A stretch of 64,000 bases of DNA from Terribacillus aidingensis (GTDB lineage Bacteria > Bacillota > Bacilli > Bacillales > Amphibacillaceae). The notes beneath the pieces are model-generated. The model saw only the letters and a program-made list of their open reading frames with translations. It made no database searches and was not told the origin of the DNA. The stretch lies in NCBI RefSeq assembly GCF_040703035.1, contig NZ_CP159996.1:2948001-3012000 (forward strand). Reading direction: 5' to 3'. Below, piece after piece: positions 1-64,000 of this stretch; position 1 is the first letter of the stretch; each line of letters starts with the position of its first letter. The position numbers and the translations under genes are program-made.

Positions 1-48
1 CATGAAGAAAGGCATATATTCACTAATAATTTCCCATCTAAAATCCAT
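1..48 (-). CDS. Amino-acid ABC transporter permease, N-terminus only (partial)
   Basis: Only the first 16 codons are inside the window (reads MDFRWEIISEYMPFFM and continues off the left edge). The start ATG at 48-46 has a good ribosome site (GAGGTGAG) nine bases upstream. The short N-terminus, an amphipathic stretch ending at the first membrane helix, is typical of polar amino-acid ABC permeases of the GlnP/ArtQ type, and the gene follows a matching binding-protein gene on the same strand 80 bases away. Substrate cannot be told from this fragment; assignment rests mainly on context. Confidence 0.7.
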   Translation of the reverse strand, partial: MDFRWEIISEYMPFFM

Positions 49-86
49 TTCTCTCACCTCAGTATAGCTGATAAATCAACACATAA

Positions 87-120
87 ATATAGCGTAACGG
101 TAATTATCGTTACGCTATAT
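87..120 (-). terminator. Stem-loop between binding-protein and permease genes
   Basis: A 13-bp perfect stem (87-99 with 108-120) and 8-base loop lie directly after the binding-protein stop codon and before the permease start. There is no long U-run on the minus strand, so it is more likely a 3' mRNA stabiliser or partial terminator that lets the binding protein be made in excess over the permease than a full stop. Confidence 0.6.
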
Positions 121-128
121 GATTCTTC

Positions 129-935
129 TTATGGCTGTGCGCTTTCCAGACCTTCAATATCTGGTGTACCTTCGAACCATTCCTGATAAATCTCTTCATA
201 CGTTCCGTTTTCCATGATCGTGTGAATAGCTTCATCTATTTGTTCTTTATATTCACTGTCCTTCGGAAGCAGCATACCGTAGTATTCCTGTTCAAAGTTC
301 TCATCGTCTTCAACTAAAGTAAGATTGGCATCAGGATTATTTTTCACATAATGCTGAGCTACTGCGATATCGGTAACAACAGCCTCTACATCACCGTTTT
401 GCAAAGCCATCATAGTTGCTGCAGATGAATCGTACTTAGAAAGATTACTGCTGTTCTCCCCAACAAGTTTCTGTGCAGCTTCATCACCAGTCGTACCGTT
501 CTGTACGCCGATCTTCATCCCTTGCAGATCATCGGCTGATTGAATATCTGTTCCTTCTGGTACAGCGATAACTTGCGTTGCCTCGAAGTAAGGTGCTGAG
601 AAGTCATAAGTTTCTTTTCTCTCATCCGTTATTGTGATACCAGCCATTCCAGCTTGCAGCGTTTCATCCTCTACTCCGACAAGCATCGGATCCCAGCCAG
701 TGTTTTCGTATTCATAATCGAGACCTGCTTCTTTCATGACAGCATCTAGCAAATCTGCATCAAATCCAACAATTTTATCACCTTCCATGGATTCGAAAGG
801 AGCGAAGGTCGCTTCTGTTCCGATAGTGAGTTTCTCTTCACCAGAACCACTTGATTCGTTATTGGATATACACGCACTTAAGAATAAAACACTAAAAAGT
901 CCCGCTGCTGCCATGAGCTTCTTTACTGATTTCAT
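129..935 (-). CDS. Polar amino-acid ABC transporter substrate-binding lipoprotein
   Basis: A 268-residue extracellular binding protein (SBP_bac_3 family). The N-terminus KSVKKLMAAAG...LSAC is a lipoprotein signal with a lipobox cysteine near residue 22, so the protein is anchored to the outer face of the membrane. The body has family hallmarks: LTIGTEATFAPFE, GFDADLLDAV, ITDERKETYDFSAPYF and a C-terminal IYQEWF. The start at 935 was chosen because AAAGGGAG sits just upstream; a longer in-frame start at 974 would put 13 unlikely residues before the signal peptide. It heads an operon with the permease at 48-1. The closest functional relatives are glutamine/arginine binding proteins, but the ligand is not determined. 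Confidence 0.88.
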   Translation of the reverse strand: MKSVKKLMAAAGLFSVLFLSACISNNESSGSGEEKLTIGTEATFAPFESMEGDKIVGFDADLLDAVMKEAGLDYEYENTGWDPMLVGVEDETLQAGMAGITITDERKETYDFSAPYFEATQVIAVPEGTDIQSADDLQGMKIGVQNGTTGDEAAQKLVGENSSNLSKYDSSAATMMALQNGDVEAVVTDIAVAQHYVKNNPDANLTLVEDDENFEQEYYGMLLPKDSEYKEQIDEAIHTIMENGTYEEIYQEWFEGTPDIEGLESAQP

Positions 936-1146
936 AGTTGATCTCCCTTTTCTATCTATATTGTAAACTTGCAATAAAATCTATAATTATTCATTCCGGT
1001 GCATTTATTTTACATAACATCCTATGCCTTGTAAATATAAAAATAGAACAAATCATTACTTTTCGACTATTTACGCTGTTTAAATTGTCAGTATATTGAG
1101 ATTTTGTGTTACAGTACACGTATACCATAGGAAAGCAGGGGAATAT

Positions 1147-2391
1147 ATGACATCAACCAGCAAAGTATTCGCAAAGGAGTTTGAGCAGCTTATAGATCTT
1201 CAGCAAGTACGTGACGCCCTCTATTTTCTCAAGCAGGATAATGAACAGACGACAAAGGATCAAATAGAAGTGACAGAAGTGGAAGCACCTCCCTTCAAAG
1301 AAGAAGACCGCGCAGCCTTTTTCAAAGAGAAACTGGCAGCTTTTGGCTTGGAGGACTTGAAAACAGATGACGAAGGAAATGTATATGGCATACGAAAAGG
1401 CAGCGGCAAAGGACCTACGGTTGTCATCGCAGCCCATTTGGACACCGTCTTTCCTGCTGGAACAAATGTGAAAGCAAAAATTGAAGATGGAATCGTCTAT
1501 GCTCCCGGAATCGGGGATGACGGACGCGGCTTGGCAGTTTTACTGACTTTACTGCGTACTTTGGAAGAAAATAAGATTGAAACGGAAGGAGATATCGTTT
1601 TCCTTGCTGATGTCGGAGAAGAAGGTCTGGGAGACTTGCGTGGAATGAAAGCATATTTCCGGGATAATACATATGTGGATGGCTTCATTTCTGTGGAACC
1701 AGGTGCGCCTGGCGACTTAATTTATTGCGGTGTCGGCAGCAAACGCTACAATGTAACCTTCAAAGGAAAAGGCGGACACAGCTTTGGGGACTTTGGTACT
1801 TCAAGTGCCATTCATGCAGCTGGACGCGCTATCGCTGCGTTAGCAGATCTGACCGTTCCAAATGATCCGAAGACAACATACAACGTCGGCACGATTCATG
1901 GTGGTACATCCATCAACACCATCGCACAACACGCAGGATTCCAGCTGGATTTACGTTCTGTATCCAGCGACGCTCTTGCAGAGTTGGAAGCCAACGCACT
2001 AGCTATCATTGAAGAAGCGGCACAGGCAGAAGGCGAAGCACGAAAGCAGCCGGGCAGCATCTCCGTTACGACAGAGCTTGTAGGAGACAGACCTGCTGGC
2101 AGCCAGCCAAAAGATGCACCGATTCGTCACATTGCACTACAGGCGGCTGAAGTTCTTGGTATTGAAGTAGAACGGGAGGAACCGCTTAGTACCGATGCAA
2201 ATGTTCCGATCAGCCTGGGTATTCCAGCCCTAACACTAGGCGGCGGCGGTAACAGCGGCGGACACCATACACTGGAGGAGTTCTTCGATCCGACGGATGC
2301 CTTCTACGGACCGCAGCGAATTCTGCTTGCCCTGCTTGGAATGGTTGGCGTTAAGGATGCGACCGCTCCAATGCTTCCTATCCGAAACTAA
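1147..2391 (+). CDS. M20-family zinc metallopeptidase (ArgE/DapE/PepT-like)
   Basis: A 414-residue cytosolic peptidase or deacylase of the M20 clan. Visible motifs: AAHLDTVFP (first zinc His and Asp), GIGDDGRGLAVLLTLL (bridging Asp), a catalytic GEEGLGDLRG Glu pair, a dimerisation lid beginning at the GGHSFGDFG segment, and the last zinc ligand in GGGNSGGHHTLEE. The start at 1147 has AGGGGAATAT upstream; an in-frame ATG at 1096 has no ribosome site. It is transcribed alone, divergent from the ABC binding protein, and ends in a strong bidirectional terminator. Substrate is unknown: the family covers dipeptides, tripeptides and N-acyl amino acids. Confidence 0.88.
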   Translation: MTSTSKVFAKEFEQLIDLQQVRDALYFLKQDNEQTTKDQIEVTEVEAPPFKEEDRAAFFKEKLAAFGLEDLKTDDEGNVYGIRKGSGKGPTVVIAAHLDTVFPAGTNVKAKIEDGIVYAPGIGDDGRGLAVLLTLLRTLEENKIETEGDIVFLADVGEEGLGDLRGMKAYFRDNTYVDGFISVEPGAPGDLIYCGVGSKRYNVTFKGKGGHSFGDFGTSSAIHAAGRAIAALADLTVPNDPKTTYNVGTIHGGTSINTIAQHAGFQLDLRSVSSDALAELEANALAIIEEAAQAEGEARKQPGSISVTTELVGDRPAGSQPKDAPIRHIALQAAEVLGIEVEREEPLSTDANVPISLGIPALTLGGGGNSGGHHTLEEFFDPTDAFYGPQRILLALLGMVGVKDATAPMLPIRN

Positions 2392-2397
2392 AAAATA

Positions 2398-2431
2398 AGC
2401 AAGAGCCGGTACCGGCTCTTGCTCATTTTTT
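2398..2431. terminator. Bidirectional rho-independent terminator
   Basis: A 26-base perfect palindrome centred on GGTACC (2398-2423) is flanked by a T-run at 2426-2431 and an A-run at 2391-2395, so it can stop both the peptidase gene and the convergent YneR-like gene. Confidence 0.9.
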
Positions 2432-2728
2432 TCAATTATGCGGAGGATATTCATATTGGATATCGTCCCATTTACGAGAATACTTAACGCTCAAGTCTAC
2501 CCCTTCAAAATACCATGCATCTGAACGTTCGACGAAGAATGTTATACCCTGTACTTCCTCACTTGTAATTGGATCATTTGGCTGTTCCGCGGAAATACCA
2601 AGTGAAAATCCTTCTTTAATGCCGCCCATCCCGCCATAGCGAACATAAAAACGCACAGCACTGCCAGGTTCAAGGTCCATTTCTTGAACAAACCAGTTTG
2701 ATGCGGGCTTTGTAATGGAGATCTGCAT
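2432..2728 (-). CDS. yneR: HesB/IscA-like core-domain protein, YneR family
   Basis: A 98-residue protein with the HesB-like fold: ITKPASNWFVQEMD, VRFYVRYGGMGGIKEGFSLGIS and ITFFVERSDAWYF. Unlike true A-type iron-sulfur carriers it has no cysteine at all, as expected for the YneR branch, so it cannot ligate a cluster through the usual three cysteines. The start at 2728 follows GAAGGGGTGAAA; an upstream in-frame ATG would include the ribosome site in the coding sequence. It stands alone and converges on the peptidase gene. Role unknown. Confidence 0.8.
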   Translation of the reverse strand: MQISITKPASNWFVQEMDLEPGSAVRFYVRYGGMGGIKEGFSLGISAEQPNDPITSEEVQGITFFVERSDAWYFEGVDLSVKYSRKWDDIQYEYPPHN

Positions 2729-2823
2729 AATTTCACCCCTTCTATACAACTATAACAAATAGTGACAAAGTGTACCTCATTCGACAAAAATCAAACGAAA
2801 ACATTGATAATTATTAATAAAAA

Positions 2824-2851
2824 GTTTACAATCTCTAGAGGATAGTTTACA
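2824..2851 (+). repeat. AGTTTACA direct repeat upstream of the phosphate transporter operon
   Basis: The octamer AGTTTACA (with TTTACA at 2825-2830 and 2846-2851) occurs twice, 21 bp or two helical turns apart, 60-90 bases before the DUF47 start. The spacing resembles alternate units of a PhoP box, which has 11-bp periodicity, but the middle unit is missing. This is a weak regulatory candidate only. Confidence 0.3.
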
Positions 2852-2913
2852 AAAAATTATCATTATATGTTCCCAGGAACAACCCTATTCAAACACCATT
2901 CGGAGGTTTTGTA

Positions 2914-3531
2914 ATGTTCAAGAAGAAACAAGACAAATTCTCTTTGCTTTTAGCTGATATAGCAAAGAATATTGATGAGACTGCTGACTTTTTTGTTACG
3001 TATAAAGTGAAAGATGCAGCAACTTTATCCGAGTTTTCCAATAAATTGAAGGAATACGAGACAAAAGGTGATCAGCTTGTACATACGATCATCAAGGAAT
3101 TGAATCATGCCTTCATTACACCAATCGAACGCGAAGACATCCTTCAGCTGACGAACAGCTTGGATGACGTACTTGATGGAATAGAAGAATTTTCTGGAAT
3201 GATGGACACTTATGGTATCTATTCTTCCGATAGCTTCATCGACCAGTTTACAGAAGAAATCCGTTCTTGTGCAAAGGAAATCTTGATTACAATCGATTTG
3301 CTTTCACACAACAAACTGAAAGAAATACAAGAACATGCAATCAAAATCAAGGAGCACGAGCAAAACTGTGACACGATCTTCCGTAAATCCTTGAAACAGC
3401 TCTTCCAGAACGAAAAAGATCCAATCAAGGTGATTCAGTACAAAGAGTTGTACTACATCCTTGAAGAAATCGCCGACAGCTGTCAGTCTGTTGCGAACAA
3501 TCTTGAAACAATCATCATGAAGAATTCGTGA
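2914..3531 (+). CDS. DUF47/PhoU-like accessory protein of a PiT phosphate transporter
   Basis: A 205-residue, wholly helical cytosolic protein of the DUF47 (TIGR00153) family, related in fold to PhoU. Family features include KYETKGDQLVHTI-like and FITPIEREDILQLTNSLDDVLDGIEE segments, with acidic ExxD patches that bind metal in PhoU-type bundles. A strong site (CGGAGG) precedes the ATG. It is 10 bases upstream of the PiT gene and surely co-transcribed; DUF47 proteins are thought to modulate the partner transporter, but the mechanism here is inferred from family pairing. Confidence 0.9.
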   Translation: MFKKKQDKFSLLLADIAKNIDETADFFVTYKVKDAATLSEFSNKLKEYETKGDQLVHTIIKELNHAFITPIEREDILQLTNSLDDVLDGIEEFSGMMDTYGIYSSDSFIDQFTEEIRSCAKEILITIDLLSHNKLKEIQEHAIKIKEHEQNCDTIFRKSLKQLFQNEKDPIKVIQYKELYYILEEIADSCQSVANNLETIIMKNS

Positions 3532-3541
3532 GGCGTAAACA

Positions 3542-4540
3542 ATGGATGTTTTATTAGTACTAACCATCTTAACCGTCATTTTCGCCCTTGCATTTGACTT
3601 TATCAATGGCTTCCATGATACGGCCAATGCTATTGCAACATCTGTATCAACTAAAGCATTGAAACCAAGACACGCTATCATTTTGGCAGCAGTCATGAAC
3701 TTTGTGGGTGCCATGACTTTTACTGGAGTGGCAAAGACAATTACAAGCGATATCGCTAATCCGAATGACATCGTCAACGGATCTGTCGTTATCCTGGCTG
3801 CACTGATTGCAGGAATTGCATGGAACTTAATTACGTGGTACTACGGTATCCCGAGCAGTTCTTCCCATGCCATCATCGGTTCTCTTGCAGGCGCAGTTAT
3901 AGCATCAAGCGGATTTGGAATTCTCAATGTAGAGGGATTTTTGAAGATCCTGCAAGCTTTGATCATTTCCCCGATTCTGGCTTTTGTTGTAGGTTTTATT
4001 CTATATAACATCATCAAGCTGATTTTCCGGGAAAAGAACTTGCCGAAGACAAACAAGAATTTCCGTCGCGTACAGATCTTGACTGCAGCGCTGCAATCAT
4101 TTACCCATGGTACAAACGATGCCCAAAAAGCAATGGGGATCATCACGATGGCATTGATCACAGCAGGTCTGCACACAACATCTGATATTCCATTTTGGGT
4201 ACAAGTTGCCTGTGCGACTGCGATGGGACTTGGTACTTCAGTAGGTGGATGGAAAATCATCAAAACTGTCGGTGGTAAAATCATGAAGATTCGTCCAGTG
4301 AACGGTGTTGCAGCTGATTTGACTGGAGCGTTCATTATTTTTGGTGCCACATATATTCATTTACCGGTAAGTACGACACATGTTATTTCCTCCTCTATCA
4401 TGGGGGTTGGTGCAGCTCACCGACGCAAAGGCGTTAACTGGGGTACTGCAAAGCGCATGGTCATCACGTGGTTCATTACCTTACCGATCACTGCTACCCT
4501 AGGTGGCTTGATCTATTACATCTTAAATATTTTCTTCTAA
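3542..4540 (+). CDS. pit: Low-affinity inorganic phosphate transporter, PiT family
   Basis: A 332-residue integral membrane protein that moves phosphate, usually as a metal-phosphate complex, with protons or sodium. Both inverted PiT signatures are clear: FDFINGFHDTANAIATSVST near residue 20 and FTHGTNDAQKAMG near residue 190, plus PSSSSHAIIG and PVSTTHVISS. About ten membrane helices. Length matches B. subtilis Pit (333 residues). Second gene of a two-gene operon with DUF47; a strong terminator follows. A high-affinity Pst system is not in the window. Confidence 0.93.
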   Translation: MDVLLVLTILTVIFALAFDFINGFHDTANAIATSVSTKALKPRHAIILAAVMNFVGAMTFTGVAKTITSDIANPNDIVNGSVVILAALIAGIAWNLITWYYGIPSSSSHAIIGSLAGAVIASSGFGILNVEGFLKILQALIISPILAFVVGFILYNIIKLIFREKNLPKTNKNFRRVQILTAALQSFTHGTNDAQKAMGIITMALITAGLHTTSDIPFWVQVACATAMGLGTSVGGWKIIKTVGGKIMKIRPVNGVAADLTGAFIIFGATYIHLPVSTTHVISSSIMGVGAAHRRKGVNWGTAKRMVITWFITLPITATLGGLIYYILNIFF

Positions 4541-4548
4541 TATATAGA

Positions 4549-4586
4549 AAAGCACGCTTGGAATTAACCAAGCGTGCTTTTTTTAG
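4549..4586. terminator. Bidirectional terminator between pit and metI
   Basis: A 13-bp perfect stem (4549-4561 with 4568-4580), loop AATTAA, then a T-run on the plus strand. It also lies directly after the end of the convergent metI gene. Confidence 0.9.
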
Positions 4587-5245
4587 TCTTTTCGCAATCG
4601 TCTTGCCAACACATTCCCGAATGTCTGCATTGCTTGTACAAGTATGATCAGGATGATGATAACGACATACATAACGACAGGCTCGAAGCGCAAATGCCCA
4701 TATTGATATGCCAAATCTCCAAGACCGCCAGCACCGACTAAACCAGCCATTGCTGTGGCTCCGATCAATCCGATTGTTGCGATTGTTAAACCTAGAATCA
4801 TCGTAGAACGTGCTTCCCTGATGATTACACTCCAGATTATTTTACTAGTCGATATCCCCATCGATTCATATGCCTCGATAACACCTTTATTCACTTCCAG
4901 TAGCGCAGATTCCATTAAACGCGCTATATAAGGAGCTGTATAGACAACAAGAGGAAGGATAACACCTTCTACGCCAATTGTGGTTCCGACCAAAGCCCTT
5001 GTCAGAGGTAAAAGCAGGAATAAAAGGATGATAAAAGGAATGGATCTGATTACGTTGATGATCGTATTCACGATTGAATAAAATACTCGATTCTCTGCTT
5101 GGCCGCCTTTTCTTGTCATGACCAGCAAAATACCTAGCGGCAGTCCGATCACGATTGAAATAGCTAATGAAATACCTGTCATCAGCAGCGTTTGCCAAAA
5201 CGCCTCGGTGATGTCTGCACCCCATTCTGTCCAGAACTCAATCAT
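4583..5245 (-). CDS. metI: Methionine ABC transporter permease
   Basis: A 220-residue permease (called MetP in B. subtilis, MetI in E. coli) with five to six membrane helices. The cytoplasmic coupling helix carries the EAA-type motif YESMGISTSKIIWSVIIREA. It forms a dimer in the membrane with two MetN subunits. The start ATG overlaps the metN stop by four bases (ATGA), which implies translational coupling. Third gene of metN-metI order preceded by metQ; the whole unit is under the SAM-I riboswitch. Confidence 0.93.
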   Translation of the reverse strand: MIEFWTEWGADITEAFWQTLLMTGISLAISIVIGLPLGILLVMTRKGGQAENRVFYSIVNTIINVIRSIPFIILLFLLLPLTRALVGTTIGVEGVILPLVVYTAPYIARLMESALLEVNKGVIEAYESMGISTSKIIWSVIIREARSTMILGLTIATIGLIGATAMAGLVGAGGLGDLAYQYGHLRFEPVVMYVVIIILIILVQAMQTFGNVLARRLRKD

Positions 5246-6255
5246 GACGCCACCTCCTCAACCGTTACTTGCTGCGACTCCAAGTAAGAAATTGCCTTCT
5301 CCACTTCTGCTGGATCTCCTTGCAAATGGATAAGCAATTTACCAACGGAGCTGGCTTTCAGCTGATCAATTCCACCTGCCAGTATACTTGGAACAACATC
5401 AAATTTCTTTGTGATGGCCGCAAGGAATGGCTCATTGGAAGCTTCTCCGATAAACGTCAGTGAAACGAGACGCCCTGTAGCAGAAAGTCCTTTTTTCACG
5501 CTGTCCGGTACTTGGAAATTCGCATCATCAAAGACAAATTTCCGGGTCTGCGGATGTTTCGGTTTGGTAAAGACATCGATAACAGCGCCTTCTTCCACCA
5601 GCTCTCCATGGTGCATAACACCGACACGATCACAAATACGCTGGATGACATCCAGTTCATGTGTAATCAGGAAAATGGTGATGCCAAGCTCCTTATTCAC
5701 TCGGAGCAGCAGTTCAAGGATGGAAGACGTCGTATTCGGGTCCAAAGCACTTGTTGCCTCATCACTTAACAGCACTTCCGGTTCTTGCGCAAGTGCTCGC
5801 GCGATAGCCACTCGCTGCTTCTGGCCACCAGATAATTGAGCCGGATATACATTCTTCTTTTCTTCCAGACCTACAATTTTCAGATACTTATCAACACGTT
5901 CCTTGATTTCATGCTTCGGTACCTTACTCAGCTTGAGTGGTCTAGCGACGTTTTCGTATACTGTTGCAGTCGTCAGCAGATTAAAATGCTGGAATATCAT
6001 ACCGATTTTCCCTCTTGCTTTACGAAGCTGCCACTTCTTAAGCTTCGTGAGGTCTACACCGTCGATGAATACTTCGCCCTCAGTCGGACGCTCCAGTAAA
6101 TTGGCACAGCGGATCAGGGTACTTTTCCCTGCTCCGCTGAATCCGATGACGCCATAGATTTCACCTTTATTGATTTTCAAGGAGACGTTTTTCAACGCCT
6201 CCACTTTTTTCTTGCCAGTGGTAAAGGTCTTCGATACATTTTTTAGTTCAATCAT
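5242..6255 (-). CDS. metN: Methionine ABC transporter ATP-binding protein
   Basis: A 337-residue ATPase. Walker A GFSGAGKST near residue 39, Q-loop FQHFNLL, signature LSGGQKQRVAIARAL, Walker B EVLLSDEATSALDP and H-loop ITHELDVI are all intact. Residues after about 255 form the C-terminal NIL/ACT regulatory domain (FIGEASNEPFLA...), which in E. coli MetN binds methionine and inhibits transport when the cell is replete. It overlaps metI by four bases and follows metQ by 12 bases. Confidence 0.95.
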   Translation of the reverse strand: MIELKNVSKTFTTGKKKVEALKNVSLKINKGEIYGVIGFSGAGKSTLIRCANLLERPTEGEVFIDGVDLTKLKKWQLRKARGKIGMIFQHFNLLTTATVYENVARPLKLSKVPKHEIKERVDKYLKIVGLEEKKNVYPAQLSGGQKQRVAIARALAQEPEVLLSDEATSALDPNTTSSILELLLRVNKELGITIFLITHELDVIQRICDRVGVMHHGELVEEGAVIDVFTKPKHPQTRKFVFDDANFQVPDSVKKGLSATGRLVSLTFIGEASNEPFLAAITKKFDVVPSILAGGIDQLKASSVGKLLIHLQGDPAEVEKAISYLESQQVTVEEVAS

Positions 6256-6267
6256 ACTGCTTCCCCC

Positions 6268-7077
6268 TTACCAGCTTGGAACAACGGATCCTTGGAATTC
6301 ATCTTCCACAAACTGTTTCACTTCATCAGATTGGTAGATTTCTTGAAGCTTCTTCACAACCTCATCTTCCGTGTTCGCTGATCTTACAACAAAATAGTTG
6401 GACCAAGGATTGTTTTCTGATTCCTCTGCAAAGATTGCATCATCATTGATATTCAAGTCAGCACCCATCGCAAAGTTCGTGTTGATTGCCGCTGCTGCTA
6501 CTTCTGGAAGCTGTGCTGGAAGCTGGGAAGCATCCAATTCAACGATTTCCAGGTTCAGTGGATTTTCTACGACATCTTTTGCCGTGGCAGAGTTTTCTGC
6601 TTCTGGATCAACTTTCAATACTCCAGCTGTCTCAAAGAGCTTCAACGCACGATATTCGTTGGCTGGATCATTCGGTACAGCGATCTTGTCGCCTTCCTTC
6701 AATTCAGAAATATCCGAAATCTTATCTGTATAAATACCCATTGGGAACGTTAGCGTCTTAAATACTTCTTTCAATTCATAACCTTGGTTCTTTACTTGGT
6801 CTTCTAGGAAAGGAAGTGTCTGATAGCTGTTCGCATCAAGGCTTCCATCATCCAACGCGCTGTTTGGTGTGTTGTAATCATTGAATGTTTTGATTTCGAC
6901 ATCGATACCTTCATCTGCTGCTAATTCTTTTACTTTTTCCATTACTTGCTCATGCGGTCCGCCGCTGACGCCGACCAATATTTTGTCATTTGCCAGTGCA
7001 GCAGATTTGTCATTGCCGCATGCCGCTAAGAATAATGCCAATAATCCGATAAGTCCAAAGCTTAAGATTTTTTTCAT
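6268..7077 (-). CDS. metQ: Methionine-binding lipoprotein (NlpA family)
   Basis: A 269-residue lipoprotein with signal KKILSFGLIGLLALFLAAC and lipobox cysteine at residue 20. The NlpA/MetQ fold is shown by VGVSGGPHEQVMEKVKELA, FNDYNTPNSALDDGSLDANSYQT and IAVPNDPANEYRALKLFE. In this order (metQ first) the binding protein is made in the largest amount, unlike B. subtilis metNPQ, where it is last. The leader upstream carries the SAM-I riboswitch, so expression is expected only when SAM is low. Confidence 0.94.
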   Translation of the reverse strand: MKKILSFGLIGLLALFLAACGNDKSAALANDKILVGVSGGPHEQVMEKVKELAADEGIDVEIKTFNDYNTPNSALDDGSLDANSYQTLPFLEDQVKNQGYELKEVFKTLTFPMGIYTDKISDISELKEGDKIAVPNDPANEYRALKLFETAGVLKVDPEAENSATAKDVVENPLNLEIVELDASQLPAQLPEVAAAAINTNFAMGADLNINDDAIFAEESENNPWSNYFVVRSANTEDEVVKKLQEIYQSDEVKQFVEDEFQGSVVPSW

Positions 7078-7116
7078 GTTGCTCTCCCCTTTTTCTTCGC
7101 TGTTATCAACTACAAT

Positions 7117-7148
7117 AAAAAAGCGCCTCTCTAGAATAAGAGAGGCGC
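7117..7148 (-). terminator. Riboswitch-controlled terminator of the met operon leader
   Basis: On the minus strand, a 9-10 bp GC-rich stem (7140-7148 with 7123-7131) is followed by six U residues (7117-7122), 40 bases before the metQ start. It sits just after the SAM aptamer and is the expression platform: SAM binding should favour this hairpin and stop transcription. Confidence 0.92.
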
Positions 7149-7170
7149 ATGGTATCCGTATGCACTCATT

Positions 7171-7277
7171 CTCTTATCTCTCAGTACAGCTGTTCGCCGT
7201 CTGCAGGAATTAGCACCTAGATCATCGATCTGGTTGCCGGGCTTCATAGGACCTGTTCCTCCGCCGCTCTTGATAAG
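7171..7277 (-). ncRNA. SAM-I (S-box) riboswitch aptamer
   Basis: Read on the minus strand, the leader has the S-box core in order: CTTATCAAGAG at the 5' side of P1, GGCGGAGGAACAGG, CCTATGAAGCCCGGCAACC, GGTGCTAATTCCTGC and the closing GATAAG that pairs with CTTATC in P1. These are the conserved elements of the SAM-I class. It controls the metQ-N-I methionine uptake operon by transcription termination. Confidence 0.96.
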
Positions 7278-7312
7278 AATTTCATTATACATTTGTTGTT
7301 GATCTGTTTGTT

Positions 7313-7341
7313 ACTTTACCTTCCAAACTAGTTATTGTCAA
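7313..7341 (-). promoter_or_regulatory. Sigma-A promoter of the metQNI operon
   Basis: Minus-strand TTGACA at 7341-7336, exactly 17 bases, then TAAAGT at 7318-7313. The predicted start site is about 30 bases before the S-box aptamer. Confidence 0.8.
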
Positions 7342-7699
7342 TATAATTTTAAAATTTATAGAAAAATCAATCTGTTTTCTTGTATTATGATTGCTGGAGA
7401 GTATGCAGGCATTCAACCCAGTCTAAGAATACGAGAATATGACTGCATATCTTTAAAACAAACGATTGATCAAGCTGCAATTGCCGACAGAAGTCTACAT
7501 TTATTCTTTGTGAATCACTTTGATAATGCTGTCTACTAATTGATTTATGACGAATTCGGCAGATTACCTTTTAGTTGTATATGCGTTTTGAATACTTTAC
7601 TTCACGTATCCTATTTTTCATTAAAATTATTTAAACTGGCTAGATCACAGCATGTCAGAAAGTAATCCATTGATTTATAGAGTAGACTTTTTTGACAAA
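7342..7699. other. AT-rich gap between the met promoter and tnrA terminator
   Basis: About 360 bases without a convincing gene. Short open frames here lack ribosome sites. I see no strong hairpin or repeat other than the two flanking signals. Confidence 0.6.
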
Positions 7700-7701
7700 A
7701 T

Positions 7702-7728
7702 AAAAAGCCGGATGATAACCATCCGGCT
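7702..7728 (-). terminator. tnrA terminator
   Basis: A 9-bp stem AGCCGGATG/CATCCGGCT (7706-7714 with 7720-7728) is followed on the minus strand by a U-run from 7706 down. It lies 40 bases after the tnrA stop codon. Confidence 0.85.
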
Positions 7729-7768
7729 CTCCTGTGTACTAGGCCTCCCAACACATACGTACACACAC

Positions 7769-8095
7769 TTACTCTCTCTGTATACCAAAGCGGGCGTTGA
7801 TCTGCCCTCGCAGCATTTGCTGGCGGCTTTCTCGTTCCGCTTCTTTCCTCTTGTCTCTTAGCATCTGCTGACGAATTTCGAAGGTTTGCACACCCTCTTC
7901 CCTTTTGTTGGCGATCTCGATCAATTGCTCTACATCCGAAAAAGAGTACTTGCGATTTCCCTTCGCTGAACGTTCAGGAAAAATGAGCTTGCGTTCCTCG
8001 TAATAACGAATTTTGCGTTCAGTCAGACCAGTCAGCTCGCTCACAATACCTATTGTGATTACTTTCCTGTTCTTGTAAGAAGGCTCGTTACTCAT
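7769..8095 (-). CDS. tnrA: Nitrogen-limitation regulator TnrA (MerR family)
   Basis: A 108-residue MerR-type regulator. The DNA-binding domain reads VITIGIVSELTGLTERKIRYYEERKL, then GNRKYSFSDVEQLIEIANKREEGVQT. The tail ends in the short LRGQINARFG segment that matches the C-terminal peptide of B. subtilis TnrA, the part that docks onto feedback-inhibited glutamine synthetase; GlnR has a different tail. No glutamine synthetase gene is adjacent, which again fits TnrA rather than GlnR. B. subtilis TnrA has 110 residues. A perfect TnrA box lies about 70-85 bases upstream, so autoregulation is likely. In nitrogen-poor cells it should switch on ammonium, amino-acid and other nitrogen-source genes. 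Confidence 0.9.
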   Translation of the reverse strand: MSNEPSYKNRKVITIGIVSELTGLTERKIRYYEERKLIFPERSAKGNRKYSFSDVEQLIEIANKREEGVQTFEIRQQMLRDKRKEAERESRQQMLRGQINARFGIQRE

Positions 8096-8163
8096 CTGTT
8101 CACCTCATCACCATGTGCTGTTACTCCACATTATACCGTATTTATCCATTCATCCTAGTGTTG

Positions 8164-8180
8164 TGTGAGGAAACCTAACA
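8164..8180. promoter_or_regulatory. TnrA/GlnR box
   Basis: TGTGA, seven bases, TAACA: an exact match to the published consensus TGTNA-N7-TNACA. It lies in the gap upstream of tnrA (start at 8095) and also upstream of the small plus-strand gene at 8293, so it may serve either or both. Confidence 0.8.
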
Positions 8181-8292
8181 AACAACAAAATAGTTCGTCA
8201 GCATCGCTAACATGTTTGATGCAAAATTATTCGGCTATAAGTATACTGAGCGTAACAGTAAAAAGGGAACATCAGAAAGGAGCGTCAAGCAC

Positions 8293-8433
8293 GTGGCACA
8301 TGATCAGGAAGCCCTTGATTTAGCCAAGCAAATCGTAGAACTCGACCTGAAGCGTGACGAGTGCTGGGAGGATCTTGCTGCACTTGCAGGAGACAGAGCA
8401 TTCGAACTGCTTCGGCTCGTTCAGAATAGATAA
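8293..8433 (+). CDS. Small acidic helical protein of unknown function (46 residues)
   Basis: Starts at GTG 8293, ten bases after AAAGGAG; reads VAHDQEALDLAKQIVELDLK and on to LVQNR, 46 residues, strongly helical and acidic with one Cys-Trp pair. An in-frame ATG at 8212 would add 27 residues but has no ribosome site. A strong terminator follows at once. I do not recognise the family. Coding status is supported by the start signal, terminator and amphipathic heptads only. Confidence 0.6.
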   Translation: MAHDQEALDLAKQIVELDLKRDECWEDLAALAGDRAFELLRLVQNR

Positions 8434-8437
8434 TATG

Positions 8438-8468
8438 AAAAAGGAGACCTGTAAAAGGTCTCCTTTTT
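8438..8468. terminator. Bidirectional terminator
   Basis: A 13-bp perfect stem AAAAAGGAGACCT/AGGTCTCCTTTTT with a five-base loop, between the small plus-strand gene and the convergent glycerophosphodiesterase, whose stop codon it overlaps. Confidence 0.92.
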
Positions 8469-9279
8469 ATTTCACATAATTTGGGTAGTCTGTAATGATT
8501 CCGTCAACACCAGCTCGGATTAAAGGCTGGACTTCCCCAGGTGCCCGTACTGTCCATGGCATAATTCGCATTCCACGTGTATGGATTCTGCCAACTAATG
8601 TATCATCCTGTGTGACGTTTGTAAAATGCGTATTTACATAGTTTGCATACGTAGATATTTTATCAAGTTTACGATTTGTGAGGTCAGCACTTCTTGACGT
8701 CAATACACCAAGCGGTACATGCGGCAACAGCTGGGAAAGATACGCAATTGATCCAAAATTGAAGGATTGCAGAATCACTTCCTCATAAAGAACATTAGCC
8801 AAATCATATTTTTCCAGCAGTTCAGCTGCAGCTTCCTCTATTCCATCATAAAGCTCTGGCGATTTTAATTCGATCAGGAACTTTGTTTTTCCTTTATACC
8901 TTCTTATTACATCCTCTAACAACGGGATTCGCTGACCTTCATACACCGAATCATATCCAGCACCTACGTCATATGACTGTAAGGCGGCAAACGTAAGATC
9001 CTTCACGTACACGGCCTCTTCAGGAGCATCGACAGCTGTGCGATTTATAGATGTATCATGAATGACGACAAGCTGACCATCCTTGGACATTTGTACATCC
9101 AGTTCGATAAAATCGGCTTGCATCTCTACAGCCAGATCAAAAGCAGCGATTGTATTTTCAGGTGCAAATCCGGAAGCGCCGCGATGAGCGATGACAGGCA
9201 GTATTCCATTTTGCATGTACTGACTATCAAGCGACCTTGTAGTTACGGACTCATACGATGGATTAATCTGATTCATCAT
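8467..9279 (-). CDS. Cytosolic glycerophosphodiester phosphodiesterase (UgpQ/GlpQ type)
   Basis: A 270-residue GDPD enzyme that splits glycerophosphodiesters to sn-glycerol-3-phosphate and an alcohol. Catalytic motifs: IAHRGASGFAPENT (His, Glu, Asn), FIELDVQMSKDGQLVVIHD (Glu, Asp, His) and FLIELKSPE. No signal peptide, so it acts inside the cell, like UgpQ rather than secreted GlpQ. The start at 9279 places GGGAG nine bases upstream; the ATG at 9288 would abut the ribosome site. It sits 700 bases from a ugp-type uptake operon on the other strand, which fits import of glycerophosphodiesters followed by intracellular cleavage. Confidence 0.9.
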   Translation of the reverse strand: MMNQINPSYESVTTRSLDSQYMQNGILPVIAHRGASGFAPENTIAAFDLAVEMQADFIELDVQMSKDGQLVVIHDTSINRTAVDAPEEAVYVKDLTFAALQSYDVGAGYDSVYEGQRIPLLEDVIRRYKGKTKFLIELKSPELYDGIEEAAAELLEKYDLANVLYEEVILQSFNFGSIAYLSQLLPHVPLGVLTSRSADLTNRKLDKISTYANYVNTHFTNVTQDDTLVGRIHTRGMRIMPWTVRAPGEVQPLIRAGVDGIITDYPNYVK

Positions 9280-9466
9280 TCGGATCATCTCCCTGTAGTT
9301 ATCTGGATTGTAATCTTTGTTCTATGCAGAGTACATGAATTGGACGGTGATCTTTGTTATCTTCTTGACTTTAATATAGCGACTTTTTATTAAGCAGATG
9401 TTGAGCTGCTGTGTAGAATGATGCAGCTTATCTTAAGAACGTGTAAACATGCCACAAAGCTTAGAT

Positions 9467-9492
9467 GTTTGTAATCTTGTAAGATGGGGAAT
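9467..9492 (+). promoter_or_regulatory. Candidate sigma-B promoter of the GlsB-like gene
   Basis: GTTTGT, 14 bases, GGGAAT: one of three sigma-B-like elements in this window (consensus GTTTAA, 12-15 bases, GGGTAT). It lies 50 bases before a gene whose family is commonly stress induced. Confidence 0.5.
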
Positions 9493-9541
9493 GCTATTAT
9501 CACAACACATTAAATCACATCATTGTTTGGAGGTAGGTATT

Positions 9542-9793
9542 ATGAGTTTCATCTTATATCTAATTGTTGGTGGTATTATCGGCTGGCTGGCAGGCTTGAT
9601 CCTTGGACGTGACGTTCCAGGTGGTATCATTGGTAATATCATTGCAGGTATTATCGGGGCATGGCTTGGCGGACTTATCTTCGGAGACTTCGGTCCTGAC
9701 CTCGCAGGTATAGCAATCATCCCTGCTTTGATCGGTGCCATTATCTTCGTATTTGTATTAAGCCTAATTCTACGCAAAATGCGTAGAAAGTAA
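9542..9793 (+). CDS. GlsB/YeaQ/YmgE-family small membrane stress protein
   Basis: An 83-residue, very hydrophobic protein with three membrane helices and the family glycine patterns GGIIGWLAGLILGRD, GGIIGNIIAGIIGAWLGG and LIGAIIFVFVLSLILRK, ending in basic residues. Often labelled transglycosylase-associated protein, although no enzyme activity is known. The start at 9542 has GGAGGTAGGT ahead. B. subtilis has similar proteins of the general stress response (YwzA), in keeping with the sigma-B-like promoter here. Stands alone with its own terminator. Confidence 0.87.
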   Translation: MSFILYLIVGGIIGWLAGLILGRDVPGGIIGNIIAGIIGAWLGGLIFGDFGPDLAGIAIIPALIGAIIFVFVLSLILRKMRRK

Positions 9794-9801
9794 TGGAACA
9801 C

Positions 9802-9842
9802 AAAAGGACTTGCAGGCAATATTGCCTGCAAGTCCTTTTTTT
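9802..9842 (+). terminator. Rho-independent terminator of the GlsB-like gene
   Basis: A 19-bp perfect inverted repeat (9802-9820 with 9821-9839) with a terminal T-run. Confidence 0.93.
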
Positions 9843-9892
9843 GTGCCGGGATTGTATGAGCTTTGTAAAATAAACAGTCATCTCCCTCTTTT

Positions 9893-9907
9893 CTGTAAAC
9901 GCTTTTT
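9893..9907. promoter_or_regulatory. Candidate cre site upstream of the ugp operon
   Basis: CTGTAAACGCTTTTT matches the CcpA site WTGAAARCGYTTWWN at 13 of 15 positions. It lies about 70 bases before ugpC and 40 bases before the likely -10 element. Confidence 0.5.
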
Positions 9908-9948
9908 CACCCACTCTTCACGTTAACTCAATTTTCACTCGTTATAGT
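9906..9948 (+). promoter_or_regulatory. Ugp promoter region with TTCAC repeats and a -10 element
   Basis: TATAGT at 9943-9948 is a plausible -10 without a good -35. In the -20 to -50 zone TTCAC occurs at 9906, 9917 and 9934, with TTAAC at 9923; the first two are 11 bp apart as in PhoP boxes. A phosphate-controlled activator site is therefore possible, which would suit glycerophosphate scavenging. Confidence 0.35.
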
Positions 9949-9977
9949 ATAGATGAATTCGCAGAAAGGAGCAGATT

Positions 9978-11102
9978 ATGACACATGTATGCTTGGCTGG
10001 TTTGAAAAAGTCTTACGATGGCAAAAAAAATGTTATTGAACAAGTGGACCTGCAGCTGGAGCAAGGCGAGTTCTTCGTGCTTGTCGGTCCTTCAGGTTGT
10101 GGAAAAAGCACTATTCTCCGCATGATAGCTGGCCTGGAGCCGATAACGGGCGGGGAATTGTTTGTGAATGGCAAGAAGATGAATGATGCACCACCGAATA
10201 AACGGGATTTATCCATGGTCTTTCAGAATTATGCATTGTATCCGCATTTGAATGTGGAACAAAATATCTCCTTCGGCTTACATACAAAAAAAATTTCACG
10301 CGAGGAACAACGACGCCGCACTCTCGAAGCTTCCGACATGCTCGGATTAGCTGATTACTTAAAACGCAAACCACGTGAGCTATCTGGCGGCCAGAGACAG
10401 CGTGTCGCCCTAGCCCGCGCCATTGTAACACAAGCTCCTCTTTGCTTGATGGACGAGCCATTATCAAATCTGGATGCGAAACTGCGGACGCGGATGCGTT
10501 CGGAAATCCGGCAGATACAGCGGAAGCTCGGGATTACGATGATTTATGTTACACATGATCAGACCGAAGCAATGACGATGGCAGACCGGATGATGATCCT
10601 TCATGAAGGCGAAGCGATGCAAATCGGCAAACCGCTTGATATCTATAATAACCCTGCCAATACATTCGTAGCATCATTTATCGGATCACCTGCCATGAAT
10701 GTAATGGAAGCTGACGTTTCTCCAAGCGGTATTGTTCTATCACCAAATTGCACCTTACCTAACCCAATGAAAGGCAATGTAAAAGCAGCAAGCAAGAATG
10801 TCCAGGTCGGTATACGGCCAGAGCACATCCTATTTGCTGCTCCAGAACAAGCCGATGCTATAGTAGAGGTCGTTAATACTGAGATTCTTGGTACAGAAAC
10901 GCTCATTACTTTCATTCTGGATGAATCCAATGAGCAGTGGATTGCCCGATGGAACGGACAATGGCAATTCTCTGTCGGAGATCGGATTCCGATTCGTTTC
11001 GATTTGGATGCCATCCATCTCTTCTCAAAAGACAATGGACGGATTCTATGGGCAGCTAATGATGGACAACCGAAGCAGACAGCCAGAGAGGTGCTAAGAT
11101 GA
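9978..11102 (+). CDS. ugpC: ABC transporter ATPase for glycerol-3-phosphate/glycerophosphodiester (UgpC/MsmK type)
   Basis: A 374-residue MalK-like ATPase. Walker A GPSGCGKST near residue 40, Q-loop FQNYALYPH, signature LSGGQRQRVALARAIV, Walker B LCLMDEPLSNLDA, switch His in YVTHDQTEAMT. From about residue 235 an OB-type regulatory domain includes VGIRPEHI. MalK-type ATPases can be shared among sugar systems, but here the gene heads the operon and overlaps ugpA by four bases. Ribosome site AGAAAGGAGCAG. Function follows from the UgpB-like binding protein downstream. Confidence 0.9.
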   Translation: MTHVCLAGLKKSYDGKKNVIEQVDLQLEQGEFFVLVGPSGCGKSTILRMIAGLEPITGGELFVNGKKMNDAPPNKRDLSMVFQNYALYPHLNVEQNISFGLHTKKISREEQRRRTLEASDMLGLADYLKRKPRELSGGQRQRVALARAIVTQAPLCLMDEPLSNLDAKLRTRMRSEIRQIQRKLGITMIYVTHDQTEAMTMADRMMILHEGEAMQIGKPLDIYNNPANTFVASFIGSPAMNVMEADVSPSGIVLSPNCTLPNPMKGNVKAASKNVQVGIRPEHILFAAPEQADAIVEVVNTEILGTETLITFILDESNEQWIARWNGQWQFSVGDRIPIRFDLDAIHLFSKDNGRILWAANDGQPKQTAREVLR

Positions 11103-12022
11103 ACGCTTCCCGGGATTTACAGTCTGTTCGACCTCAGGAAAGCGCGCCAAAGCGGAACCTATTTTCCTTTCTGGAGGGCTGGCTCTATTTGCTTCCTTCT
11201 ATCATTTTGTTCGGCGTGTTCGTTTTCTACCCAATGTTCCGAACCATATACTTGAGTTTCTTTTTAGCTGACCAAATGGGTCCATTCGAATTCGTCGGAT
11301 TGGAAAACTATCAGTATATCCTAAGCTCTGACAGTTTTCAGAGCAGCGTAAAAGCTACCATTCTTTTTGTGCTGTACACAGTACCCGCAGGCATCCTGCT
11401 CGCTCTTTTCCTGGCTTTGCTGACAAATGAAAAGATCCAAGGAATCGGCATATTCCGTACATTGTTTTCCTCCACAATGGGGATGAGCGTTGCAGCATCC
11501 AGCGTCATTTGGATGTTCATGTATAATCCTTCAATCGGCGTATTCAGCAGAATTGCCGAGTGGCTGGGCTTTCCGGCCGTACAATGGCTGCAGGATCCCG
11601 ACTATGCCTTGCTTGCAGTATCATTATCCACGATTTGGATGAATGCCGGCTTCGCATTTCTGATCATACTTGGAGGATTACAGAACATCGATACACACCT
11701 ATACGAGAATGCAAAAGTGGCGGGAGTAAGCTATATTTATCAGCTTCGCCGAATTACGCTGCCCATGCTGTCCCCCACTTTATTCTTTATCGTGACAGTA
11801 TCGTTCATCAATGCCTTTCAGACATTCGGACAAATTGACATCCTTACAAAGGGCGGACCGGTAGAATCAACCAATGTAATCGTCTATTCCATCTATAAGG
11901 ATGCCTTCATCAATAACGATGTCGGCTCTGCGAGTGCTCAGGCAGTCATCCTGTTCTTCTGCGTCCTGCTGCTGACAGCACTGCAGTTTAAGCTTGGCGA
12001 GAGGAAGGTGCATTATCAGTGA
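11099..12022 (+). CDS. ugpA: Glycerol-3-phosphate ABC transporter permease (UgpA type)
   Basis: A 307-residue permease of the MalF/UgpA family with six core membrane helices (LYLLPSIILFGVFVFYPMFRTIYLSF at the start). The coupling motif YENAKVAGVSYIYQLRRITLPML near residue 200 docks on the ATPase. The start ATGA overlaps the ugpC stop; it in turn overlaps ugpE by four bases, so the three membrane-complex genes are tightly coupled. The N-terminal 20 residues are polar and cytoplasmic. Confidence 0.9.
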   Translation: MNASRDLQSVRPQESAPKRNLFSFLEGWLYLLPSIILFGVFVFYPMFRTIYLSFFLADQMGPFEFVGLENYQYILSSDSFQSSVKATILFVLYTVPAGILLALFLALLTNEKIQGIGIFRTLFSSTMGMSVAASSVIWMFMYNPSIGVFSRIAEWLGFPAVQWLQDPDYALLAVSLSTIWMNAGFAFLIILGGLQNIDTHLYENAKVAGVSYIYQLRRITLPMLSPTLFFIVTVSFINAFQTFGQIDILTKGGPVESTNVIVYSIYKDAFINNDVGSASAQAVILFFCVLLLTALQFKLGERKVHYQ

Positions 12023-12831
12023 TACTCGCAAAGCGTATCAGCCTTTATGCGGTCCTGATCATCTGTGCCATTATCATGATGTTTCCAATTTTCTATGCTT
12101 TCAGCATCTCGTTCATGGATGGCGGGGAAGTGATGGGCGGCCAGCTTCTTCCTAGCAGTCTATCGCTGGATAATTACGTCGAGGTATTTCAAAAAGTGCC
12201 GCTTCTAACCTACTTGCTCAATAGTTTCGTCACATCAGCCATTGTTATGATTGGCCAGCTGTTAGTCAGCAGTTTAGCCGCCTTTGCCTTTGTTTTCATG
12301 AAATTCAAAGGTAGGGATTTCGTCTTCTTCTTGTTCATTTCGACCATGATGATACCTTGGGAAGCAACGATGGTACCGAACTTCATGACCATACAAGGTC
12401 TAGGCTGGACAAACAGCTATCTTGGTTTGACAGTTCCGTTCTTTGCTTTGGCATTCGGAACCTTCCTATTGCGCCAGCATTTCAAGACAATACCGCAGGA
12501 ACTCTACGAAGCTTCTCAGGTAGCTGGTATTTCAAGATTCCGTTTCTTCTGGAATGTCATCCTGCCTGTCAGCCGGTCGAGCTTAATCACCTTAGGTATT
12601 TACAGCTTTCTTACCAATTGGAATATGTATCTTTGGCCGTTGCTAGTAACAAATACGGAATCTGCAAGAACCGTTCAGATCGGGCTTAAACAGCTGCAAG
12701 CACAGGAAATCGCATCTGACTGGGGTATCGTCATGGCCGGTGTCGTCATCGTCATTCTGCCTACACTGCTGCTGTTGTTCGCCGGACAGAAAAAACTGCA
12801 AAAAGGTCTCACGCAAGGTGCAATCAAATAA
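12019..12831 (+). CDS. ugpE: Glycerol-3-phosphate ABC transporter permease (UgpE type)
   Basis: A 270-residue MalG-family permease, partner of UgpA. Hallmarks: MMFPIFYAFSISF, an FFLFISTMMIPWEATMVPNF membrane stretch, and the EAA coupling motif LYEASQVAGISRFRFFWNVILP. Six membrane helices. Overlaps ugpA by four bases and precedes the binding-protein gene by 16 bases. Confidence 0.9.
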   Translation: MILAKRISLYAVLIICAIIMMFPIFYAFSISFMDGGEVMGGQLLPSSLSLDNYVEVFQKVPLLTYLLNSFVTSAIVMIGQLLVSSLAAFAFVFMKFKGRDFVFFLFISTMMIPWEATMVPNFMTIQGLGWTNSYLGLTVPFFALAFGTFLLRQHFKTIPQELYEASQVAGISRFRFFWNVILPVSRSSLITLGIYSFLTNWNMYLWPLLVTNTESARTVQIGLKQLQAQEIASDWGIVMAGVVIVILPTLLLLFAGQKKLQKGLTQGAIK

Positions 12832-12847
12832 AATCGAAAGAGGTTAT

Positions 12848-14179
12848 ATGATGAAAAGACTATTAGCTGGTTTATCTGTTTTATTTGTACTGTTCCTCAC
12901 TGCTTGTTCCAGTACGGATTCTGCGAGCGGTACGACTGAGGATGGCAAGACTGAAATCATCTTCTGGCATGCCATGGGCGGAGAATTGGAAGCAAGTGTC
13001 AATGAAATCGTAGACGAATATAACAGTTCACAGGATAAATATACTGTAAAACCAGTTTATCAAGGTTCCTATGAGGAATCTTTAACAAAATTGAATACTG
13101 TTGCAGGTACTGCAGATGCTCCAGCAGTTACACAGATTTTTGAAGCAGGTACAAAACAAATGATAGACAGCGGAAACATCCAGCCTGTCCAAAAATTCAT
13201 CGATGAAGAAAACTACGATACATCACAATGGGAAGAAAATATCTCCTCCTACTATCAAGTGGATGGAGAACAGTATTCTATGCCTTTCAACTCCTCCACT
13301 CCTGTGCTTGTCTATAACAAAGATGCATTCAAGGAAGCTGGACTTGATCCTGAGCAAGCGCCTCGCACTTACAGCGAGCTGAAGGAAGCTGCAGAAAAGC
13401 TGACGATCAAAGAAGGAGATAAAACGTCACAATATGGTCTTTCCATCTTGAATTATGGGTGGTTCTTCGAGGAATTGCTTGCCACACAGGGCGGAATGTT
13501 CGTCGATAATGAAAATGGTCGCGAAGGCGAAGCAACAAAGGCTTCCTTCAACGATGAAAAAGGTCAGAAGGTATTTGAATTGATCAGTGATATGTATGAA
13601 GCTGGAACCTTCTATAACAGCGGCCAAAATTGGGATGATATGCGGGCATCGTTCCAGACTGGAACGATGGCAATGATGCTTGATAGCTCTGCAGGCATCA
13701 AAGGGCTTGTCGATAATGCTGATTTCGAGGTTGGCGTAGCTTATTTGCCGCATCCGGATGATGTGGATCCGCAAGGGGTCATCATCGGCGGAGCATCCCT
13801 CTGGATGGCGAAGGATATTGATGAGAACCAGCAGCAAGCTGCATGGGACTTCATGAAATACTTATCAACAGCAGAAGTTCAGGCAAAATGGCATGTAGAA
13901 TCTGGTTATTTCGCCATTAACCCAGCTGCATATGAAGAAGATATCGTAAAACAGGAGTGGGAAAAATATCCGCAGTTAAAAGTAACTGTTGATCAGCTGC
14001 ACGATACAGTGCCAAGTACAGCAACACAAGGTGCTTTGATTTCCATCTTCCCAGAAGCACGTCAGCAGATTGTAACTGGTATGGAGAGTCTATACCAAGG
14101 TGAAAATCCTAAAACTGCATTGGATAAAGCAGCAGCTGAGGTGGACACTGTCCTTGAAAAAGGCAGTCGCAGCAGATAA
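12848..14179 (+). CDS. ugpB: Glycerol-3-phosphate-binding lipoprotein (UgpB type)
   Basis: A 443-residue family-1 binding lipoprotein; signal KRLLAGLSVLFVLFLTAC with lipobox Cys. It aligns by eye with E. coli UgpB through EIIFWHAMGGELEASV, AVTQIFEAGTKQMI, MPFNSSTPVLVYNKDAFKEA, VIIGGASLWM and AKWHVESGYFAIN, which are more specific than general sugar-binder patterns. UgpB binds sn-glycerol-3-phosphate and glycerophosphocholine. The start at 12848 follows AAAGAGGTTAT; an ATG at 12740 lies inside ugpE. Being last in the operon is unusual for a binding protein. A terminator follows. Confidence 0.9.
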   Translation: MMKRLLAGLSVLFVLFLTACSSTDSASGTTEDGKTEIIFWHAMGGELEASVNEIVDEYNSSQDKYTVKPVYQGSYEESLTKLNTVAGTADAPAVTQIFEAGTKQMIDSGNIQPVQKFIDEENYDTSQWEENISSYYQVDGEQYSMPFNSSTPVLVYNKDAFKEAGLDPEQAPRTYSELKEAAEKLTIKEGDKTSQYGLSILNYGWFFEELLATQGGMFVDNENGREGEATKASFNDEKGQKVFELISDMYEAGTFYNSGQNWDDMRASFQTGTMAMMLDSSAGIKGLVDNADFEVGVAYLPHPDDVDPQGVIIGGASLWMAKDIDENQQQAAWDFMKYLSTAEVQAKWHVESGYFAINPAAYEEDIVKQEWEKYPQLKVTVDQLHDTVPSTATQGALISIFPEARQQIVTGMESLYQGENPKTALDKAAAEVDTVLEKGSRSR

Positions 14180-14214
14180 AAAGACGTGAGAGCATTTTGC
14201 TCTCACGTCTTTTT
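14178..14214. terminator. Bidirectional terminator after ugpB
   Basis: A 16-bp perfect stem (14178-14193 with 14199-14214), T-run on both sides. It touches the stop codon of the convergent 36-residue gene. Confidence 0.92.
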
Positions 14215-14323
14215 AATACGAAGCTCTTCCAGAACGCTTTGCTTTGCGTTTATTGATAATTTTCTTAACGATCGGATAGATAACAGGTCCATACTTAATC
14301 GCTTTTCGAATAAGGTTTTTCAT
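14213..14323 (-). CDS. Short basic peptide gene (36 residues), conserved-looking, unknown function
   Basis: Minus-strand ORF from ATG 14323 with an ideal GGAGG nine bases upstream. The product begins MKNLIRKAIKYGPVIYPIVK and continues with a lysine/arginine-rich tail ending GRASY; predicted one amphipathic helix plus a basic tail, net charge about +11. The start signal and the shared terminator argue that it is real; the gene is too short for ordinary gene callers. Similar Lys-rich KYGPIIYP-type peptides occur, as I recall, in other Bacillaceae, but I cannot name a family or role. Confidence 0.65.
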   Translation of the reverse strand: MKNLIRKAIKYGPVIYPIVKKIINKRKAKRSGRASY

Positions 14324-14373
14324 GCTGAAACGCCTCCATTCTTTTGTTTGTATATCCCCTGCATGAGAGTTAC

Positions 14374-15117
14374 TTAAACATGTGCCAAAGAAAAGGCGAT
14401 GAACATCCCTATTGCTGTTACAATCCCTACAGCTGGACCGCCCTCTTCATATGCCTCAGGAGCCATGGTGGATGCGACCATGGCAATAATTGCTCCCCCT
14501 GCAAATGAGTTTAGTATAGCTCTTGTACTAGCGCTCGTATCCTGGAGTAAAACAGCTCCTATTAGTGCACTTAAAGCGGAAATCACGATTACGGCTATCC
14601 ACATGAAAATGATGCGCTTCCGGCTATAGCCGCTGCTTTGCATCCCTGAAGTACTGGAAAGACCTTCTGGAAAGTTACTGATAAAAATGGATACGATCAA
14701 AGCAGTACTAGCACCGCCCCCGCTCGCCAAGCTCAATCCGATCATGGCTGATTCCGGTATTGCATCCATTACTGTACCTGCGAATATTGCTAGTCCTGAA
14801 CCCTTCTCGTCTTTATGATGTGTCTCGTGCAGTCGGCTGCTTTTACGATTCTTCCCGCCACTGCGGGATATAAGGATATCCAATATAGTAAAAATAACTG
14901 CGCCTCCAAGAAATCCAATCGCTTCTTCCTGCAACCCGCCACTGATTTCATATGCTTCCTCCAAGAGTTCATAGGAGGTAGAACCAATCAGTGCTCCTGT
15001 ACCTAGAGCCATAATAAACCCGATAATTCGCTTTTTTACGGGTACAAGCATCAGTACGGCAGCACCAATTAAACTGGCAGACCCTGCTATGGCACCCCAT
15101 AAAATTGCTTCCCACAT
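14374..15117 (-). CDS. ZIP-family divalent metal transporter
   Basis: A 247-residue membrane protein of the ZIP (Zn/Fe permease) family, eight helices. Helix IV/V metal-site motifs are seen as MDAIPESAMIGLSLASG and SNFPEGLSSTSG; a histidine-rich loop (RLHETHHKDEKG) lies between helices III and IV. ZIP proteins bring zinc, iron or manganese into the cytosol. The start is uncertain: 15117 is best spaced from AAAGGAAG, 15123 and 15156 are alternatives. Monocistronic. Confidence 0.86.
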   Translation of the reverse strand: MWEAILWGAIAGSASLIGAAVLMLVPVKKRIIGFIMALGTGALIGSTSYELLEEAYEISGGLQEEAIGFLGGAVIFTILDILISRSGGKNRKSSRLHETHHKDEKGSGLAIFAGTVMDAIPESAMIGLSLASGGGASTALIVSIFISNFPEGLSSTSGMQSSGYSRKRIIFMWIAVIVISALSALIGAVLLQDTSASTRAILNSFAGGAIIAMVASTMAPEAYEEGGPAVGIVTAIGMFIAFSLAHV

Positions 15118-15198
15118 ATTCATCTTCCTTTCCGTGTCTTGTAGAGCCATTGCCAAAATGAGAAGAAATTAAACATGCGTGAAGTGTTCCTTATAAAG

Positions 15199-15228
15199 AA
15201 AAGAAGACCGTCTGAACGGTCTTCTTTT
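15199..15228 (-). terminator. Terminator of the bile-acid-family transporter gene
   Basis: A 13-bp perfect stem AAAAGAAGACCGT/ACGGTCTTCTTTT with a CTGA loop directly after the stop codon at 15228. Confidence 0.9.
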
Positions 15229-16175
15229 CAAGCAGCTGCTTGCTGCGGTTCATATTTTTTCAGAAGGCTGGAAAACACTGCTGCCAAAACCTGCTGGAAC
15301 AGCATCCCTATTACAACCGGGATAGCGACAGGAGCCGGAAAGAAACTTACAGCAAGCACTACCCCTGCACTGATATTCCGCATTCCCCCAAGAAAGGTTA
15401 CACTTACAATCTCCGTTCTATCGCAATGGAGTAGCTTACCAAGAAGCCAGCTTATCAGATAACCGGTAAACGATAAACAGAATACAAGCAATACAATCCC
15501 AATCACTGTCATATCGATGCCAGTTAAGTGAGGGGCGACCACTGATGCGTTAATGGAAACGACAGCTATAAGGCCTATTTTCGAGAATGGCGACAGGTTC
15601 TTACTTAATGCGCTTGTGACGCTTTTGCTGCAAAATTGATTAACTAACATACCCGCTACCGAAGGTATGACAATCATCCATAACAAACCCTCCATCATCG
15701 GGAGTATGTCCAGCTGGACATCGCCTCCTACCAGTAGATGCAGAATCAAAGGTACAAGCAATGGAGAAAGCAATGTGCCTAAGAGAATGGTTGATAAGGT
15801 AAGTCCAATATCCCCATTCTGCATAGCAACCCAGACAAATGCTGTAATACCAGTCGGAATTGCTGTCAGCAGCACTAGACCCGTTATCGTATTTATATCT
15901 CCAGGAAAGAGCAGATGTCCGAAGCCAAACGCGATCAAAGGCATAATGAAATGAAGCACTGCAAAAGCAAGCAGCATCGGTCCAGGTCTTTTAACAGCAT
16001 GCAGCAGGCTGTTAAAATTAGCTGATAAGCTTCCAGCGAATGTCATACATGCAAATATCCAAGGGACCAATGCCTCTCCATGATGCAGGAAACTCGCAAA
16101 GATAAACCCCGCCAGCACACTCGCAGGGGTGAGAAAAGGCATGTATCTGGCAAGCACACGATTAAGTTGATCCAT
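15228..16175 (-). CDS. Bile acid:sodium symporter (BASS) family transporter
   Basis: A 315-residue membrane protein with nine to ten helices. Family patterns: FTPASVLAGFIFASF-like start, LLTAIPTGITAFVWVAMQNGDIGLTLST around residue 105 and FLGGMRNISAGVVLAV around residue 270, corresponding to the two crossover helices that hold sodium and substrate. B. subtilis YocS is a relative. Bacterial members carry pantoate, bile acids or organic anions; substrate here is unknown. It is preceded by an AT-rich palindrome at 16218-16232. Confidence 0.85.
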   Translation of the reverse strand: MDQLNRVLARYMPFLTPASVLAGFIFASFLHHGEALVPWIFACMTFAGSLSANFNSLLHAVKRPGPMLLAFAVLHFIMPLIAFGFGHLLFPGDINTITGLVLLTAIPTGITAFVWVAMQNGDIGLTLSTILLGTLLSPLLVPLILHLLVGGDVQLDILPMMEGLLWMIVIPSVAGMLVNQFCSKSVTSALSKNLSPFSKIGLIAVVSINASVVAPHLTGIDMTVIGIVLLVFCLSFTGYLISWLLGKLLHCDRTEIVSVTFLGGMRNISAGVVLAVSFFPAPVAIPVVIGMLFQQVLAAVFSSLLKKYEPQQAAA

Positions 16176-16217
16176 GAAGGATATCCTTCTTTCTAATTTT
16201 GTTTCTCCTTTCAGTAT

Positions 16218-16232
16218 AACAATAATATTGTT
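16218..16232. promoter_or_regulatory. Palindrome AACAATAATATTGTT before the BASS gene
   Basis: A perfect 7-1-7 inverted repeat, 43 bases upstream of the BASS start codon and after the terminator of the EIIC-like gene. It may be an operator; no adjacent regulator gene is present. Confidence 0.35.
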
Positions 16233-16244
16233 AGCTGCATGAAA

Positions 16245-16272
16245 AAAACCGCAGCTTCGCAGCTGCGGTTTT
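16245..16272 (-). terminator. Terminator of the PTS IIC-like gene
   Basis: A 12-bp perfect stem AAAACCGCAGCT/AGCTGCGGTTTT with a TCGC loop, three bases after the stop codon on the minus strand, followed by a U-run. Confidence 0.9.
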
Positions 16273-16274
16273 GA

Positions 16275-17294
16275 TTATTGAATTTCCATACGCAAATCGC
16301 CGACCTTGGCCCATCCGATCGATTTGATCACATGATAAAGACCAAGTGAAATGATCAGCGGCATGATGACGCCTGTTACTAAATAAATCAAGAAAGCTTC
16401 CCAGCCTTGGCTGGCCAGGATATTAAGCGGTGCAATGAATGAATTCAAGCCCAAACCTGCCAGTTCGTAAGACGTTGTAAACCCTAGCAGCACTGTTGCG
16501 ATCGGTGCACAAACAACTGCCGCTACAAATGGCGGGATGACAAGCGCTGGATTCTTTATTAAGTTAGGGAATTGTACTTTTGGTGTAATGACAAACTGTG
16601 CCAGAAAACCACCTAAATCGTTTTGACGGATGCTCATGAACGTAAACCCGACAAACTGTGCCGTACAGCCGATCAAAGCAGCCGCACTGGATACCGGATC
16701 CAGCTGTAATGCAATTGCCAAAGCTGCAGAAGAAGCTGGTGTCATCAACAGGATACTCCACACCAATGAAATGACGATAGATGCAAGCAGCGGTGAGCCA
16801 GTAACAGAGTTGGCAATCTGTCCGCTCATCCATGTTAGCATCGGTGTTGTAACTGCAGCAAGTCCCGCTCCAGCAATCCCCCCTACAAGTACTGCCGCAA
16901 ACGGGATAGCCATCATATCAAGCGGTGTCTTCCCTGCTACCCTTTTACCTACATATGTCGCAACGACAGCAGCAAGCACTGCACTGATCGGCTGTCCCGA
17001 TACCATCGATGTCAGTAAGCCGTCATCGCCTACAGTCATTGCAGCTCCGCCGATCGTCGCACTGATCATTGCACTGAAAACAACCAACGTATTGCCGCCC
17101 AGCTGAACAGCGATTCCGGCACCTAAAGCGGGTGCCAACAATGCTTTAGCAACAGTACCGACAGCAATCAATGTCGGCCAGTTCAGAAATTCACCAAAAG
17201 TCTCCATCAATAGACCGATACCGAGGGTCACGAGGACTGCATTTGCCATTCCTTGTGATGCTTTGTACATTCGCTCGATTAAGTATTCCTTCAT
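16275..17294 (-). CDS. PTS_EIIC_2 / PfoR-like membrane protein
   Basis: A 339-residue, very hydrophobic protein of the PTS_EIIC_2 family (PF13303 as I recall), to which Clostridium perfringens PfoR also belongs. About ten helices; glycine/alanine-rich segments such as MANAVLVTLGIGLLMETFGEF, GAGIAVQLGGNTLVVFSAMISA and MSIRQNDLGGFLAQFVITPKVQFPN. No phosphoryl-carrier IIA or IIB gene is near, so it is not obviously a working sugar PTS. Its promoter region holds a 26-bp imperfect palindrome. Function unknown. Confidence 0.78.
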   Translation of the reverse strand: MKEYLIERMYKASQGMANAVLVTLGIGLLMETFGEFLNWPTLIAVGTVAKALLAPALGAGIAVQLGGNTLVVFSAMISATIGGAAMTVGDDGLLTSMVSGQPISAVLAAVVATYVGKRVAGKTPLDMMAIPFAAVLVGGIAGAGLAAVTTPMLTWMSGQIANSVTGSPLLASIVISLVWSILLMTPASSAALAIALQLDPVSSAAALIGCTAQFVGFTFMSIRQNDLGGFLAQFVITPKVQFPNLIKNPALVIPPFVAAVVCAPIATVLLGFTTSYELAGLGLNSFIAPLNILASQGWEAFLIYLVTGVIMPLIISLGLYHVIKSIGWAKVGDLRMEIQ

Positions 17295-17317
17295 TCTTCT
17301 CGCTCCCTCTCCCTACC

Positions 17318-17343
17318 AAATAGTTTGTCAATTCAGACTATTT
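17318..17343. promoter_or_regulatory. Imperfect 26-bp palindrome upstream of the IIC-like gene
   Basis: Arms AAATAGTTTG (17318-17327) and CAGACTATTT (17334-17343) pair with one mismatch around TCAATT. The site is 24 bases from the start codon at 17294. It also contains a minus-strand TTGACA. A repressor operator is the simplest reading. Confidence 0.45.
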
Positions 17344-17653
17344 AGCTTTCCATTCTCTCTTTTTTTTTGTATAAGGGCGTGACTCCTTACACTCTAGTAC
17401 ATTTTAAATGAGTACATATTAGTATTTAGATATACTACCATCATTTTTAGGAGGAAGTAAATATATTTCTTATAACATTATTTAATTTTTCAGTTATTTT
17501 ATGGTTTCCGTAGCCAAAACTTTCCCCTTATGTCGATAAGGAAATCCATTGATATATTATGCTCAGCCACCTTCAAGCCTAATATCCTCCCGATTACTCC
17601 ACCATACTTAGTGTTATAAGTTAATCCTGTCTTTGTAATGGTTATTTTTTCAT
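17344..17653. other. AT-rich intergenic region between the IIC-like gene and the Opu operon
   Basis: No supported gene. A strong AGGAGGAAG at about 17451 is followed by an ATA codon and a 16-codon hydrophobic frame, possibly a decayed small gene. A repeat AGTACAT occurs twice near 17397 and 17412. Confidence 0.5.
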
Positions 17654-17679
17654 GTTAGGATGTTGGTTTATCTGGGTAT
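17654..17679 (+). promoter_or_regulatory. Candidate sigma-B promoter of the Opu-type operon
   Basis: GTTAGG, 14 bases, GGGTAT. The -10 is an exact sigma-B match, the -35 is weak. Sigma-B control of OpuC-type transporters is established in Listeria, so the placement about 50 bases before the ribosome site makes sense. Confidence 0.45.
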
Positions 17680-17741
17680 AACAATAGGTAGTAAAAGTCT
17701 GATAAGACCTTTAGCATGACAAATTTAGGAGGTGCCCTCCC

Positions 17742-18395
17742 ATTACGGATTTAATCGAATATTTCACTACTAATTTTACATTCATACTTGGATATACATG
17801 GGATCATATCAAGCTTGTCGGTTTAGCAATTATCATCGCAATTGTGATCGGTGTCCCATTAGGTATTTATTGCTCCGTCAATAAATACGCTGCCTCCACT
17901 ATTCTCCAAATTGCTTCTATCATGATGACTATTCCAAGCCTCGCTTTATTTGGAATCATGATTCCAATTCTTTCACTCATCAACGAAGGAATCGGTACGT
18001 TACCGGCTGTTATCGCACTTGTACTTTATTCACAGCTGCCGATCATCCGGAATACGTACACAGCTATCAGCAATGTCGATCCCGACATACGTGATGCGGC
18101 AAATGGCATTGGACTGACTACATTCCAGCGCCTCTATAAAGTGGAGCTTCCAAATGCCATGCCATTAATTATGGCTGGTATCCGCACTGCTACCGTCTTA
18201 AATATCGGTGTTGGCGCCATCGCTACGTTAATAGGCGCTGGAGGTCTTGGCGGTATCATCTATCAAGGAATCCTTCGTACCAACAACACAATGATCCTTG
18301 CAGGTGCAATTGCGGTTGCTGTTTTGGCATTGATTGCTGATTTGTTCTTGCGCTTAATCGAAAATCTATTTACGCCAAAGGGTGTAAAAAAATAA
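17742..18395 (+). CDS. Osmoprotectant ABC transporter permease (OpuBB/OpuCB type), ATT start
   Basis: A 217-residue permease if read from ATT 17742, the same length as B. subtilis OpuBB and OpuCB. Ribosome site GGAGG at 17728-17732, nine bases upstream. Reading starts ITDLIEYFTTNF...TWDHIKL, the expected N-terminus including membrane helix 1. There is no ATG, GTG or TTG in frame between the preceding stop (17712) and GTG 17844; starting there would delete 34 residues and leave no ribosome site. Coupling motif DAANGIGLTTFQRLYKVELPNAMP is intact, as is IGAGGLGGIIYQGI. First gene of permease-ATPase-permease-binding protein operon. The rare start may lower expression, or may be a base error for ATG. 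Confidence 0.85.
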   Translation: MTDLIEYFTTNFTFILGYTWDHIKLVGLAIIIAIVIGVPLGIYCSVNKYAASTILQIASIMMTIPSLALFGIMIPILSLINEGIGTLPAVIALVLYSQLPIIRNTYTAISNVDPDIRDAANGIGLTTFQRLYKVELPNAMPLIMAGIRTATVLNIGVGAIATLIGAGGLGGIIYQGILRTNNTMILAGAIAVAVLALIADLFLRLIENLFTPKGVKK

Positions 18396-18408
18396 TAAGG
18401 GTGACATT

Positions 18409-19380
18409 ATGATTCATTTCAACGATGTAACAAAGGTATACAACGGCAATGTAAAAGCTATTGAAAATATGAATTTCACAGTCGAAGATGGTGAATTAGT
18501 CATTATGCTGGGACCTTCCGGCTGCGGAAAGACGACTTTGCTTCGAATGGTGAACCAGCTGGAGAGTATTACAGACGGCGACATTATGCTCAACGGTAAA
18601 AGCGTGCGTCATTCCAATAAAATAGAGATGCGCCGCAATATTGGTTATGTCATTCAATCGAACGGCTTGTTCCCGAATATGAATATTGAAGATAACGCCA
18701 TGATTGTTCCTAACCTGCTTGGCTGGGACAGAAAAAAAATGCGTGATCGCTTCAATATGCTGATGGAACTTGTAGGCTTGAAACCAGATGAATATCGGAA
18801 ACGATACCCGCATGAGCTTTCCGGAGGTCAACAGCAGCGTGTCGGCGTGGCCCGTGCCTTGGCTGCTGATCCGCCAGTCATGTTGATGGATGAACCTTTC
18901 GGTGCACTGGATCCGATTATCCGCACCCATCTTCAAGAGGAATTCCTGCAAATTCAAAAAGAGCTAAAGAAAACGATCCTGTTTGTCAGCCATGACATTG
19001 ACGAAGCGGTCAAGATGGCAGATAAAATCGCCCTGCTTAAAGGCGGCAAAATGATGCAATACGCTGAGCCAGCCAAAATGCTGAACAAACCAGCCAACAG
19101 CTTTGTTGCTGAATTCGTCGGTCAGGACCGCGTACTGAAGAGCATGAGTCTGTATACAGTAAAAGACCTTGCCGATGCAATTACATTAAAGCCTGTTATG
19201 GAATCACCTGATTCTCAGGATATCAACGAAAACCTTTCCCTGCGTGTGGCTATATCGAAGATCTTAAATCAAGAAGCTGATCAGCTGATTGTTGAGAACG
19301 ACAATGGTACTCGCAAAGGAAGTATTACTTTGGACTTGATCGAGCAGTTCCTGCACCGCGAGATCAAGGAGAGCGTCTGA
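18409..19380 (+). CDS. Osmoprotectant ABC transporter ATPase (OpuCA/OsmV type)
   Basis: A 323-residue ATPase of the quaternary-ammonium-compound group. Walker A GPSGCGKTT, Q-loop IQSNGLFPN, signature [16 protein letters not shown], Walker B VMLMDEPFGALDP, H-loop FVSHDIDEAVKMAD. The C-terminal 90 residues are shorter than the double CBS module of OpuCA (about 380 residues) and look like one degenerate copy, so ionic-strength sensing through CBS may be altered. It follows the first permease by 13 bases with GGGTGAC as ribosome site. Confidence 0.87.
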   Translation: MIHFNDVTKVYNGNVKAIENMNFTVEDGELVIMLGPSGCGKTTLLRMVNQLESITDGDIMLNGKSVRHSNKIEMRRNIGYVIQSNGLFPNMNIEDNAMIVPNLLGWDRKKMRDRFNMLMELVGLKPDEYRKRYPHELSGGQQQRVGVARALAADPPVMLMDEPFGALDPIIRTHLQEEFLQIQKELKKTILFVSHDIDEAVKMADKIALLKGGKMMQYAEPAKMLNKPANSFVAEFVGQDRVLKSMSLYTVKDLADAITLKPVMESPDSQDINENLSLRVAISKILNQEADQLIVENDNGTRKGSITLDLIEQFLHREIKESV

Positions 19381-19393
19381 GGGGGCTGTAATC

Positions 19394-20143
19394 ATGGACC
19401 GGACAAACAAGACCATCGCCTTGATTATCAAGCTTATCTTCTGGGCACTGCTCATTGCCTTCTTTGTGTGGGCATTCGCCAACAATATGTTCAGCAAAAT
19501 CTGGGAACAGCCGGATACTTTCCTGCGCTTACTCGGGGAGCATATTACGATTGTACTCCTTTCAGGAGCTGCTGCTGTGCTGCTTGCAGTACCACTAGGC
19601 ATCTTCGTTACACGGCCAAAGTTCCGTAAATCCGAATGGCTGATCGTAGGCATCGCGAATCTTGGGCAAACTATTCCGAGTTTAGCTGTGCTTGCACTCG
19701 CCATGGGCTTCCTAGGTATTGGAATCAGCGCAGCAGTAGTTGCCTTATTCGTCTATTCCCTGCTGCCTATTTTACAAAATACGATTGCTGGCCTGGATTC
19801 CGTTGACGACAACATGATTGATGCTGCCAAAGGAATGGGACTTACAAACACGCAAATCCTTTGGAAGATCGAGCTGCCGAATGCACTCACCTCGATTATT
19901 GCAGGCGTGCGGACAGCATTGGTCATCAATATCGGGACCGCTGCACTTGCCTATCTAGTCGGTGCCGGCGGACTGGGTGTATGGATTTTCACTGGTATCC
20001 GTCTCTTCGATAATGCTTTCTTAATGTCCGGAGCCGTTCCTGTCACACTGCTAGCTATCGTGATTGACTATCTATTCAAGTGGCTGCAGTTCGCCTTAGT
20101 GCCAAAAGGACTCCGTCTTGCTAGAAAAGCACAAAATTCGTGA
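19394..20143 (+). CDS. Osmoprotectant ABC transporter permease (OpuCD/YehY type)
   Basis: A 249-residue second permease. One extra N-terminal membrane helix (ALIIKLIFWALLIAFFVWAFA region) precedes the five-helix core. Coupling motif DAAKGMGLTNTQILWKIELPNALT and the IGTAALAYLVGAGGLGVWIF loop are typical for QAT permeases. Pairs with the permease at 17742 to form a heterodimer. Preceded by GAGGGGGC, 13 bases after the ATPase gene. Confidence 0.88.
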   Translation: MDRTNKTIALIIKLIFWALLIAFFVWAFANNMFSKIWEQPDTFLRLLGEHITIVLLSGAAAVLLAVPLGIFVTRPKFRKSEWLIVGIANLGQTIPSLAVLALAMGFLGIGISAAVVALFVYSLLPILQNTIAGLDSVDDNMIDAAKGMGLTNTQILWKIELPNALTSIIAGVRTALVINIGTAALAYLVGAGGLGVWIFTGIRLFDNAFLMSGAVPVTLLAIVIDYLFKWLQFALVPKGLRLARKAQNS

Positions 20144-20162
20144 AGAAAGGATACCTGAATTG

Positions 20163-21062
20163 ATGAGAAAACGATTGACCCTATTTGCTTTATTAACAGC
20201 TTTACTAGTTGTGCTAAGTTCATGCGGTCCGGGCGGAAAAACTGTTACCGTCGGAGCAAAAACTTTCACCGAGCAGCTGGTAATAGCCAAAATGACAGCC
20301 TTCATATTGGAGGATAACGGTTATAATGTTGAAGAGATTCAAAATCTCGGCTCCTCTGCCATGCGTCAAGCAATCGAAACCCGCCAGGTTGATATGTCTT
20401 GGGAGTATGTTGGTACAGCACTTGTCACCTATTTGGATCAAGAACCGATTGCAGATAAAGATGAGGCAATGCAAAAGGTTCGGGAATTGGATAAGGAGAA
20501 CGGCATTGCCTGGACAAACTTAACCGATGCTAATAATACGTATGCTTTGGTTATGGAAAGAGAAAAAGCCGATGAGTTAGGCATTGAAACTTTAAGTGAT
20601 TTGGCAGCTTACGCGAAAGAAAATCCAGAAGACCTTCGATTCGGGATGGAGACGGAATTCGCAAATCGGAGAGATGGAATGCCTGGATTAGAAGAATATT
20701 ATGGATTCAAAGTTCCTGATCCCAATATCCGTGAAATGGAAATCGGTCTTTATTACACAGCATTGAAAAATGATGAGATTGATGTCACTCAAGCTTTTGT
20801 AACTGATCCGCAAATTAATTCGATGGATTTAAAGATATTGGAAGACGATCAAAAATTCTTCCCTTCCTACAATTATGCTGCCACCTTCAATCAAGAAACC
20901 TTGGATGAGTACCCAGAGCTGACAGAATTACTGGAACCGCTCCAGAATGCTCTGACAGAGGATACTTTACGTGAACTGAACTACCAAGTGGATATTGAGC
21001 AAAAGAGTGTAGAACGTGTAGCCAAGGACTTCCTCGACGAAAATAATTTACTCAAGAACTAA
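20163..21062 (+). CDS. Glycine betaine/choline-type substrate-binding lipoprotein (OpuBC/OsmF family)
   Basis: A 299-residue lipoprotein; signal RKRLTLFALLTALLVVLSSC, lipobox Cys near residue 20. The OpuAC/ProX-like fold is shown by VTVGAKTFTEQLVIAKM, GSSAMRQAIETRQVDMSWEYVGTAL, FGMETEFANRRDGMPGLEEYYGF and a C-terminal DIEQKSVERVAKDFL. Glycine betaine, carnitine or choline are the known ligands; which one is not decided here. Start at ATG 20163 or TTG 20160; AAGGA lies upstream. Last gene of the operon, the reverse of most binding-protein-first layouts. Confidence 0.88.
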   Translation: MRKRLTLFALLTALLVVLSSCGPGGKTVTVGAKTFTEQLVIAKMTAFILEDNGYNVEEIQNLGSSAMRQAIETRQVDMSWEYVGTALVTYLDQEPIADKDEAMQKVRELDKENGIAWTNLTDANNTYALVMEREKADELGIETLSDLAAYAKENPEDLRFGMETEFANRRDGMPGLEEYYGFKVPDPNIREMEIGLYYTALKNDEIDVTQAFVTDPQINSMDLKILEDDQKFFPSYNYAATFNQETLDEYPELTELLEPLQNALTEDTLRELNYQVDIEQKSVERVAKDFLDENNLLKN

Positions 21063-21091
21063 AAAAACGACCCGGACAGGGTCGTTTTTTT
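21061..21091 (+). terminator. Terminator of the Opu-type operon
   Basis: A 13-bp stem AAAAAAACGACCC/GGGTCGTTTTTTT with GGACA loop, starting in the stop codon. Confidence 0.93.
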
Positions 21092-21130
21092 ACGCTATCA
21101 TAGATGTATTACGTACTAGGAGACGAAAGA

Positions 21131-21457
21131 ATGTTATTATCGATATTCATTTTTTTGCTTGCAGGAATTGCCGAAATTGGCGGCGGGTACTTGATCTGGA
21201 TATGGCTGCGTGATGGCAGACCAGGTTATCTTGGATTTTTAGGCGGTATCGCCTTGATCATGTACGGTGTGATTGCCACTTTCCAGACATTTCCGACGTT
21301 CGGTCGTGTGTATGCAGCATATGGCGGTGTTTTCATTGTACTCTCCATTCTATGGGGCTGGTTCATCGACAAAGAAACACCGGATATGTATGACTGGATA
21401 GGAGCCGGCTTATGTGTAGCAGGCGTCGCTGTCATGCTCTGGGCTCCGCGACATTAA
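21131..21457 (+). CDS. ynfA: YnfA/UPF0060 family small membrane protein
   Basis: A 108-residue four-helix membrane protein. UPF0060 signature: [20 protein letters not shown] at the start, [21 protein letters not shown] in the middle and [17 protein letters not shown] at the end. The fold resembles small multidrug resistance pumps, and some relatives export drugs or dyes, but function is unproven. Start at 21131 with AGGAGACGAAAG ahead. Confidence 0.9.
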
Positions 21458-21458
21458 A

Positions 21459-21486
21459 AAAGCTGCCAGCATAGACTGGCAGCTTT
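21459..21486. terminator. Bidirectional terminator between ynfA and aguB
   Basis: An 11-bp perfect stem AAAGCTGCCAG/CTGGCAGCTTT, six-base loop, in the gap between convergent genes. Confidence 0.88.
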
Positions 21487-21490
21487 CATT

Positions 21491-22366
21491 TTATACAGTT
21501 GTTGAACCATCAGAGCTTAAGATATTACGGTACATGGAAGGACGGCGGTCACGGAACAGCCCCCATTCCACACGCTGCATAGCCAGCTCGTCCAAATCGA
21601 ACGTAGCAGTAAGGATTTCTTCTTTTGTACGTCCTGCTTCCGCCAGCAAATTCCCCTGCGGACCAGCGATAAACGAAGAACCATAAAACGTGATAGAGGA
21701 ATCCTCATCCGTTTCCACACCAATCCGGTTTGAAGCCAAAACAGGCATCAAATTGGTTGCTGCGTGTCCTCGCATACACATTTGCCAGTGATCCTTCGAG
21801 TCAATGCTTGCATCCTCCGGTTCGGAACCGATTGCTGTAGGATACAGCAGGATTTCCGCTCCTTGAAGCGCCATGCTGCGCGCTGCTTCCGGGAACCACT
21901 GATCCCAGCAAATGCCCACACCTATCTTCCCGAATTTCGTCTCCCACACTTTGAAGCCAGTGTCCCCAGGGCTGAAATAATATTTCTCTTCATAGCCCGG
22001 TCCATCTGGAATATGCGTTTTCCGGTAGATACCAAGAACAGAGCCATCCGCATCGATCATAGCGACTGTATTGTAGTTTGCATTGTTCTTTTTCTCATAG
22101 AAGCTAATTGGAAGTACTACTCCAAGCTCCTTCGCCACTTGTTTGAAATGCTGCACTGCTTTGTTCTGCTCCAGCTCTGTTGCAAACGCGTAGTAAGCAG
22201 GCTTTTCCTTTTGGCAGAAGTATGGTGTTTCAAACAACTCCTGTAGCAGGATGACATTCGCACCTTGAGCTGCCGCTTGGCGGACAAGCTTCTCGGCATT
22301 GGCGATATTCTCTTCAACGACACTGGAACAAGCCATTTGTGTAGCTGCTAAAGTTACCTTTCTCAC
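21491..22366 (-). CDS. aguB: N-carbamoylputrescine amidase
   Basis: A 291-residue nitrilase-superfamily enzyme that turns N-carbamoylputrescine into putrescine, carbon dioxide and ammonia. The Glu-Lys-Cys triad is visible: LLQELFETPYFC (Glu near 43), KTHIPDGPGYEEKYYFSPGD (Lys near 120) and GVGICWDQWFPEAAR (Cys near 157). The PDGPGYEEKYYF stretch is specific to AguB. It lies five bases downstream of aguA in one operon. The two products complete agmatine to putrescine conversion. Confidence 0.94.
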   Translation of the reverse strand: MRKVTLAATQMACSSVVEENIANAEKLVRQAAAQGANVILLQELFETPYFCQKEKPAYYAFATELEQNKAVQHFKQVAKELGVVLPISFYEKKNNANYNTVAMIDADGSVLGIYRKTHIPDGPGYEEKYYFSPGDTGFKVWETKFGKIGVGICWDQWFPEAARSMALQGAEILLYPTAIGSEPEDASIDSKDHWQMCMRGHAATNLMPVLASNRIGVETDEDSSITFYGSSFIAGPQGNLLAEAGRTKEEILTATFDLDELAMQRVEWGLFRDRRPSMYRNILSSDGSTTV

Positions 22367-22371
22367 TTACT

Positions 22372-23403
22372 TCACTCCTTCACTGCAGGCATCTGCTGTG
22401 TAGTACAATGTACATTTCCGCCCTCTTTGATGATAGCTAGTCCATCAATTGTACGGATTCGGCGATCCGGGAACTGCTCCTGCAGCAGCTTGATTGCCCG
22501 TTCATCCGTTCCTGCTGCGGTATTACCGAAAACAGGAAGGATAATGCCTCCATTTACAAAATAGAAATTAATATAGCTCAAAGTCAAGCGCGTGTCATTC
22601 CAGGCAGCCTTAGGCGGCTGTTGGATAGCGATCACTTCAATCTGACGTCCTTTCGCATCTTTCGTCTCATCAAGAATGCGCAGATTCTCTTGAGTGATTT
22701 CATAGTTCTCGTCTTCCGGGTCATCTGTCACCTGCAGCAGCAGTTTACCAGGTGCGGCAAAGCAGGCGATATTATCGACATGTCCATCCGTTTCGTCCCC
22801 AGCAACACCACGCTTCAGCCAAATCACTTTTTCAATACCAAGATACTCTCGAAGATATGCTTCTATATCTTCCTTGGAAAGGTCTGAATTGCGGTTTGGG
22901 TTTAAAAGGCACTCCTCTGTTGTAATTAGTGTCCCTTCCCCGTCCACGTGAATGGATCCGCCTTCTAACACTAATGGAGCATCCAATTGCTTCACACCGA
23001 AGTGATTCAGAACAGCCGGAGCTACTGCATCATCCAGATCCCATGGGAAGTATTTTTCTCCCCATGCATTAAAACGCCAGTTTACACCAGCCAGTTTGCC
23101 AGCTTCGTCCCGGACGAATGTCGGGCCGTTATCTCGAAGCCATGCATCGTTATGAGAAACCTCAAGCAGTGTTACATTTTTATCTTGTCCTACATAAGCA
23201 GCTGCTGCATCGCGATCCTTGGCGTTCACCAATACGGTAATCGGCTCGAATTCCGCAATCGCAAGAATCAGTTCAGCATAACCCTTACATACAGCTTCCC
23301 AATCCTCCGGATAGACCATTGAGTCCTTCACAGGCCAGCTGATCAGCGTACGCTCATGCTTCTCCCATTCAGGAGGCATTGTATATGTCAAATGTTGTTC
23401 CAT
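22372..23403 (-). CDS. aguA: Agmatine deiminase
   Basis: A 343-residue peptidylarginine-deiminase-family enzyme that hydrolyses agmatine to N-carbamoylputrescine and ammonia. Signature blocks: TMPPEWEKHERTLISWP at the N-terminus, NDAWLRDNGPTFV, GGSIHVDGEGTLITTEECLL, DETDGHVDN (His and Asp) and the catalytic cysteine in EGGNVHCTTQQMP at the end. All catalytic residues are present. First gene of aguA-aguB. Because agmatine releases ammonia and putrescine, both nitrogen supply and polyamine synthesis are possible roles; the PspA-aminopropyltransferase cluster 1.5 kb upstream favours the latter. Confidence 0.95.
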   Translation of the reverse strand: MEQHLTYTMPPEWEKHERTLISWPVKDSMVYPEDWEAVCKGYAELILAIAEFEPITVLVNAKDRDAAAAYVGQDKNVTLLEVSHNDAWLRDNGPTFVRDEAGKLAGVNWRFNAWGEKYFPWDLDDAVAPAVLNHFGVKQLDAPLVLEGGSIHVDGEGTLITTEECLLNPNRNSDLSKEDIEAYLREYLGIEKVIWLKRGVAGDETDGHVDNIACFAAPGKLLLQVTDDPEDENYEITQENLRILDETKDAKGRQIEVIAIQQPPKAAWNDTRLTLSYINFYFVNGGIILPVFGNTAAGTDERAIKLLQEQFPDRRIRTIDGLAIIKEGGNVHCTTQQMPAVKE

Positions 23404-23569
23404 TTCGCATCACTCTTCATTATAGATTCTTTAAAACAGACTTTCCGGAATATCATATAACAAAAGCACCTGAACAACAATCAGAAAGAGGACTTTTTAT
23501 GATAGATACCAGAAAATAACTGTTCACATTCATGTAACGTTTTCTTTAGGGATGGGTAGTCTGATGAAC

Positions 23570-23652
23570 AAAAATAAAGGCTGCGGATGAACTGCTTAAA
23601 ATTTGCGCGGATACGCAGGTTCGCTTCGGTCACTTCCGAGCTTACCGCCTAA
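23570..23652 (-). ncRNA. Candidate structured RNA upstream of aguA
   Basis: A GC-rich island within an AT-rich gap between two minus-strand genes. A minus-strand TATAAT at 23658-23653 would start a transcript near 23646. The first 70 bases contain a hairpin built from GCTCGG and CCGAAGC (bulged), a GCG-GATA-CGC-like hairpin, and two ATCCGC copies that could each pair with the 5' GCGGT; it ends GCAGCCTTTATTTTTG, a terminator-like tail. No good -35 is visible. It may be a small RNA or a regulatory leader; I do not recognise a class. Confidence 0.3.
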
Positions 23653-23663
23653 ATTATACCATT

Positions 23664-23689
23664 AAAAAACGAAGGATTTCTCCTTCGTT
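23664..23689 (-). terminator. Terminator of the YyaS-like gene
   Basis: A 9-bp stem AACGAAGGA/TCCTTCGTT with TTTC loop, followed by U residues on the minus strand; it abuts the stop codon at 23689. Confidence 0.88.
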
Positions 23690-24300
23690 CACTCTGCTGC
23701 TTGGGCAACTGGTACTGCATTCGGTTTTGGAAGTGGTTTGGCGAATTTTTCTTTAAAGTAGCTGATAACAAATGAAGTAACTGCTATGGAAACAATGGAA
23801 TAGATACCTTTGATAAGACCAACTGAATAAAGGCTGACCATGACCACGCAGAAATCAAATATAAAGTTGATCGTTCCAGGATTTGTTCCAAAACGTTTCT
23901 GCAGGAACAACGCAAGAATATTTGCTCCCCCTAAGGATGCTTGATTCGCAAAAAGGATGATCAAGCCAAATCCGACAATCAGGCCGCCTGCCACAGCTGC
24001 AACGATCCCCGGAAGTTCAATAGCGGGATAAAACGGATGGAGAAATGAGAACAACGTCAAAATTGATACGGATACTATGGTTGTTACCGTAAAACGCCAT
24101 CCCATATTAATAAATGAAAAGATATAGAATGGAATGTTAATGATAAAGAAGACGACACCAAAAGGCATAGACAGTATATAGGATAATCCTAAGGAAAGCC
24201 CTGCTGTACCGCCCGTTACCAGCTCTGCACTTTTGAGCATATACAAGCCGATGCTGGCCAGGAAGCAGCCAAGAACGATTTTCAGATATTTTTGCGGCAA
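23689..24300 (-). CDS. YczE/YyaS/YitT-family membrane protein, TTG start
   Basis: A 203-residue membrane protein with five or six helices of the DUF161/YitT N-terminal type. It starts at TTG 24300 with AGAGGAG eight bases upstream, giving MPQKYLKIVLGCFLASIGLYML; the open frame extends to GTG 24393 but has no ribosome site there. Segments LVTGGTAGLSLGLSYILSMPFG and ANQASLGGANILALFLQKRFG are typical. No C-terminal cytosolic domain, so it is the short YyaS form. Function unknown. Divergent from the Lrp gene. Confidence 0.82.
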   Translation of the reverse strand: MPQKYLKIVLGCFLASIGLYMLKSAELVTGGTAGLSLGLSYILSMPFGVVFFIINIPFYIFSFINMGWRFTVTTIVSVSILTLFSFLHPFYPAIELPGIVAAVAGGLIVGFGLIILFANQASLGGANILALFLQKRFGTNPGTINFIFDFCVVMVSLYSVGLIKGIYSIVSIAVTSFVISYFKEKFAKPLPKPNAVPVAQAAE

Positions 24301-24434
24301 ACGAATTGCTCCTCTCAAAGTTAAAATCCATGTTGAAACACGCCCATTATGGACAATATGAGCGAACATAATCACGACATCCTGTTTCTTCACTTTCTAT
24401 GTTAGAATAAATAACACGAGAAATGAATAGATAT

Positions 24435-24495
24435 TTGCAGGCAATATCTTGATTCGAGTTTCATATTGAAAATTATATGCAGAACTTACCTGCAA
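24435..24495. promoter_or_regulatory. Inverted repeat TTGCAGG/CCTGCAA in the divergent lrp-yyaS promoter region
   Basis: TTGCAGG at 24435-24441 and CCTGCAA at 24489-24495 face each other across 47 bases, flanking the region between the Lrp-type gene and the YyaS-type gene. Lrp proteins often loop DNA between spaced sites; autoregulation is a reasonable guess. Confidence 0.35.
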
Positions 24496-24514
24496 TGTGA
24501 AAGGGAGCGTTTAT

Positions 24515-24958
24515 ATGGATCACATCGACCGCACACTGCTGGAGCTGCTGCAGCATGATGGCCGAATCACAATTAGCGAATTATCCAAGAAGCTAGCACT
24601 GAGCAGGCCGAGTGTTTCAGAGCGGATGGCAAGGCTTGAGGAGCGCGGTGTTATCGAGCATTACACAGCCCGAGTTGCGCATGCGAAGGTTGGATTGGAT
24701 ATCTTGTTGTTCATCCAGGTTAGTGAATTGAAGATCCCTCATTTGGAGTTTGAAAATCTGATTGCAAAGGAAGAAGCTGTACTTGAATGCCACAGGGTGA
24801 CCGGACCGATCAATTATTTGCTGAAGGCAGCAGTCCCTGACATGAATGGCATGCGGGAATTGATCGACCGGCTGATTCCGTATGGCGCATTTAATACTTC
24901 AACTGTACTGACATCTCCAGTAGCTTATAGAGCGTTATTGCCTAGGGAAGATCAATAA
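24515..24958 (+). CDS. Lrp/AsnC-family transcriptional regulator
   Basis: A 147-residue regulator. N-terminal winged helix: HIDRTLLELLQHDGRITISELSKKLALSRPSVSERMARLEERGVI, then the RAM ligand-binding domain (VGLDILLFIQVSEL, LECHRVTGPINYLLKAAVPD). Start at ATG 24515 with AAAGGGAG; a GTG six codons earlier lies in the ribosome site. The last seven bases overlap the convergent aminopropyltransferase gene. The amino-acid effector is unknown; position beside agu and polyamine genes suggests amino-acid or polyamine control, but that is inference. Confidence 0.9.
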   Translation: MDHIDRTLLELLQHDGRITISELSKKLALSRPSVSERMARLEERGVIEHYTARVAHAKVGLDILLFIQVSELKIPHLEFENLIAKEEAVLECHRVTGPINYLLKAAVPDMNGMRELIDRLIPYGAFNTSTVLTSPVAYRALLPREDQ

Positions 24959-26511
24959 TGTTTCCATTCCTGTTGATAGATTTCAATCAAATGAGGATCA
25001 ACCAATGTATTTGGGCGAAGGCTGACTTTCTCTCCATCCGCGCTGGTGATTTCCTTATCCTCATCCTTTCCGAATTCTGTCATTCCAGGAATCATGGAAG
25101 ATTTTAAGTATTCGGTTGGCACGGTAACCTCTAAATTTTTTGGGTCAATCGGATTTCTGCTGCCCATGACAAATCCCCAGTTACCGAAACTTGGCACATC
25201 CAGATGCAGATTCTCTGTTTCAAGCCCCGTTGCGCGGATCGTTTCGTCTATTGTCCAATAAGATTCTGTTGCGAACACCGGGCTAGTGGCTTGGACAATC
25301 ATTGCACCCTCCGGATGCATATGATTTCGCACTAGAGAGTAGAATTCCTCGGTGTATAGCTTGTTCAAGCTCTCGTCATTCGGATCGGGCAAATCAACGA
25401 TGATCACATCATAAATCTGGTCCGTTTCCTTCAGATAAGTGAAGGCATCCTGATTGTGGATGGTGACTTTGTCATTCAGCAGAGAGCGATTGTTTAAATC
25501 TAGCAGTCTCGACTCTGTCTTAGCCATTTCTGTTACAGCAGGGTCGAGGTCGACCAAGGTAATGTCTTGAACGTCGTCATATTTCAAGAGTTCATTTGCT
25601 GCTAATCCGTCCCCTCCGCCAAGTATGAGCACATGATCATGCTGTTTGGCTTGGGACATGACCGGATGCACAAGCGCATCATGGTAGCGGTGCTGATCAA
25701 ATGAACTGAACTGCAATCCGCCATTCAAATACAGCCGCAGGTCATCTCCATCCTGGGTAAGGATGATTTTCTGATATTGGCTTTGCTCCATGTGGATGAT
25801 TGGATCCTCGTAAAGCTTCTGCTCGAACGAAAATGCAGTTTCCTCTCCGAAAAAGACACCAAGAATGAGCAAAATCCCGATGAATATACCGACTGCAGCA
25901 TGCAAGGCAACCCGCTTCACTTCTTCCCGGAATAACCACAGTACGACCAGTGCAACTACTAAATTAACTAGACCGACTAGAAAAGCTGATTTAACGATTC
26001 CGAACTGCGGACGCAGCAAGAAGGCAAAAAGCAGACCGCCGATCAGTCCGCCTGCATAATCACTGAACAGAACACGTGCTGTACTCCGACCTATCGTCTC
26101 GCCGATCTCATTCGCCTTCCTAATCAGAATCGGCAGCTCCACTCCGGTTAACGCACCAACGATAATTGTGACGAAATAGAGATAGAACGCGTCAGTCCCG
26201 TCAGGGGTATATGCTGTGATCCCGAACATCGTAAAGCTAGAAAAGCCACCAATCAAAGCTACGAAAAATTCGATATAAATAAATGCTAGAATGAGTCGCT
26301 TCGTCACACGCTCACTTATGCTGGCACCAATCCCCATACCAGTCAAAAACAAAGAGATGGTGAGTGTATATTGCTTCACACCATCTCCGAGAATATAGGA
26401 ACCTAATGCCCCGAACAAAACTTCAAATATAATACCGCATATGGAAACGATACCTGAAGCCCAATAAATAAATGAGGTTTTATTTGTTACTTTTTGCTGC
26501 ATGTCTTTCAT
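24952..26511 (-). CDS. Membrane-anchored polyamine aminopropyltransferase (spermidine synthase-like)
   Basis: A 519-residue fusion. Residues 10-225 hold about seven membrane helices; residues 235-520 form a spermidine-synthase-type domain: SQYQKIILT, LRLYLNGGLQFSSFDQHRYHDALVHP, the decarboxy-SAM site VLILGGGDGLAANELLKY with the acidic VDLDP strand, and the catalytic DVIIVDLPDPNDESLNKLYTEEFY. The key aspartates are present, so activity is likely; the acceptor could be putrescine, agmatine or something else. Last of five genes in the PspA cluster, 18 bases after DUF350. Soluble SpeE has about 280 residues and no membrane part. Confidence 0.9.
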   Translation of the reverse strand: MKDMQQKVTNKTSFIYWASGIVSICGIIFEVLFGALGSYILGDGVKQYTLTISLFLTGMGIGASISERVTKRLILAFIYIEFFVALIGGFSSFTMFGITAYTPDGTDAFYLYFVTIIVGALTGVELPILIRKANEIGETIGRSTARVLFSDYAGGLIGGLLFAFLLRPQFGIVKSAFLVGLVNLVVALVVLWLFREEVKRVALHAAVGIFIGILLILGVFFGEETAFSFEQKLYEDPIIHMEQSQYQKIILTQDGDDLRLYLNGGLQFSSFDQHRYHDALVHPVMSQAKQHDHVLILGGGDGLAANELLKYDDVQDITLVDLDPAVTEMAKTESRLLDLNNRSLLNDKVTIHNQDAFTYLKETDQIYDVIIVDLPDPNDESLNKLYTEEFYSLVRNHMHPEGAMIVQATSPVFATESYWTIDETIRATGLETENLHLDVPSFGNWGFVMGSRNPIDPKNLEVTVPTEYLKSSMIPGMTEFGKDEDKEITSADGEKVSLRPNTLVDPHLIEIYQQEWKHY

Positions 26512-26529
26512 CTCCGAACTGCTTTTAGC

Positions 26530-26925
26530 TTACGTAATGGACGCACCGATGACGAACCCAAGACCGATTGAAACCGCTAAGGAAATAATTCCGACCGCAA
26601 TATTGTTATCTTTCAGCTTGGATTGAACAGAAAATCGGCGTGTCACACCCTCAAATACGAAGTAGGCAATCATCTGCAGGACAACACCGTATGCGCCCCA
26701 GATGAGTGTTTCCCAAAGTTCACTGCTGTGGTAAATGGAGAATGACAGAACAAGGCAGATTCCGATGATCTTACCGCCGATAGATAAAGCTACAGCTGTA
26801 TTGCCCTTTTCGATTTCCTCCCAGTCCCGGTACTTATGTGTGATCAGCTCAAAGATGATAAGTCCGATGATGACAATCACAACTGCAATGACAAAGTATA
26901 GAAAAGTCGATAAAAATGGATTCAT
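26530..26925 (-). CDS. DUF350 membrane protein
   Basis: A 131-residue protein with four membrane helices in two DUF350 repeats: LYFVIAVVIVIIGLIIFELITHKYRDWEEI and the GNTAVALSIGGKIIGICLVL element, then VLQMIAYFVFEGVTRRFSVQSKLKDNNIAVGIISLA. AAGGAGGCATAG precedes the ATG. It lies between a DUF4247 lipoprotein and the membrane aminopropyltransferase in the PspA cluster. In E. coli the DUF350 protein YjfL sits beside a PspA paralogue (YjfJ), so the association recurs across phyla. Molecular role unknown. Confidence 0.9.
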   Translation of the reverse strand: MNPFLSTFLYFVIAVVIVIIGLIIFELITHKYRDWEEIEKGNTAVALSIGGKIIGICLVLSFSIYHSSELWETLIWGAYGVVLQMIAYFVFEGVTRRFSVQSKLKDNNIAVGIISLAVSIGLGFVIGASIT

Positions 26926-26949
26926 GATTCTATGCCTCCTTAATTTTGA

Positions 26950-27600
26950 TTATTTACCTGCATCCGGTCCGCCGCCACGATAGTTGGACGTACCGCGTCT
27001 CGTACTGCTGCCCGAACCACCGCTATCATCATTCGACCGATATGTTGACGTGTAGCCGCCATAACAGCCGCCATTCTGACAAGTATCCATTCTGTTCTGG
27101 CTCCAGTTACTGCCAAAGAGGGAATTCAACAGGGCAAATGTAAAGAATGTATTCAAATAGTTCGGTGAGTAGTTATTTCGTACAAATGTACGATCTGCTA
27201 CTTCCATCAATGTGACATCGCTATCTTCGTCACTCGGTTTCAAGGTAATGAAAACATCGTCATAAATCATCATCAGCTGTCCGTTTTTCTTGTCGCTGAT
27301 TTCATCCGGACCTTCGGCTTGCTTAAATAACTCTTCCAATTCATCTACTGTATAAAGGCGTGTCGCATACACATTTGCACTACCGCGTCTTTCACCGGAA
27401 ACAACATCAAGCAAATAAAAGTTATTGTCGATCAACGTTTCGATCGATTCACCTACACTATTCTCAAATTTAGACGTGACTGTCTCCTTGTCCGGTTCAT
27501 CAGGTATTTCGCTGACAGAAGCAGTTTGCTCATCGGAATTACCGCACCCGGCCAGAATAACAACAAATACAAGACAAAGACCCGCCAGCCAGTATTTCAT
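26950..27600 (-). CDS. DUF4247 lipoprotein
   Basis: A 216-residue predicted lipoprotein; signal KYWLAGLCLVFVVILAGC, lipobox Cys at 19. After an acidic linker the DUF4247 core includes IETLIDNNFYLLDVVSG, ATRLYTVDELEELF, MMIYDDVFITL and FVRNNYSPNYLNTFFTFALLNSLFG. The C-terminus from about residue 165 is Cys-containing (CQNGGCYGGY) and Gly/Ser/Arg-rich, low complexity. It would face the outside of the membrane opposite cytosolic PspA, so it could be the surface component of the system. Function not known. Confidence 0.85.
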   Translation of the reverse strand: MKYWLAGLCLVFVVILAGCGNSDEQTASVSEIPDEPDKETVTSKFENSVGESIETLIDNNFYLLDVVSGERRGSANVYATRLYTVDELEELFKQAEGPDEISDKKNGQLMMIYDDVFITLKPSDEDSDVTLMEVADRTFVRNNYSPNYLNTFFTFALLNSLFGSNWSQNRMDTCQNGGCYGGYTSTYRSNDDSGGSGSSTRRGTSNYRGGGPDAGK

Positions 27601-27651
27601 GAAGGCTCCTCCCTTCTTTCGATTTCCTTATGTAAAGCAGACAGACGAAAA

Positions 27652-27670
27652 CCCTTGCTTCACGCAAGGG
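27652..27670 (-). terminator. Weak intercistronic hairpin between pspA and DUF4247
   Basis: CCCTTGC/GCAAGGG stem with TTCAC loop, then TTTTCG on the minus strand. It may act as a partial terminator lowering expression of the three membrane/lipoprotein genes relative to DUF4178 and PspA. Confidence 0.6.
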
Positions 27671-27695
27671 TCAGCCTGCCGATGGCTATGGCTGC

Positions 27696-28364
27696 TTATT
27701 CTTTACCCATTTTCTTTTTCAGGGCAGCTAACTCATCGTCTACACCATTCTTCTCAAGAGCAGCGAATTCATCATCCAGGGATCGGTTAGATCGGGACAT
27801 ATCCTCGCTCGTCTCAGCTTCTGCTTCATACTGCAATACTTTTTCTTCCATGCGCTCGAAACCGCCGCGGGACTCGTCGCTGCCAATATTGGACATTGTA
27901 CGGTTCATCTTTGTACGTGTTTTGGCAGATTCTGCACGTGCCTTGAGGGAATCTTTTTTCAGTTTCATTTCCCCGTATTCCTTTTTCATCTCATCCAGCT
28001 TCTGACGGATGGACGCTACATCGCTTGATGCACGCTCCCATGATGCGTAAAGTGAATCAGCTGTCTGCTGATGCGTCTGCTTATCTTCCAAAGCGCGGCG
28101 AGCCAAATCATCATTGCCAGCTTCAATCGCTGTCTCCGCTTGCTGCTGACGTTTATCAGCCATTGCCTTGGCATCATCGTATTTGCGTTTCAGCATCTTT
28201 TCGTTTGCAATTTGCTTCGCTACCGCTGTTTCTGCTTCACGGATATCTGCTTCCATGTCACGCATGAACTGATCCAGCATTTTCACCGGATCTTCTGCTT
28301 TATCAAGCATTGCATTCAATTCTGAGTTTACGACTGTTTTTACACGGTTAAAAAATTTAAACAT
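27696..28364 (-). CDS. pspA: PspA/IM30 (ESCRT-III-like) membrane stress protein
   Basis: A 222-residue, nearly all-helical coiled-coil protein. The N-terminus MFKFFNRVKTVVNSELNAML is the membrane-binding amphipathic helix; AEDPVKMLDQFMRDMEADIREAETAVAKQIANEK begins the PspA hairpin; the tail EFAALEKNGVDDELAALKKKMG is a short C-terminal helix. PspA/LiaH proteins assemble on the inner face of damaged membranes. Here it is gene two of a five-gene unit under a sigma-W-type promoter, 23 bases after DUF4178. B. subtilis pspA is also a sigma-W gene. Confidence 0.93.
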   Translation of the reverse strand: MFKFFNRVKTVVNSELNAMLDKAEDPVKMLDQFMRDMEADIREAETAVAKQIANEKMLKRKYDDAKAMADKRQQQAETAIEAGNDDLARRALEDKQTHQQTADSLYASWERASSDVASIRQKLDEMKKEYGEMKLKKDSLKARAESAKTRTKMNRTMSNIGSDESRGGFERMEEKVLQYEAEAETSEDMSRSNRSLDDEFAALEKNGVDDELAALKKKMGKE

Positions 28365-28387
28365 ACAATTCGCTCCCTTTAATTAAT

Positions 28388-28900
28388 TTAATTTGAACCC
28401 GCAATGATTTTAATTTCACGCGGTTTGATTTCATAACCATAGCTGACTTCAATTTCGCTTCCCCAGCCTTCGAGACCAAGGAAATGCTCTTCATCTTCAT
28501 CATAATAATCGGCAAAATGGACGATTGAGCCATTCACATTACGACTTCTTCCTTCACCGACGACTCGAGCTTCACCTTGCTCATCAAGGAAGTAAGTCCG
28601 GCCTTCGTGCGTCAGCTGCTTCGGATATGGTTTTGATACCGAAAGCGGAATTTTTTTATATATACCCAGCTCCAGTTCATCATCCATCTCAGCAGAGAGC
28701 CAAAGGATCGTATCCCCTTCCACCAGCTGGTAGTCGAACCATTCATAGCTCCCTTGACGGGAAGTGATTTTTCCGACTACTTCATAGGTGACCAAGTCAT
28801 ATTCGACAATGTCGCCCACTTGGATGGACAGTGCATTGCGTTCCCTTACAGCAGGACGCTCAGGGGACTTTTTCTTGAATATACGGGAAAGAATACCCAA
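28388..28900 (-). CDS. DUF4178 protein
   Basis: A 170-residue soluble beta-rich protein. Basic N-terminus, then DUF4178 signature: LSIQVGDIVEYDLVTYEVVGKITSRQGSYEWFDYQL, DTILWLSAEMDDELELGIYKKI and YYDEDEEHFLGLEGWGSEIEVSYGYEI. First gene of the PspA cluster, following the sigma-W promoter by about 30 bases. DUF4178 domains repeatedly occur beside PspA and aminopropyltransferase genes as I recall; biochemical function is unknown. Strongly acidic. Confidence 0.88.
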   Translation of the reverse strand: MGILSRIFKKKSPERPAVRERNALSIQVGDIVEYDLVTYEVVGKITSRQGSYEWFDYQLVEGDTILWLSAEMDDELELGIYKKIPLSVSKPYPKQLTHEGRTYFLDEQGEARVVGEGRSRNVNGSIVHFADYYDEDEEHFLGLEGWGSEIEVSYGYEIKPREIKIIAGSN

Positions 28901-28934
28901 AACCTTTCACCATCCTCTTATCTTGTATCTTATA

Positions 28935-28960
28935 TACGGGCAGGGATACAGAAGGTTTCA
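28935..28960 (-). promoter_or_regulatory. Sigma-W promoter of the PspA cluster
   Basis: On the minus strand TGAAAC (28960-28955), exactly 16 bases, CGTA (28938-28935, extended CGTATA). This is the full sigma-W consensus of B. subtilis with ideal spacing. It lies 35 bases before the DUF4178 start codon. Confidence 0.85.
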
Positions 28961-29092
28961 AACTTTTTTCCTGCTTGTCTCTAATTATACAGGTGTACAG
29001 TCATACATGCATGCACTTGCTGCGGCGAAACAGGATTATCAATGTCAAAAGAAGGGGAAAATAGCTACAGATTGTCACAAAGGAGAAATTTT

Positions 29093-30049
29093 ATGATCAT
29101 CCGTTTCGGCTACGTATCTACCGCATTGAATTTATATGAAGCATCGCCAGCAAAAACCATGACATTTGCCAGGTGGTCCAAGCTTGAGAAAGAAGAAAGA
29201 TTGGCACAGCTGCAAGCACTCACAAGGGAAAACCTAGAGCGGACGATTCGAATCCTTCATTATAATATTGCCCACCAGATCAAACTTTACCGTTTCTCTT
29301 CCTCTCTTGCGCCACTGGCGACACATGAGGAAGTAGGATGGGATTATATTACACCCTTGACAGACTTGTACGAGGAGATCGGAAGGCTCGTGCGGGATTA
29401 CGGTATTCGTGTAAGCTTTCATCCGAATCAGTTTACCCTTTTTACAAGCGATAAACCGCATATTACGGGAAATGCTGTTAAAGATATGCAATACCATTAC
29501 AATATGCTGACTGCTATGGGATTAGAAGACGAAGCATATATCAACATCCATGTAGGCGGAGCATACGGAAACAAAGAACTTGCCCTGGAGCGTTTCCATA
29601 AGAATATCAAGCAGCTTCCAGATCCGATCAAGAGACAGATGACGCTGGAGAACGATGACAAAACGTATACAACAACTGAAACGTTGGAAGTATGCGAGAG
29701 ACATAACATTCCAATGATGTTCGATATCCATCATTACATGGCAAATCATGCAGAAGAAGAGCCATTAGAAGACATTCTTCCGCGTTTTATGGCCACATGG
29801 AAAGAACGTAAACATGTACCAAAAGTCCATACGTCTTCTCCTAAATCAGAGAAGGCATATCGCAGTCATGCTGATTATGTAGATGTGGAATTCCTGATGC
29901 CTTTGATCAAGCATTTGAAAGAAATCGACCAATCAGTGGATTTCATGATTGAAGCAAAACAAAAGGATAAAGCTGCGTTACAGCTGGCAGAGGATGTCGC
30001 TCGCATACGGGGTGTGAAAAGAATTGGCGAGGCTACCGTAGAATTATAA
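29093..30049 (+). CDS. uvsE: UV DNA damage endonuclease
   Basis: A 318-residue TIM-barrel endonuclease of the UVDE family, which nicks 5' of UV photoproducts for an alternative excision repair path. Motifs: [12 protein letters not shown] at the N-terminus, [81 protein letters not shown] and KVHTSSPK; these carry the metal-binding His, Glu and Asp residues. Start at 29093 with AAAGGAG seven bases upstream. Length equals B. subtilis UvsE. Monocistronic. Confidence 0.95.
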
Positions 30050-30083
30050 AAAACAGGCATTCCGATGATGGAATGCCTGTTTT
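30050..30083. terminator. Bidirectional terminator between uvsE and a subtilase gene
   Basis: A 13-bp perfect stem AAAACAGGCATTC/GAATGCCTGTTTT with an eight-base loop between convergent genes. Confidence 0.92.
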
Positions 30084-31110
30084 CATTTCACTTTGATTGC
30101 TTTAATTCGATTTTGTAAATTTTTCTTTTCAGTAGAGGATTTCAGCTTATCAACTGCCGACTGAGCAGATTGCTTAGCCTTTTTCGTTTTGTCTTTCTCC
30201 GCTTTCTTCACTTTCGATTTAGCGTCAATCAGTTTCTTTGCATCCGCCGCTTTTACCTTCACTTTATCAAGACGCTTCTGAAGATTATCCTTATCCTTGC
30301 CGGATTGCAGCTCCTTGAGTGCATTCTGTGCCTTCTGAATATTAAAATCGCTAATGTTCTTCTCAGCTGCCTTCACCAGATCATTTGCTGACTTGATTTG
30401 GGCCTGCTTCACCTTATCAAGACGTTTCTGCAAATCTGTTTTGTCTTTGCCATTAGTCAGTTTTTTCACAGATTGCTGGGCATCATCAACATTCTTTTTA
30501 GTCTTGCTTTTCTCCGCCTTACTGGTTTTGTCTTTTGCTTCCTGTACTAGCAGAGCTTGCTTTACCTTATCTAAGCGCTTTTGCAGATTATTCTTTTCGG
30601 TTTTATCTGTCACTTTATTGATGGCAAATTGTGCTGCATCAATGTCTGTTTTCTTCTTGCTCTTTTCCGCTTTGGCGGCTTTGTCCTTCGCTTCCTGCAG
30701 CGTTAGAGCTTGTTTCACTTTATCCAATCGCTTCTGAAGGTTTTTCTTTTCAGTGCTATCCGTTACTTTATTGATGGCAGATTGTGCTGCATCAATATCT
30801 GTTTTCTTCTTGCTCTTTTCCGCTTTGGCGGCTTTGTCCTTCGCTTCCTGCAGCGTTAGAGCTTGTTTCACTTTATCCAATCGCTTCTGAAGGTTTTTCT
30901 TTTCAGTGCTATCTGTAACTTTATTGATGGCGGATTGCGCTGCATCAATATCTGCTTTACTTTTGCTCTTCTCCGCTTTGGTAACCTTATCCTTTGTTTC
31001 CTGTAGCGTTAGCGCTTGTTTTACTTTATCAAGCCGCTTTTGCAAATTCTGCTTGTCCTTATTATTCGATAAGGCCGCTACGAGTTTCTGTGCTGTATCA
31101 TAGTTTCCCT
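30083..31110 (-). repeat. 153-bp tandem repeats encoding the subtilase tail
   Basis: Seven units, period 153 bp (51 residues) in the inner copies; the CGTTAGA element recurs at 30701 and 30854. Units two and three are nearly identical in DNA, so recent slippage or unequal recombination is likely. The motif (DIDAAQ, INKVTDSTEKKNLQKRLDKVK) resembles three-helix repeats of Cry1Ac domain D-VI type. Confidence 0.85.
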
Positions 31111-32314
31111 GATTGCTAGCTTTCTCAGCTAGCTCAACGGCCTCCAAGGCTGGCTGATACCCTTTATCTTTCTCAGACTGATATTGGACTAGCCCGTAAC
31201 CGAATAGACTGTCCCGGCCTTTTTGCCCAAGGTCCTTGCTATATCGCTGCAAACGTGTGCGCAGCTGATCATTCGCTTCATTCGGGTATTGCTGTTTCAA
31301 CAGCGCAAGCATCGCTGTCACATGCGGTGTGGCTTGTGAAGTTCCGCTCATCATCGCATAATAGGTACCAAGATAGGTGCTTGTAATATCTGCTCCTGGC
31401 GCAGATAGTTCTACCTTACTTCCTACTGAAGAGAAGGAAGCGATGTTATTTTGCGATTCAGAAGCAGAAACAGCAATCACTTTGTCGAAGGCTGCCGGAT
31501 AATCCAATGGTCGGCCTGCCCCTTCATTCCCGCTTGCTGCAACCAGCAAGATGCCTTTCTGGTATGCTTTATCCACAGCATCCTGTAATGCCATGCTCTT
31601 ATAAGCAGTTCCCATGCTCATATTGATAATGTTCATATCATTGGATATTGCCCAATCGATACCTTCCAGCAGATCCGAGAGATTTCCTCGGCCGGCATTA
31701 TCCAGCGCTTTGACTGCATATAACTGTGCATCCGGTGCAACACCATAGGTTCCATATCGATTATGCTTTGCTCCAATGATACCGGCCACATGCGTCCCGT
31801 GCCCTTCATCATCTTTATAAGAGGACGTATAGCTTACAGCGGAGTATCCTCCTGCTATTTTTAAATCCTCATGTGGATATATTCCACTATCTATTACGGC
31901 AATTTTGACACCTTTGCCAGTTAAGCCTTCGTTCCAGGCAAGGGACGCCTGGATTGGCTTTAAGTTCCATTGATCTAAAATTGGAGATGCAGCTTCTTTT
32001 ACAGCTCGAATGCTTGTAATTCCGTTATCGGAAACTGAAATCTTAACGTCCGGCTCGACATACTTAATGTCCGGATCTTCCTTCAATTCCTCGATCGTTC
32101 CGGTATCAGCGGTGATCGCAGCCACCGGCAAATTATCGTATTCCTTTTCGACTGCTGCATCACTTCCCTGAACTGCTTCTTCTCCCTTCTTATTTTCATA
32201 CACGATAATCATCTGCTTTTCTTCCTCAGCATATGTTTTAACAGCCGGAAACAGGAAAGTCAGACTCAGCAACAACGAAACAAGAAATAGGCTCTTTATC
32301 GAAACCTTCATCAT
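30083..32314 (-). CDS. Secreted subtilisin-like serine protease with C-terminal tandem repeats
   Basis: A 743-residue precursor. Signal peptide to about residue 29 (TYA/EEE), I9-type propeptide to about 95 (MIIVYENKKGEEA...IKYVEPD), S8 catalytic domain about 115-380 with Asp142 (AVIDSGI), His172 (GHGTHVAG), oxyanion Asn263 (ASGNEG) and Ser326 (SGTSQATPH). Residues 400-743 are seven repeats of about 51 residues, each with an LQKRLDKVK core, predicted helical and very basic. No sortase signal. The domain after propeptide is closest to its neighbour at 32424, so the pair arose by duplication. Start at 32314 with AGAGGA; a further ATG follows directly. Confidence 0.9.
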   Translation of the reverse strand: MMKVSIKSLFLVSLLLSLTFLFPAVKTYAEEEKQMIIVYENKKGEEAVQGSDAAVEKEYDNLPVAAITADTGTIEELKEDPDIKYVEPDVKISVSDNGITSIRAVKEAASPILDQWNLKPIQASLAWNEGLTGKGVKIAVIDSGIYPHEDLKIAGGYSAVSYTSSYKDDEGHGTHVAGIIGAKHNRYGTYGVAPDAQLYAVKALDNAGRGNLSDLLEGIDWAISNDMNIINMSMGTAYKSMALQDAVDKAYQKGILLVAASGNEGAGRPLDYPAAFDKVIAVSASESQNNIASFSSVGSKVELSAPGADITSTYLGTYYAMMSGTSQATPHVTAMLALLKQQYPNEANDQLRTRLQRYSKDLGQKGRDSLFGYGLVQYQSEKDKGYQPALEAVELAEKASNQGNYDTAQKLVAALSNNKDKQNLQKRLDKVKQALTLQETKDKVTKAEKSKSKADIDAAQSAINKVTDSTEKKNLQKRLDKVKQALTLQEAKDKAAKAEKSKKKTDIDAAQSAINKVTDSTEKKNLQKRLDKVKQALTLQEAKDKAAKAEKSKKKTDIDAAQFAINKVTDKTEKNNLQKRLDKVKQALLVQEAKDKTSKAEKSKTKKNVDDAQQSVKKLTNGKDKTDLQKRLDKVKQAQIKSANDLVKAAEKNISDFNIQKAQNALKELQSGKDKDNLQKRLDKVKVKAADAKKLIDAKSKVKKAEKDKTKKAKQSAQSAVDKLKSSTEKKNLQNRIKAIKVK

Positions 32315-32423
32315 TCGCGTAATTTTCCTCTCAATTAAGTGAATTTCATGATACTTATATCGGTCCAAACCAGGAAAACATAATAGCTAATACAAGAGTT
32401 TCAAAAAAGATTGATAGCTTCCA

Positions 32424-34349
32424 TTACCTGCTTCTAAATTTAGTGTGTCGGTTCCTCATATAAAGTATCAATCCAGCCGCAGCTAACATGCCCCCTGCCG
32501 CAATCAAATTCCCAATTTGGGAGGCTGTATCCGGCAGCTGCTTTCCTTGTTGGTCTTCTGGATTTGCTTTGCCAGCTGATTTATATGTGAAAATAATCTC
32601 GTCTGTTACTCTATTGGATTCGTCAATCTGTTGCACAGCCCCTGAATCAACATTCTCCTTTCCAGCAGAGTCAGCCTGTTGCAGCACAGTTTCTAAATCA
32701 ACTCTCTCCTTCTCAACAAAGTCAGACTCAACCGGTACATGGACTGAATTCCCATCAGTCAGATCGTCATTCACGGAAATGTCCTGAATTGTATCACCTT
32801 CTTCGTCATTCCCTTCAGGTGTACCCAGCTGATTTTCTCCGTTTTTAATATGCTGCTCCAATTCATTTATATATGCTGACAGTTCTTCGAGGGTATTAAA
32901 ATCATCAAGTGTTAGATCTTCAGCTGCAAGCTGAAGATCAAGCTGCTCTCGAGCCAATCCCGCTTTTTCTAAAAGCAAATGTACAGACACTCCATTTATA
33001 TTTTGATAGATTACGTCATTAACTTCATCAAGGTTTTGGTAGTTGTATAAATCGAAGCCATTTGCAGCAAACAAATCTGCCAGATCATCTATTGTCATTT
33101 CTAATTTATTTGCCAAAATACGTAATTCCCCAGCTGTGACTCTATCTTCCTTCACTTCATCTCCTGTATTTCCTGACATGCTTCCCTCCGAGTCATTTGA
33201 GAGAAGCTTTTCGTCCTGTACTGGAGCAGGGTATTGAATCAAGCCGTAACCATACAGCTGATCACGCGCTTCCTGCCCGAGATCCTTGGTATACTGTTGC
33301 AGCCGTACCCTTAATTGTTCATTTGTATCAGCAGGGAACTGCTGCTTCAATATAGCAAGCAAAGCAGATACATGAGACGTTGCCTGGGATGTGCCGCTCA
33401 TGATACCATAACCGGAGCCTGGCAATGTACTCTTGATATTTGCTCCTGGTGCGGAAAACTCTACCTTCTCCCCAACCGATGAAAACGCAGCGATATTGTT
33501 TTCAGAATCGGTAGCAGAAACAGCAATGACAGGCTCGTAAGCAGCAGGATAATCCACTGGATACCCAGCTCCTTCATTGCCGCTGGCGGCAACTAACAAA
33601 ATGCCTGCTTGATAAGCCTTTTGCATAGCTTCTTCCAGCGCATCACTTTCATCTGCAGTACCCATGCTCAGATTGATGATGTCCATGTCATTGGAAATAG
33701 CCCAATCGATTCCTTCCAATAAATCGGAAAGATATCCTTCCCCGGTATTATCAAGTACTTTGACAGCAAAAAGATCTGCATCCGGTGCTATACCATCTGT
33801 TCCTTTTTCATCGTGTTTTGCTCCGATAATTCCCGCTACGTGTGTACCGTGACCTTCATCATCTTCAAAGGATTCTGTGTAATCGACTGTCGAAATACCT
33901 CCGGCTACTTGCAAATCCTCGTGGGCAGCAATCCCGCTGTCCATGATGGCAATTTTGACACCTTTTCCTGTCAGACCGTCATGCCATGCCGCAGGAGCCC
34001 CAATGGCAGCAAGATTCCATTGATCCGAAACCACTGTTTCGTCCGGCTGCATGTCACCGCTCTCAGCAATTTTGATTTTGCTATCTGGTTCAACATATTT
34101 AATATCCGGATCACTCTTCAATTTATCGATTGTAGCTGTATCCGCAGCTATTGTTGCAGCCGAAAGGTGATCATATTGTTCTTCAATCGCAGCATCACTT
34201 GCCTCAACTGCTTTTTCACCCTGTTCGTTCTCATAAACGACGACCATACGTTTTTCTTCTTCCGCATATACCTTTTCAGTCGGCAGCTGGAACACTAAAC
34301 CGACTAGAAGCAAAGCAAAGATACTTTGCTTCATTAAAATTTTATTCAT
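32424..34349 (-). CDS. Cell-wall-anchored subtilisin-like protease with LPDTA sortase signal
   Basis: A 641-residue precursor. Signal peptide to about residue 29, I9-type propeptide, S8 domain with Asp137 (AIMDSGI), His168 (GHGTHVAG), Asn (ASGNEG) and Ser near 322 (SGTSQATSH). Residues 400-510 contain two helical repeats of about 40 residues (MTIDDLADLFAANGFDLY; EQLDLQLAAEDLTLDDF), followed by an acidic linker. The C-terminus is LPDTAS, a hydrophobic helix and the basic tail RNRHTKFRSR: a sorting signal of the LPDTA/LPDTS class used by SrtD (YhcS) in B. subtilis rather than LPxTG. Start at 34349 with AGAGGAATA. Confidence 0.9.
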   Translation of the reverse strand: MNKILMKQSIFALLLVGLVFQLPTEKVYAEEEKRMVVVYENEQGEKAVEASDAAIEEQYDHLSAATIAADTATIDKLKSDPDIKYVEPDSKIKIAESGDMQPDETVVSDQWNLAAIGAPAAWHDGLTGKGVKIAIMDSGIAAHEDLQVAGGISTVDYTESFEDDEGHGTHVAGIIGAKHDEKGTDGIAPDADLFAVKVLDNTGEGYLSDLLEGIDWAISNDMDIINLSMGTADESDALEEAMQKAYQAGILLVAASGNEGAGYPVDYPAAYEPVIAVSATDSENNIAAFSSVGEKVEFSAPGANIKSTLPGSGYGIMSGTSQATSHVSALLAILKQQFPADTNEQLRVRLQQYTKDLGQEARDQLYGYGLIQYPAPVQDEKLLSNDSEGSMSGNTGDEVKEDRVTAGELRILANKLEMTIDDLADLFAANGFDLYNYQNLDEVNDVIYQNINGVSVHLLLEKAGLAREQLDLQLAAEDLTLDDFNTLEELSAYINELEQHIKNGENQLGTPEGNDEEGDTIQDISVNDDLTDGNSVHVPVESDFVEKERVDLETVLQQADSAGKENVDSGAVQQIDESNRVTDEIIFTYKSAGKANPEDQQGKQLPDTASQIGNLIAAGGMLAAAGLILYMRNRHTKFRSR

Positions 34350-34476
34350 TTGCAATATTCCTCTCAACAATAGAATCCTGCTATTTATATCGGTACAGAT
34401 TAGCCAATATAAAATGTCTTACACCGAATCAATCAGAATTATGGTTAAGAGATTAGGATTTTTTAACAAGAAATAA

Positions 34477-34516
34477 GCAAGCAATCCACATTATGTAAAA
34501 CATGTGGGTTGCTTGC
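34477..34516. terminator. Hairpin between SulP and subtilase genes
   Basis: A 15-bp stem (one mismatch; 34477-34491 with 34502-34516). The best T-run (TGTTTTTTG) is on the plus strand, yet both neighbours are on the minus strand; on that strand a weaker TTATTTCTTG follows. Confidence 0.7.
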
Positions 34517-34550
34517 TGTTTTTTGTTAAATCTTTATATAGAGGTTATCC

Positions 34551-36140
34551 TCATGAAGTACAAATCCGGACAGCGTCCTCCCTCTTATTGACTGTAAACT
34601 CCTCCCCGACCTTTGCCAGCAAACCGGTTTTATGAAGCAAACGTTTCGGCTGGCCGTGAACACCAAGGAATAGCAGCTGCTTATCATCCGCTTCATAATA
34701 ATCGACGAGTTTATGCAAAGCTGCTTCAGCGGATGTATCCATATAAGATACCTTTTGCAAATCAAGGATAAGGGAATCTGGTTCCTCATGTATCGTCTTT
34801 TCCACTACTTCCTCCAGGATATCAGTAGATCCGAAGAACAAAGGTCCCTCAAATTGCCACACCCGCACACCATTGGTTTCTTTAACTTGAATTTGTTCGT
34901 CTTTTACAAATAGTACAGTGCTCATACGTTTGACGAAAACGACAAATGCTAGTAATAGTCCGCACCCCACACCGACAGTCAGATCAGCAAGGACTGTCAA
35001 CGCGAAGGTGACAATCAAAATGAAGGAATCAAATGTACGCATCCTGATAATATGGATGACCTCTTTACGTTCACTCATATTCCATGCAACTACCATTAGA
35101 ATCGGAGCCATGCTGGCAAGCGGGATAGCAGAAGCATAAGGGGCTAGCAAAAGCAGAATGATCAGGACAAAGGCACAATGCACCACTCCGGATACCGGAG
35201 AAAAAGCATTACTCCGTATATTGGTAGCGGTCCGGGCTATTGCTCCAGTCGCTGGAATACCTCCGAATAGCGGGACAGCGATATTCGCCACTCCTTGACC
35301 AATTAATTCTCTGTTGCTGTGATGTTTCGTTTTCGCCATATTATCAGCAACTGTAGCAGACAGGAGTGATTCTACTCCGCCCAGCAAGGCTATGGCCACT
35401 GCAGATGGCAGCAGGTAGATAATCTTGTCCAATGTGAAAGCGGGTAACTGGAGCTGCGGCAGCTGGCTCGGTATATCACCGTACACACTGCCGATGGTTG
35501 CCACCTGTCCTTGGAAAAACAGGACTGCTACAACTGTCGATACAATCAAGCCTGCCAGTGCTCCTGGTACTTTTGGCAAGATCTTAGGCGTGAGGAGAAT
35601 GGCAGCAAGGGATACACCTGCAATGATCAAGCTGTATAGATTGATTGTATCCGCGGCTGCAAGCAGTGCTTGCATTTTCGGGAGGAATCCCTCTTCTTGT
35701 TCAGCCTGGATGCCCGTGAAATTCCCGATTTGCCCAGAAAAGATAATGACCGCGATACCTGCTGTAAAACCGACTACTACTGGCCGAGGTATGAATTTGA
35801 TCAAACTCCCGAGCTTGAGCAGGCCGAAAATGACGAGCAATATCCCAGCCATTATACCTGCCACCAAAAGATCCTGATAGCCAAATTGAATGACAACACC
35901 TAAGAGAATCGGAACAAATGCTCCAGTTGGTCCGCCGATTTGGAACCTCGATCCACCAAGCAATGAAATAAGCAGACCGCCGATGATGACTGTATACAGT
36001 CCATATTCAGGATTCACTCCTGATGCAATAGCAAAGGACATTCCAAGCGGGATGGCCACGATACCGACAATGATTCCCGCAATGATATCCCGACGCAGCG
36101 CTTGCAAATTATAGCCGCTATATCTTCCAAGTCCCTTCAT
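34551..36140 (-). CDS. SulP-family anion transporter with STAS domain
   Basis: A 529-residue SulP/SLC26 protein. Membrane domain about residues 15-400 with DIIAGIIVGIVAIPLGMSFAIASGV, IGGPTGAFVPIL and the LLGGVESLLSATVADNM segment; STAS domain about 420-529 (VWQFEGPLFFGSTDILEEVV, LILDLQKVSYMDTSAEAALHKLV). It carries sulfate, bicarbonate or another anion with sodium or protons; the ion is not determinable here. The start at 36140 has GAAGGG; the frame is open to 36215 but the extra residues are Lys/Cys-rich and lack a ribosome site. Confidence 0.9.
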   Translation of the reverse strand: MKGLGRYSGYNLQALRRDIIAGIIVGIVAIPLGMSFAIASGVNPEYGLYTVIIGGLLISLLGGSRFQIGGPTGAFVPILLGVVIQFGYQDLLVAGIMAGILLVIFGLLKLGSLIKFIPRPVVVGFTAGIAVIIFSGQIGNFTGIQAEQEEGFLPKMQALLAAADTINLYSLIIAGVSLAAILLTPKILPKVPGALAGLIVSTVVAVLFFQGQVATIGSVYGDIPSQLPQLQLPAFTLDKIIYLLPSAVAIALLGGVESLLSATVADNMAKTKHHSNRELIGQGVANIAVPLFGGIPATGAIARTATNIRSNAFSPVSGVVHCAFVLIILLLLAPYASAIPLASMAPILMVVAWNMSERKEVIHIIRMRTFDSFILIVTFALTVLADLTVGVGCGLLLAFVVFVKRMSTVLFVKDEQIQVKETNGVRVWQFEGPLFFGSTDILEEVVEKTIHEEPDSLILDLQKVSYMDTSAEAALHKLVDYYEADDKQLLFLGVHGQPKRLLHKTGLLAKVGEEFTVNKREDAVRICTS

Positions 36141-36560
36141 TTCATCACTACCCTTCTTTTTGTTGTCACCTTGCCTTTTCAGTTTGCATACATTGCAAGA
36201 AGCGTCCTGCTGCAACCTCCTTTACAGATTCGTTGGAATCAAGTATTCGACAAAAGCTGAAATTTGTATATCATACCCATTGGCTATAAATCCTGCTATT
36301 CTCATAAAAGCGTCTTTACTTACTTTAGTTTCTTAATCCTAACTATCTTCCTGCTCACATAGAAGCTAGGTTCGTAAAATATTAGTAAACGTCGTTCTAT
36401 AGAGGTTTGTTTGTAAAATGTTTGTAAGTTAATCCATCCTATCCATACTTTCTGCCTGTCCCTTTCTGCCTGTGACTAACCACATGTTTAGAAGCTGGTT
36501 ATCATCCTAATCTCCTCTTTAGATTGTTAGAATTCTTATAAATAAGAGAAAGATTAGAAT
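36141..36560. other. Long divergent intergenic region, sulP to czrA
   Basis: About 420 AT-rich bases. Apart from the czrA promoter at the right end I see no gene, and no clear promoter for sulP. Confidence 0.5.
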
Positions 36561-36602
36561 TTGCTTAGAGTATTTATATATGCTAATATATGCATATAAG
36601 CA
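36561..36602 (+). promoter_or_regulatory. czrA promoter and overlapping AT-rich operator
   Basis: TTGCTT at 36561-36566, 17 bases, TAATAT at 36584-36589. The imperfect palindrome with outer arms TGCT (36581) and AGCA (ending 36602) around ATATATGCATATA covers the -10, the usual place for an ArsR/SmtB repressor site. Confidence 0.65.
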
Positions 36603-36622
36603 AATAAGAGGAGCGTCTGCAT

Positions 36623-36931
36623 ATGAAGTACGACACACACCCGGAACTGACAGAAGAACGATTGACACATGTATCGCAAATCTTCAAAGCCCTCGGCGAT
36701 CCGACTAGAATCCGAATCCTGCACTTACTGCTTGATAAGGAGTACAGTGTCAATGAAATAGCGGAGAAGCTTGAGCTGCATCAGTCCACCGTCTCTCATC
36801 AGCTGAGCTCAATGAAGAAAATCCGGCTCGTCAAATCGAGGCGGGAAGGCACGACGATCTATTATTCCCACGATGACAAACATGTCATCGATTTACTGAC
36901 AGAAGCCATCAACCACGCCTGCCATAACTAA
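36623..36931 (+). CDS. czrA: ArsR/SmtB-family zinc-sensing repressor (CzrA type)
   Basis: A 102-residue winged-helix repressor. Core: [21 protein letters not shown] and the recognition helix [25 protein letters not shown]. The alpha5 metal site is fully present as D-x-H-x10-H-x2-H in [17 protein letters not shown], which defines zinc/cobalt sensors of the CzrA/SmtB group; the alpha3 cysteines of arsenic or cadmium sensors are absent. Zinc binding should free the operator and induce the downstream exporter 18 bases away. Confidence 0.92.
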
Positions 36932-36949
36932 TAAACCGGAGGAATATGT

Positions 36950-37918
36950 ATGGGACACGGACATGCACACGATCATGGACATGATTATCACCACCATCAC
37001 GGACATAATGCGAATAAAAAAGCTTTACTGATAAGTTTTATCCTGACAGCTGGATTCATGATGCTGGAAGCAATCGGGGGTTTTCTTACGAACAGCCTTG
37101 CCTTGCTGTCGGATGCCGGACATATGCTTAGCGATGCTGTATCTCTCGGAGTCGGCCTGTTTGCATTTATACTCGGCGAACGAGTAGCTAATTATAGTAA
37201 AACATATGGCTATAAGCGATTCGAGATTCTGGCCGCCTTATTCAATGGCGTCACTCTCATCCTTGTATCCCTCTACATTTTCTATGAAGCAGTCCAGCGT
37301 TTCCGAGATCCAGCGGAGATTGCTTCCGGCGGTATGCTGATTATTGCTGTCATTGGTTTTCTTGTTAATATTCTAGTCGCCTGGATCCTGATGCGAGGTG
37401 ATACGAGTGAAAATCTGAATGTACGCGCAGCCTTCTTACATGTAATCGGGGATTTGCTCGGATCTGTCGGTGCTATCGCAGCTGCATTGCTCGTGCTTCT
37501 GTTCGGTTGGAATTGGGCCGACCCGGTCGCAAGTGTCATTGTAGCCGCCCTAGTAATAATAAGTGGCTGGCGAGTTACAAAGGATGCCATTCATGTACTC
37601 ATGGAAGGGACGCCACGGAACGTCGAAATGACTAAGATCATTGATTGTATAGAAAAAGCCCCTGGTATCATTGCCATTCATGATTTGCATGTATGGAGCA
37701 TTACCAGCGGCCAGAATGCCCTTTCCTGCCACGCGGTAGTGGAAGGTGACTTGCTAATCGAGCAGAGTCAGGCCGTGCTGCGCAAGATTGAGCATGATCT
37801 AGAGCACTTAGGAATCGGTCATGTGACTATCCAAATGGAAACAGCCGCCCACACACATGAAGAATCACTCATGTGCCAGCATGATGCCGGCTCCCATGCG
37901 CATATTCATACACATTAA
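36950..37918 (+). CDS. czcD: Zinc/cobalt/cadmium efflux protein, CDF family
   Basis: A 322-residue cation diffusion facilitator that swaps cytosolic Zn(II) for protons. His-rich cytosolic N-terminus (ten or so His in the first 25 residues), six membrane helices; the transport site is HxxxD twice: SLALLSDAGHMLSDAVSLG in helix II and HVIGDLLGSVGA in helix V. The cytosolic C-terminal domain includes GIIAIHDLHVWSITSGQNALSCHAVVE. A second His-rich tail ends the protein (HDAGSHAHIHTH). Preceded by CGGAGG. Co-transcribed with its repressor. Confidence 0.95.
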   Translation: MGHGHAHDHGHDYHHHHGHNANKKALLISFILTAGFMMLEAIGGFLTNSLALLSDAGHMLSDAVSLGVGLFAFILGERVANYSKTYGYKRFEILAALFNGVTLILVSLYIFYEAVQRFRDPAEIASGGMLIIAVIGFLVNILVAWILMRGDTSENLNVRAAFLHVIGDLLGSVGAIAAALLVLLFGWNWADPVASVIVAALVIISGWRVTKDAIHVLMEGTPRNVEMTKIIDCIEKAPGIIAIHDLHVWSITSGQNALSCHAVVEGDLLIEQSQAVLRKIEHDLEHLGIGHVTIQMETAAHTHEESLMCQHDAGSHAHIHTH

Positions 37919-37951
37919 AAAGACAAGGATACTAGTATCCTCGTCTTTTTT
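37917..37951 (+). terminator. czrA-czcD terminator
   Basis: Stem AAAAAGAC/GTCTTTTT plus AGGATACT/AGTATCCT with one internal mismatch, overlapping the stop codon. Confidence 0.9.
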
Positions 37952-37991
37952 TATGGAAGGAGCAAAACCTCTATCTAGTTGTTCGTTGTAA

Positions 37992-38399
37992 CTAGTTACC
38001 AAATAAAAATTCTGCTAAACGTTCTCCAAATAGCATGACCACACCGGAACCAGCACCAAGCACAGAAATGATGCTGATCAAGATAGCACCACTGACACGT
38101 AGCTTTTCATTTTTGAAAGTCATATTGGACTGGAGTTCTTGTATATTCCTCTCCTGTTCATATAGCCTTTCCATAAACTTATCCTGTGCTTCCTTTTGCT
38201 TTTCCAAGGTATCTGCCATCTTTCCAGTGTGGCTCTCAATGTTTTCCAGCCATCTTCCCAAAGGAAGCAGCTTCTCATTGATGCTAACCAAGTCTTCCTT
38301 GATACTGTCGATTTCCTGTTGGAAATCTCCCCGAAGCTTCAGCTGCATTTCCAAGAGCTCTGCACGCGAAATTTGTTCGCTCTTCTTTTCGGGATCCAA
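37992..38399 (-). CDS. Coiled-coil protein with C-terminal membrane helix, unknown function
   Basis: A 135-residue protein. Residues 10-95 are charged heptads predicted as coiled coil; residues 102-125 form one membrane helix (VSGAILISIISVLGAGSGVV), with a short outside tail. The arrangement resembles XhlA-like proteins of prophage lysis cassettes, but no phage gene is near. Start TTG 38399 with GAGGGG nine bases upstream. Not assigned to a family with certainty. Confidence 0.6.
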   Translation of the reverse strand: MDPEKKSEQISRAELLEMQLKLRGDFQQEIDSIKEDLVSINEKLLPLGRWLENIESHTGKMADTLEKQKEAQDKFMERLYEQERNIQELQSNMTFKNEKLRVSGAILISIISVLGAGSGVVMLFGERLAEFLFGN

Positions 38400-38488
38400 C
38401 CTCTTCTGCCCCTCTCTTCAGCCTGCTCCCTCCCTGGTTTTATAGTATGCATGTACTTTTCTGTCCGATTGTGTCCGCTCCTGTCGTA

Positions 38489-39739
38489 CTACACTGCCTT
38501 TTGCTCGGCATTCAGCTTCCTGATATCAAGCTGTGGCGTAATCAAATACATAATGATAGTACCAGCCAGCCCGATCATCGTAAGCAATATCCCCATGGTG
38601 ATGGATGACAGAAATCCGCTGAGCGTAACGGTCAAGGAAACAATCAGCATGGAGAGGTTATACTGAAGACCACCGAATGCCATGTATGCACTGCGCTTGT
38701 CATCCGGCGGAATTGCTGCCATATAGGACTGCTCCACTGGCACTCTGAATACTTCACCAATTGTTAGTACTGCCATCATGATGAACAGCACCCAGATATT
38801 ATTCGAGAAAGTCAGCGCTGCATATCCCATTGTAAAGATAAGACAGCTGGCAACAAGAACGAATCTGTCCTTCATCCCAACAATAAGCTTGGCGGCAAAT
38901 AAGGCAAGCAAAGCAACCAGAATGGTATTCTCACTCCGCAAAAAGCCCATCATCTTCACGCCATCCACTTCCCAAAACAGAAATTGCTGTGTCGGCATCT
39001 CTTCGGACAATCGGATTCCGATATAACTTGTCAGCTGGAATTCCATGCTCAGGACAAGGATCCCGCCTGCAATAAACCAGACAAACAGCCGATCCTGCAT
39101 GACCGATTGATAGGTGCCGAAAATCTGGGTGATGTGCTGAAGCGGCTTAATCTCCACTTTCTCCGGAAAATGCGTCTCCGTAATAAAGAAATAGACAACA
39201 AACAACGTTCCTGCTGCTGCGATCGTCAGCGCCATGAATAATTGGAATAAATAGTTCTCAAACATGAACGCACCAGCAATACCACCTAAGGCGATAGATA
39301 AATTACTAGCCCAATATCCAATAGAATAAATCAAACGTCGCTGATCTGGTGTACTGACATCAATCAGCATGGCGTCATTAGCTGGTCCAGCCAATCCCCA
39401 GCAAATACTGTTCACCATGATCATTGCATACGTTATCTCAGCTGATTCGAACCATGGTGAATTACTCACCATCATCATGAAAAATGCCACCAGCCGGAGT
39501 GTTTCAGCTATAAGCATGATCTTGCGCCGTCCGAATAAATCACTAAAGTAACCGCCAAGCAAAGACATCCCGATTCCGAGGAATACATTGACAAGAAGCA
39601 GCAGTCCTGCCACTTTTGCTCCGAAATGCATTGCTAAGTAGATGGTCATGAATGGGGTTACCATACTGCCGATCAAGCTGGACACGAAGGATTCCACAAG
39701 CCTTATCTTTATATTTGGATGAAAATCCCTAAATCGCAT
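38489..39739 (-). CDS. MFS transporter, drug-efflux type
   Basis: A 416-residue, 12-helix major facilitator. The loop 2-3 motif is GGYFSDLFGRRKIMLIAE; LAGPANDAMLIDVSTPDQRRLIYSIGYWASNLS marks the middle of the first half, and PPDDKRSAYMAFGG the second half. The DHA1-like pattern fits multidrug or metabolite exporters such as YttB-type proteins, but no substrate is known. Monocistronic with an AT-rich leader. Confidence 0.83.
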   Translation of the reverse strand: MRFRDFHPNIKIRLVESFVSSLIGSMVTPFMTIYLAMHFGAKVAGLLLLVNVFLGIGMSLLGGYFSDLFGRRKIMLIAETLRLVAFFMMMVSNSPWFESAEITYAMIMVNSICWGLAGPANDAMLIDVSTPDQRRLIYSIGYWASNLSIALGGIAGAFMFENYLFQLFMALTIAAAGTLFVVYFFITETHFPEKVEIKPLQHITQIFGTYQSVMQDRLFVWFIAGGILVLSMEFQLTSYIGIRLSEEMPTQQFLFWEVDGVKMMGFLRSENTILVALLALFAAKLIVGMKDRFVLVASCLIFTMGYAALTFSNNIWVLFIMMAVLTIGEVFRVPVEQSYMAAIPPDDKRSAYMAFGGLQYNLSMLIVSLTVTLSGFLSSITMGILLTMIGLAGTIIMYLITPQLDIRKLNAEQKAV

Positions 39740-39812
39740 CGTATTCCCCCTTTTCTATATTTTCTAATTATATAGATATTTTACAGGAAATTCCATGGTG
39801 ATTGGAAGAAAA

Positions 39813-39841
39813 AATGACCCCTGGCTTAGCCAGAGGTCATT
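39813..39841 (-). terminator. Terminator of the esterase gene
   Basis: AATGACC/GGTCATT and CTGGC/GCCAG stem with one mismatch and TTA loop, then a U-run on the minus strand; overlaps the stop codon region. Confidence 0.85.
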
Positions 39842-40802
39842 CCGAATGTGATTGCAGAAAGTTGATCATATGCTCAAAACTGTATTGCGCTTCTTCCAAA
39901 TATAATTTCCGTTGGTATTCATGCCCGGCCGCCGGATGGGAAGTGTCAAAGAACATCCTTTCCACTTCCACCCCTTCCTTCTCCAGTTCATCTGCCATTT
40001 CCACACTTTGGGGATGCAGTTTATCAGACTCACCGGATGAAATGAAAGTAGGAGGATAATCGTCCGTAATCTGAAATACCGGAGACATGTCTCGCAGTCG
40101 TGGGTCATGGCTATAGTTTTTATTTCCTGTATACGACCAAAGGAATGTCGTCATATTGCTGAAACCCGTTTGCTGGGCTTCTTCAAGATTCAATACCCCA
40201 TTGTAAAGCAATGTACCCCGAACCTGTTCCGGCTGAAGCGCTGAATTCTCGCCAATTACAGATTCTGTAGTTGGGTTGGTAGCCATTGCAGCGACCATGC
40301 CCGCAAGGTTTGCACCCGCTGATCCTCCGCCGACGAATACTTGTTCCGTATCACCATGGTAACGGGGTGCTTCTCTCAGCGCAAAGCTGATGGCATCATT
40401 CAATTGATAAAGCTGTGTCGGAAAATTATATTCCGGTGCCAGCCCGTAATTAACGTTCACAACAAGATAGCCTTTCGATGCAATCCACATCGTGAATGGA
40501 TTTTGGGCTTCCTTGTCTCCTCCGATCCATCCGCCGCCATGAATATAGATGACGATCGGAAGCGTTCCTTCCGCATCCTCCGGATAATAAAAGTCCAATT
40601 TGCCGTCATAGTTCTCGGTCGGATAGGCAATATCCTTCACGGTTACGACATTTTCCGGGTAAGGCATTTCCGGCTGTTTGTTGCTTTGATCGATTGCCAT
40701 AAAAGCTCTAATCTCGGAAGAAAAGAGACTGCCGATGAGGAGCAGGATACCGATTGCCAAAATGACAATTCCCAGAATCCAAGCTCTTTTTCTCCGCAAC
40801 AT
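39837..40802 (-). CDS. Alpha/beta hydrolase of the hormone-sensitive-lipase type, membrane anchored
   Basis: A 321-residue esterase. One N-terminal membrane helix (AWILGIVILAIGILLLIGSLF) anchors the enzyme, which would face outward. Hydrolase motifs: oxyanion HGGGWIGGD near residue 90, nucleophile GGGSAGANLAG near 160, acid SSGESDKLHP near 260, and His in DTSHPAAGHEYQ near 290. Substrates of this family are short acyl esters. It lies 47 bases downstream of the FAD oxidoreductase on the same strand, possibly one transcript. Confidence 0.85.
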   Translation of the reverse strand: MLRRKRAWILGIVILAIGILLLIGSLFSSEIRAFMAIDQSNKQPEMPYPENVVTVKDIAYPTENYDGKLDFYYPEDAEGTLPIVIYIHGGGWIGGDKEAQNPFTMWIASKGYLVVNVNYGLAPEYNFPTQLYQLNDAISFALREAPRYHGDTEQVFVGGGSAGANLAGMVAAMATNPTTESVIGENSALQPEQVRGTLLYNGVLNLEEAQQTGFSNMTTFLWSYTGNKNYSHDPRLRDMSPVFQITDDYPPTFISSGESDKLHPQSVEMADELEKEGVEVERMFFDTSHPAAGHEYQRKLYLEEAQYSFEHMINFLQSHSE

Positions 40803-40849
40803 GCTATCTCTTTCCTCCCCTCTGTCCGCTCATACGCTGTTCTATTAGC

Positions 40850-41947
40850 TTATAATAAATACGGTGTAATATCCAAGCCTTGCGTCTGTCCAAGTATTAC
40901 CTCTGCTACAAGCTTGCCGGAATACGGTGCAAGGTTAAGCCCCGCAGGACCAAATCCAGCAGCCAAATGAAGTCCGTCCACATTCTTGACCGGACCAAGA
41001 ATCGGATAAGGGTTCGGACCTGCAGGGCGAAGGCCGACACGGAATTCTGTCACTTCCTCATCCGCAAGACCAGGCGCTACCTTCAACGCTTCCCGTACCA
41101 CTTCCTGCATGCCGGCCGCAGTCAGCTTCGTATCGTAGCCTGACCCGACTTCCCTCGTAGCCCCTGCCACAACTTTCCCGCCATCGAAACCGAGCAGATA
41201 ATGACTGCTTTTCGGAAGAATGACGGGCCAGTTGCTTGTATCGGCATTCACATGCATATGCATGATCTGCCCTTTTTGCGGCTCTACCGGCAGTTTGATG
41301 CTAACCGGCTCCAGCAGTTTATTGATCCACGCTCCAGCAGCTGCTACAACAGTATCTGCTTCGATAGTTACCTCGTCGACACACACACCGGTAACCTTGC
41401 TTCCTTCATGGAGCAATGATGCTTCTCCCTGCACATACCGTACACCGCGTGCTTCTCCTGCTTCCAGTAAAGCTTGAAGCAGCTGCCGTCCATCAACCCG
41501 AGCGGCTCCTTCAAGAAAGAGAGCTGTCATATCTTCCCGCAGCGGCGGGAATTTAACCCGCGCCTCTTCTGCACTCAGTCTTCTGATTTCCCCTATTTCC
41601 GGTGTCTCAACCCGCTGTTTATAAGCAAGTTTTTCCAGCTCATCCAGCCGCTTCTTACTTGCACTCACATACAATGCTCCCACTTGCTTATAACTTACAT
41701 TATTCTGACCATCCTCTTTCAGCATCTCAAGCAGCTCAGGATAATAGATAGCACCTGCTTTGGCTAAACTGAAATAAGGTTTGATTCTTACCCGCTTTGA
41801 CAGCCAAGGAGAAATGATACCTGCTCCAGCAGCAGTAGCCTGCCCTTTTGCTTTTGAATCGACTATCGTCACTTCGGCTCCTGCTCTGGCCAAATGATAG
41901 GCTGTGCTGGCTCCGGCAATTCCTCCGCCCACAACGACAATATGCAT
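40850..41947 (-). CDS. FAD-dependent amino-acid/amine oxidoreductase (DadA/ThiO family)
   Basis: A 365-residue flavoenzyme. GG motif HIVVVGGGIAGASTAYHLARAGAEVTIVD at the N-terminus binds FAD; a second mark is the QKGQIMHM strand; the C-terminal FRVGLRPAGPNPYPILGPV and LHLAAGFGPAGLNLAPYSGKLVAE close the FAD site. It oxidises a D-amino acid, glycine or other secondary amine; no thiamine gene is nearby, so a ThiO role is not supported by context. Closest B. subtilis type is YurR. Confidence 0.87.
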   Translation of the reverse strand: MHIVVVGGGIAGASTAYHLARAGAEVTIVDSKAKGQATAAGAGIISPWLSKRVRIKPYFSLAKAGAIYYPELLEMLKEDGQNNVSYKQVGALYVSASKKRLDELEKLAYKQRVETPEIGEIRRLSAEEARVKFPPLREDMTALFLEGAARVDGRQLLQALLEAGEARGVRYVQGEASLLHEGSKVTGVCVDEVTIEADTVVAAAGAWINKLLEPVSIKLPVEPQKGQIMHMHVNADTSNWPVILPKSSHYLLGFDGGKVVAGATREVGSGYDTKLTAAGMQEVVREALKVAPGLADEEVTEFRVGLRPAGPNPYPILGPVKNVDGLHLAAGFGPAGLNLAPYSGKLVAEVILGQTQGLDITPYLL

Positions 41948-42057
41948 TACGTTTCCCCCAATTTCTTTTTCTCCCTATTATACACTCATGCGTCATCTGT
42001 TTCAGTGTATACCTTTCATGCTAAACTAGTAATATAAACTTCAAGGAGATGAAGATA

Positions 42058-43290
42058 ATGAAGCAAACATTGATCGACCGACTTTCTACATATGCGAAAG
42101 TGGATACACAATCCAATGAAGACATCGAAACAACCCCATCCACCCCAGGACAGCTTGAGCTTGCAAATATGCTTGTTGATGAGCTGAAACAGATTGGGAT
42201 GGAAGAAGTCACAATCGATGAAAATGGCTATGTAATGGCAACACTGCCGGCCACAACAGATAAAGACATACCAGTTATCGGATTTATGGCACACGTCGAT
42301 ACAGCAACAGATTTCACTGGTAAAAATGTCAATCCGCAAGTGATCGAGAACTTTGACGGAAATGATATCACGCTCAATGAAAAGCTTGATGTCGTTTTGT
42401 CCGCAGCTGAATTTCCAGAATTGCCTGGCTACAAAGGGCATACGCTGATGACGACAGATGGAACGACGCTTCTAGGAGCAGATAATAAAGCTGGTATCGC
42501 AGAGATCATGACCGCGATGGAATATTTGATTCAGCATCCTGAAATCAAGCATGGCAAAATCCGAATTGCTTTTACACCTGATGAAGAAATCGGTCGTGGA
42601 CCGCATAAATTCGATGTAGAAGCTTTCGGCGCTACATACGCGTATACAATGGATGGCGGTCCTCTAGGTGAATTGGAGTATGAAAACTTCAATGGTGCTC
42701 AAGCCAAAGTTATCTTCAATGGTAATAACGTGCATCCAGGCACAGCTAAAAACAAAATGGTCAATAGCATGAAGATCGCGATGGAATTCCATGCCAAGCT
42801 GCCAGAAGATGAAGCACCAGAGTATACAGAAGGACGCGAAGGTTTCTTCCATCTGCTTTCTATTCAAGGAGATGTTGAACAGACTAAGCTCCATTATATT
42901 CTGCGGGACCATGACCGGGACAAATTCGAGGCGAAAAAAGCATTGTTCGAAGAAATTACTGCTGAAATCAAAGCAGAATACGGCGACAAGAGTATCCAGC
43001 TTGATATGCATGATCAATATTACAATATGCGTGAAAAAATTGAACCTGTCATGGAAATCGTCGATATTGCATCCAATGCAATGAAGCGCCTAAGCATTGA
43101 ACCAGTAATCAAACCAATTCGCGGTGCGACAGACGGATCCCAAATTTCTTATAAAGGCTTGCCGACACCGAACGTCTTTACAGGCGGTGAAAACTACCAT
43201 GGCAAGTTCGAATATATCTCCGTCGACAATATGGAAAAAGCAACAAAGGTTATCATAGAAATCGCAAAACTGTTCGAGGAACAAGCTTAA
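42058..43290 (+). CDS. pepT: Peptidase T (tripeptidase)
   Basis: A 410-residue M20B zinc tripeptidase, the same length as B. subtilis PepT. Motifs: [22 protein letters not shown], the zinc [27 protein letters not shown], the catalytic Glu pair in [10 protein letters not shown], the [17 protein letters not shown] segment and [22 protein letters not shown](E)NYHG. It removes the N-terminal residue of tripeptides. Start at 42058, nine bases after AAGGAG; the ATG at 42049 is too close. Monocistronic. Confidence 0.96.
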
Positions 43291-43297
43291 TAAACAT

Positions 43298-43318
43298 GGA
43301 GCCGGTTTTTCCGGCTCC
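43298..43318 (+). terminator. Weak hairpin after pepT
   Basis: GGAGCCGG/CCGGCTCC with a five-T loop but no T-run afterwards; partial terminator at best. Confidence 0.5.
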
Positions 43319-43325
43319 CCTATCA

Positions 43326-43354
43326 TTGACATTCAGTCATTTATTTCATATAAT
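43326..43354 (+). promoter_or_regulatory. Consensus sigma-A promoter of mhqR-mhqD
   Basis: TTGACA (43326-43331), 17 bases, TATAAT (43349-43354): both hexamers perfect. Confidence 0.88.
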
Positions 43355-43373
43355 TATCTCGAATTCGAGATAA
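43354..43373. promoter_or_regulatory. MhqR operator
   Basis: A perfect 20-bp palindrome, arms TTATCTCGAA and TTCGAGATAA. It starts at the last base of the -10 and covers the transcription start. It equals the TATCTcgaatTCGAGATA-type box described for B. subtilis MhqR. Confidence 0.88.
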
Positions 43374-43392
43374 AAAGGAAGCGTGAAAGACT

Positions 43393-43845
43393 ATGGCAAC
43401 TGATAACGTAGGCTTATCGTTAAAACTATTCATTGTACTGACAAGAGCTCTCCAGTCCATCAAGAAAAGGGTCGAGGAAGATATTAAGAAGCAAGGAATC
43501 AATTTGACGGAATTCGCTGTGATGGAACTGCTATTCCATAAAGGAGATCAGCCGATCCAGAAAATCGGCAGCAAAGTACTGCTATCCAGCAGCAGCATCA
43601 GCTATGTAGTAGACCGCCTTGTTCAAAAAGAAATGATCAGAAGACGTCCCTGCCCAGAGGATCGACGCATTACGTTCGCAACTTTGACCGAAAAAGGACG
43701 TGCTTTCATGGAAGATTATTTTCCAAAGCATGAACAAGCGATTCACAGCATTTTAGCAGGTCTTGACGACGATGAAAAAGCTCAAGTCATCGAACATATT
43801 AAAACATTAGGATTGTATGCCGAGGGTACTTCGACTGACAAATAA
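43393..43845 (+). CDS. mhqR: MarR-family quinone-responsive repressor MhqR
   Basis: A 150-residue MarR regulator: GINLTEFAVMELLFHKGDQPIQKIG and the recognition helix LLSSSSISYVVDRLVQKEMIRRRPCPEDRRITFATLTEKG. B. subtilis MhqR represses hydroquinone/azo-dye detoxification genes (mhqA, mhqNOP, mhqED). Assignment rests on the operator match and on the MhqD homologue 14 bases downstream. A single Cys (in RRPCPEDRR) could matter for electrophile sensing, though MhqR mechanism in B. subtilis is not settled to my knowledge. Confidence 0.85.
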   Translation: MATDNVGLSLKLFIVLTRALQSIKKRVEEDIKKQGINLTEFAVMELLFHKGDQPIQKIGSKVLLSSSSISYVVDRLVQKEMIRRRPCPEDRRITFATLTEKGRAFMEDYFPKHEQAIHSILAGLDDDEKAQVIEHIKTLGLYAEGTSTDK

Positions 43846-43859
43846 AAGGAGGAACACAC

Positions 43860-44465
43860 ATGATACATGTCTTCAAAGCTGCTAAACAAGCAGACAAGCC
43901 GACCTTCCTGCTGCTGCACGGTACTGGCGGAACCGAAAGGGATCTTTTGCCGCTGGCTGACCTGATCGATCCTGATGCAGCCGTGTTAAGTGTCCGGGGA
44001 AATGTTTCTGAAAATGGCATGCCGCGCTTCTTCAAACGTCTTGCTGAAGGCGTTTTCGATGAAGAGGATTTGATTTTCCGGACAGAAGAACTGCGCAGCT
44101 TCCTTGATGAAGCAGCAAAGAAATACGAATTCAATCGAGACAATATTATCGCAATCGGTTATTCCAATGGTGCTAATATTGCAGCCAGCCTCCTGTATCA
44201 CTATACTGGTTCACTCAAAGGCGCAATTTTACACCATCCAATGGTGCCAAGACGAAATATCACACTTGCAGAGCAGCAAGGAACACCTGTGTTCATCACA
44301 GCAGGAGATAACGATCCAATCTGTCCGAAATCCGAAGCAATAGAGCTTGAGCAAATGCTGAAGGAAACTGGTGCTGATGCATCCATACACTGGGAAAGTA
44401 ATGGTCATAGTCTAACCCATACAGAGGTTCAAGCAGCTGCTGAATGGTACCGTAAACACTTTTAA
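43860..44465 (+). CDS. mhqD: MhqD-type carboxylesterase/phospholipase
   Basis: A 201-residue alpha/beta hydrolase. LLLHGTGGTERDLLPLADLI holds the oxyanion loop, IAIGYSNGANIAASLLY the nucleophile Ser (G-x-S-x-G), TAGDNDPICP the acid and ESNGHSLTHTE the His. It matches B. subtilis MhqD (YodD). Induced by quinones through MhqR; likely cleaves an ester or conjugate formed during quinone detoxification, although the substrate is unknown. Preceded by AAGGAGG. Confidence 0.88.
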   Translation: MIHVFKAAKQADKPTFLLLHGTGGTERDLLPLADLIDPDAAVLSVRGNVSENGMPRFFKRLAEGVFDEEDLIFRTEELRSFLDEAAKKYEFNRDNIIAIGYSNGANIAASLLYHYTGSLKGAILHHPMVPRRNITLAEQQGTPVFITAGDNDPICPKSEAIELEQMLKETGADASIHWESNGHSLTHTEVQAAAEWYRKHF

Positions 44466-44494
44466 GCATACGCCTATGGCGTATGCTTTTTTTT
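44464..44494 (+). terminator. mhqRD terminator
   Basis: An 11-bp perfect stem AAGCATACGCC/GGCGTATGCTT, loop TAT, then eight T. Confidence 0.93.
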
Positions 44495-44504
44495 GCACTA
44501 AAAG

Positions 44505-44528
44505 AGCCCGCACTACTAAGCGCAGGCT
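44505..44528 (-). terminator. Terminator of the aldehyde dehydrogenase gene
   Basis: Minus-strand hairpin AGCCTGCGC/GTGCGGGCT (two mismatches) followed by UCUUUU. Confidence 0.7.
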
Positions 44529-44536
44529 GTTTAGCA

Positions 44537-46021
44537 TTATTCCATCCCTATCCAAACACTCTTTACTTCCGTATAGTTATCCAATGCGTAAGATCCCATT
44601 TCCCTTCCGATACCGGATTGTTTATATCCGCCGAAAGGAGATGCAGCATCGAAAGCATTGTAGCAGTTCACCCATACTGTTCCAGCCCGAAGACGGTTTG
44701 CAATATAATGTGCTTTTGTGACATCTTGCGTCCATACTCCTGCAGCAAGTCCGTATTCGCTGGCATTTGCGCGACGAATCAATTCATCCAGATCGTCATA
44801 AGGCATTGCCGATATGACTGGTCCGAAGATTTCTTCCTTGGCAATCGTCATTTCATCACGGACATCAGCGAAGATCGTCGGTGAGACAAAATAACCTTGC
44901 TCCTGCGGCTTACCGCCCCCAGTGACCAGCTCTGCTCCCTCACTTCTCCCCTTCTCGATATAGCCAAGCACTCGCTCCTGCTGCTCCAATGATACGAGCG
45001 GACCGATTTCCGTATCTGCATGAATACCAGCACCCTGCTTGATTTTCTCTGCATGGGAAGCCATGTCGGCAATCACATTATCGAATTGCTTCTTCTGGAT
45101 GAAAACACGCGATCCAGCGCAGCAAACTTGTCCTTGGTTGAACATGACACCATTCAATGTGCCAGGAATTGCTTTTGTCAAATCGGCATCTGGCAAAACA
45201 ATATTCGGTGATTTTCCGCCAAGCTCCAATGTTACTCGCTTGAGTGTTTTAGATGCATTCGCCATGATTTGTTTCCCGACGCTTGTGGATCCCGTGAATG
45301 CAATCTTATCAACCTGCGGATGATCGACAAGCGGCTGACCTGCCGTTTCCCCGAAACCTGGTACGATATTGAGGACACCAGCAGGGAATCCTGCTTCCTC
45401 TGCCAGTTCAGCTAAGTATAATGCAGACAATGGCGTCTGCTCAGCAGGCTTTAGTACAACCGTACATCCGGTAGCCAGTGCTGCTCCGAGCTTCCACATC
45501 GCCATTAAGAGCGGGAAGTTCCATGGAATGATCTGCCCCACCACGCCTAGTGCTTCATGTCTTGTATAGTTGAAATATGGGCCATTAACAGGAATCGTCT
45601 GTCCGACGATCTTAGTCGACCAGCCTGCATAATAGCGCATATGTTCAATTGCCAGCGGAATATCCGCATTTGTCGTTTCCCTGATCGGTTTCCCATTGTC
45701 CAATGTTTCGAGCTGGGCAAGTGCATCTGCATTTTCTTCCATTAAGTCCGCCAGCTTATACATGATTCTGCTTCGTTCTGCTGCCGTCATTGTTGACCAA
45801 GGGCCTTCATCGAATGCAAGTCGTGCCGCCTTCACTGCACGGTCGATATCCTCCGATCCAGCTTCATAAACAGTTGCTAGTACTTCGCCCGTTGCCGGGT
45901 TATACGAATCGAAAGTCTTCTCTGTTGCACTTGCCACGAACTCCCCATTGATATACAGCTTCTTCGTCCCATTCAGAAAACGCTCCACTTTCTCGTGCAT
46001 ACCTGCTGCTAATTGACTCAT
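44537..46021 (-). CDS. NAD-dependent aldehyde dehydrogenase (DhaS type)
   Basis: A 494-residue ALDH. Conserved parts: PWNFPLLMAMWKLGAALATGCTVVLKPAEQTP (cofactor pocket), FTGSTSVGKQI, catalytic Glu in LELGGKSPNIV, catalytic Cys in NQGQVCCAGSRVF, and KEEIFGPVISAM. Length equals B. subtilis DhaS (495). Oxidises a wide range of aldehydes to acids. Preceded by a good cre site at 46087-46100, so CcpA repression in glucose is expected. Confidence 0.92.
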   Translation of the reverse strand: MSQLAAGMHEKVERFLNGTKKLYINGEFVASATEKTFDSYNPATGEVLATVYEAGSEDIDRAVKAARLAFDEGPWSTMTAAERSRIMYKLADLMEENADALAQLETLDNGKPIRETTNADIPLAIEHMRYYAGWSTKIVGQTIPVNGPYFNYTRHEALGVVGQIIPWNFPLLMAMWKLGAALATGCTVVLKPAEQTPLSALYLAELAEEAGFPAGVLNIVPGFGETAGQPLVDHPQVDKIAFTGSTSVGKQIMANASKTLKRVTLELGGKSPNIVLPDADLTKAIPGTLNGVMFNQGQVCCAGSRVFIQKKQFDNVIADMASHAEKIKQGAGIHADTEIGPLVSLEQQERVLGYIEKGRSEGAELVTGGGKPQEQGYFVSPTIFADVRDEMTIAKEEIFGPVISAMPYDDLDELIRRANASEYGLAAGVWTQDVTKAHYIANRLRAGTVWVNCYNAFDAASPFGGYKQSGIGREMGSYALDNYTEVKSVWIGME

Positions 46022-46086
46022 AGAAATCCTCCTCAGATTGTATTCTAGTTTTGTCTAAGCGTCATGATGCGAGATAATAGACTACA

Positions 46087-46100
46087 GGAAACCGCTTACA
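46087..46100. promoter_or_regulatory. cre site upstream of the aldehyde dehydrogenase gene
   Basis: GGAAACCGCTTACA matches TGWNANCGNTNWCA at 13 of 14 positions, 66 bases upstream of the start codon in the promoter region. Confidence 0.65.
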
Positions 46101-46174
46101 GTTGATATGGTAGCATCTTAAGGTTATAGAAAGCAATTGATAGCACAGAAGAATAGTACGCTATATTTCGACAT

Positions 46175-46201
46175 AAAAAAAGCTCAACCGACAGGCTGAG
46201 C
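46175..46201 (-). terminator. Terminator of the YqkD-like hydrolase gene
   Basis: Stem GCTCA-CC/GG-TGAGC (46182-46201) overlapping the last codons, with seven U from 46181 to 46175. Confidence 0.82.
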
Positions 46202-47119
46202 CTCCATCCTGATATTTTGCAGGAACTGCTTTACAACTTGTTCATATTCCTGCTTGTTATCGGCAAGCGACATCGCATGATCACCCTTTTCGAACAGATG
46301 CAAATGCTTGTACCCACTTCGTTTCCTGTCATATAAGTCTTTCGTCATCTGAACAGGTATATAGGAATCTGGCAAGCTGCTGATAAAGAGAACCGGTTTC
46401 TCGATATTCGCAACAGAATGGATTGGGGAAACATCCGGGAAACGATAGCCATCCAATTTACGCACGATTAATTCTGCAGCTGGCAGGAACACTTGCCGCG
46501 GAAGACGGAATTGGACTTTCAGCCTGTAAGCGACCTGTTCTGCAAAATCACTGTAAGGACAATCGGCGATATAGAAATCTGCCCCATCCTCCACTGTACC
46601 CGCATAAAGCAGAGCAGTTGCTGCACCCATCGATTCGCCATGCACACCAAGCTTCAAATCGTAATCATATCTTTCCTTCGTCCACTGTATCACCCGGGCA
46701 AGATCGTGCCTTTCCTGATAGCCATACGTAATACTTTTGCCATCGGAAAGTCCATGCCTGCGTTGATCGTACAATACAACGTTGAAACCTAGTTCCAGAA
46801 ATACGTTCATGTATTTGATACTATTATATTTATTAACTGCTACTCCATGCGAGATGACCATGACATGCCGGGAATCTGGATCTCCTACATAATGTGTACC
46901 ATAAATCTTCCCCTCACTTGAAGGTACACTGAATTCCTCCTTGCGCAGTGCATCGTAGGCCGCTTTGTTGTAGCGGCCAGCCTCCACCTCACGACTGATC
47001 GTCTCTTCCTCCGTGAAGGCTTTCATTTTCCGCAGTTCCTTGTTCACCAGTGTCGTAACAATAGCTGTGTACCCTCCAAGCAAGCCGGCAACGGAAAGAA
47101 ATAACCCTTTTCTCCCCAT
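46184..47119 (-). CDS. Alpha/beta hydrolase, YqkD type
   Basis: A 311-residue hydrolase with one N-terminal membrane helix (GLFLSVAGLLGGYTAIVTTLV). HVMVISHGVAVNKYNSIKYM begins the oxyanion region; nucleophile GVHGESMGAATALLYAG; YDQRRHGLSDG; acid in LFISSLPDSYIPVQM; His in FEKGDHAMSLADN. Family role unclear (esterase or peptidase-like). It is divergent from the TetR gene and may share the operator at 47191. Confidence 0.82.
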   Translation of the reverse strand: MGRKGLFLSVAGLLGGYTAIVTTLVNKELRKMKAFTEEETISREVEAGRYNKAAYDALRKEEFSVPSSEGKIYGTHYVGDPDSRHVMVISHGVAVNKYNSIKYMNVFLELGFNVVLYDQRRHGLSDGKSITYGYQERHDLARVIQWTKERYDYDLKLGVHGESMGAATALLYAGTVEDGADFYIADCPYSDFAEQVAYRLKVQFRLPRQVFLPAAELIVRKLDGYRFPDVSPIHSVANIEKPVLFISSLPDSYIPVQMTKDLYDRKRSGYKHLHLFEKGDHAMSLADNKQEYEQVVKQFLQNIRMEAQPVG

Positions 47120-47190
47120 ATCACTACCCCCTTTTTATATTCTATTTTACAATAAGTAAGACAATCATTGCTTTTTCAAACAAAATGAGT

Positions 47191-47212
47191 TAACTTATCA
47201 ATTGATAAGTTA
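47191..47212. promoter_or_regulatory. TetR-family operator 1 (autoregulatory)
   Basis: A perfect 22-bp palindrome with arms TAACTTATCAA and TTGATAAGTTA. It begins at the -10 (TTGCTT at 47168, 17 bases, TAACTT) of the tetR promoter. A near copy precedes the exporter gene at 47874. Confidence 0.82.
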
Positions 47213-47230
47213 TTAAAGAGGGCAGGCATT

Positions 47231-47839
47231 ATGGCTAGAAAAAAAGAAGTTTCCGCTGAACAGACCCAGCGCACTATTATTGCGACAGCTGAACGGCTTT
47301 TCATGACACATGGCTACCGGGCGATTTCAACTCGCCGGATAGCAGAGGAATGCGGCATTACACAGCCAGCGTTATATCATCATTTCCCAAATAAACAGGC
47401 CATCTATCTCGAAGTTGTCCGTTCCATCATGGTCCAGACAGAGGAAGCAATGGCACATGTGCTGCAGGATCATGCTGACAGCAAGGAGCGCATTCGGAAG
47501 ATAGCCTATTTTATGATTATGAACCATCAAGGTGACATGACGCAGATGTTTCATGATCTGCAATACGAGATCGATGAACAGCACCGGAAAACGATTCAAG
47601 ACTGGTGGATGCGCAGCTACTTCAATCCGGTTATGCAGACACTGACAGAAGGAATCGCAAAAGGTGATATATCTTCTATTTCTTCTGCCCCGCCAATGGA
47701 GCTGACATTTTTCGTACTTGAAATGATGAAATCCTTCCTGCCTCCATCCAAGGAGGATCATGAAGCCCGGCGTGCATTCGCAGACAAGAAATCGAAGATG
47801 CTTGTAGACATCCTTTTTGACGGAATCCGGAAAAAATAA
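47231..47839 (+). CDS. TetR/AcrR-family repressor
   Basis: A 202-residue regulator: TIIATAERLFMTHGYRAISTRRIAEECGITQPALYHHFPNKQAIYLEVV is the helix-turn-helix; the C-terminal ligand domain includes EEHRKTIQDWWMRSYFN-like and TFFVLEMMKSFLPP segments. Two matching palindromes, one before itself and one before the MMPL gene 72 bases downstream, identify it as the local repressor. Ribosome site AGAGGG. Inducer unknown. Confidence 0.9.
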   Translation: MARKKEVSAEQTQRTIIATAERLFMTHGYRAISTRRIAEECGITQPALYHHFPNKQAIYLEVVRSIMVQTEEAMAHVLQDHADSKERIRKIAYFMIMNHQGDMTQMFHDLQYEIDEQHRKTIQDWWMRSYFNPVMQTLTEGIAKGDISSISSAPPMELTFFVLEMMKSFLPPSKEDHEARRAFADKKSKMLVDILFDGIRKK

Positions 47840-47868
47840 AAGATTATGTGCATAATCTTTTATTTTTT
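47838..47868 (+). terminator. tetR terminator
   Basis: AAAAGATTATG/CATAATCTTTT stem followed by ATTTTTT, between tetR and the exporter, so the exporter needs its own promoter. Confidence 0.85.
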
Positions 47869-47873
47869 GGGTA

Positions 47874-47895
47874 TAACTTATCAGTTGATAAATTA
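47874..47895. promoter_or_regulatory. TetR-family operator 2 upstream of the MMPL exporter
   Basis: The same 22-bp element as at 47191 with two base changes (arms TAACTTATCAG and TTGATAAATTA). It overlaps a TATAAC -10-like hexamer at 47872. Confidence 0.8.
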
Positions 47896-47911
47896 ATTAG
47901 GAGGATCATTC

Positions 47912-50110
47912 ATGCAAAAATTAGGTGCTTTTATTAGCGGCAAATCTGGGCGCTGGATCATTCTGGCTGCTTGGATTGTCCTTGCACTCGTATTAAATCT
48001 TACCTTGCCGCAGGCAAACTCTCAAGAAGATGAGCAAGCTGAAACATTCCTGAACGATACGAACAGTGAGGAAGCAGCTCGTATCATAGAAGAGGAATTC
48101 ACTGACAACAGCGGTCTGCCTGCCTTGCTGACGTGGTATCAGGAAGATGGGCTGACAGATGAAGACCTGCAGTCGATTCAGCAGTTCAGCGCTGATTTGC
48201 AGGAAGCTGACTTGGAAGCTGCAACCGTGACGCCATTCCAGGATATTCCGCTTCCAGCATTAAAAGAACAGCTTTCCGATGACGGTACGACGCTCGTCAT
48301 GCCGATCCTTTTTGATAATGGTACAGCAACAGAGACAGTCGAAGCTGGTCTTGAAAAAATCCAAGATACAGCAAATGAAGCATTCACGCAAAATCCATTT
48401 GAACAAGATTTGAATAGCGGCGATCTGCTCGTCCGAGCAACGGGTCCTGCCGGTATTTCCGTTGATGCTGTCGGCCTCTTCTCTCAAGGAGATACGACAC
48501 TTCTATTTGGAACCGTACTGATTGTGCTTATCTTCCTTCTCGTTATCTATCGATCTCCGATATTGGCATTTGTGCCTCTTATCGGTGTAGGTTTTGCTTA
48601 TTTAGTCATAAGCCCAATCCTTGGTGCATTAGGAAAGGCCGAATTGATTTCATTTGATTCACAGGGACTTGCAATCATGACTGTACTGCTCTTTGGTGCT
48701 GGTACCGATTACTGCTTATTCCTCATCACTCGCTTCCGGGAAAACCTCTGGGAGATAAAGAGCAAGAAGACAGCAATCGTCCGGTCCCTCTCCTCTGCGA
48801 GCGGAGCAATTGCCATGAGTGGATTAACCGTAATCGTTGCCATGCTAGTCTTACTTGTTGCTGATTATGGATCGATTAATCGTTTTGCTATTCCATTCGG
48901 AATCGCTATCTTTATTATGCTGCTTGCAAGTCTTACACTCGTGCCAGCTTTGCTCACTATTATTGGACGCGCATCCTTCTTCCCGTTCATCCCTAGAACA
49001 GAAGATATGCAAGAGAAGCGCGCAAAAGAAAAAGGAAAGCCAGTTCGTACGAAGAAACCGCACAATAAGATTGGCAATAGCGTGGGCAGACTTGTCATTC
49101 GCCACCCATGGAAGATAGCTATCATTACACTTGTTGTACTTGGAATTCTTGCCGGAATTTCATCCCGTATCACGTATACGTATGATACGCTGTCATCCTT
49201 CCCAGATGATATGCCGTCAAAAGAAGGATTTGAAATACTGACAGATCACGTAAATGCTGGTGAGCTTGCACCTGTTTCCGTCCTTGCTGAGACAGATGAT
49301 CCAGAGGCTGTCCGGAGCGCTTTGGAAGAGTTGCCTTATGCAGCTGCTGTAATGGATCCGGAGCAGTCAGAGTCAGACGATCAATTGATCCGTATCCAGC
49401 TTGAACTGGATGAAAATCCTTACTCAAATGAAGCAATGGCACACATACCTGACATAAAGGAAACCGTATCGGATACAACCGGAGATGCCGATAGTGTTTG
49501 GATTGGTGGTCAAACAGCAGAACAGTATGATACACAGCAAGTGACAAAGCATGATGAAAAATGGGTTATCCCAATCGTTGTCGGCTTCATCACTTTACTT
49601 TTGCTCACCTATTTGCGATCAATTACGGCTACGATCTATTTGGTCGCAACTGTTTTACTCTCCTTCTTTAGTGCATTGGGCCTTGGCTGGCTTATCCTGC
49701 ACTACGGATTCGGTGTTGAAGCAATCCAAGGCTTTATCCCGTTGTATGCTTTTGTGTTCATTGTTGCGCTTGGAGAAGACTATAACATTTTCATGATCTC
49801 AAGCATTTGGAAACGAAGTAAAACGATGCCGCTTAAGCAAGCAATTGCTGACGGTGTTGCACATACAGGCGGTGTTATCACGTCTGCCGGTCTGATTTTG
49901 GCAGCAACATTTGCTGTATTGACGACATTGCCTATTCAAATACTTGTCCATTTCGGAACAATCACAGCAATAGGTGTGCTGCTCGACACCTTCTTAGTCC
50001 GTCCTTTCCTTGTACCTGCTATCACAACGATTCTCGGTAAATGGGCTTTCTGGCCTTGGAAGAAGCGGATTCAGCAAACAGAAGAAAATGAACAAAAGGC
50101 GCATGCCTAA
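47912..50110 (+). CDS. MMPL/RND-family exporter
   Basis: A 732-residue membrane protein with twelve helices in two 1+5 halves, each with a large extracellular domain after the first helix (residues 35-190 and 425-560). MMPL marks: GLAIMTVLLFGAGTDYCLFLITRFRE in helix 4-5 (proton-relay Asp) and the repeat FIVALGEDYNIFMISSIWKRSKT. Relatives (B. subtilis YdfJ/YdgH, mycobacterial MmpL) export lipids, antibiotics or peptides. Preceded by TAGGAGGAT and a TetR-type operator. Substrate unknown. Confidence 0.92.
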   Translation: MQKLGAFISGKSGRWIILAAWIVLALVLNLTLPQANSQEDEQAETFLNDTNSEEAARIIEEEFTDNSGLPALLTWYQEDGLTDEDLQSIQQFSADLQEADLEAATVTPFQDIPLPALKEQLSDDGTTLVMPILFDNGTATETVEAGLEKIQDTANEAFTQNPFEQDLNSGDLLVRATGPAGISVDAVGLFSQGDTTLLFGTVLIVLIFLLVIYRSPILAFVPLIGVGFAYLVISPILGALGKAELISFDSQGLAIMTVLLFGAGTDYCLFLITRFRENLWEIKSKKTAIVRSLSSASGAIAMSGLTVIVAMLVLLVADYGSINRFAIPFGIAIFIMLLASLTLVPALLTIIGRASFFPFIPRTEDMQEKRAKEKGKPVRTKKPHNKIGNSVGRLVIRHPWKIAIITLVVLGILAGISSRITYTYDTLSSFPDDMPSKEGFEILTDHVNAGELAPVSVLAETDDPEAVRSALEELPYAAAVMDPEQSESDDQLIRIQLELDENPYSNEAMAHIPDIKETVSDTTGDADSVWIGGQTAEQYDTQQVTKHDEKWVIPIVVGFITLLLLTYLRSITATIYLVATVLLSFFSALGLGWLILHYGFGVEAIQGFIPLYAFVFIVALGEDYNIFMISSIWKRSKTMPLKQAIADGVAHTGGVITSAGLILAATFAVLTTLPIQILVHFGTITAIGVLLDTFLVRPFLVPAITTILGKWAFWPWKKRIQQTEENEQKAHA

Positions 50111-50224
50111 AAATGCGGGACAGCTATGCTGTTCCGTTTCTTTTTTGCAAGCAAATCTTTTCCATATACACATGTCTATTTGCTACAGTTAGGACAGACT
50201 TATAAAAAAGGAGCTGAGCAAGAA

Positions 50225-51157
50225 ATGACAGAACGTGTACAATTAGGAAAATCCGGTTTGTATGTTAACCCGATTGGTGTCGGTACGAATGCAGTCGGAG
50301 GCCATAATCTCTATCCAAACTTAGATGAGGATCAAGGCAAGGAGGTTGTCCGCCAAGCGATTGAAAATGGGATGAATTTCTTTGATACAGCTTATATTTA
50401 CGGTCCGGAAAGATCTGAGGAGCTTGTCGGTCAGGTTATCAAAGAAAGCGGCAAACGCGATGACATTGTAATCGCAACGAAAGCAGCCCACAAAATCATC
50501 AATGGTGAAACACTGATGGACAACTCGCCGCAATTCTTGAAGGAATCTGTGGATAGCGCATTGAAGCGTCTGCAGACAGATTATATTGATTTGTTCTATA
50601 TCCACTTCCCTGACGAAGATACACCGAAAGCAGAAGCTGTCGGTGCGCTGAAGGAATTGAAGGATCAAGGAAAAATCAAAAGCATCGGGGTTTCCAACTT
50701 CTCGATCGAACAGCTGAAAGAAGCGAATATTGATGGTTATGTAGATGTATTGCAGTCTGAATATAATCTGTTCAAACGCGGGGCAGAAAACGATCTTCTA
50801 CCGTATACAGCTGAAAATAATATCTCCTTCGTACCTTACTTCCCGCTTGCATCTGGCTTGCTAGGCGGTAAATACGACGAAAATACGAAGTTTGACGATT
50901 TGCGCGCGAATGATCCACTATTCCAAGGTGAAACGTTCAAGCAAAACCTGAAAAAAGTTGATCAGTTGCGCGATATCGCTTCTAAGAAGGATGCGGAGGT
51001 TGCTCATGTCGTGCTCGCTTGGTACCTGACACGAGACAGCATCGATGCGATTATCCCTGGAGCGAAACGTCCTGAACAAGTACTGAATAACTTGAAGACG
51101 CTCGACGTCAAACTATCAGCAGATGATGTCGAAGCAATCGATAAAATCTTTAGATAA
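50225..51157 (+). CDS. iolS: Aldo/keto reductase, IolS type
   Basis: A 310-residue NADPH-dependent aldo/keto reductase, the same length as B. subtilis IolS. Matches by eye: [39 protein letters not shown] (Asp, Tyr), VIATKAAHK (Lys), [14 protein letters not shown] (His), [18 protein letters not shown], and [12 protein letters not shown]. Start at 50225 with AAGGAG; the frame extends to 50126 without a ribosome site. No iol genes are nearby, so the physiological substrate need not be inositol-derived. Confidence 0.88.
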
Positions 51158-51160
51158 GAA

Positions 51161-51192
51161 AAAAGCGGATGCCAAAGCATCCGCTTTTCCTT
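51161..51192. terminator. Bidirectional terminator between iolS and bdhA
   Basis: A 12-bp perfect stem AAAAGCGGATGC/GCATCCGCTTTT with CAAA loop between convergent genes. Confidence 0.93.
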
Positions 51193-52238
51193 TATTCTTG
51201 TTCAGATTGAACAAGAATCTTCACTTGGTTCTTTTCTTTGATCAAGGTCTCGAATCCTTCTTCGACTACTTCATCCAGCTTGATTTTCTTTGTGACAAGC
51301 TTCTCAGCTGAGAAGTAGCCCTTTTCCATTAAGGAAAGCACTTGCGGGAATACATCTCGATAACCAATGATACCCTTAATAGAACGCTCCTGAATCACTA
51401 TATCATTTGGCATGATTTCAGCTGGTTTTTCCCAGATGCTGACGATCATTGTTTCGCCACCTATATCTGTAGACTGAATCGCCTGACGCAAGACCACTGG
51501 TACGCCTGTTACCTCAAAGGCAACTTCTACACCACCATCTGTCAATCTTCTGATTTCCTCAACTGTATCATCCACCTTGCTTGGATCGACGACAATTGCA
51601 CCTAACTCTTCCGCTTTTGCTTGACGTTCCGGTGAAAGTTCAACAGCATAAATTTCCGTTGCACCTGCTGCTTTCAAGGCCTCTATAACAAGCAAACCGA
51701 TTGGACCACATCCGAATACAGCTACTTTGTCTCCTGCTTTTACCTTACTGGAACGTACCGCGTATAACGCAACCGCTGAAGGCTCCACCAATGCACCTTG
51801 CTCATAGCTTAAAGAATCCGGAAGCTTGAACAGCAGCTCTTCATCGACTGCTACGTATTCACTCAAGCCGCCGCCTCCACCAGCAAGTCCAAGGAATCCC
51901 ATTTGCTTGTCCAAATTATATGCGCCTTGATGTCCATGTGTTGCAAAGATAGGTTCTACAACAACACGATCGCCAACCTGATATTCTTTCACTTCTGGTC
52001 CTACTTCAACTACTTCACCAGAGAATTCATGTCCCATTGTCACTGGAGCCACTTCACCAGTCAGCGGATGCGGATTATCTACTGGAATGAAAATCGGTCC
52101 TCCAAGATATTCGTGCAAGTCACTTCCGCAAATACCGCACCATTTAACCTTCATTTTCACTTGGTTCGGTTTGATGACAGGCTCGTCAATCTCTTCTAAT
52201 CTCACATCTTTCTGATTGTGCCAACGTAATGCTTTCAT
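51192..52238 (-). CDS. bdhA: 2,3-butanediol/acetoin dehydrogenase (zinc ADH family)
   Basis: A 348-residue medium-chain dehydrogenase. Catalytic zinc site: CGICGSDLHEY (Cys near 37) and GHEFSGEVVEVG (His, Glu) with VEPSAVALY; Rossmann motif VAVFGCGPIGLLVIEALKAAGA. It closely follows B. subtilis BdhA through EPIFATHGHQGAYNLDKQMGFLGLAGGGGGLSEYVAVDEE, where the four structural-zinc cysteines are absent, as in that enzyme. Interconverts acetoin and (R,R)/meso-2,3-butanediol. Start at 52238, nine bases after AAGGGG. Divergent from a LysR gene. Confidence 0.9.
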   Translation of the reverse strand: MKALRWHNQKDVRLEEIDEPVIKPNQVKMKVKWCGICGSDLHEYLGGPIFIPVDNPHPLTGEVAPVTMGHEFSGEVVEVGPEVKEYQVGDRVVVEPIFATHGHQGAYNLDKQMGFLGLAGGGGGLSEYVAVDEELLFKLPDSLSYEQGALVEPSAVALYAVRSSKVKAGDKVAVFGCGPIGLLVIEALKAAGATEIYAVELSPERQAKAEELGAIVVDPSKVDDTVEEIRRLTDGGVEVAFEVTGVPVVLRQAIQSTDIGGETMIVSIWEKPAEIMPNDIVIQERSIKGIIGYRDVFPQVLSLMEKGYFSAEKLVTKKIKLDEVVEEGFETLIKEKNQVKILVQSEQE

Positions 52239-52315
52239 TTGTTCCATCCCCTTTTAGCAGCATTTATTTCTACATTTCTAGTATACTGCTGGAAAATGTT
52301 ATAATAAATTTCGGG

Positions 52316-52332
52316 TTATTTAACTTAAATAA
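52316..52332. promoter_or_regulatory. 17-bp palindrome in the bdhA-lysR divergent promoter
   Basis: TTATTTAA-C-TTAAATAA, perfect 8-1-8, 34 bases before the LysR start and 78 before bdhA. It contains a T-N11-A core, the generic LysR box, and is probably where the neighbour binds. Confidence 0.6.
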
Positions 52333-52365
52333 ACGTTTGCTTAACTAAATGAATGAGGGATCGAC

Positions 52366-53328
52366 ATGACTATCGAACAATTGAAATATATAGTAGCCAT
52401 CGCACGATCAGGCTCGTTAAAAGCAGCTGCCGCTGAACAGCATGTCACTCTCCCAGCACTGAGCCAAGCACTTACCAACCTGGAAAGAGAGTTGAATATC
52501 AGTCTTTTCCGCCGTTCCCGCACAGGCACGACGCCAACCGAGGAAGGCAGCAAGCTTATACAGCATGCAGAGTCTGTCTTAGAGAAACTGCAGGAATTCA
52601 CTGATGAAGCAGAGACATATACAGAATCTCTGAATGGAGAGCTGAAGATTGCAAGTTTCCCTGGACCAATGGAAATTTTAGTTGAGCTTTTCTCTGAGTT
52701 CCGCAAGCTTCATCCAAATATTAAAGCTTCTTTATTTGAGAACACATCACAGCGTATCATGAGAAAAGTTGATGCCGAAGCTGTAGATATCGGACTTGTT
52801 ATTTATACAGAGAAGGAAGTTCAAAAATATCGTAATCTTGTCTTTAAGAAACTGCTTGATGGACATATGGTGACAGCTGTCAATAACCGGCATCCGCTAG
52901 CTAAGGAAAAATTGATTACGGAAGAGATGCTTGTTAAGCAGCCGATCGTTCTTTATAATGACGCTTATATCCAGGCATTTATGCGCCAGTTCAAATCGCT
53001 ACAATACGATATCCTGTTCACCACGAACAACGTACAAACAATACGAAATATGGTTGAGAATGAAACAGCTATCAATATCGGCTTTGACTATGCTTTCCGG
53101 ACCGATGCCGAGCTTTCGAGAAGCAAAGACATCACACTTCTTCATTTTGCTCCGCCATTTTTTCAGACCTACTCTTTCGGCTATGTCTATCACGGAAACA
53201 ATACACTCTCCCGCGTAGCTAGAACATTCTTACGTGAATTGGAAGAAACTATCCTTGCTAAGGAAGAGCTACACGTAAAGTCAGGTCCATCACTATACAC
53301 GCATATAAAAAACACGCCTGTCCTTTGA
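52366..53328 (+). CDS. LysR-family transcriptional regulator
   Basis: A 320-residue LTTR. DNA-binding domain: IEQLKYIVAIARSGSLKAAAAEQHVTLPALSQALTNLERELNISLFRRSRTGTTPTEEG. Effector domain (PBP2 fold) from about residue 90 (GELKIASFPGPMEILVELFSEFRKLHP). It probably controls the divergent butanediol dehydrogenase gene and itself. The coding end lies inside its own terminator: the TGA stop (53326-53328) is in the loop and right arm. Confidence 0.9.
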   Translation: MTIEQLKYIVAIARSGSLKAAAAEQHVTLPALSQALTNLERELNISLFRRSRTGTTPTEEGSKLIQHAESVLEKLQEFTDEAETYTESLNGELKIASFPGPMEILVELFSEFRKLHPNIKASLFENTSQRIMRKVDAEAVDIGLVIYTEKEVQKYRNLVFKKLLDGHMVTAVNNRHPLAKEKLITEEMLVKQPIVLYNDAYIQAFMRQFKSLQYDILFTTNNVQTIRNMVENETAINIGFDYAFRTDAELSRSKDITLLHFAPPFFQTYSFGYVYHGNNTLSRVARTFLRELEETILAKEELHVKSGPSLYTHIKNTPVL

Positions 53329-53340
53329 CAGGCGTGTTTT
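53309..53340. terminator. Terminator overlapping the LysR stop codon
   Basis: A 14-bp stem AAAACACGCCTGTC/GACAGGCGTGTTTT with CTTT loop; the left arm encodes the last residues of the regulator. Serves both convergent genes. Confidence 0.92.
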
Positions 53341-53344
53341 AAAA

Positions 53345-54112
53345 TTAAGCAGATGTTGTTCCTTGTCCGCCATCGATTCGATAATAAGAACCAGTGATGA
53401 ATGATGCTTTTTCAGAAGAAAGGAATAGCATCAAATCAGCGATCTCTTCCGCTGTAGCATAGCGCTTCATCGGTACACTTGCTTCAAAGCCTTTTCTAGC
53501 TTCTTCTTCATGTCCTTGCGCAGCGTTCGTTTCGATAGAACGCATCATTGCTGTATCTACACCAGATGGTGCAACTGCATTGACACGTACGCCATAGTCC
53601 GCTACTTCCAAAGCTGCCGTTTTATTGATTCCGATAAGGGCGTGTTTTGAAGCAATATAAGCACTCATGCCTGGAGCGCCAAGCAAGCCGCCGTTAGAAG
53701 CTGTATTCACGACAGCGCCGCTCTTCTGTTCTGTCATTACTTTCAATACATGCTTCAATCCAAGGAAGGCGCCTACAACGTTGACAGCCAATACTTTTTC
53801 TAAGTTTTCGACAGTTGAATCAACGATATTTTTGAACTCTCCGTTGATACCAGCGTTATTGATGAACACATCAATACGTCCGAACTGTTCCTTCGTTTTT
53901 TGCACGTAATCAATTACGTCTTCTTCTTTCGCAGCATTAGCTGCCAGCAAGATTTTCTCTGCATCAATGGATGCTGCAGCTTTCTCAAGCGCTTCCTGTG
54001 AAAGATCGACAAGAGCCAGTTTTGCTCCTTCTGCTGCAAATTTCTTAGCAGCTGCGATTCCAATTCCGCCTGCTGCGCCTGTAATAAGTACCACTTTATC
54101 TTTGAATTCCAT
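53345..54112 (-). CDS. Short-chain dehydrogenase/reductase (classical SDR)
   Basis: A 255-residue SDR. Cofactor motif TGAAGGIGIAAAKKF with Asp after strand 2 (LALVDLS), which favours NAD over NADP; NNAG motif; catalytic Ser (NTASNGG), Tyr-x3-Lys (YIASKHALIG); C-terminal GSYYRIDGGQGT. Substrate cannot be told. Transcribed away from the LysR gene; its own promoter region lies toward the tcy operon. Confidence 0.88.
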   Translation of the reverse strand: MEFKDKVVLITGAAGGIGIAAAKKFAAEGAKLALVDLSQEALEKAAASIDAEKILLAANAAKEEDVIDYVQKTKEQFGRIDVFINNAGINGEFKNIVDSTVENLEKVLAVNVVGAFLGLKHVLKVMTEQKSGAVVNTASNGGLLGAPGMSAYIASKHALIGINKTAALEVADYGVRVNAVAPSGVDTAMMRSIETNAAQGHEEEARKGFEASVPMKRYATAEEIADLMLFLSSEKASFITGSYYRIDGGQGTTSA

Positions 54113-54207
54113 CTCTTAAGTCCCCTCTCAGAATATGTACTATCCTACTTATTATCGGTAACCTTCTTACTATTTTCAACTAGAATGCTTATAATTTTAC
54201 AAAAAAA

Positions 54208-54232
54208 ACAGGAGAACATGATGTTCTCCTGT
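54208..54232 (-). terminator. tcyABC terminator
   Basis: ACAGGAGAACAT/ATGTTCTCCTGT stem, then eight U on the minus strand (54208-54201), directly after tcyC. Confidence 0.93.
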
Positions 54233-54978
54233 TACTCTGTAGGATTCAAAATGCGATGCAGGAAGCGCTGCGTACGCTCCTCTTTTGGATGAGACAGAAC
54301 TTCCGCCGGCGGTCCTTGCTCAACAATGACACCGCCATCGATGAAGATGACTTCATCCGCAATCTCCTGTGCGAATTTAATCTCATGCGTGACAACAACC
54401 ATCGTCCAGCCTTCGTTAGCCAGATCCTTCATGACACGGAGCACTTCCCCAATCAGCTCAGGATCCAGTGCTGAAGTAGGTTCATCAAAAAGCATCAATT
54501 CAGGCTTGATTGCAAGCGCACGTGCTATACCGACACGCTGTTGCTGCCCGCCGGATAGCTGATACGGATAAAGATCCTTTTTATCCTTCAATCCTACTTT
54601 ATCAAGCAATTCAATTGCTTCCGCTTTAACAGTCTGTTTGTCCCGTTTCTGAACCTGAACAGGCCCTTCCATGACATTCTCCAGAACAGTGCGATGCGGA
54701 AATAGATTATAAGATTGAAATACCATCCCTGATTTACGGCGCAGCTTGATTAACTCCTGCTGTTTAACCTTCTGTCCAAAATCGACCTGATGGTCTTCGA
54801 AGCCGACAATACCTTCGTCCGGTATTTCCAATGCATTCAGACAGCGAAGCAAGGTTGTCTTACCAGAACCGGATGGTCCAAGGATTGCGATTACCTTACC
54901 TTTATTCACTTGCATATCAATAGATTTCAGTACTGTATTTGTACCAAAAGTTTTCTTTAAACCTTTTACTGCTAGCAT
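54232..54978 (-). CDS. tcyC: Cystine-type amino-acid ABC transporter ATPase
   Basis: A 248-residue ATPase of the polar amino-acid group. Walker [11 protein letters not shown]-loop FQSYNLFPH, signature [15 protein letters not shown], Walker [15 protein letters not shown]-loop [11 protein letters not shown]. Third gene of an operon in tcyA-tcyB-tcyC order; length equals B. subtilis TcyC (247). Cystine assignment comes from the binding protein. Confidence 0.85.
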
Positions 54979-54990
54979 AGCTACCCCTCC

Positions 54991-55674
54991 TTACCTTGCT
55001 GTATAGCGGTCTAATCTGCGTTCGAGCTGATGCTGTGCCAGCGAAAGGACGAAACAGATGATCCAATAAATGAAGGCAGCCAAGATATAGATGTAAACAA
55101 TCTGATCCAAATTCGTCGCACCGATTTGCTGTGACTTACGAAACAGCTCGGTTACGAGAATCTGAGATGCCAAGGATGTTTCCTTCACTAAGCTAATAAA
55201 GCTATTGGATAAAGGCGGTACGGAAACTCGCAGCGCCTGGGGCAGAATGACACGAAACAATGTATTCCGATAAGTCATCCCGATTGTAAAGCCTGCCTCC
55301 CACTGCCCCTTAGGAACTGAGAGAATGGATGCCCGGATGATTTCCGAAGCATATGCTCCGACGTTTAAAGAAAAAGCAATAATTGCTGTCGGATAAGGAT
55401 CTATCATAATATTTAATTCCGGCAGTAAGTAGAAAATAATGAATAGCTGAACAAGCAGCGGTGTGCCGCGGATAGCAGAGACATAAACAGAAAAAATCCA
55501 CCGCAAAGGCTTGATATTCGAGATCCTAACCAATGCCGTGATGAGTGCGATAATGATGCCTAGAAAGAACGAAATAAGAGTCAAGGGGATCGTGACTTTG
55601 ATCCCCTCGATCAGTATCGGCCAGAATGACTGCTGCAACAGCTCCCAAGGGATGACAATCCCGCCGAATACCAT
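54991..55674 (-). CDS. tcyB: Cystine-type amino-acid ABC transporter permease
   Basis: A 227-residue permease with five helices ([24 protein letters not shown] first) and the coupling motif [26 protein letters not shown]. The start at ATG 55674, one base after the tcyA stop, suggests translational coupling; TTG 55698, inside the end of tcyA, is an alternative. 12 bases precede tcyC. Confidence 0.86.
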
Positions 55675-55675
55675 A

Positions 55676-56497
55676 TTATTTGTTAACATCTTCGCCAAAC
55701 CATTTCGTTGAGATTTCCGCTAATGTACCATCTTCACGCATCTCATCAAGTGCTTTGTTGAACTGATCGACAATTTCACCGCTATCCTTACGGAATGTGA
55801 AGTATGTCTCGGAAGGTTCGCCAGTTTCGAAAGCGATTTTCACAGGTGCTTCCTTATCCGTATTATTCAGATAGTCAAGCACAGCAAGCTTATCGTTGAA
55901 AGTAAGGTCAACACGACCTTGTTCAATCAGCTGAATGGATTGAGCCAAGCCTTCCACACCTTCAATTTCCGCGCCAGCTTCAGTAGCTAATGCATTGTAG
56001 TTACTTGTTAGAGACTGTGCGGATGTCTTACCTTCTACATCTTCAATCGATTTGATGTCATTGTTATCTGCAGCTGTTACCACAACAGACTGAGATTTTG
56101 TGTATGGATCTGAGAAGTCATACTGACCGACACGTTCGTCATTTTCCCCTTTACCCACTTGGTTCGCAATCACATCGAAACGATCACTGTTCAAACCAGA
56201 GAACATGGAATCCCATTGTGTCTCTTCAAATTTCACTTCAAGACCCAAATGCTTACCGACTTCCTTCATCACTTCCACGTCATAACCTGTAAGTTCACCG
56301 TTATCATCATGGAATGTGAACGGAGAGTATGTTCCTTCTGTTCCTACTGTAATTTCACCTTTATCTTGAACTTCTTGCCAAAGATCAGCGTTGCCGCCTT
56401 TATCACCAGAATCGGAAGCAGAATCATCTCCGTTGCCACAGGCAGCAAGAATTGCAAATATCGACATAAATAGTAGACCTAATAGTGCTTTCTTCAT
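55676..56497 (-). CDS. tcyA: Cystine-type substrate-binding lipoprotein
   Basis: A 273-residue SBP_bac_3 lipoprotein; signal [19 protein letters not shown]. The block [32 protein letters not shown] and [21 protein letters not shown] matches TcyA/FliY cystine-binding proteins better than glutamine or arginine binders; the end [11 protein letters not shown] is also typical. It heads the operon. Cystine import would supply sulfur; S-box or CymR control signals were not recognised upstream. Confidence 0.84.
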
Positions 56498-56754
56498 GTA
56501 CCAAACCCACTTTTCTATAATTTTTAACTTCATCAGTTTAAGGCCAACATCAGGAAAAGTAAAGAAAAAAGTCTGAGTAAACTAATCAGGATTAAATCAC
56601 ATGCTCTGCGCTTATTATAAACGTAACTGCAGCTCGCCATTCAGCTTAATTCAAGTAGTAATCCACACATCCTCCCAAAAGGAAATTTAAGACGTTCCGT
56701 GTTACAATACCCAGCCCGTAAATGGATGGAACTTATTTCGCGGCAAATTAAACA
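56498..56754. other. Divergent intergenic region, tcyA to MFS leader
   Basis: About 250 bases without a supported gene. The promoter of tcyA should lie here but I cannot fix it. Confidence 0.5.
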
Positions 56755-56795
56755 TATAATGCTTTCATTCCATGTGGAAGAAAGTACATGAAAGC
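56755..56795 (+). promoter_or_regulatory. TATAAT element and stem-loop upstream of the MFS leader ORF
   Basis: TATAAT at 56755-56760 with a poor -35 is followed at once by GCTTTCAT (56761-56768) and ATGAAAGC (56788-56795), an 8-bp inverted repeat covering the likely start site. It could be an operator or a 5' hairpin. Confidence 0.45.
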
Positions 56796-56861
56796 GAATA
56801 TGTGTAAAGAAAACACAGAATGGTCACATTAACAGCAGAGTGAAAGCTGGAGGTAACAGAG

Positions 56862-56960
56862 ATGACCAACATCGTGAAAAAAAACTATAAAACTGCTTGT
56901 AAATTCGTTCTTCCTTCTATCGGCCTGAGTACAGAGGTCTCTTTCGGTATAGTGGAATGA
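56862..56960 (+). CDS. 32-residue leader ORF coupled to the MFS exporter gene
   Basis: ATG 56862 has GGAGG eight bases upstream. The product begins MTNIVKKNYKTACKFVLPS and ends FGIVE; the stop TGA (56958-56960) overlaps the MFS start ATG (56957-56959). The exporter gene has no ribosome site of its own at proper distance (AGAGG is 19 bases away and can pair in a GGCCT/AGGTC hairpin), so its translation should depend on ribosomes finishing this ORF. This is the layout of translational attenuators of efflux genes such as tet(L). Confidence 0.65.
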   Translation: MTNIVKKNYKTACKFVLPSIGLSTEVSFGIVE

Positions 56961-58315
56961 ATAAGAAGCAACGCGGCCTTTTCCTGACAGCTATCGCAAC
57001 AGGGACAATGCTCAACCCACTGAATTCTTCGATGATTTCTTTGGCACTTCATGCTATACAGCATGATTTTTCACTGAGCTTTGCCACAGTCTCATGGCTA
57101 ATTTCTACTTACTATTTAGCAAGTGCGATTGTTGTTCCAATTGCCGGCAAGGTCGGAGATCTTATTGGACGGCGTAAGATGCTTTTGATCGGCCTGCTGC
57201 TTGTTGCTGTTTCTGCTGTTGGTGCCCCATTTGCAGACACATTCCTTATTTTATTAGGCATGCGGCTGTTCCAGGCAGTTGGCAGCAGTTCCATTTATCC
57301 AGCTGGTATGGCACTTGTACGTACCCATATACATGAGAAACAAGCATCAGCACTTGCCATACTATCCATTTTCACTTCGTCCATGTCAGCATTTGGTCCA
57401 ACCGCCGGCGGATTTCTGATCGACTTTGCTGGCTGGCAGTCCATTTTTACAGTGAATGCTCCATTCATTTTGCTTAGCTTTCTGCTGACTTGGTTCGCTG
57501 TCCCAAAGGATCCAGAAACCACGCACTACACTTTCCGGGAGTTCTGGAAACAACTCGACACCATTGGAATTATTCTATTTGCAATCGGTATGAGCTTTCT
57601 ATTGTACTTTCTGCTGTCTTTCGAGCATGGCGTCCATTTGCTGCCATTGGGTATAGGCATTATTTTTCTTGCAGCATTCATTGTGCGTGAATTACACACT
57701 GCCTTCCCTTTTATCGATGTCCGTCTATTACGGAGCAATAAACGGCTGACGCTTGTCTATATCCAGTTCATACTATTGAACATATTCAACTACAGTCTCT
57801 TCTTCGGACTGCCGAGCTTCTTCCAGGATGTTTTGCATTACAGCCTGAAGACGAGCGGTTTGATGATGATCTTCCTTTCTGGTGCAAGTACGCTTGTGTC
57901 ATTCTTGATGGGTCGCTGGATCGATCGTTCCGGTACAAATATTCCTACGATTGTCGGAGCTGTGCTCATGATTGGCGGAACTGCAACATTAGCTGCCATA
58001 TCCCAGCACCTGACTCTCGGAAACATTGGTACTGTCCTCATTTTTCTAGGAATTAGCTACGGCATCGGTAATGTCACCTTGCAAGCAGCCATGCTGCACG
58101 CTTCCCCCGAATCTATTGTCGGGACAAGCTCAGGCCTCTTCCAGACATGCAGATACCTTGGTTCCATTCTTTCTTCTGTTGTCTTAGCGATTGTATTCGG
58201 CTCTGACTTGTCGCTGCCTGGGTTCCGGTTTCTAATGATTGTCCTCGTCATCACCGGAGTGACTTTCTTAATCACAGCTGTTTATTCAAAACAACTGGAA
58301 GAAGCAGCGGGATGA
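56957..58315 (+). CDS. MFS multidrug exporter, DHA2-like
   Basis: A 452-residue, 12-14-helix major facilitator. Motif A AGKVGDLIGRRKMLLIGLLLV, motif C-like AFGPTAGGFLIDFAGWQSIFTVNAP in helix 5 (an antiporter signature), and an N-terminal LNPLNSSMISLALHAI membrane stretch typical of the LmrB/EmrB/TetL group. Exports drugs or metabolites in exchange for protons; substrate unknown. Translationally coupled to a short leader ORF. Confidence 0.87.
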   Translation: MNKKQRGLFLTAIATGTMLNPLNSSMISLALHAIQHDFSLSFATVSWLISTYYLASAIVVPIAGKVGDLIGRRKMLLIGLLLVAVSAVGAPFADTFLILLGMRLFQAVGSSSIYPAGMALVRTHIHEKQASALAILSIFTSSMSAFGPTAGGFLIDFAGWQSIFTVNAPFILLSFLLTWFAVPKDPETTHYTFREFWKQLDTIGIILFAIGMSFLLYFLLSFEHGVHLLPLGIGIIFLAAFIVRELHTAFPFIDVRLLRSNKRLTLVYIQFILLNIFNYSLFFGLPSFFQDVLHYSLKTSGLMMIFLSGASTLVSFLMGRWIDRSGTNIPTIVGAVLMIGGTATLAAISQHLTLGNIGTVLIFLGISYGIGNVTLQAAMLHASPESIVGTSSGLFQTCRYLGSILSSVVLAIVFGSDLSLPGFRFLMIVLVITGVTFLITAVYSKQLEEAAG

Positions 58316-58340
58316 ATTCGGCTGCTTCTTCCATAGCCTA

Positions 58341-58369
58341 TTGACAGTACCTGTTAATGGTCATACAAT
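58341..58369 (+). promoter_or_regulatory. Sigma-A promoter of garD
   Basis: TTGACA (58341-58346), 17 bases, TACAAT (58364-58369). Confidence 0.82.
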
Positions 58370-58413
58370 TATACAAAATAACAAATAGTCCCATTCTTTT
58401 TTATTGCTTCTAA

Positions 58414-58428
58414 TTGAAATCGCTTACA
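58414..58428. promoter_or_regulatory. cre site in the garD leader
   Basis: TTGAAATCGCTTACA matches the CcpA consensus WTGNAANCGNWNNCW at every position. It lies about 38 bases past the predicted transcription start, where CcpA blocks elongation or initiation. Confidence 0.85.
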
Positions 58429-58445
58429 AAAGAGGAGGAATACAA

Positions 58446-59969
58446 TTGAAATCCACGACTAACCCTTATTTTGTTAAAGTACATGAACAAGACAATGTTG
58501 CAATCGCAGTTGCCGATGGTGGTCTTGCTGGCGGAACTTCCCTTGCAGATGGCATTGTCACACAGGAGCACATTCCCCAAGGCCACAAGATTTCTCTGCA
58601 GCCCATCCAAACAGGCGAACCTGTTATCCGCTACGGTGAAGTGATCGGACATGCCACAACAGATATTCCTACCGGCAGCTGGGTCCAAGAACGTCACTTG
58701 CTCATGCCCACCCCACCGCCGCTGGATGAACTCTCTCTTTCCCCTGCTCCTGCTGTCCACCTTCCTTCATTGGAAGGCTATACATTCGAAGGTTATCGGA
58801 ATCCGGATGGATCAGTCGGCACCAAGAACATACTTGGCATTATAACAAGTGTCCAATGTGTCGTCGGTGTCATGGATCACGCAGTTAAGCGACTGAAACA
58901 GGATATTCTGCCGAACTATCCAAATGTGGATGATATTGTCGGTCTTCATCATGCGTATGGCTGTGGGGTTGCTATCCAGGCACCAGAAGCAATCATCCCG
59001 ATTCGCACTGTACAGAACTTAGCCCGTCACCCGAACTTTGGCGGTGAGACACTAGTCATTGGTCTTGGCTGTGAGAAACTCATTCCATCACGAGTCAATC
59101 CTAGCGGAAACGATGAGGATATTATTATGCTGCAGGATCAGCAAGGCTTTCATGCAATGGTGGACAAAATCATAGAAAAGGCCGAAGCAAAGCTAACTAT
59201 GCTGAATAAAAGAAAACGGGAAACTTGTCCTGTCTCTGACTTGGTTATTGGCACACAATGCGGCGGAAGTGATGCTTTCTCCGGCGTTACCGCAAACCCT
59301 GCCGTTGGTTATGCATCGGATTTGCTCGTCCGCGCTGGAGCAACAGTAATGTTTTCCGAAGTGACGGAGGTTCGGGATGCGATCCATTTACTTACACCTC
59401 GAGCAGCCAGCAAGGAAGTTGCCGAAAAACTAGTTCGCGAAATGGATTGGTATGACCGTTATTTAGCTTCTGGTCAGGCAGATCGGAGCGCCAATCCGTC
59501 ACCCGGGAATAAAAAAGGCGGTTTATCCAATATAGTAGAAAAAGCTTTAGGCTCTGTCGCCAAGTCTGGACAAAGCACAATTACGGATGTCCTCGCACCT
59601 GGAGAACGTGCTGAAACGAAGGGTTTAATATTTGCTGCCACTCCAGCCAGCGACTTTGTCTGCGGTACGCTCCAGCTCGCTTCCGGCATCCACCTGCAGC
59701 TCTTCACAACTGGCCGCGGCACACCATACAGTCTGGCGATGGCCCCAGTCGTAAAGATATCAACACGCACCGCCCTTCAGCAGCAATGGAAGGATTTAAT
59801 TGATATCAATGCTGGTACAATTGCTACTGGAGAAGCAACATTAGAAGAAGTTGGCTGGGAGATTTTCAACTTTATACTGGATGTAGCAAGCGGAAGAAAA
59901 CAGACCTGGGCAGATCATTGGGGAACCCATAATGATCTAGCTCTATTCAACCCTGCTCCAGTTACGTGA
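58446..59969 (+). CDS. garD: Galactarate dehydratase, TTG start
   Basis: A 507-residue GarD/UxaA-family enzyme that dehydrates D-galactarate (meso-galactaric acid) to 5-dehydro-4-deoxy-D-glucarate. SAF domain at the N-terminus ([25 protein letters not shown]), then [102 protein letters not shown] and [11 protein letters not shown]. These follow E. coli GarD closely. Start TTG 58446, seven bases after GGAGG. Other galactarate genes are absent nearby. Catabolite control through the cre site. Confidence 0.93.
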
Positions 59970-59974
59970 AAGAG

Positions 59975-60018
59975 AAAAACCCCGATGCATTGAGACTAGA
60001 GCATCGGGGTTTTTCTTT
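59975..60018. terminator. Bidirectional terminator between garD and azlD
   Basis: A 14-bp perfect stem AAAAACCCCGATGC/GCATCGGGGTTTTT with a 12-base loop. Confidence 0.93.
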
Positions 60019-60341
60019 TATCCTATGAAAAAGCGCAAACCAGCCATGAGTACAACACCAATTACTACCGTAAATAATAGACTCTTGGTCCAAAGTGCGA
60101 AAAGAATGGTAGGAATCATGATTGCGATGACCTGCCAGTCGAAGGAAAGTGGTCCGTTTTCCCCTAGAACATTCGAGACAACAAGTGCAGTCAGTATACA
60201 TATTGGGATGTAAGACAGCCATCTCAAGGCAAGCACTGGCAATTTTAGATTTCTGATGATCAAAAAAGGCAATACACGCGGTACTATCGTCACTGCCGCA
60301 CAAGCAGCAATCAGCAGCAGCATGGAAAAAGATACGTTCAT
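60018..60341 (-). CDS. azlD: Branched-chain amino-acid exporter small subunit AzlD
   Basis: A 107-residue, four-helix protein. Family patterns: AACAAVTIVPRVLPFLIIRNLKLPVLALRWLSYIPICILTALVV. With AzlC it exports branched-chain amino acids or analogues. The start ATG at 60341 overlaps the azlC stop by four bases; a longer frame to 60446 lies within azlC and is not used. Confidence 0.9.
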   Translation of the reverse strand: MNVSFSMLLLIAACAAVTIVPRVLPFLIIRNLKLPVLALRWLSYIPICILTALVVSNVLGENGPLSFDWQVIAIMIPTILFALWTKSLLFTVVIGVVLMAGLRFFIG

Positions 60342-61066
60342 TTCTCCGTCACCACCCCTATCGTTGCGCCAAGAATGGTAGCAAGCAGTACAGCCATATG
60401 GGAACTGACAAAAAATGAGAAACCTATCATCAGTATGACGATACACAATATTAACCGAATATAGTGCTTTAATTTCGTCGATTCAATTGCATCCAGCTGC
60501 AGTACAAGCAGTGCAATGAACATACTGGTCAATGCGAAATCCAGACCAAATGCCTCTGGATCTGCTATCCAATTACCAAACAATGCACCGAAAGCACAAG
60601 AAATAATCCAGCATATATAAGCTGTCACGTTCAACCCATTCATCCAGCTTGCCGTCATTATCCGCTTCTGTTGCACCTTGCTGGAAGCCACACCAAAAGT
60701 CTCATCTGTCAGCAGCACGCCAAATCCGATGTTCTGCCAAACAGAATACTGCGTAAAATGCGGTGCCAGTGTCGCGCTCATAAGAAAATGACGTAAATTC
60801 ACAATAAAGGTCGTTAAAATAATTGCGGCAGCCGGACTTCCATCAAGCACTAAGGCAGCAAATATAAATTGAGCCGACCCAGCATATACAAGTACTGCCA
60901 GTAACACTACCTCCAGCGCACTGAGTCCTGCTGCAATACCTACTACTCCAGCAGCAATACCTATGCTGATATATCCAAGCAGTGTAGGGACACAATCTCT
61001 TACCCCCTGCCTGAAAGTAATATCGTTATTCTCCTCCGCACCAATAGATGCTTGTACATCGGCCAT
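60338..61066 (-). CDS. azlC: Branched-chain amino-acid exporter large subunit AzlC
   Basis: A 242-residue membrane protein: FRQGVRDCVPTLLGYISIGIAAGVVGIAAGLS, VYAGSAQFIFAALV, TTFIVNLRHFLMSATLAPHF and LTDETFGVAS are AzlC marks. Eight helices or so. First gene of azlCD; AAGGTGAG precedes the ATG. B. subtilis azlB (Lrp-type) is usually in front of azlC but is missing here; the Lrp gene at 24515 is far away. Confidence 0.92.
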   Translation of the reverse strand: MADVQASIGAEENNDITFRQGVRDCVPTLLGYISIGIAAGVVGIAAGLSALEVVLLAVLVYAGSAQFIFAALVLDGSPAAAIILTTFIVNLRHFLMSATLAPHFTQYSVWQNIGFGVLLTDETFGVASSKVQQKRIMTASWMNGLNVTAYICWIISCAFGALFGNWIADPEAFGLDFALTSMFIALLVLQLDAIESTKLKHYIRLILCIVILMIGFSFFVSSHMAVLLATILGATIGVVTEK

Positions 61067-61126
61067 TCTGCTCTCACCTTCAAACTTCTCTAGTATTGGT
61101 TGTCAGTATATCAAAGGGAGGTACTT

Positions 61127-61159
61127 AATGGGAATAACACAAAGCTTCTTAAAAACTTC
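61127..61159 (+). other. Ten-codon mini-ORF with strong ribosome site
   Basis: AAAGGGAGG is followed five bases later by ATG and ten codons (MGITQSFLKTS-type) before TGA. It lies upstream of the chemoreceptor promoter; may be accidental. Confidence 0.25.
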
Positions 61160-61321
61160 CTGAAAAGAGTTTTAGCATTATATTCTTTCTCTGTATAGAC
61201 TACGGTGAATCTAGTCAAGATTACATATTCCCATAGTCTTTCTCTATGCGCTATTAATAACAAAGTATATTATCAGTCAGAATTAACTTTTTTTAGGATG
61301 ATATATATATAACTATAATAT

Positions 61322-61347
61322 GTTTTCCAACCGACGAATCTGGGTAT
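61322..61347 (+). promoter_or_regulatory. Candidate sigma-B promoter of the chemoreceptor gene
   Basis: GTTTTC, 14 bases, GGGTAT. The -10 is exact and the ribosome site AGGAG follows 24 bases later. Confidence 0.6.
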
Positions 61348-61384
61348 AAATACTTAGTTTCAAAAAGAATAGGAGAAGATTACA

Positions 61385-62302
61385 ATAATAATTAACCAGC
61401 AATCTACGACACAAGTCCTGGATGACAATGCCGTTCTAACCGCAGCGGAGAAGTCTTTAGCTATGATAGAGTTCACGCCATTCGGCGAAGTATTGTGGGC
61501 TAATGAGAACTTCGCTGCAACCATAGGCTATCCAAAGACAGAGCTGCCAGGTAAGCACCACCGGCAATTCTGTGCTCCGGATTTTGCCCATAGCACAGAT
61601 TATAACCAGTTCTGGAGCCGTCTGCGCAGCGGTCATTCTTTCCAGGATAAGATCATGCGAATTGCAAGGAATGGTGATGTAATCTGGCTGGAAGCTACAT
61701 ACATGCCTGTTCATGATGAAGATGGCGGGGTGCAAGCTGTCCTGAAAGTTGCAACTGACATTACAGCACGAGAAATTGGAACTAAAACCATTACATCCGA
61801 CCTGCAGCAAATGGCGAATCATCTTCGTTCCCGCACGGGTTCCGGTATCGAAAAAAACAATGGCGCTGCAGATTCGATCGATTCCATCGTTGCTGCCACT
61901 ACCGCTAATATAGATGCAGCGGAAGCCTTAAGTAAACAAGCAGGCTCTATTCAATCACTTGTCAAAACTATCAGAGACATTGCAAACCAGACGAATCTAC
62001 TAGCATTGAATGCTGCCATTCAAGCAGCTCACGCAGGCGAACATGGCAGAGGTTTCAATGTTGTTGCGGATGAGGTACGGAAACTGGCATCACAAGCAGC
62101 AGAAGCAGCAAAGCAGGCTCAAGAGAATATTGGGAAGATGACTGAGCATATTTATCAGATTGAATCTGTCTCACATCAGGCTCAGCAACGGAGTATGGAC
62201 GGTAAATTGCGAGTTCAGAAGGTTATAGAAGAACTTTATACCCTTGAGCAAGCAGCCCAGAATCTGGATAAACAAGCAAACGAGCTCAGCCTTCTTATGT
62301 AA
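61385..62302 (+). CDS. Soluble PAS-domain methyl-accepting chemoreceptor, non-ATG start
   Basis: About 305 residues, no membrane helix. PAS domain (residues 25-140): [62 protein letters not shown] signalling hairpin after residue 190: [40 protein letters not shown]. Architecture like B. subtilis YfmS. AGGAG at 61371-61375 points to ATA 61385 or ATA 61388 as start; no ATG, GTG or TTG occurs before ATG 61463, which has its own weak GGAGAAG and would cut the first 26 residues, at the edge of the PAS core. The residues between look coding, so the longer form is preferred. Confidence 0.75.
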
Positions 62303-62415
62303 AGAACCGCATTATTGTGGGATTTTTCACCTGCCCAGAAACAGACTAGTATAATACTCACATGTATTATCTGTCGAAACTAAAACATCTGATTACCAAG
62401 AGGACGAATGGTTAA

Positions 62416-62444
62416 TTGACATAAATCAGCAAAGCTAGTACGCT
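62416..62444 (+). promoter_or_regulatory. Candidate promoter of the STAS-like gene
   Basis: TTGACA (62416-62421), 17 bases, TACGCT (62439-62444); the -10 is weak. Confidence 0.45.
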
Positions 62445-62483
62445 AAATCCCGTTAAGGAATGAAGTTTGGGGAGTAATTCAGT

Positions 62484-62837
62484 ATGTACAAATTTGAGAT
62501 TGATGACAAACAGAAAGTGCTTCATATAACGGCAGAAGGGTTCTTTAAAAATAATGAATCCGCGGCCTTCATGGAGACACTTTATGAAACATTCGGATCT
62601 ATCCAAGCCACCGAATACGACTTAATTGTCGACCTTATTCATTTGAATGTAATAAAGCAGAATCTGGTTTATCGAATTGCTGATGCTTTTAAGTTATATG
62701 ACGAGCTCGGTTTCCGTAATATTGTCATCATCAATCCAATTTCCATTTTAGCGAAAGTACAGCTTTTTAATATTGCAAGAAGTGTGCATTTTACCGGCAC
62801 CTTCGTAGATTCACTGGAGGAATGGCGGACGCGTTAA
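62484..62837 (+). CDS. STAS/SpoIIAA-like small protein
   Basis: A 117-residue alpha/beta protein: YKFEIDDKQKVLHITAEGFF, YDLIVDLIHLNVIKQNLVYRIADAFKLY, NIVIINPISILAKVQLFNIAR. Strand-helix order suggests the SpoIIAA-like STAS fold, but no conserved phosphorylatable serine is clear. GGGGAG precedes the ATG. It follows the chemoreceptor and its last four bases overlap the convergent MFS gene. Function unknown. Confidence 0.65.
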   Translation: MYKFEIDDKQKVLHITAEGFFKNNESAAFMETLYETFGSIQATEYDLIVDLIHLNVIKQNLVYRIADAFKLYDELGFRNIVIINPISILAKVQLFNIARSVHFTGTFVDSLEEWRTR

Positions 62838-64000
62838 CGCGCCGCCATCCCGTCCGGAGTTTTCTTTTTTGCCATATGGACAAGCAGACCTATCAGAGTG
62901 AGCACGATAAGTGAGGTCAATGCAATTCTGCTAGCCAAATCCCCGTATCCCCTTAAAACCAGCGTAATACTACCATAAATCATCGGCCCGATGATCGAAG
63001 ATACCTTTCCCGAAAAGGCGAACAAGCCAAAGAACTGCCCTTGTTTTTCAACTGGAGATAAATCTACAATTAAAATCCTCGATGTAACCCAAATTGATCC
63101 TAATGCAATCCCGAAAAGACTGCCTGCTATCCAAAACATCCATTGTGCTGTTGCCAATACTCCTATCGTCAAAGCAATTACCATAATTAAAGCCACAAAT
63201 GAAAATGATCGATGGGCACCTACTCGATGAGCTATCTGCCCAAAGCAAAATGACCCGATGATAGCTGTAACCGTGGACACTAGGTACAGAATGATGAATT
63301 GTCCTGAACTGAACCCAACAACCGTGACAGCATATACGCTCATGACAGCAATAGTTGTCGCTATCGCATCATTAACAAAGAAATAAGCTACCATGAACCT
63401 AAAAATGGATTGATGCTTACGTATTTCCTTGAAGGTGGAGAAAATTTCTTTATAACCAGTTAATAGACTCACACTAGCCTGTTTCTGTACCGACTTCTTT
63501 TCTTTTAGGAAGAATACAATCGGAAGCGTGAACACTAAATACAGACCTGCCGTAGCAAGAAATACATATTCATATCCTTCATCCAGCCAAAAATAAACAA
63601 GTAAGCCTACAAGCGTGCCCATATAACCAACAGCTACACCGAACCCTGATAATGTCGATAGACGATTCCGTGGTACCAAATCACTGATTTTCGCATCATA
63701 AAATATAAGGCTGCTGTTATAGAAGAACTTGGCCAGTACAAATACAAGAACAGTTGCTACAAACGGTACTGGCATTCCCCATAACATTCTTTCCGAATCC
63801 CACCCTGCAAATAAACCCATTAAAACTGTACACAGAATCGAGACCGCCGCGAACCGGATGATATAACGCTGTTTATAACCAGTCTTGTCTATCCACACCC
63901 CAAATAATGGGGAGAAGATGACGAGAAAGAAGCTAGCCAGCGCATTCGCATAGGCAATCAGCGTATTGCCTAGCTGTTCCAGTTCTGCGGTATTGCCAAT
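62834..64000 (-). CDS. MFS transporter of the UMF1/Atg22-like family (partial)
   Basis: At least 388 residues; the N-terminus continues past the right edge of the window (in-frame to base 64000, with GNTLIAYANALASFFLVIFSPLFGVWIDKTGYKQ visible as helix 1-2 and motif A). The FFYNSSLIFYDAKISDLVPRNRLSTLSGFGVAVGYMGTL stretch identifies the UMF1 (vacuole effluxer Atg22-like) group. A GTG at 63898 is not the true start. About 30-40 residues appear missing. Substrate unknown. Confidence 0.85.
   Translation of the reverse strand: MGNTAELEQLGNTLIAYANALASFFLVIFSPLFGVWIDKTGYKQRYIIRFAAVSILCTVLMGLFAGWDSERMLWGMPVPFVATVLVFVLAKFFYNSSLIFYDAKISDLVPRNRLSTLSGFGVAVGYMGTLVGLLVYFWLDEGYEYVFLATAGLYLVFTLPIVFFLKEKKSVQKQASVSLLTGYKEIFSTFKEIRKHQSIFRFMVAYFFVNDAIATTIAVMSVYAVTVVGFSSGQFIILYLVSTVTAIIGSFCFGQIAHRVGAHRSFSFVALIMVIALTIGVLATAQWMFWIAGSLFGIALGSIWVTSRILIVDLSPVEKQGQFFGLFAFSGKVSSIIGPMIYGSITLVLRGYGDLASRIALTSLIVLTLIGLLVHMAKKKTPDGMAAR

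Follow-up and report, generated by a model that had tools for sequence, protein, structure and literature searches.

The association of PspA with DUF350, DUF4178 and a membrane spermine synthase has already been published (Ravi 2024, PMC11237479), and that paper describes a second CesT/Tir-PspA group that brings together PspA, a 7TM-fused spermine synthase domain, DUF350, a lipoprotein and DUF4178. In B. subtilis, the sigma-W operon is given as pspA-ydjG-ydjH-ydjI (PMC3498285). The window considered here, i.e., the whole stretch of 64,000 nucleotides of Terribacillus aidingensis that was analysed, contains a block with the same components as the second group, from which the block differs in missing the CesT/Tir chaperone gene, in having as its lipoprotein a DUF4247 protein (reported there in other variants) and in placing five genes behind a sigma-W-type promoter; since the chaperone is missing, the block is a variant rather than a member of that group. 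Like the B. subtilis operon, it is a sigma-W-driven pspA operon, but its partners are DUF4178, DUF4247, DUF350 and a membrane-bound aminopropyltransferase (mSpeE) instead of ydjG, ydjH and ydjI. The features are as follows:

24952-28900, minus strand: five-gene block, transcribed in the order DUF4178-pspA-DUF4247-DUF350-mSpeE
28935..28960, minus strand: sigma-W-type promoter TGAAAC-N16-CGTA, exact match
28388..28900, minus strand: DUF4178 protein, 170 aa, TTG start (PF13785, 119 bits; alignment A2)
27696..28364, minus strand: PspA/IM30, 222 aa (PF04012, PspA_IM30, 166 bits)
27650..27672, minus strand: hairpin with a 9-bp stem and a short T-run, possible attenuator or processing site
26950..27600, minus strand: DUF4247 lipoprotein, 216 aa (PF14042, 30.6 bits, cut-off 27)
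27544..27555, minus strand: lipobox LAGC (Cys19), from sequence and alignment
26953..26979, minus strand: C-terminal tail RGGGPDAGK of the DUF4247 lipoprotein, proposed enzyme substrate (conservation in Bacillota loci)
26530..26925, minus strand: DUF350 membrane protein, 131 aa (PF03994, 132 bits)
24952..26511, minus strand: mSpeE, 519 aa (PF01564, Spermine_synth, 122 bits; NF002956)
25921..26511, minus strand: mSpeE residues 1-197, six-helix MFS half (MFS half match)
25846..25911, minus strand: mSpeE residues 201-222, seventh transmembrane helix (model helix 201-227; hydropathy peak 2.9)
24955..25818, minus strand: mSpeE residues 232-519, aminopropyltransferase domain, predicted outside

No further gene lies inside the block, and none of its five products has a CesT/Tir-type Pfam match. 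To our knowledge, the B. subtilis operon includes neither a polyamine enzyme nor DUF350. Fusions of an MFS part to spermidine synthase (Li et al. 2019) are reportedly linked to SpeD and DUF350; that study reportedly names no acceptor, and we know of none for mSpeE. The fusion is common, with at least 579 confirmed genome stretches in one scan. In a literature search that combined sigma-W with PspA and spermidine synthase, none of the papers contained the last of these terms.

Gene order and the sigma-W-type promoter

The five same-strand genes are separated by gaps of 23, 95, 24 and 18 bases, as the original prediction had it, and Pfam matches the same five families; the order in its title is slightly off in placing PspA ahead of DUF4178. 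The conserved neighbourhood that it called for was found across genomes: 39 of 40 family loci (25 genera) hold all five genes, arranged in this order. Among nine distant Bacillota loci, four hold the five genes in that order and eight have DUF4178-PspA upstream of mSpeE. mSpeE itself is sparse in Bacillota outside the family: in the phylum sample, 15 of 299 genomes, counting the present one, have a match at E<=1e-30, and five of these 15 matches cover the enzyme domain only. The PspA of the block is the strongest match of its genome (166 bits), the other one scoring 71 bits.

The sigma-W consensus is TGAAAC-N16/17-CGTA, and the exact promoter that had been proposed is the sole exact match within the window. 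A lone match of this kind is weak evidence, since the exact pattern (spacing 16 or 17) occurs 30 times genome-wide versus 11 for a reversed control pattern. Its conservation is not due to chance, as 37 of 39 syntenic loci keep the exact promoter ahead of the corresponding gene, compared with a mean of 0.005 and a maximum of 1 in 200 rounds of dinucleotide shuffling; the two exceptions (L043 and L045) come from same-genus genomes in which the -35 is off by one base, and the exact promoter is also found at a locus from another family (L082). The genome encodes one SigW above the family cut-off (311 bits). As judged from promoter conservation and the presence of SigW, the predicted sigma-W control holds up, and the assignment of the five genes to a sigma-W envelope-stress operon is well supported; the set is probably switched on during cell-envelope stress. 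The 95-base gap between pspA and the DUF4247 gene contains a hairpin, and in 32 of 41 loci the gap carries a hairpin followed by at least four T in nine bases, versus 3.5 in simple shuffles. Given this conservation, DUF4247, DUF350 and mSpeE may be expressed below DUF4178 and pspA.

Architecture of mSpeE and the tails of its partners

The chain of mSpeE (596 bits against NF002956, cut-off 472; AlphaFold model with a pLDDT of 90) has a well-supported architecture of an MFS half, a seventh helix and an aminopropyltransferase domain. Residues 1-197 fit an MFS half fold (VIA-align), with six plus one helices in place of the twelve of an MFS transporter; Foldseek on the N-terminal half returned no significant match, and the count of seven rests on the MFS match and hydropathy, since DSSP merges TM5 and TM6 in the model. 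The N-terminal-side loops are richer in K+R in all 43 sequences of alignment A5 (the window protein, 10 of 120 protein matches and 32 of 80 loci), and the enzyme domain is predicted to lie outside the cytoplasm. Depletion of Cys was considered as a proof of this location and dropped: Cys is absent from the enzyme domain of 49 Bacillota sequences (14,047 residues), but the 80 named sequences from other phyla hold 49 Cys over 23,200 residues and 21 canonical SpeE sequences hold 16 over 5,839, so the count does not discriminate. An outside active site would need an outside donor, for which we know of no precedent.

The SpeE fold and the donor-binding motifs GGGDG and VD(L/I)D are present, and the catalytic residues, described beforehand as intact, proved to be so: D301, D373, D376, Y276 and Q407 are invariant in 21/21 (alignment A1, 21 of 50 mSpeE sequences) and 43/43 aligned sequences. 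We take D373 to be the active-site Asp, D376 its acidic partner residue and Y276 the active-site Tyr; the matching positions in the canonical SpeE set (n=21) hold D in 21/21, E in 15 or D in 6, and Y in 21/21. The nearest folds are the Thermus triamine/agmatine aminopropyltransferase and, after it, thermospermine synthase. This arrangement, in which a six-helix MFS half and one further helix precede an intact aminopropyltransferase domain with a predicted location outside the cytoplasm, is new here.

Also new are conserved lysine-ended tails on the partners of mSpeE. In the DUF4247 lipoprotein, the lipobox Cys19 is invariant in 23/23 aligned proteins (alignment A3, 23 of 47 sequences), and Bacillota DUF4247 partners end in RGGGxxxGK in 45 of 46 loci and in GK in all 46, with freely varying codons that include all six for Arg. 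PF14042 matches 59 of 146 genomes, all of which carry mSpeE, and it is unmatched in 30 of the 89 genomes with mSpeE; BLAST finds a diverged relative in those read (e.g., L047, L049, L051 and L052). In other phyla, an ORF whose G/S/Y/H-rich tail ends in (G/H)K lies on the same strand in 62 of 80 named loci and on the opposite strand in three; the figure for terminal-lysine tails rises to 70 of 80 once looser, distant and divergent matches are included. By a tail score that was defined after the tails had been seen, lysine-tail ORFs amount to 64 of 1025 in the 3 kb upstream of mSpeE versus 10 of 5726 background ORFs. The proteins with lysine tails beside mSpeE in these phyla are otherwise dissimilar. 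No lysine tail is found at 7 of the 77 named loci that are intact for 230 bases upstream of mSpeE, and the catalytic motifs are kept there. Charge topology was tried as a means of placing the single-helix tail proteins and leaves the side undecided: among 61 from other phyla, the N-terminal flank is the more charged in 15 and the C-terminal one in 27, with 19 ties. The loci surveyed here lie outside Actinobacteria, where DUF4247 is reported as well (Ravi 2024, PMC11237479); the words lysine and glycine are absent from the main text of that paper. A computational adhesin screen (PMC3726780) names DUF4247 in Rv2599, for which one helix and a signal peptide are predicted.

Candidate acceptors and rival readings

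A further new result is that SpeD is present in 89/89 genomes with mSpeE versus 15/57 without it (146 genomes); in 45 of 80 named loci, a SpeD homologue lies no more than about 8.5 kb from mSpeE. No sigma-W site precedes speD in the three Bacillaceae loci whose analysed flanks include speD (L046, L056 and L057). An MprF-like scheme with phosphatidylethanolamine as general acceptor was ruled out because Psd goes unmatched in 79 of the 89 genomes with mSpeE, among them the present one (19 of 146 genomes match overall, 10 of them with mSpeE). A polyamine link through adjoining agmatine deiminase and N-carbamoylputrescine amidase genes was also discarded, as these lie within the analysed flanks of 3/4 same-genus loci and 0/36 others.

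The best reading, to which we assign a probability of roughly 0.37, is that mSpeE aminopropylates the C-terminal lysine of its partner rather than making free spermidine. SigW would transcribe DUF4178 and PspA, which would protect the membrane from its cytosolic face, together with a membrane module of the DUF4247 lipoprotein, DUF350 and mSpeE. The donor would be decarboxylated S-adenosylmethionine made by SpeD, and a dimer of two MFS halves (twelve helices) could route it to the outer active site. The acceptor would be the terminal lysine of the membrane-anchored partner, whose side chain offers a four-carbon primary amine resembling putrescine, in place of free putrescine, and the N-epsilon-(3-aminopropyl)lysine tail so produced may, under stress, present a tethered polycationic tip on the surface of the membrane. 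We infer the tail as acceptor, the donor route and the physiological role. The original prediction is confirmed in its observations and partly supported in its interpretation: its sigma-W control, its single gene block and its intact enzyme residues stand, its joint machine of the five products and a delivery through DUF350 are putative, and its polyamine part needs to change, given a separate canonical SpeE in the same genome, a domain predicted outside and a partner with a lysine-ended tail.

Enzyme and tail could also cooperate with the tail not being a substrate, the lysine serving to dock, gate or anchor to the cell wall while a lipid, teichoic acid or wall amine receives the aminopropyl group from mSpeE. 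We regard this as fairly unlikely. The Braun lipoprotein has a C-terminal lysine, and an L,D-transpeptidase anchor is a terminal lysine on the flexible tail of a membrane-anchored protein, which the partner tail resembles; moreover, the strongly acidic enzyme domain of the window protein (51 D+E, 22 K+R) could bind a cationic tail unmodified. Yet an anchor needs no linkage to an aminopropyltransferase, and the exclusion of phosphatidylethanolamine as a general acceptor weighs against this account as well. A role for mSpeE as an additional, membrane-bound source of spermidine or of a longer polyamine that stabilises the membrane or is exported under stress, in line with the original prediction, is distinctly unlikely, even though it would suit the intact residues, the nearest folds, the NCBIfam name of polyamine aminopropyltransferase and the 23 of 89 genomes in which mSpeE is the only SpeE-family match (PF01564, E<=0.001) beside SpeD, to which four more without a strong second one can be added. 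A strong canonical SpeE match is also present in 62 of the 89 genomes, so that spermidine is already covered in most of them, the lysine tail would be left without a reason, and a fusion of the MFS-spermidine synthase type reportedly does not complement a spermidine synthase deletion.

The direct fusion of the MFS half to the SpeE domain would fit a domain with vestigial chemistry that senses how much donor or polyamine is present and so controls either the MFS half or DUF350; this is hardly credible for residues kept in every aligned sequence, unlike those of a decaying enzyme. It is very improbable, too, that DUF4178-pspA and, after the hairpin, DUF4247-DUF350-mSpeE are two units adjacent by chance, since the near-universal order of the five genes in the family outweighs the recurrent hairpin between both parts and the two loci that keep the last three genes only (L076 and L083).

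Extended beyond Bacillota, the proposed modification would make mSpeE a widespread outward-facing membrane enzyme acting on the terminal lysine of short anchored tails, with the MFS half as donor gate, a tentative generalisation that we consider somewhat unlikely. The groups in its scope are Bacillota, Acidobacteriota, Gemmatimonadota, Pseudomonadota, Leptospiraceae, Bacteroidota and others. The short conserved lysine-ended peptide is a defined, orderable candidate substrate with a mass shift to seek, and the proposal links polyamine-type chemistry with a known stress regulator and with the protection of the membrane by PspA, offering a candidate reason for DUF350, DUF4247 and DUF4178 travelling together. 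If it is true, the sigma-W stress response of Bacillaceae would directly drive lysine-tail modification, and many database entries would need new names.

Comparison with known polyamine-linked systems

Canonical SpeE has the same fold and catalytic residues as the C-terminal domain of mSpeE, which differs in the MFS half fused in front and in the predicted outside location; Gln267, Pro375, Thr409, Trp419 and Phe442 are invariant in mSpeE, while canonical SpeE has other residues there. The fusions attributed to Li reportedly have the fusion enzyme, the SpeD linkage and DUF350 in common with mSpeE, for which a candidate acceptor is proposed here.

The analogy with E. coli yjfIJKLMC, drawn beforehand, is borne out: that cluster, too, combines DUF350 with a PspA paralogue and with a membrane-anchored partner whose C-terminal tail is rich in Gly. 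The E. coli-type partners end in GG instead of K (7 of 8 DUF1190 proteins read, one ending in GS), and the enzymes YjfC and YgiC (yjfIJKLMC/ygiBC) are named peptide-spermidine ligases of the glutathionylspermidine-synthase kind, whereas the window enzyme belongs to PF01564 and is not a GspS-like ATP-grasp ligase. As the ligase is soluble and its partner looks exported, the parallel does not itself explain the site of modification. In eIF5A, deoxyhypusine places a polyamine-derived amine on the epsilon-amine of a lysine, the same position as in the proposed product, a simple relative of deoxyhypusine, although enzyme fold and donor differ. Narrow literature searches gave no record of aminopropyl-lysine at a C-terminal lysine or of a hypusine-like modification in bacteria. 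If the lysine tail is modified as proposed, bacteria would have a counterpart to hypusine, and the C-terminal peptide spermidinylation in E. coli would be its sister.

Operon layout, promoter and conservation

The operon is organized in five genes on the minus strand, with intergenic gaps of 23, 95, 24 and 18 bases in the order of transcription, as the original prediction held. The last gene codes for mSpeE, a membrane-bound SpeE-family protein that combines an MFS half, a seventh helix and an aminopropyltransferase domain predicted outside.

Features of the operon in the window
From 28900, minus strand: first gene, DUF4178 protein, 170 aa, TTG start
Minus strand: second gene, PspA, 222 aa
27650-27672, minus strand: hairpin in the gap 27601-27695 between pspA and the DUF4247 gene, missed in the original prediction
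Minus strand: third gene, DUF4247 lipoprotein, 216 aa
Minus strand: fourth gene, DUF350 protein, 131 aa
Down to 24952, minus strand: last gene, mSpeE, 519 aa

The TTG start lies 34 bases past the end of TGAAAC-N16-CGTA, the sigma-W consensus, and a profile search finds the SigW gene in the same genome. A single match of this kind is weak evidence, because the genome (a single 3.58 Mb contig) holds 30 exact matches against 11 for the reversed pattern. Among the relatives, the exact promoter precedes DUF4178 in 37 of 39 loci (200 rounds of dinucleotide shuffling of the upstream regions gave 0.005 on average and never more than 1), which bears out the promoter originally proposed; the other two loci, from the genus of the window, each differ by one base. 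The exact promoter is also found in L082 (another family of the same order) and is absent from the regions searched in all eight more distant Bacillota loci, a distribution that makes predicted sigma-W control, within the sampled loci, a trait of the order. In B. subtilis, SigW is required for pspA-ydjGHI (PMC3498285).

mSpeE occurs in 89 of 146 family genomes, spanning 25 of 46 genera, and the window copy shares 89% identity with its nearest named match, from Terribacillus halophilus, and 97% with two further database copies, which places the window in Terribacillus or a very close relative. Loci of 10 to 18 kb, fetched from 40 of these 89 genomes (25 genera), hold all five genes in the same order in 39 cases, so that the co-occurrence check originally proposed for the five families does find a conserved neighbourhood; in L076, the sole exception, DUF4247, DUF350 and mSpeE alone are present. 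In the phylum sample, mSpeE is matched (E<=1e-30) in 15 of 299 genomes, own genome counted, with five matches spanning the enzyme domain only. The nine other full Bacillota loci (40 to 61% identity) carry the five genes in order in four cases (L082, L087, L088, L089) and DUF4178-PspA upstream of mSpeE in eight, L083 being without both, while DUF350 is not recognised in L084 and occurs downstream as two half-length copies in L086. Half-length DUF350 copies of about 65 aa, found in L085, L090 and, as the tandem pair, L086, suggest that the usual DUF350 protein is an internal duplication. In L084 and L086, a further gene, for an unnamed product of about 180 aa, separates pspA from the gene of the lysine-tailed protein.

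Hairpins with 4 or more T in the 9 bases that follow occur in the pspA-DUF4247 gap of 32 of 41 loci, where simple shuffling gives 3.5. Since their sequence varies among genera and the T-runs are weak in many loci, the element may act as an attenuator, or mark an RNA end, allowing excess DUF4178-PspA.

Elsewhere in the genome, there are a weaker second PspA-family match (L200, G000:C1:2856359-2856976), with a stop codon reported within the matched stretch, and a sigma-factor match split in two (L205 and L208, G000:C1:503893-504336). In the window, at 30083-32368, a subtilisin-like protease, recognised by eye, precedes several Lys/Ala-rich repeats that are almost identical to one another.

The lysine tail of the mSpeE partners

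The DUF4247 alignment has a mean column identity of just 41%, but the RGGG-x3-GK end is kept in 23 of 23 aligned sequences. Among the 46 DUF4247 proteins recognised by profile in the 49 Bacillota loci, all end in GK and 45 in RGGGxxxGK; their tails use all six Arg and all four Gly codons, and this free variation argues for selection on the protein sequence, not on the DNA. At the DUF4247 position of L084, L085 and L090, a protein with a different body carries, by eye, the same kind of tail (VRGGGFGFGK, VRGGGIGGLGGK and TRGGSTGFGK, respectively), with a membrane helix in place of the lipobox in L084. PF14042 is matched in 59 of the 146 family genomes, all 59 with mSpeE; the 30 other mSpeE genomes fall below the model's reach, and a diverged relative is present in the loci read.

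Tails with a final lysine extend to other phyla, on partner proteins of other kinds: a 60-aa single-helix protein in Acidobacteriota (for example, ending NPGSYRSVYGGYHHYTGGK), a 500-aa protein in Burkholderiales that finishes in a helix and a tail (last residues GGSYGGYSSGGGHK), and 47-aa proteins ending GHSSYHK in Leptospiraceae, with further ends FYHK in Bacteroidota, GGGPESGK in Ensifer and RGPSSGK in Alteromonas. With ORFs called mechanically and a simple tail score composed after the tails had been seen, a same-strand ORF passes in 62 of 80 named loci, against 3 on the other strand, and ORFs within 3 kb upstream qualify in 64 of 1025 cases, against 10 of 5726 background ORFs. The last residue of the tail-like ORFs is K in 65, and no other residue ends more than 6; two of the 65 look spurious, and each such locus also has a proper tail ORF. 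With looser matches and with more remote or divergently placed ones included by hand (L102, L108, L109, L146, L153, L154, L166, L173), the tail is present in 70 of the 80 loci. No tail is found in L124, L125, L128, L131, L133, L144, L147, L158, L167 and L168, of which L128, L158 and L168 have sequence ending less than 230 bases upstream.

SpeD and the donor

SpeD is present in 89 of 89 mSpeE genomes, against 15 of the 57 family genomes without mSpeE. A strong canonical SpeE also occurs in 62 of the 89; conversely, mSpeE is the sole PF01564 match in 23, which leaves SpeD no other SpeE-family customer there, and in 4 more the second match is not strong. Moreover, in 45 of the 80 named loci phmmer (E<=1e-4) places a homologue of SpeD no farther than about 8.5 kb from mSpeE, and speD directly adjoins mSpeE on an Alteromonas plasmid. 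Co-occurrence and proximity together support decarboxylated S-adenosylmethionine as the predicted donor of mSpeE, in accord with a link between mSpeE-type fusions and SpeD reportedly described by Li in 2019.

The plasmid locus (L095:5908-12566) reads mSpeE-speD-hypothetical-toxic anion resistance protein-DUF4178-510 aa protein-DUF350, with no PspA annotated, and its 510 aa protein ends RGPSSGK. Near the window operon, 21491-23403 holds genes for N-carbamoylputrescine amidase and agmatine deiminase (agmatine to putrescine); such genes neighbour the operon in 3 of the 4 loci from the same genus and in 0 of 36 other fetched loci.

Proposed mechanism and comparison with known systems

In the proposed mechanism, which is bold yet testable, envelope damage would free SigW and the operon would be expressed; PspA would coat the inner membrane face, while the membrane module would transfer an aminopropyl group to the lipoprotein's exposed lysine tail, which would then carry more charge and extend further at the outer face. 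The donor could exit through a dimeric enzyme, in which one MFS half per subunit would form a complete MFS-like bundle.

Ravi 2024 (PMC11237479) groups PspA with 7TM-spermine synthase, DUF350, lipoprotein and DUF4178, and proposes polyamine sensing or aminopropylation of other substrates; a word search of its main text returns no mention of lysine or glycine. A narrow literature search, with most subscription journals outside its scope, found no paper on aminopropyl-lysine or a hypusine-like bacterial modification. As far as these searches go, the conserved sigma-W control, the predicted outside location, the Bacillaceae SpeD co-occurrence counts and the lysine tail are new.

The E. coli yjfIJKLMC cluster, rightly named as analogous in the original prediction, combines a PspA paralogue, DUF350 (YjfL), DUF1190 (YjfM) and YjfC. 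RefSeq names YjfC, and also YgiC, which adjoins YgiB, peptide-spermidine ligase, a name that reportedly goes back to work by Pederick in 2023. The E. coli partners end in ...RGHWGG and ...RSMGG, and DUF1190 C-termini are GG in 7 of 8 proteins and GS in one. For an amide ligase, which requires a free carboxylate, the partner supplies a terminal glycine; for an aminopropyltransferase such as mSpeE, which requires a primary amine, it supplies a terminal lysine with a putrescine-like butylamine side chain. It is mainly from this correspondence that we infer the lysine tail to be a candidate substrate of mSpeE.
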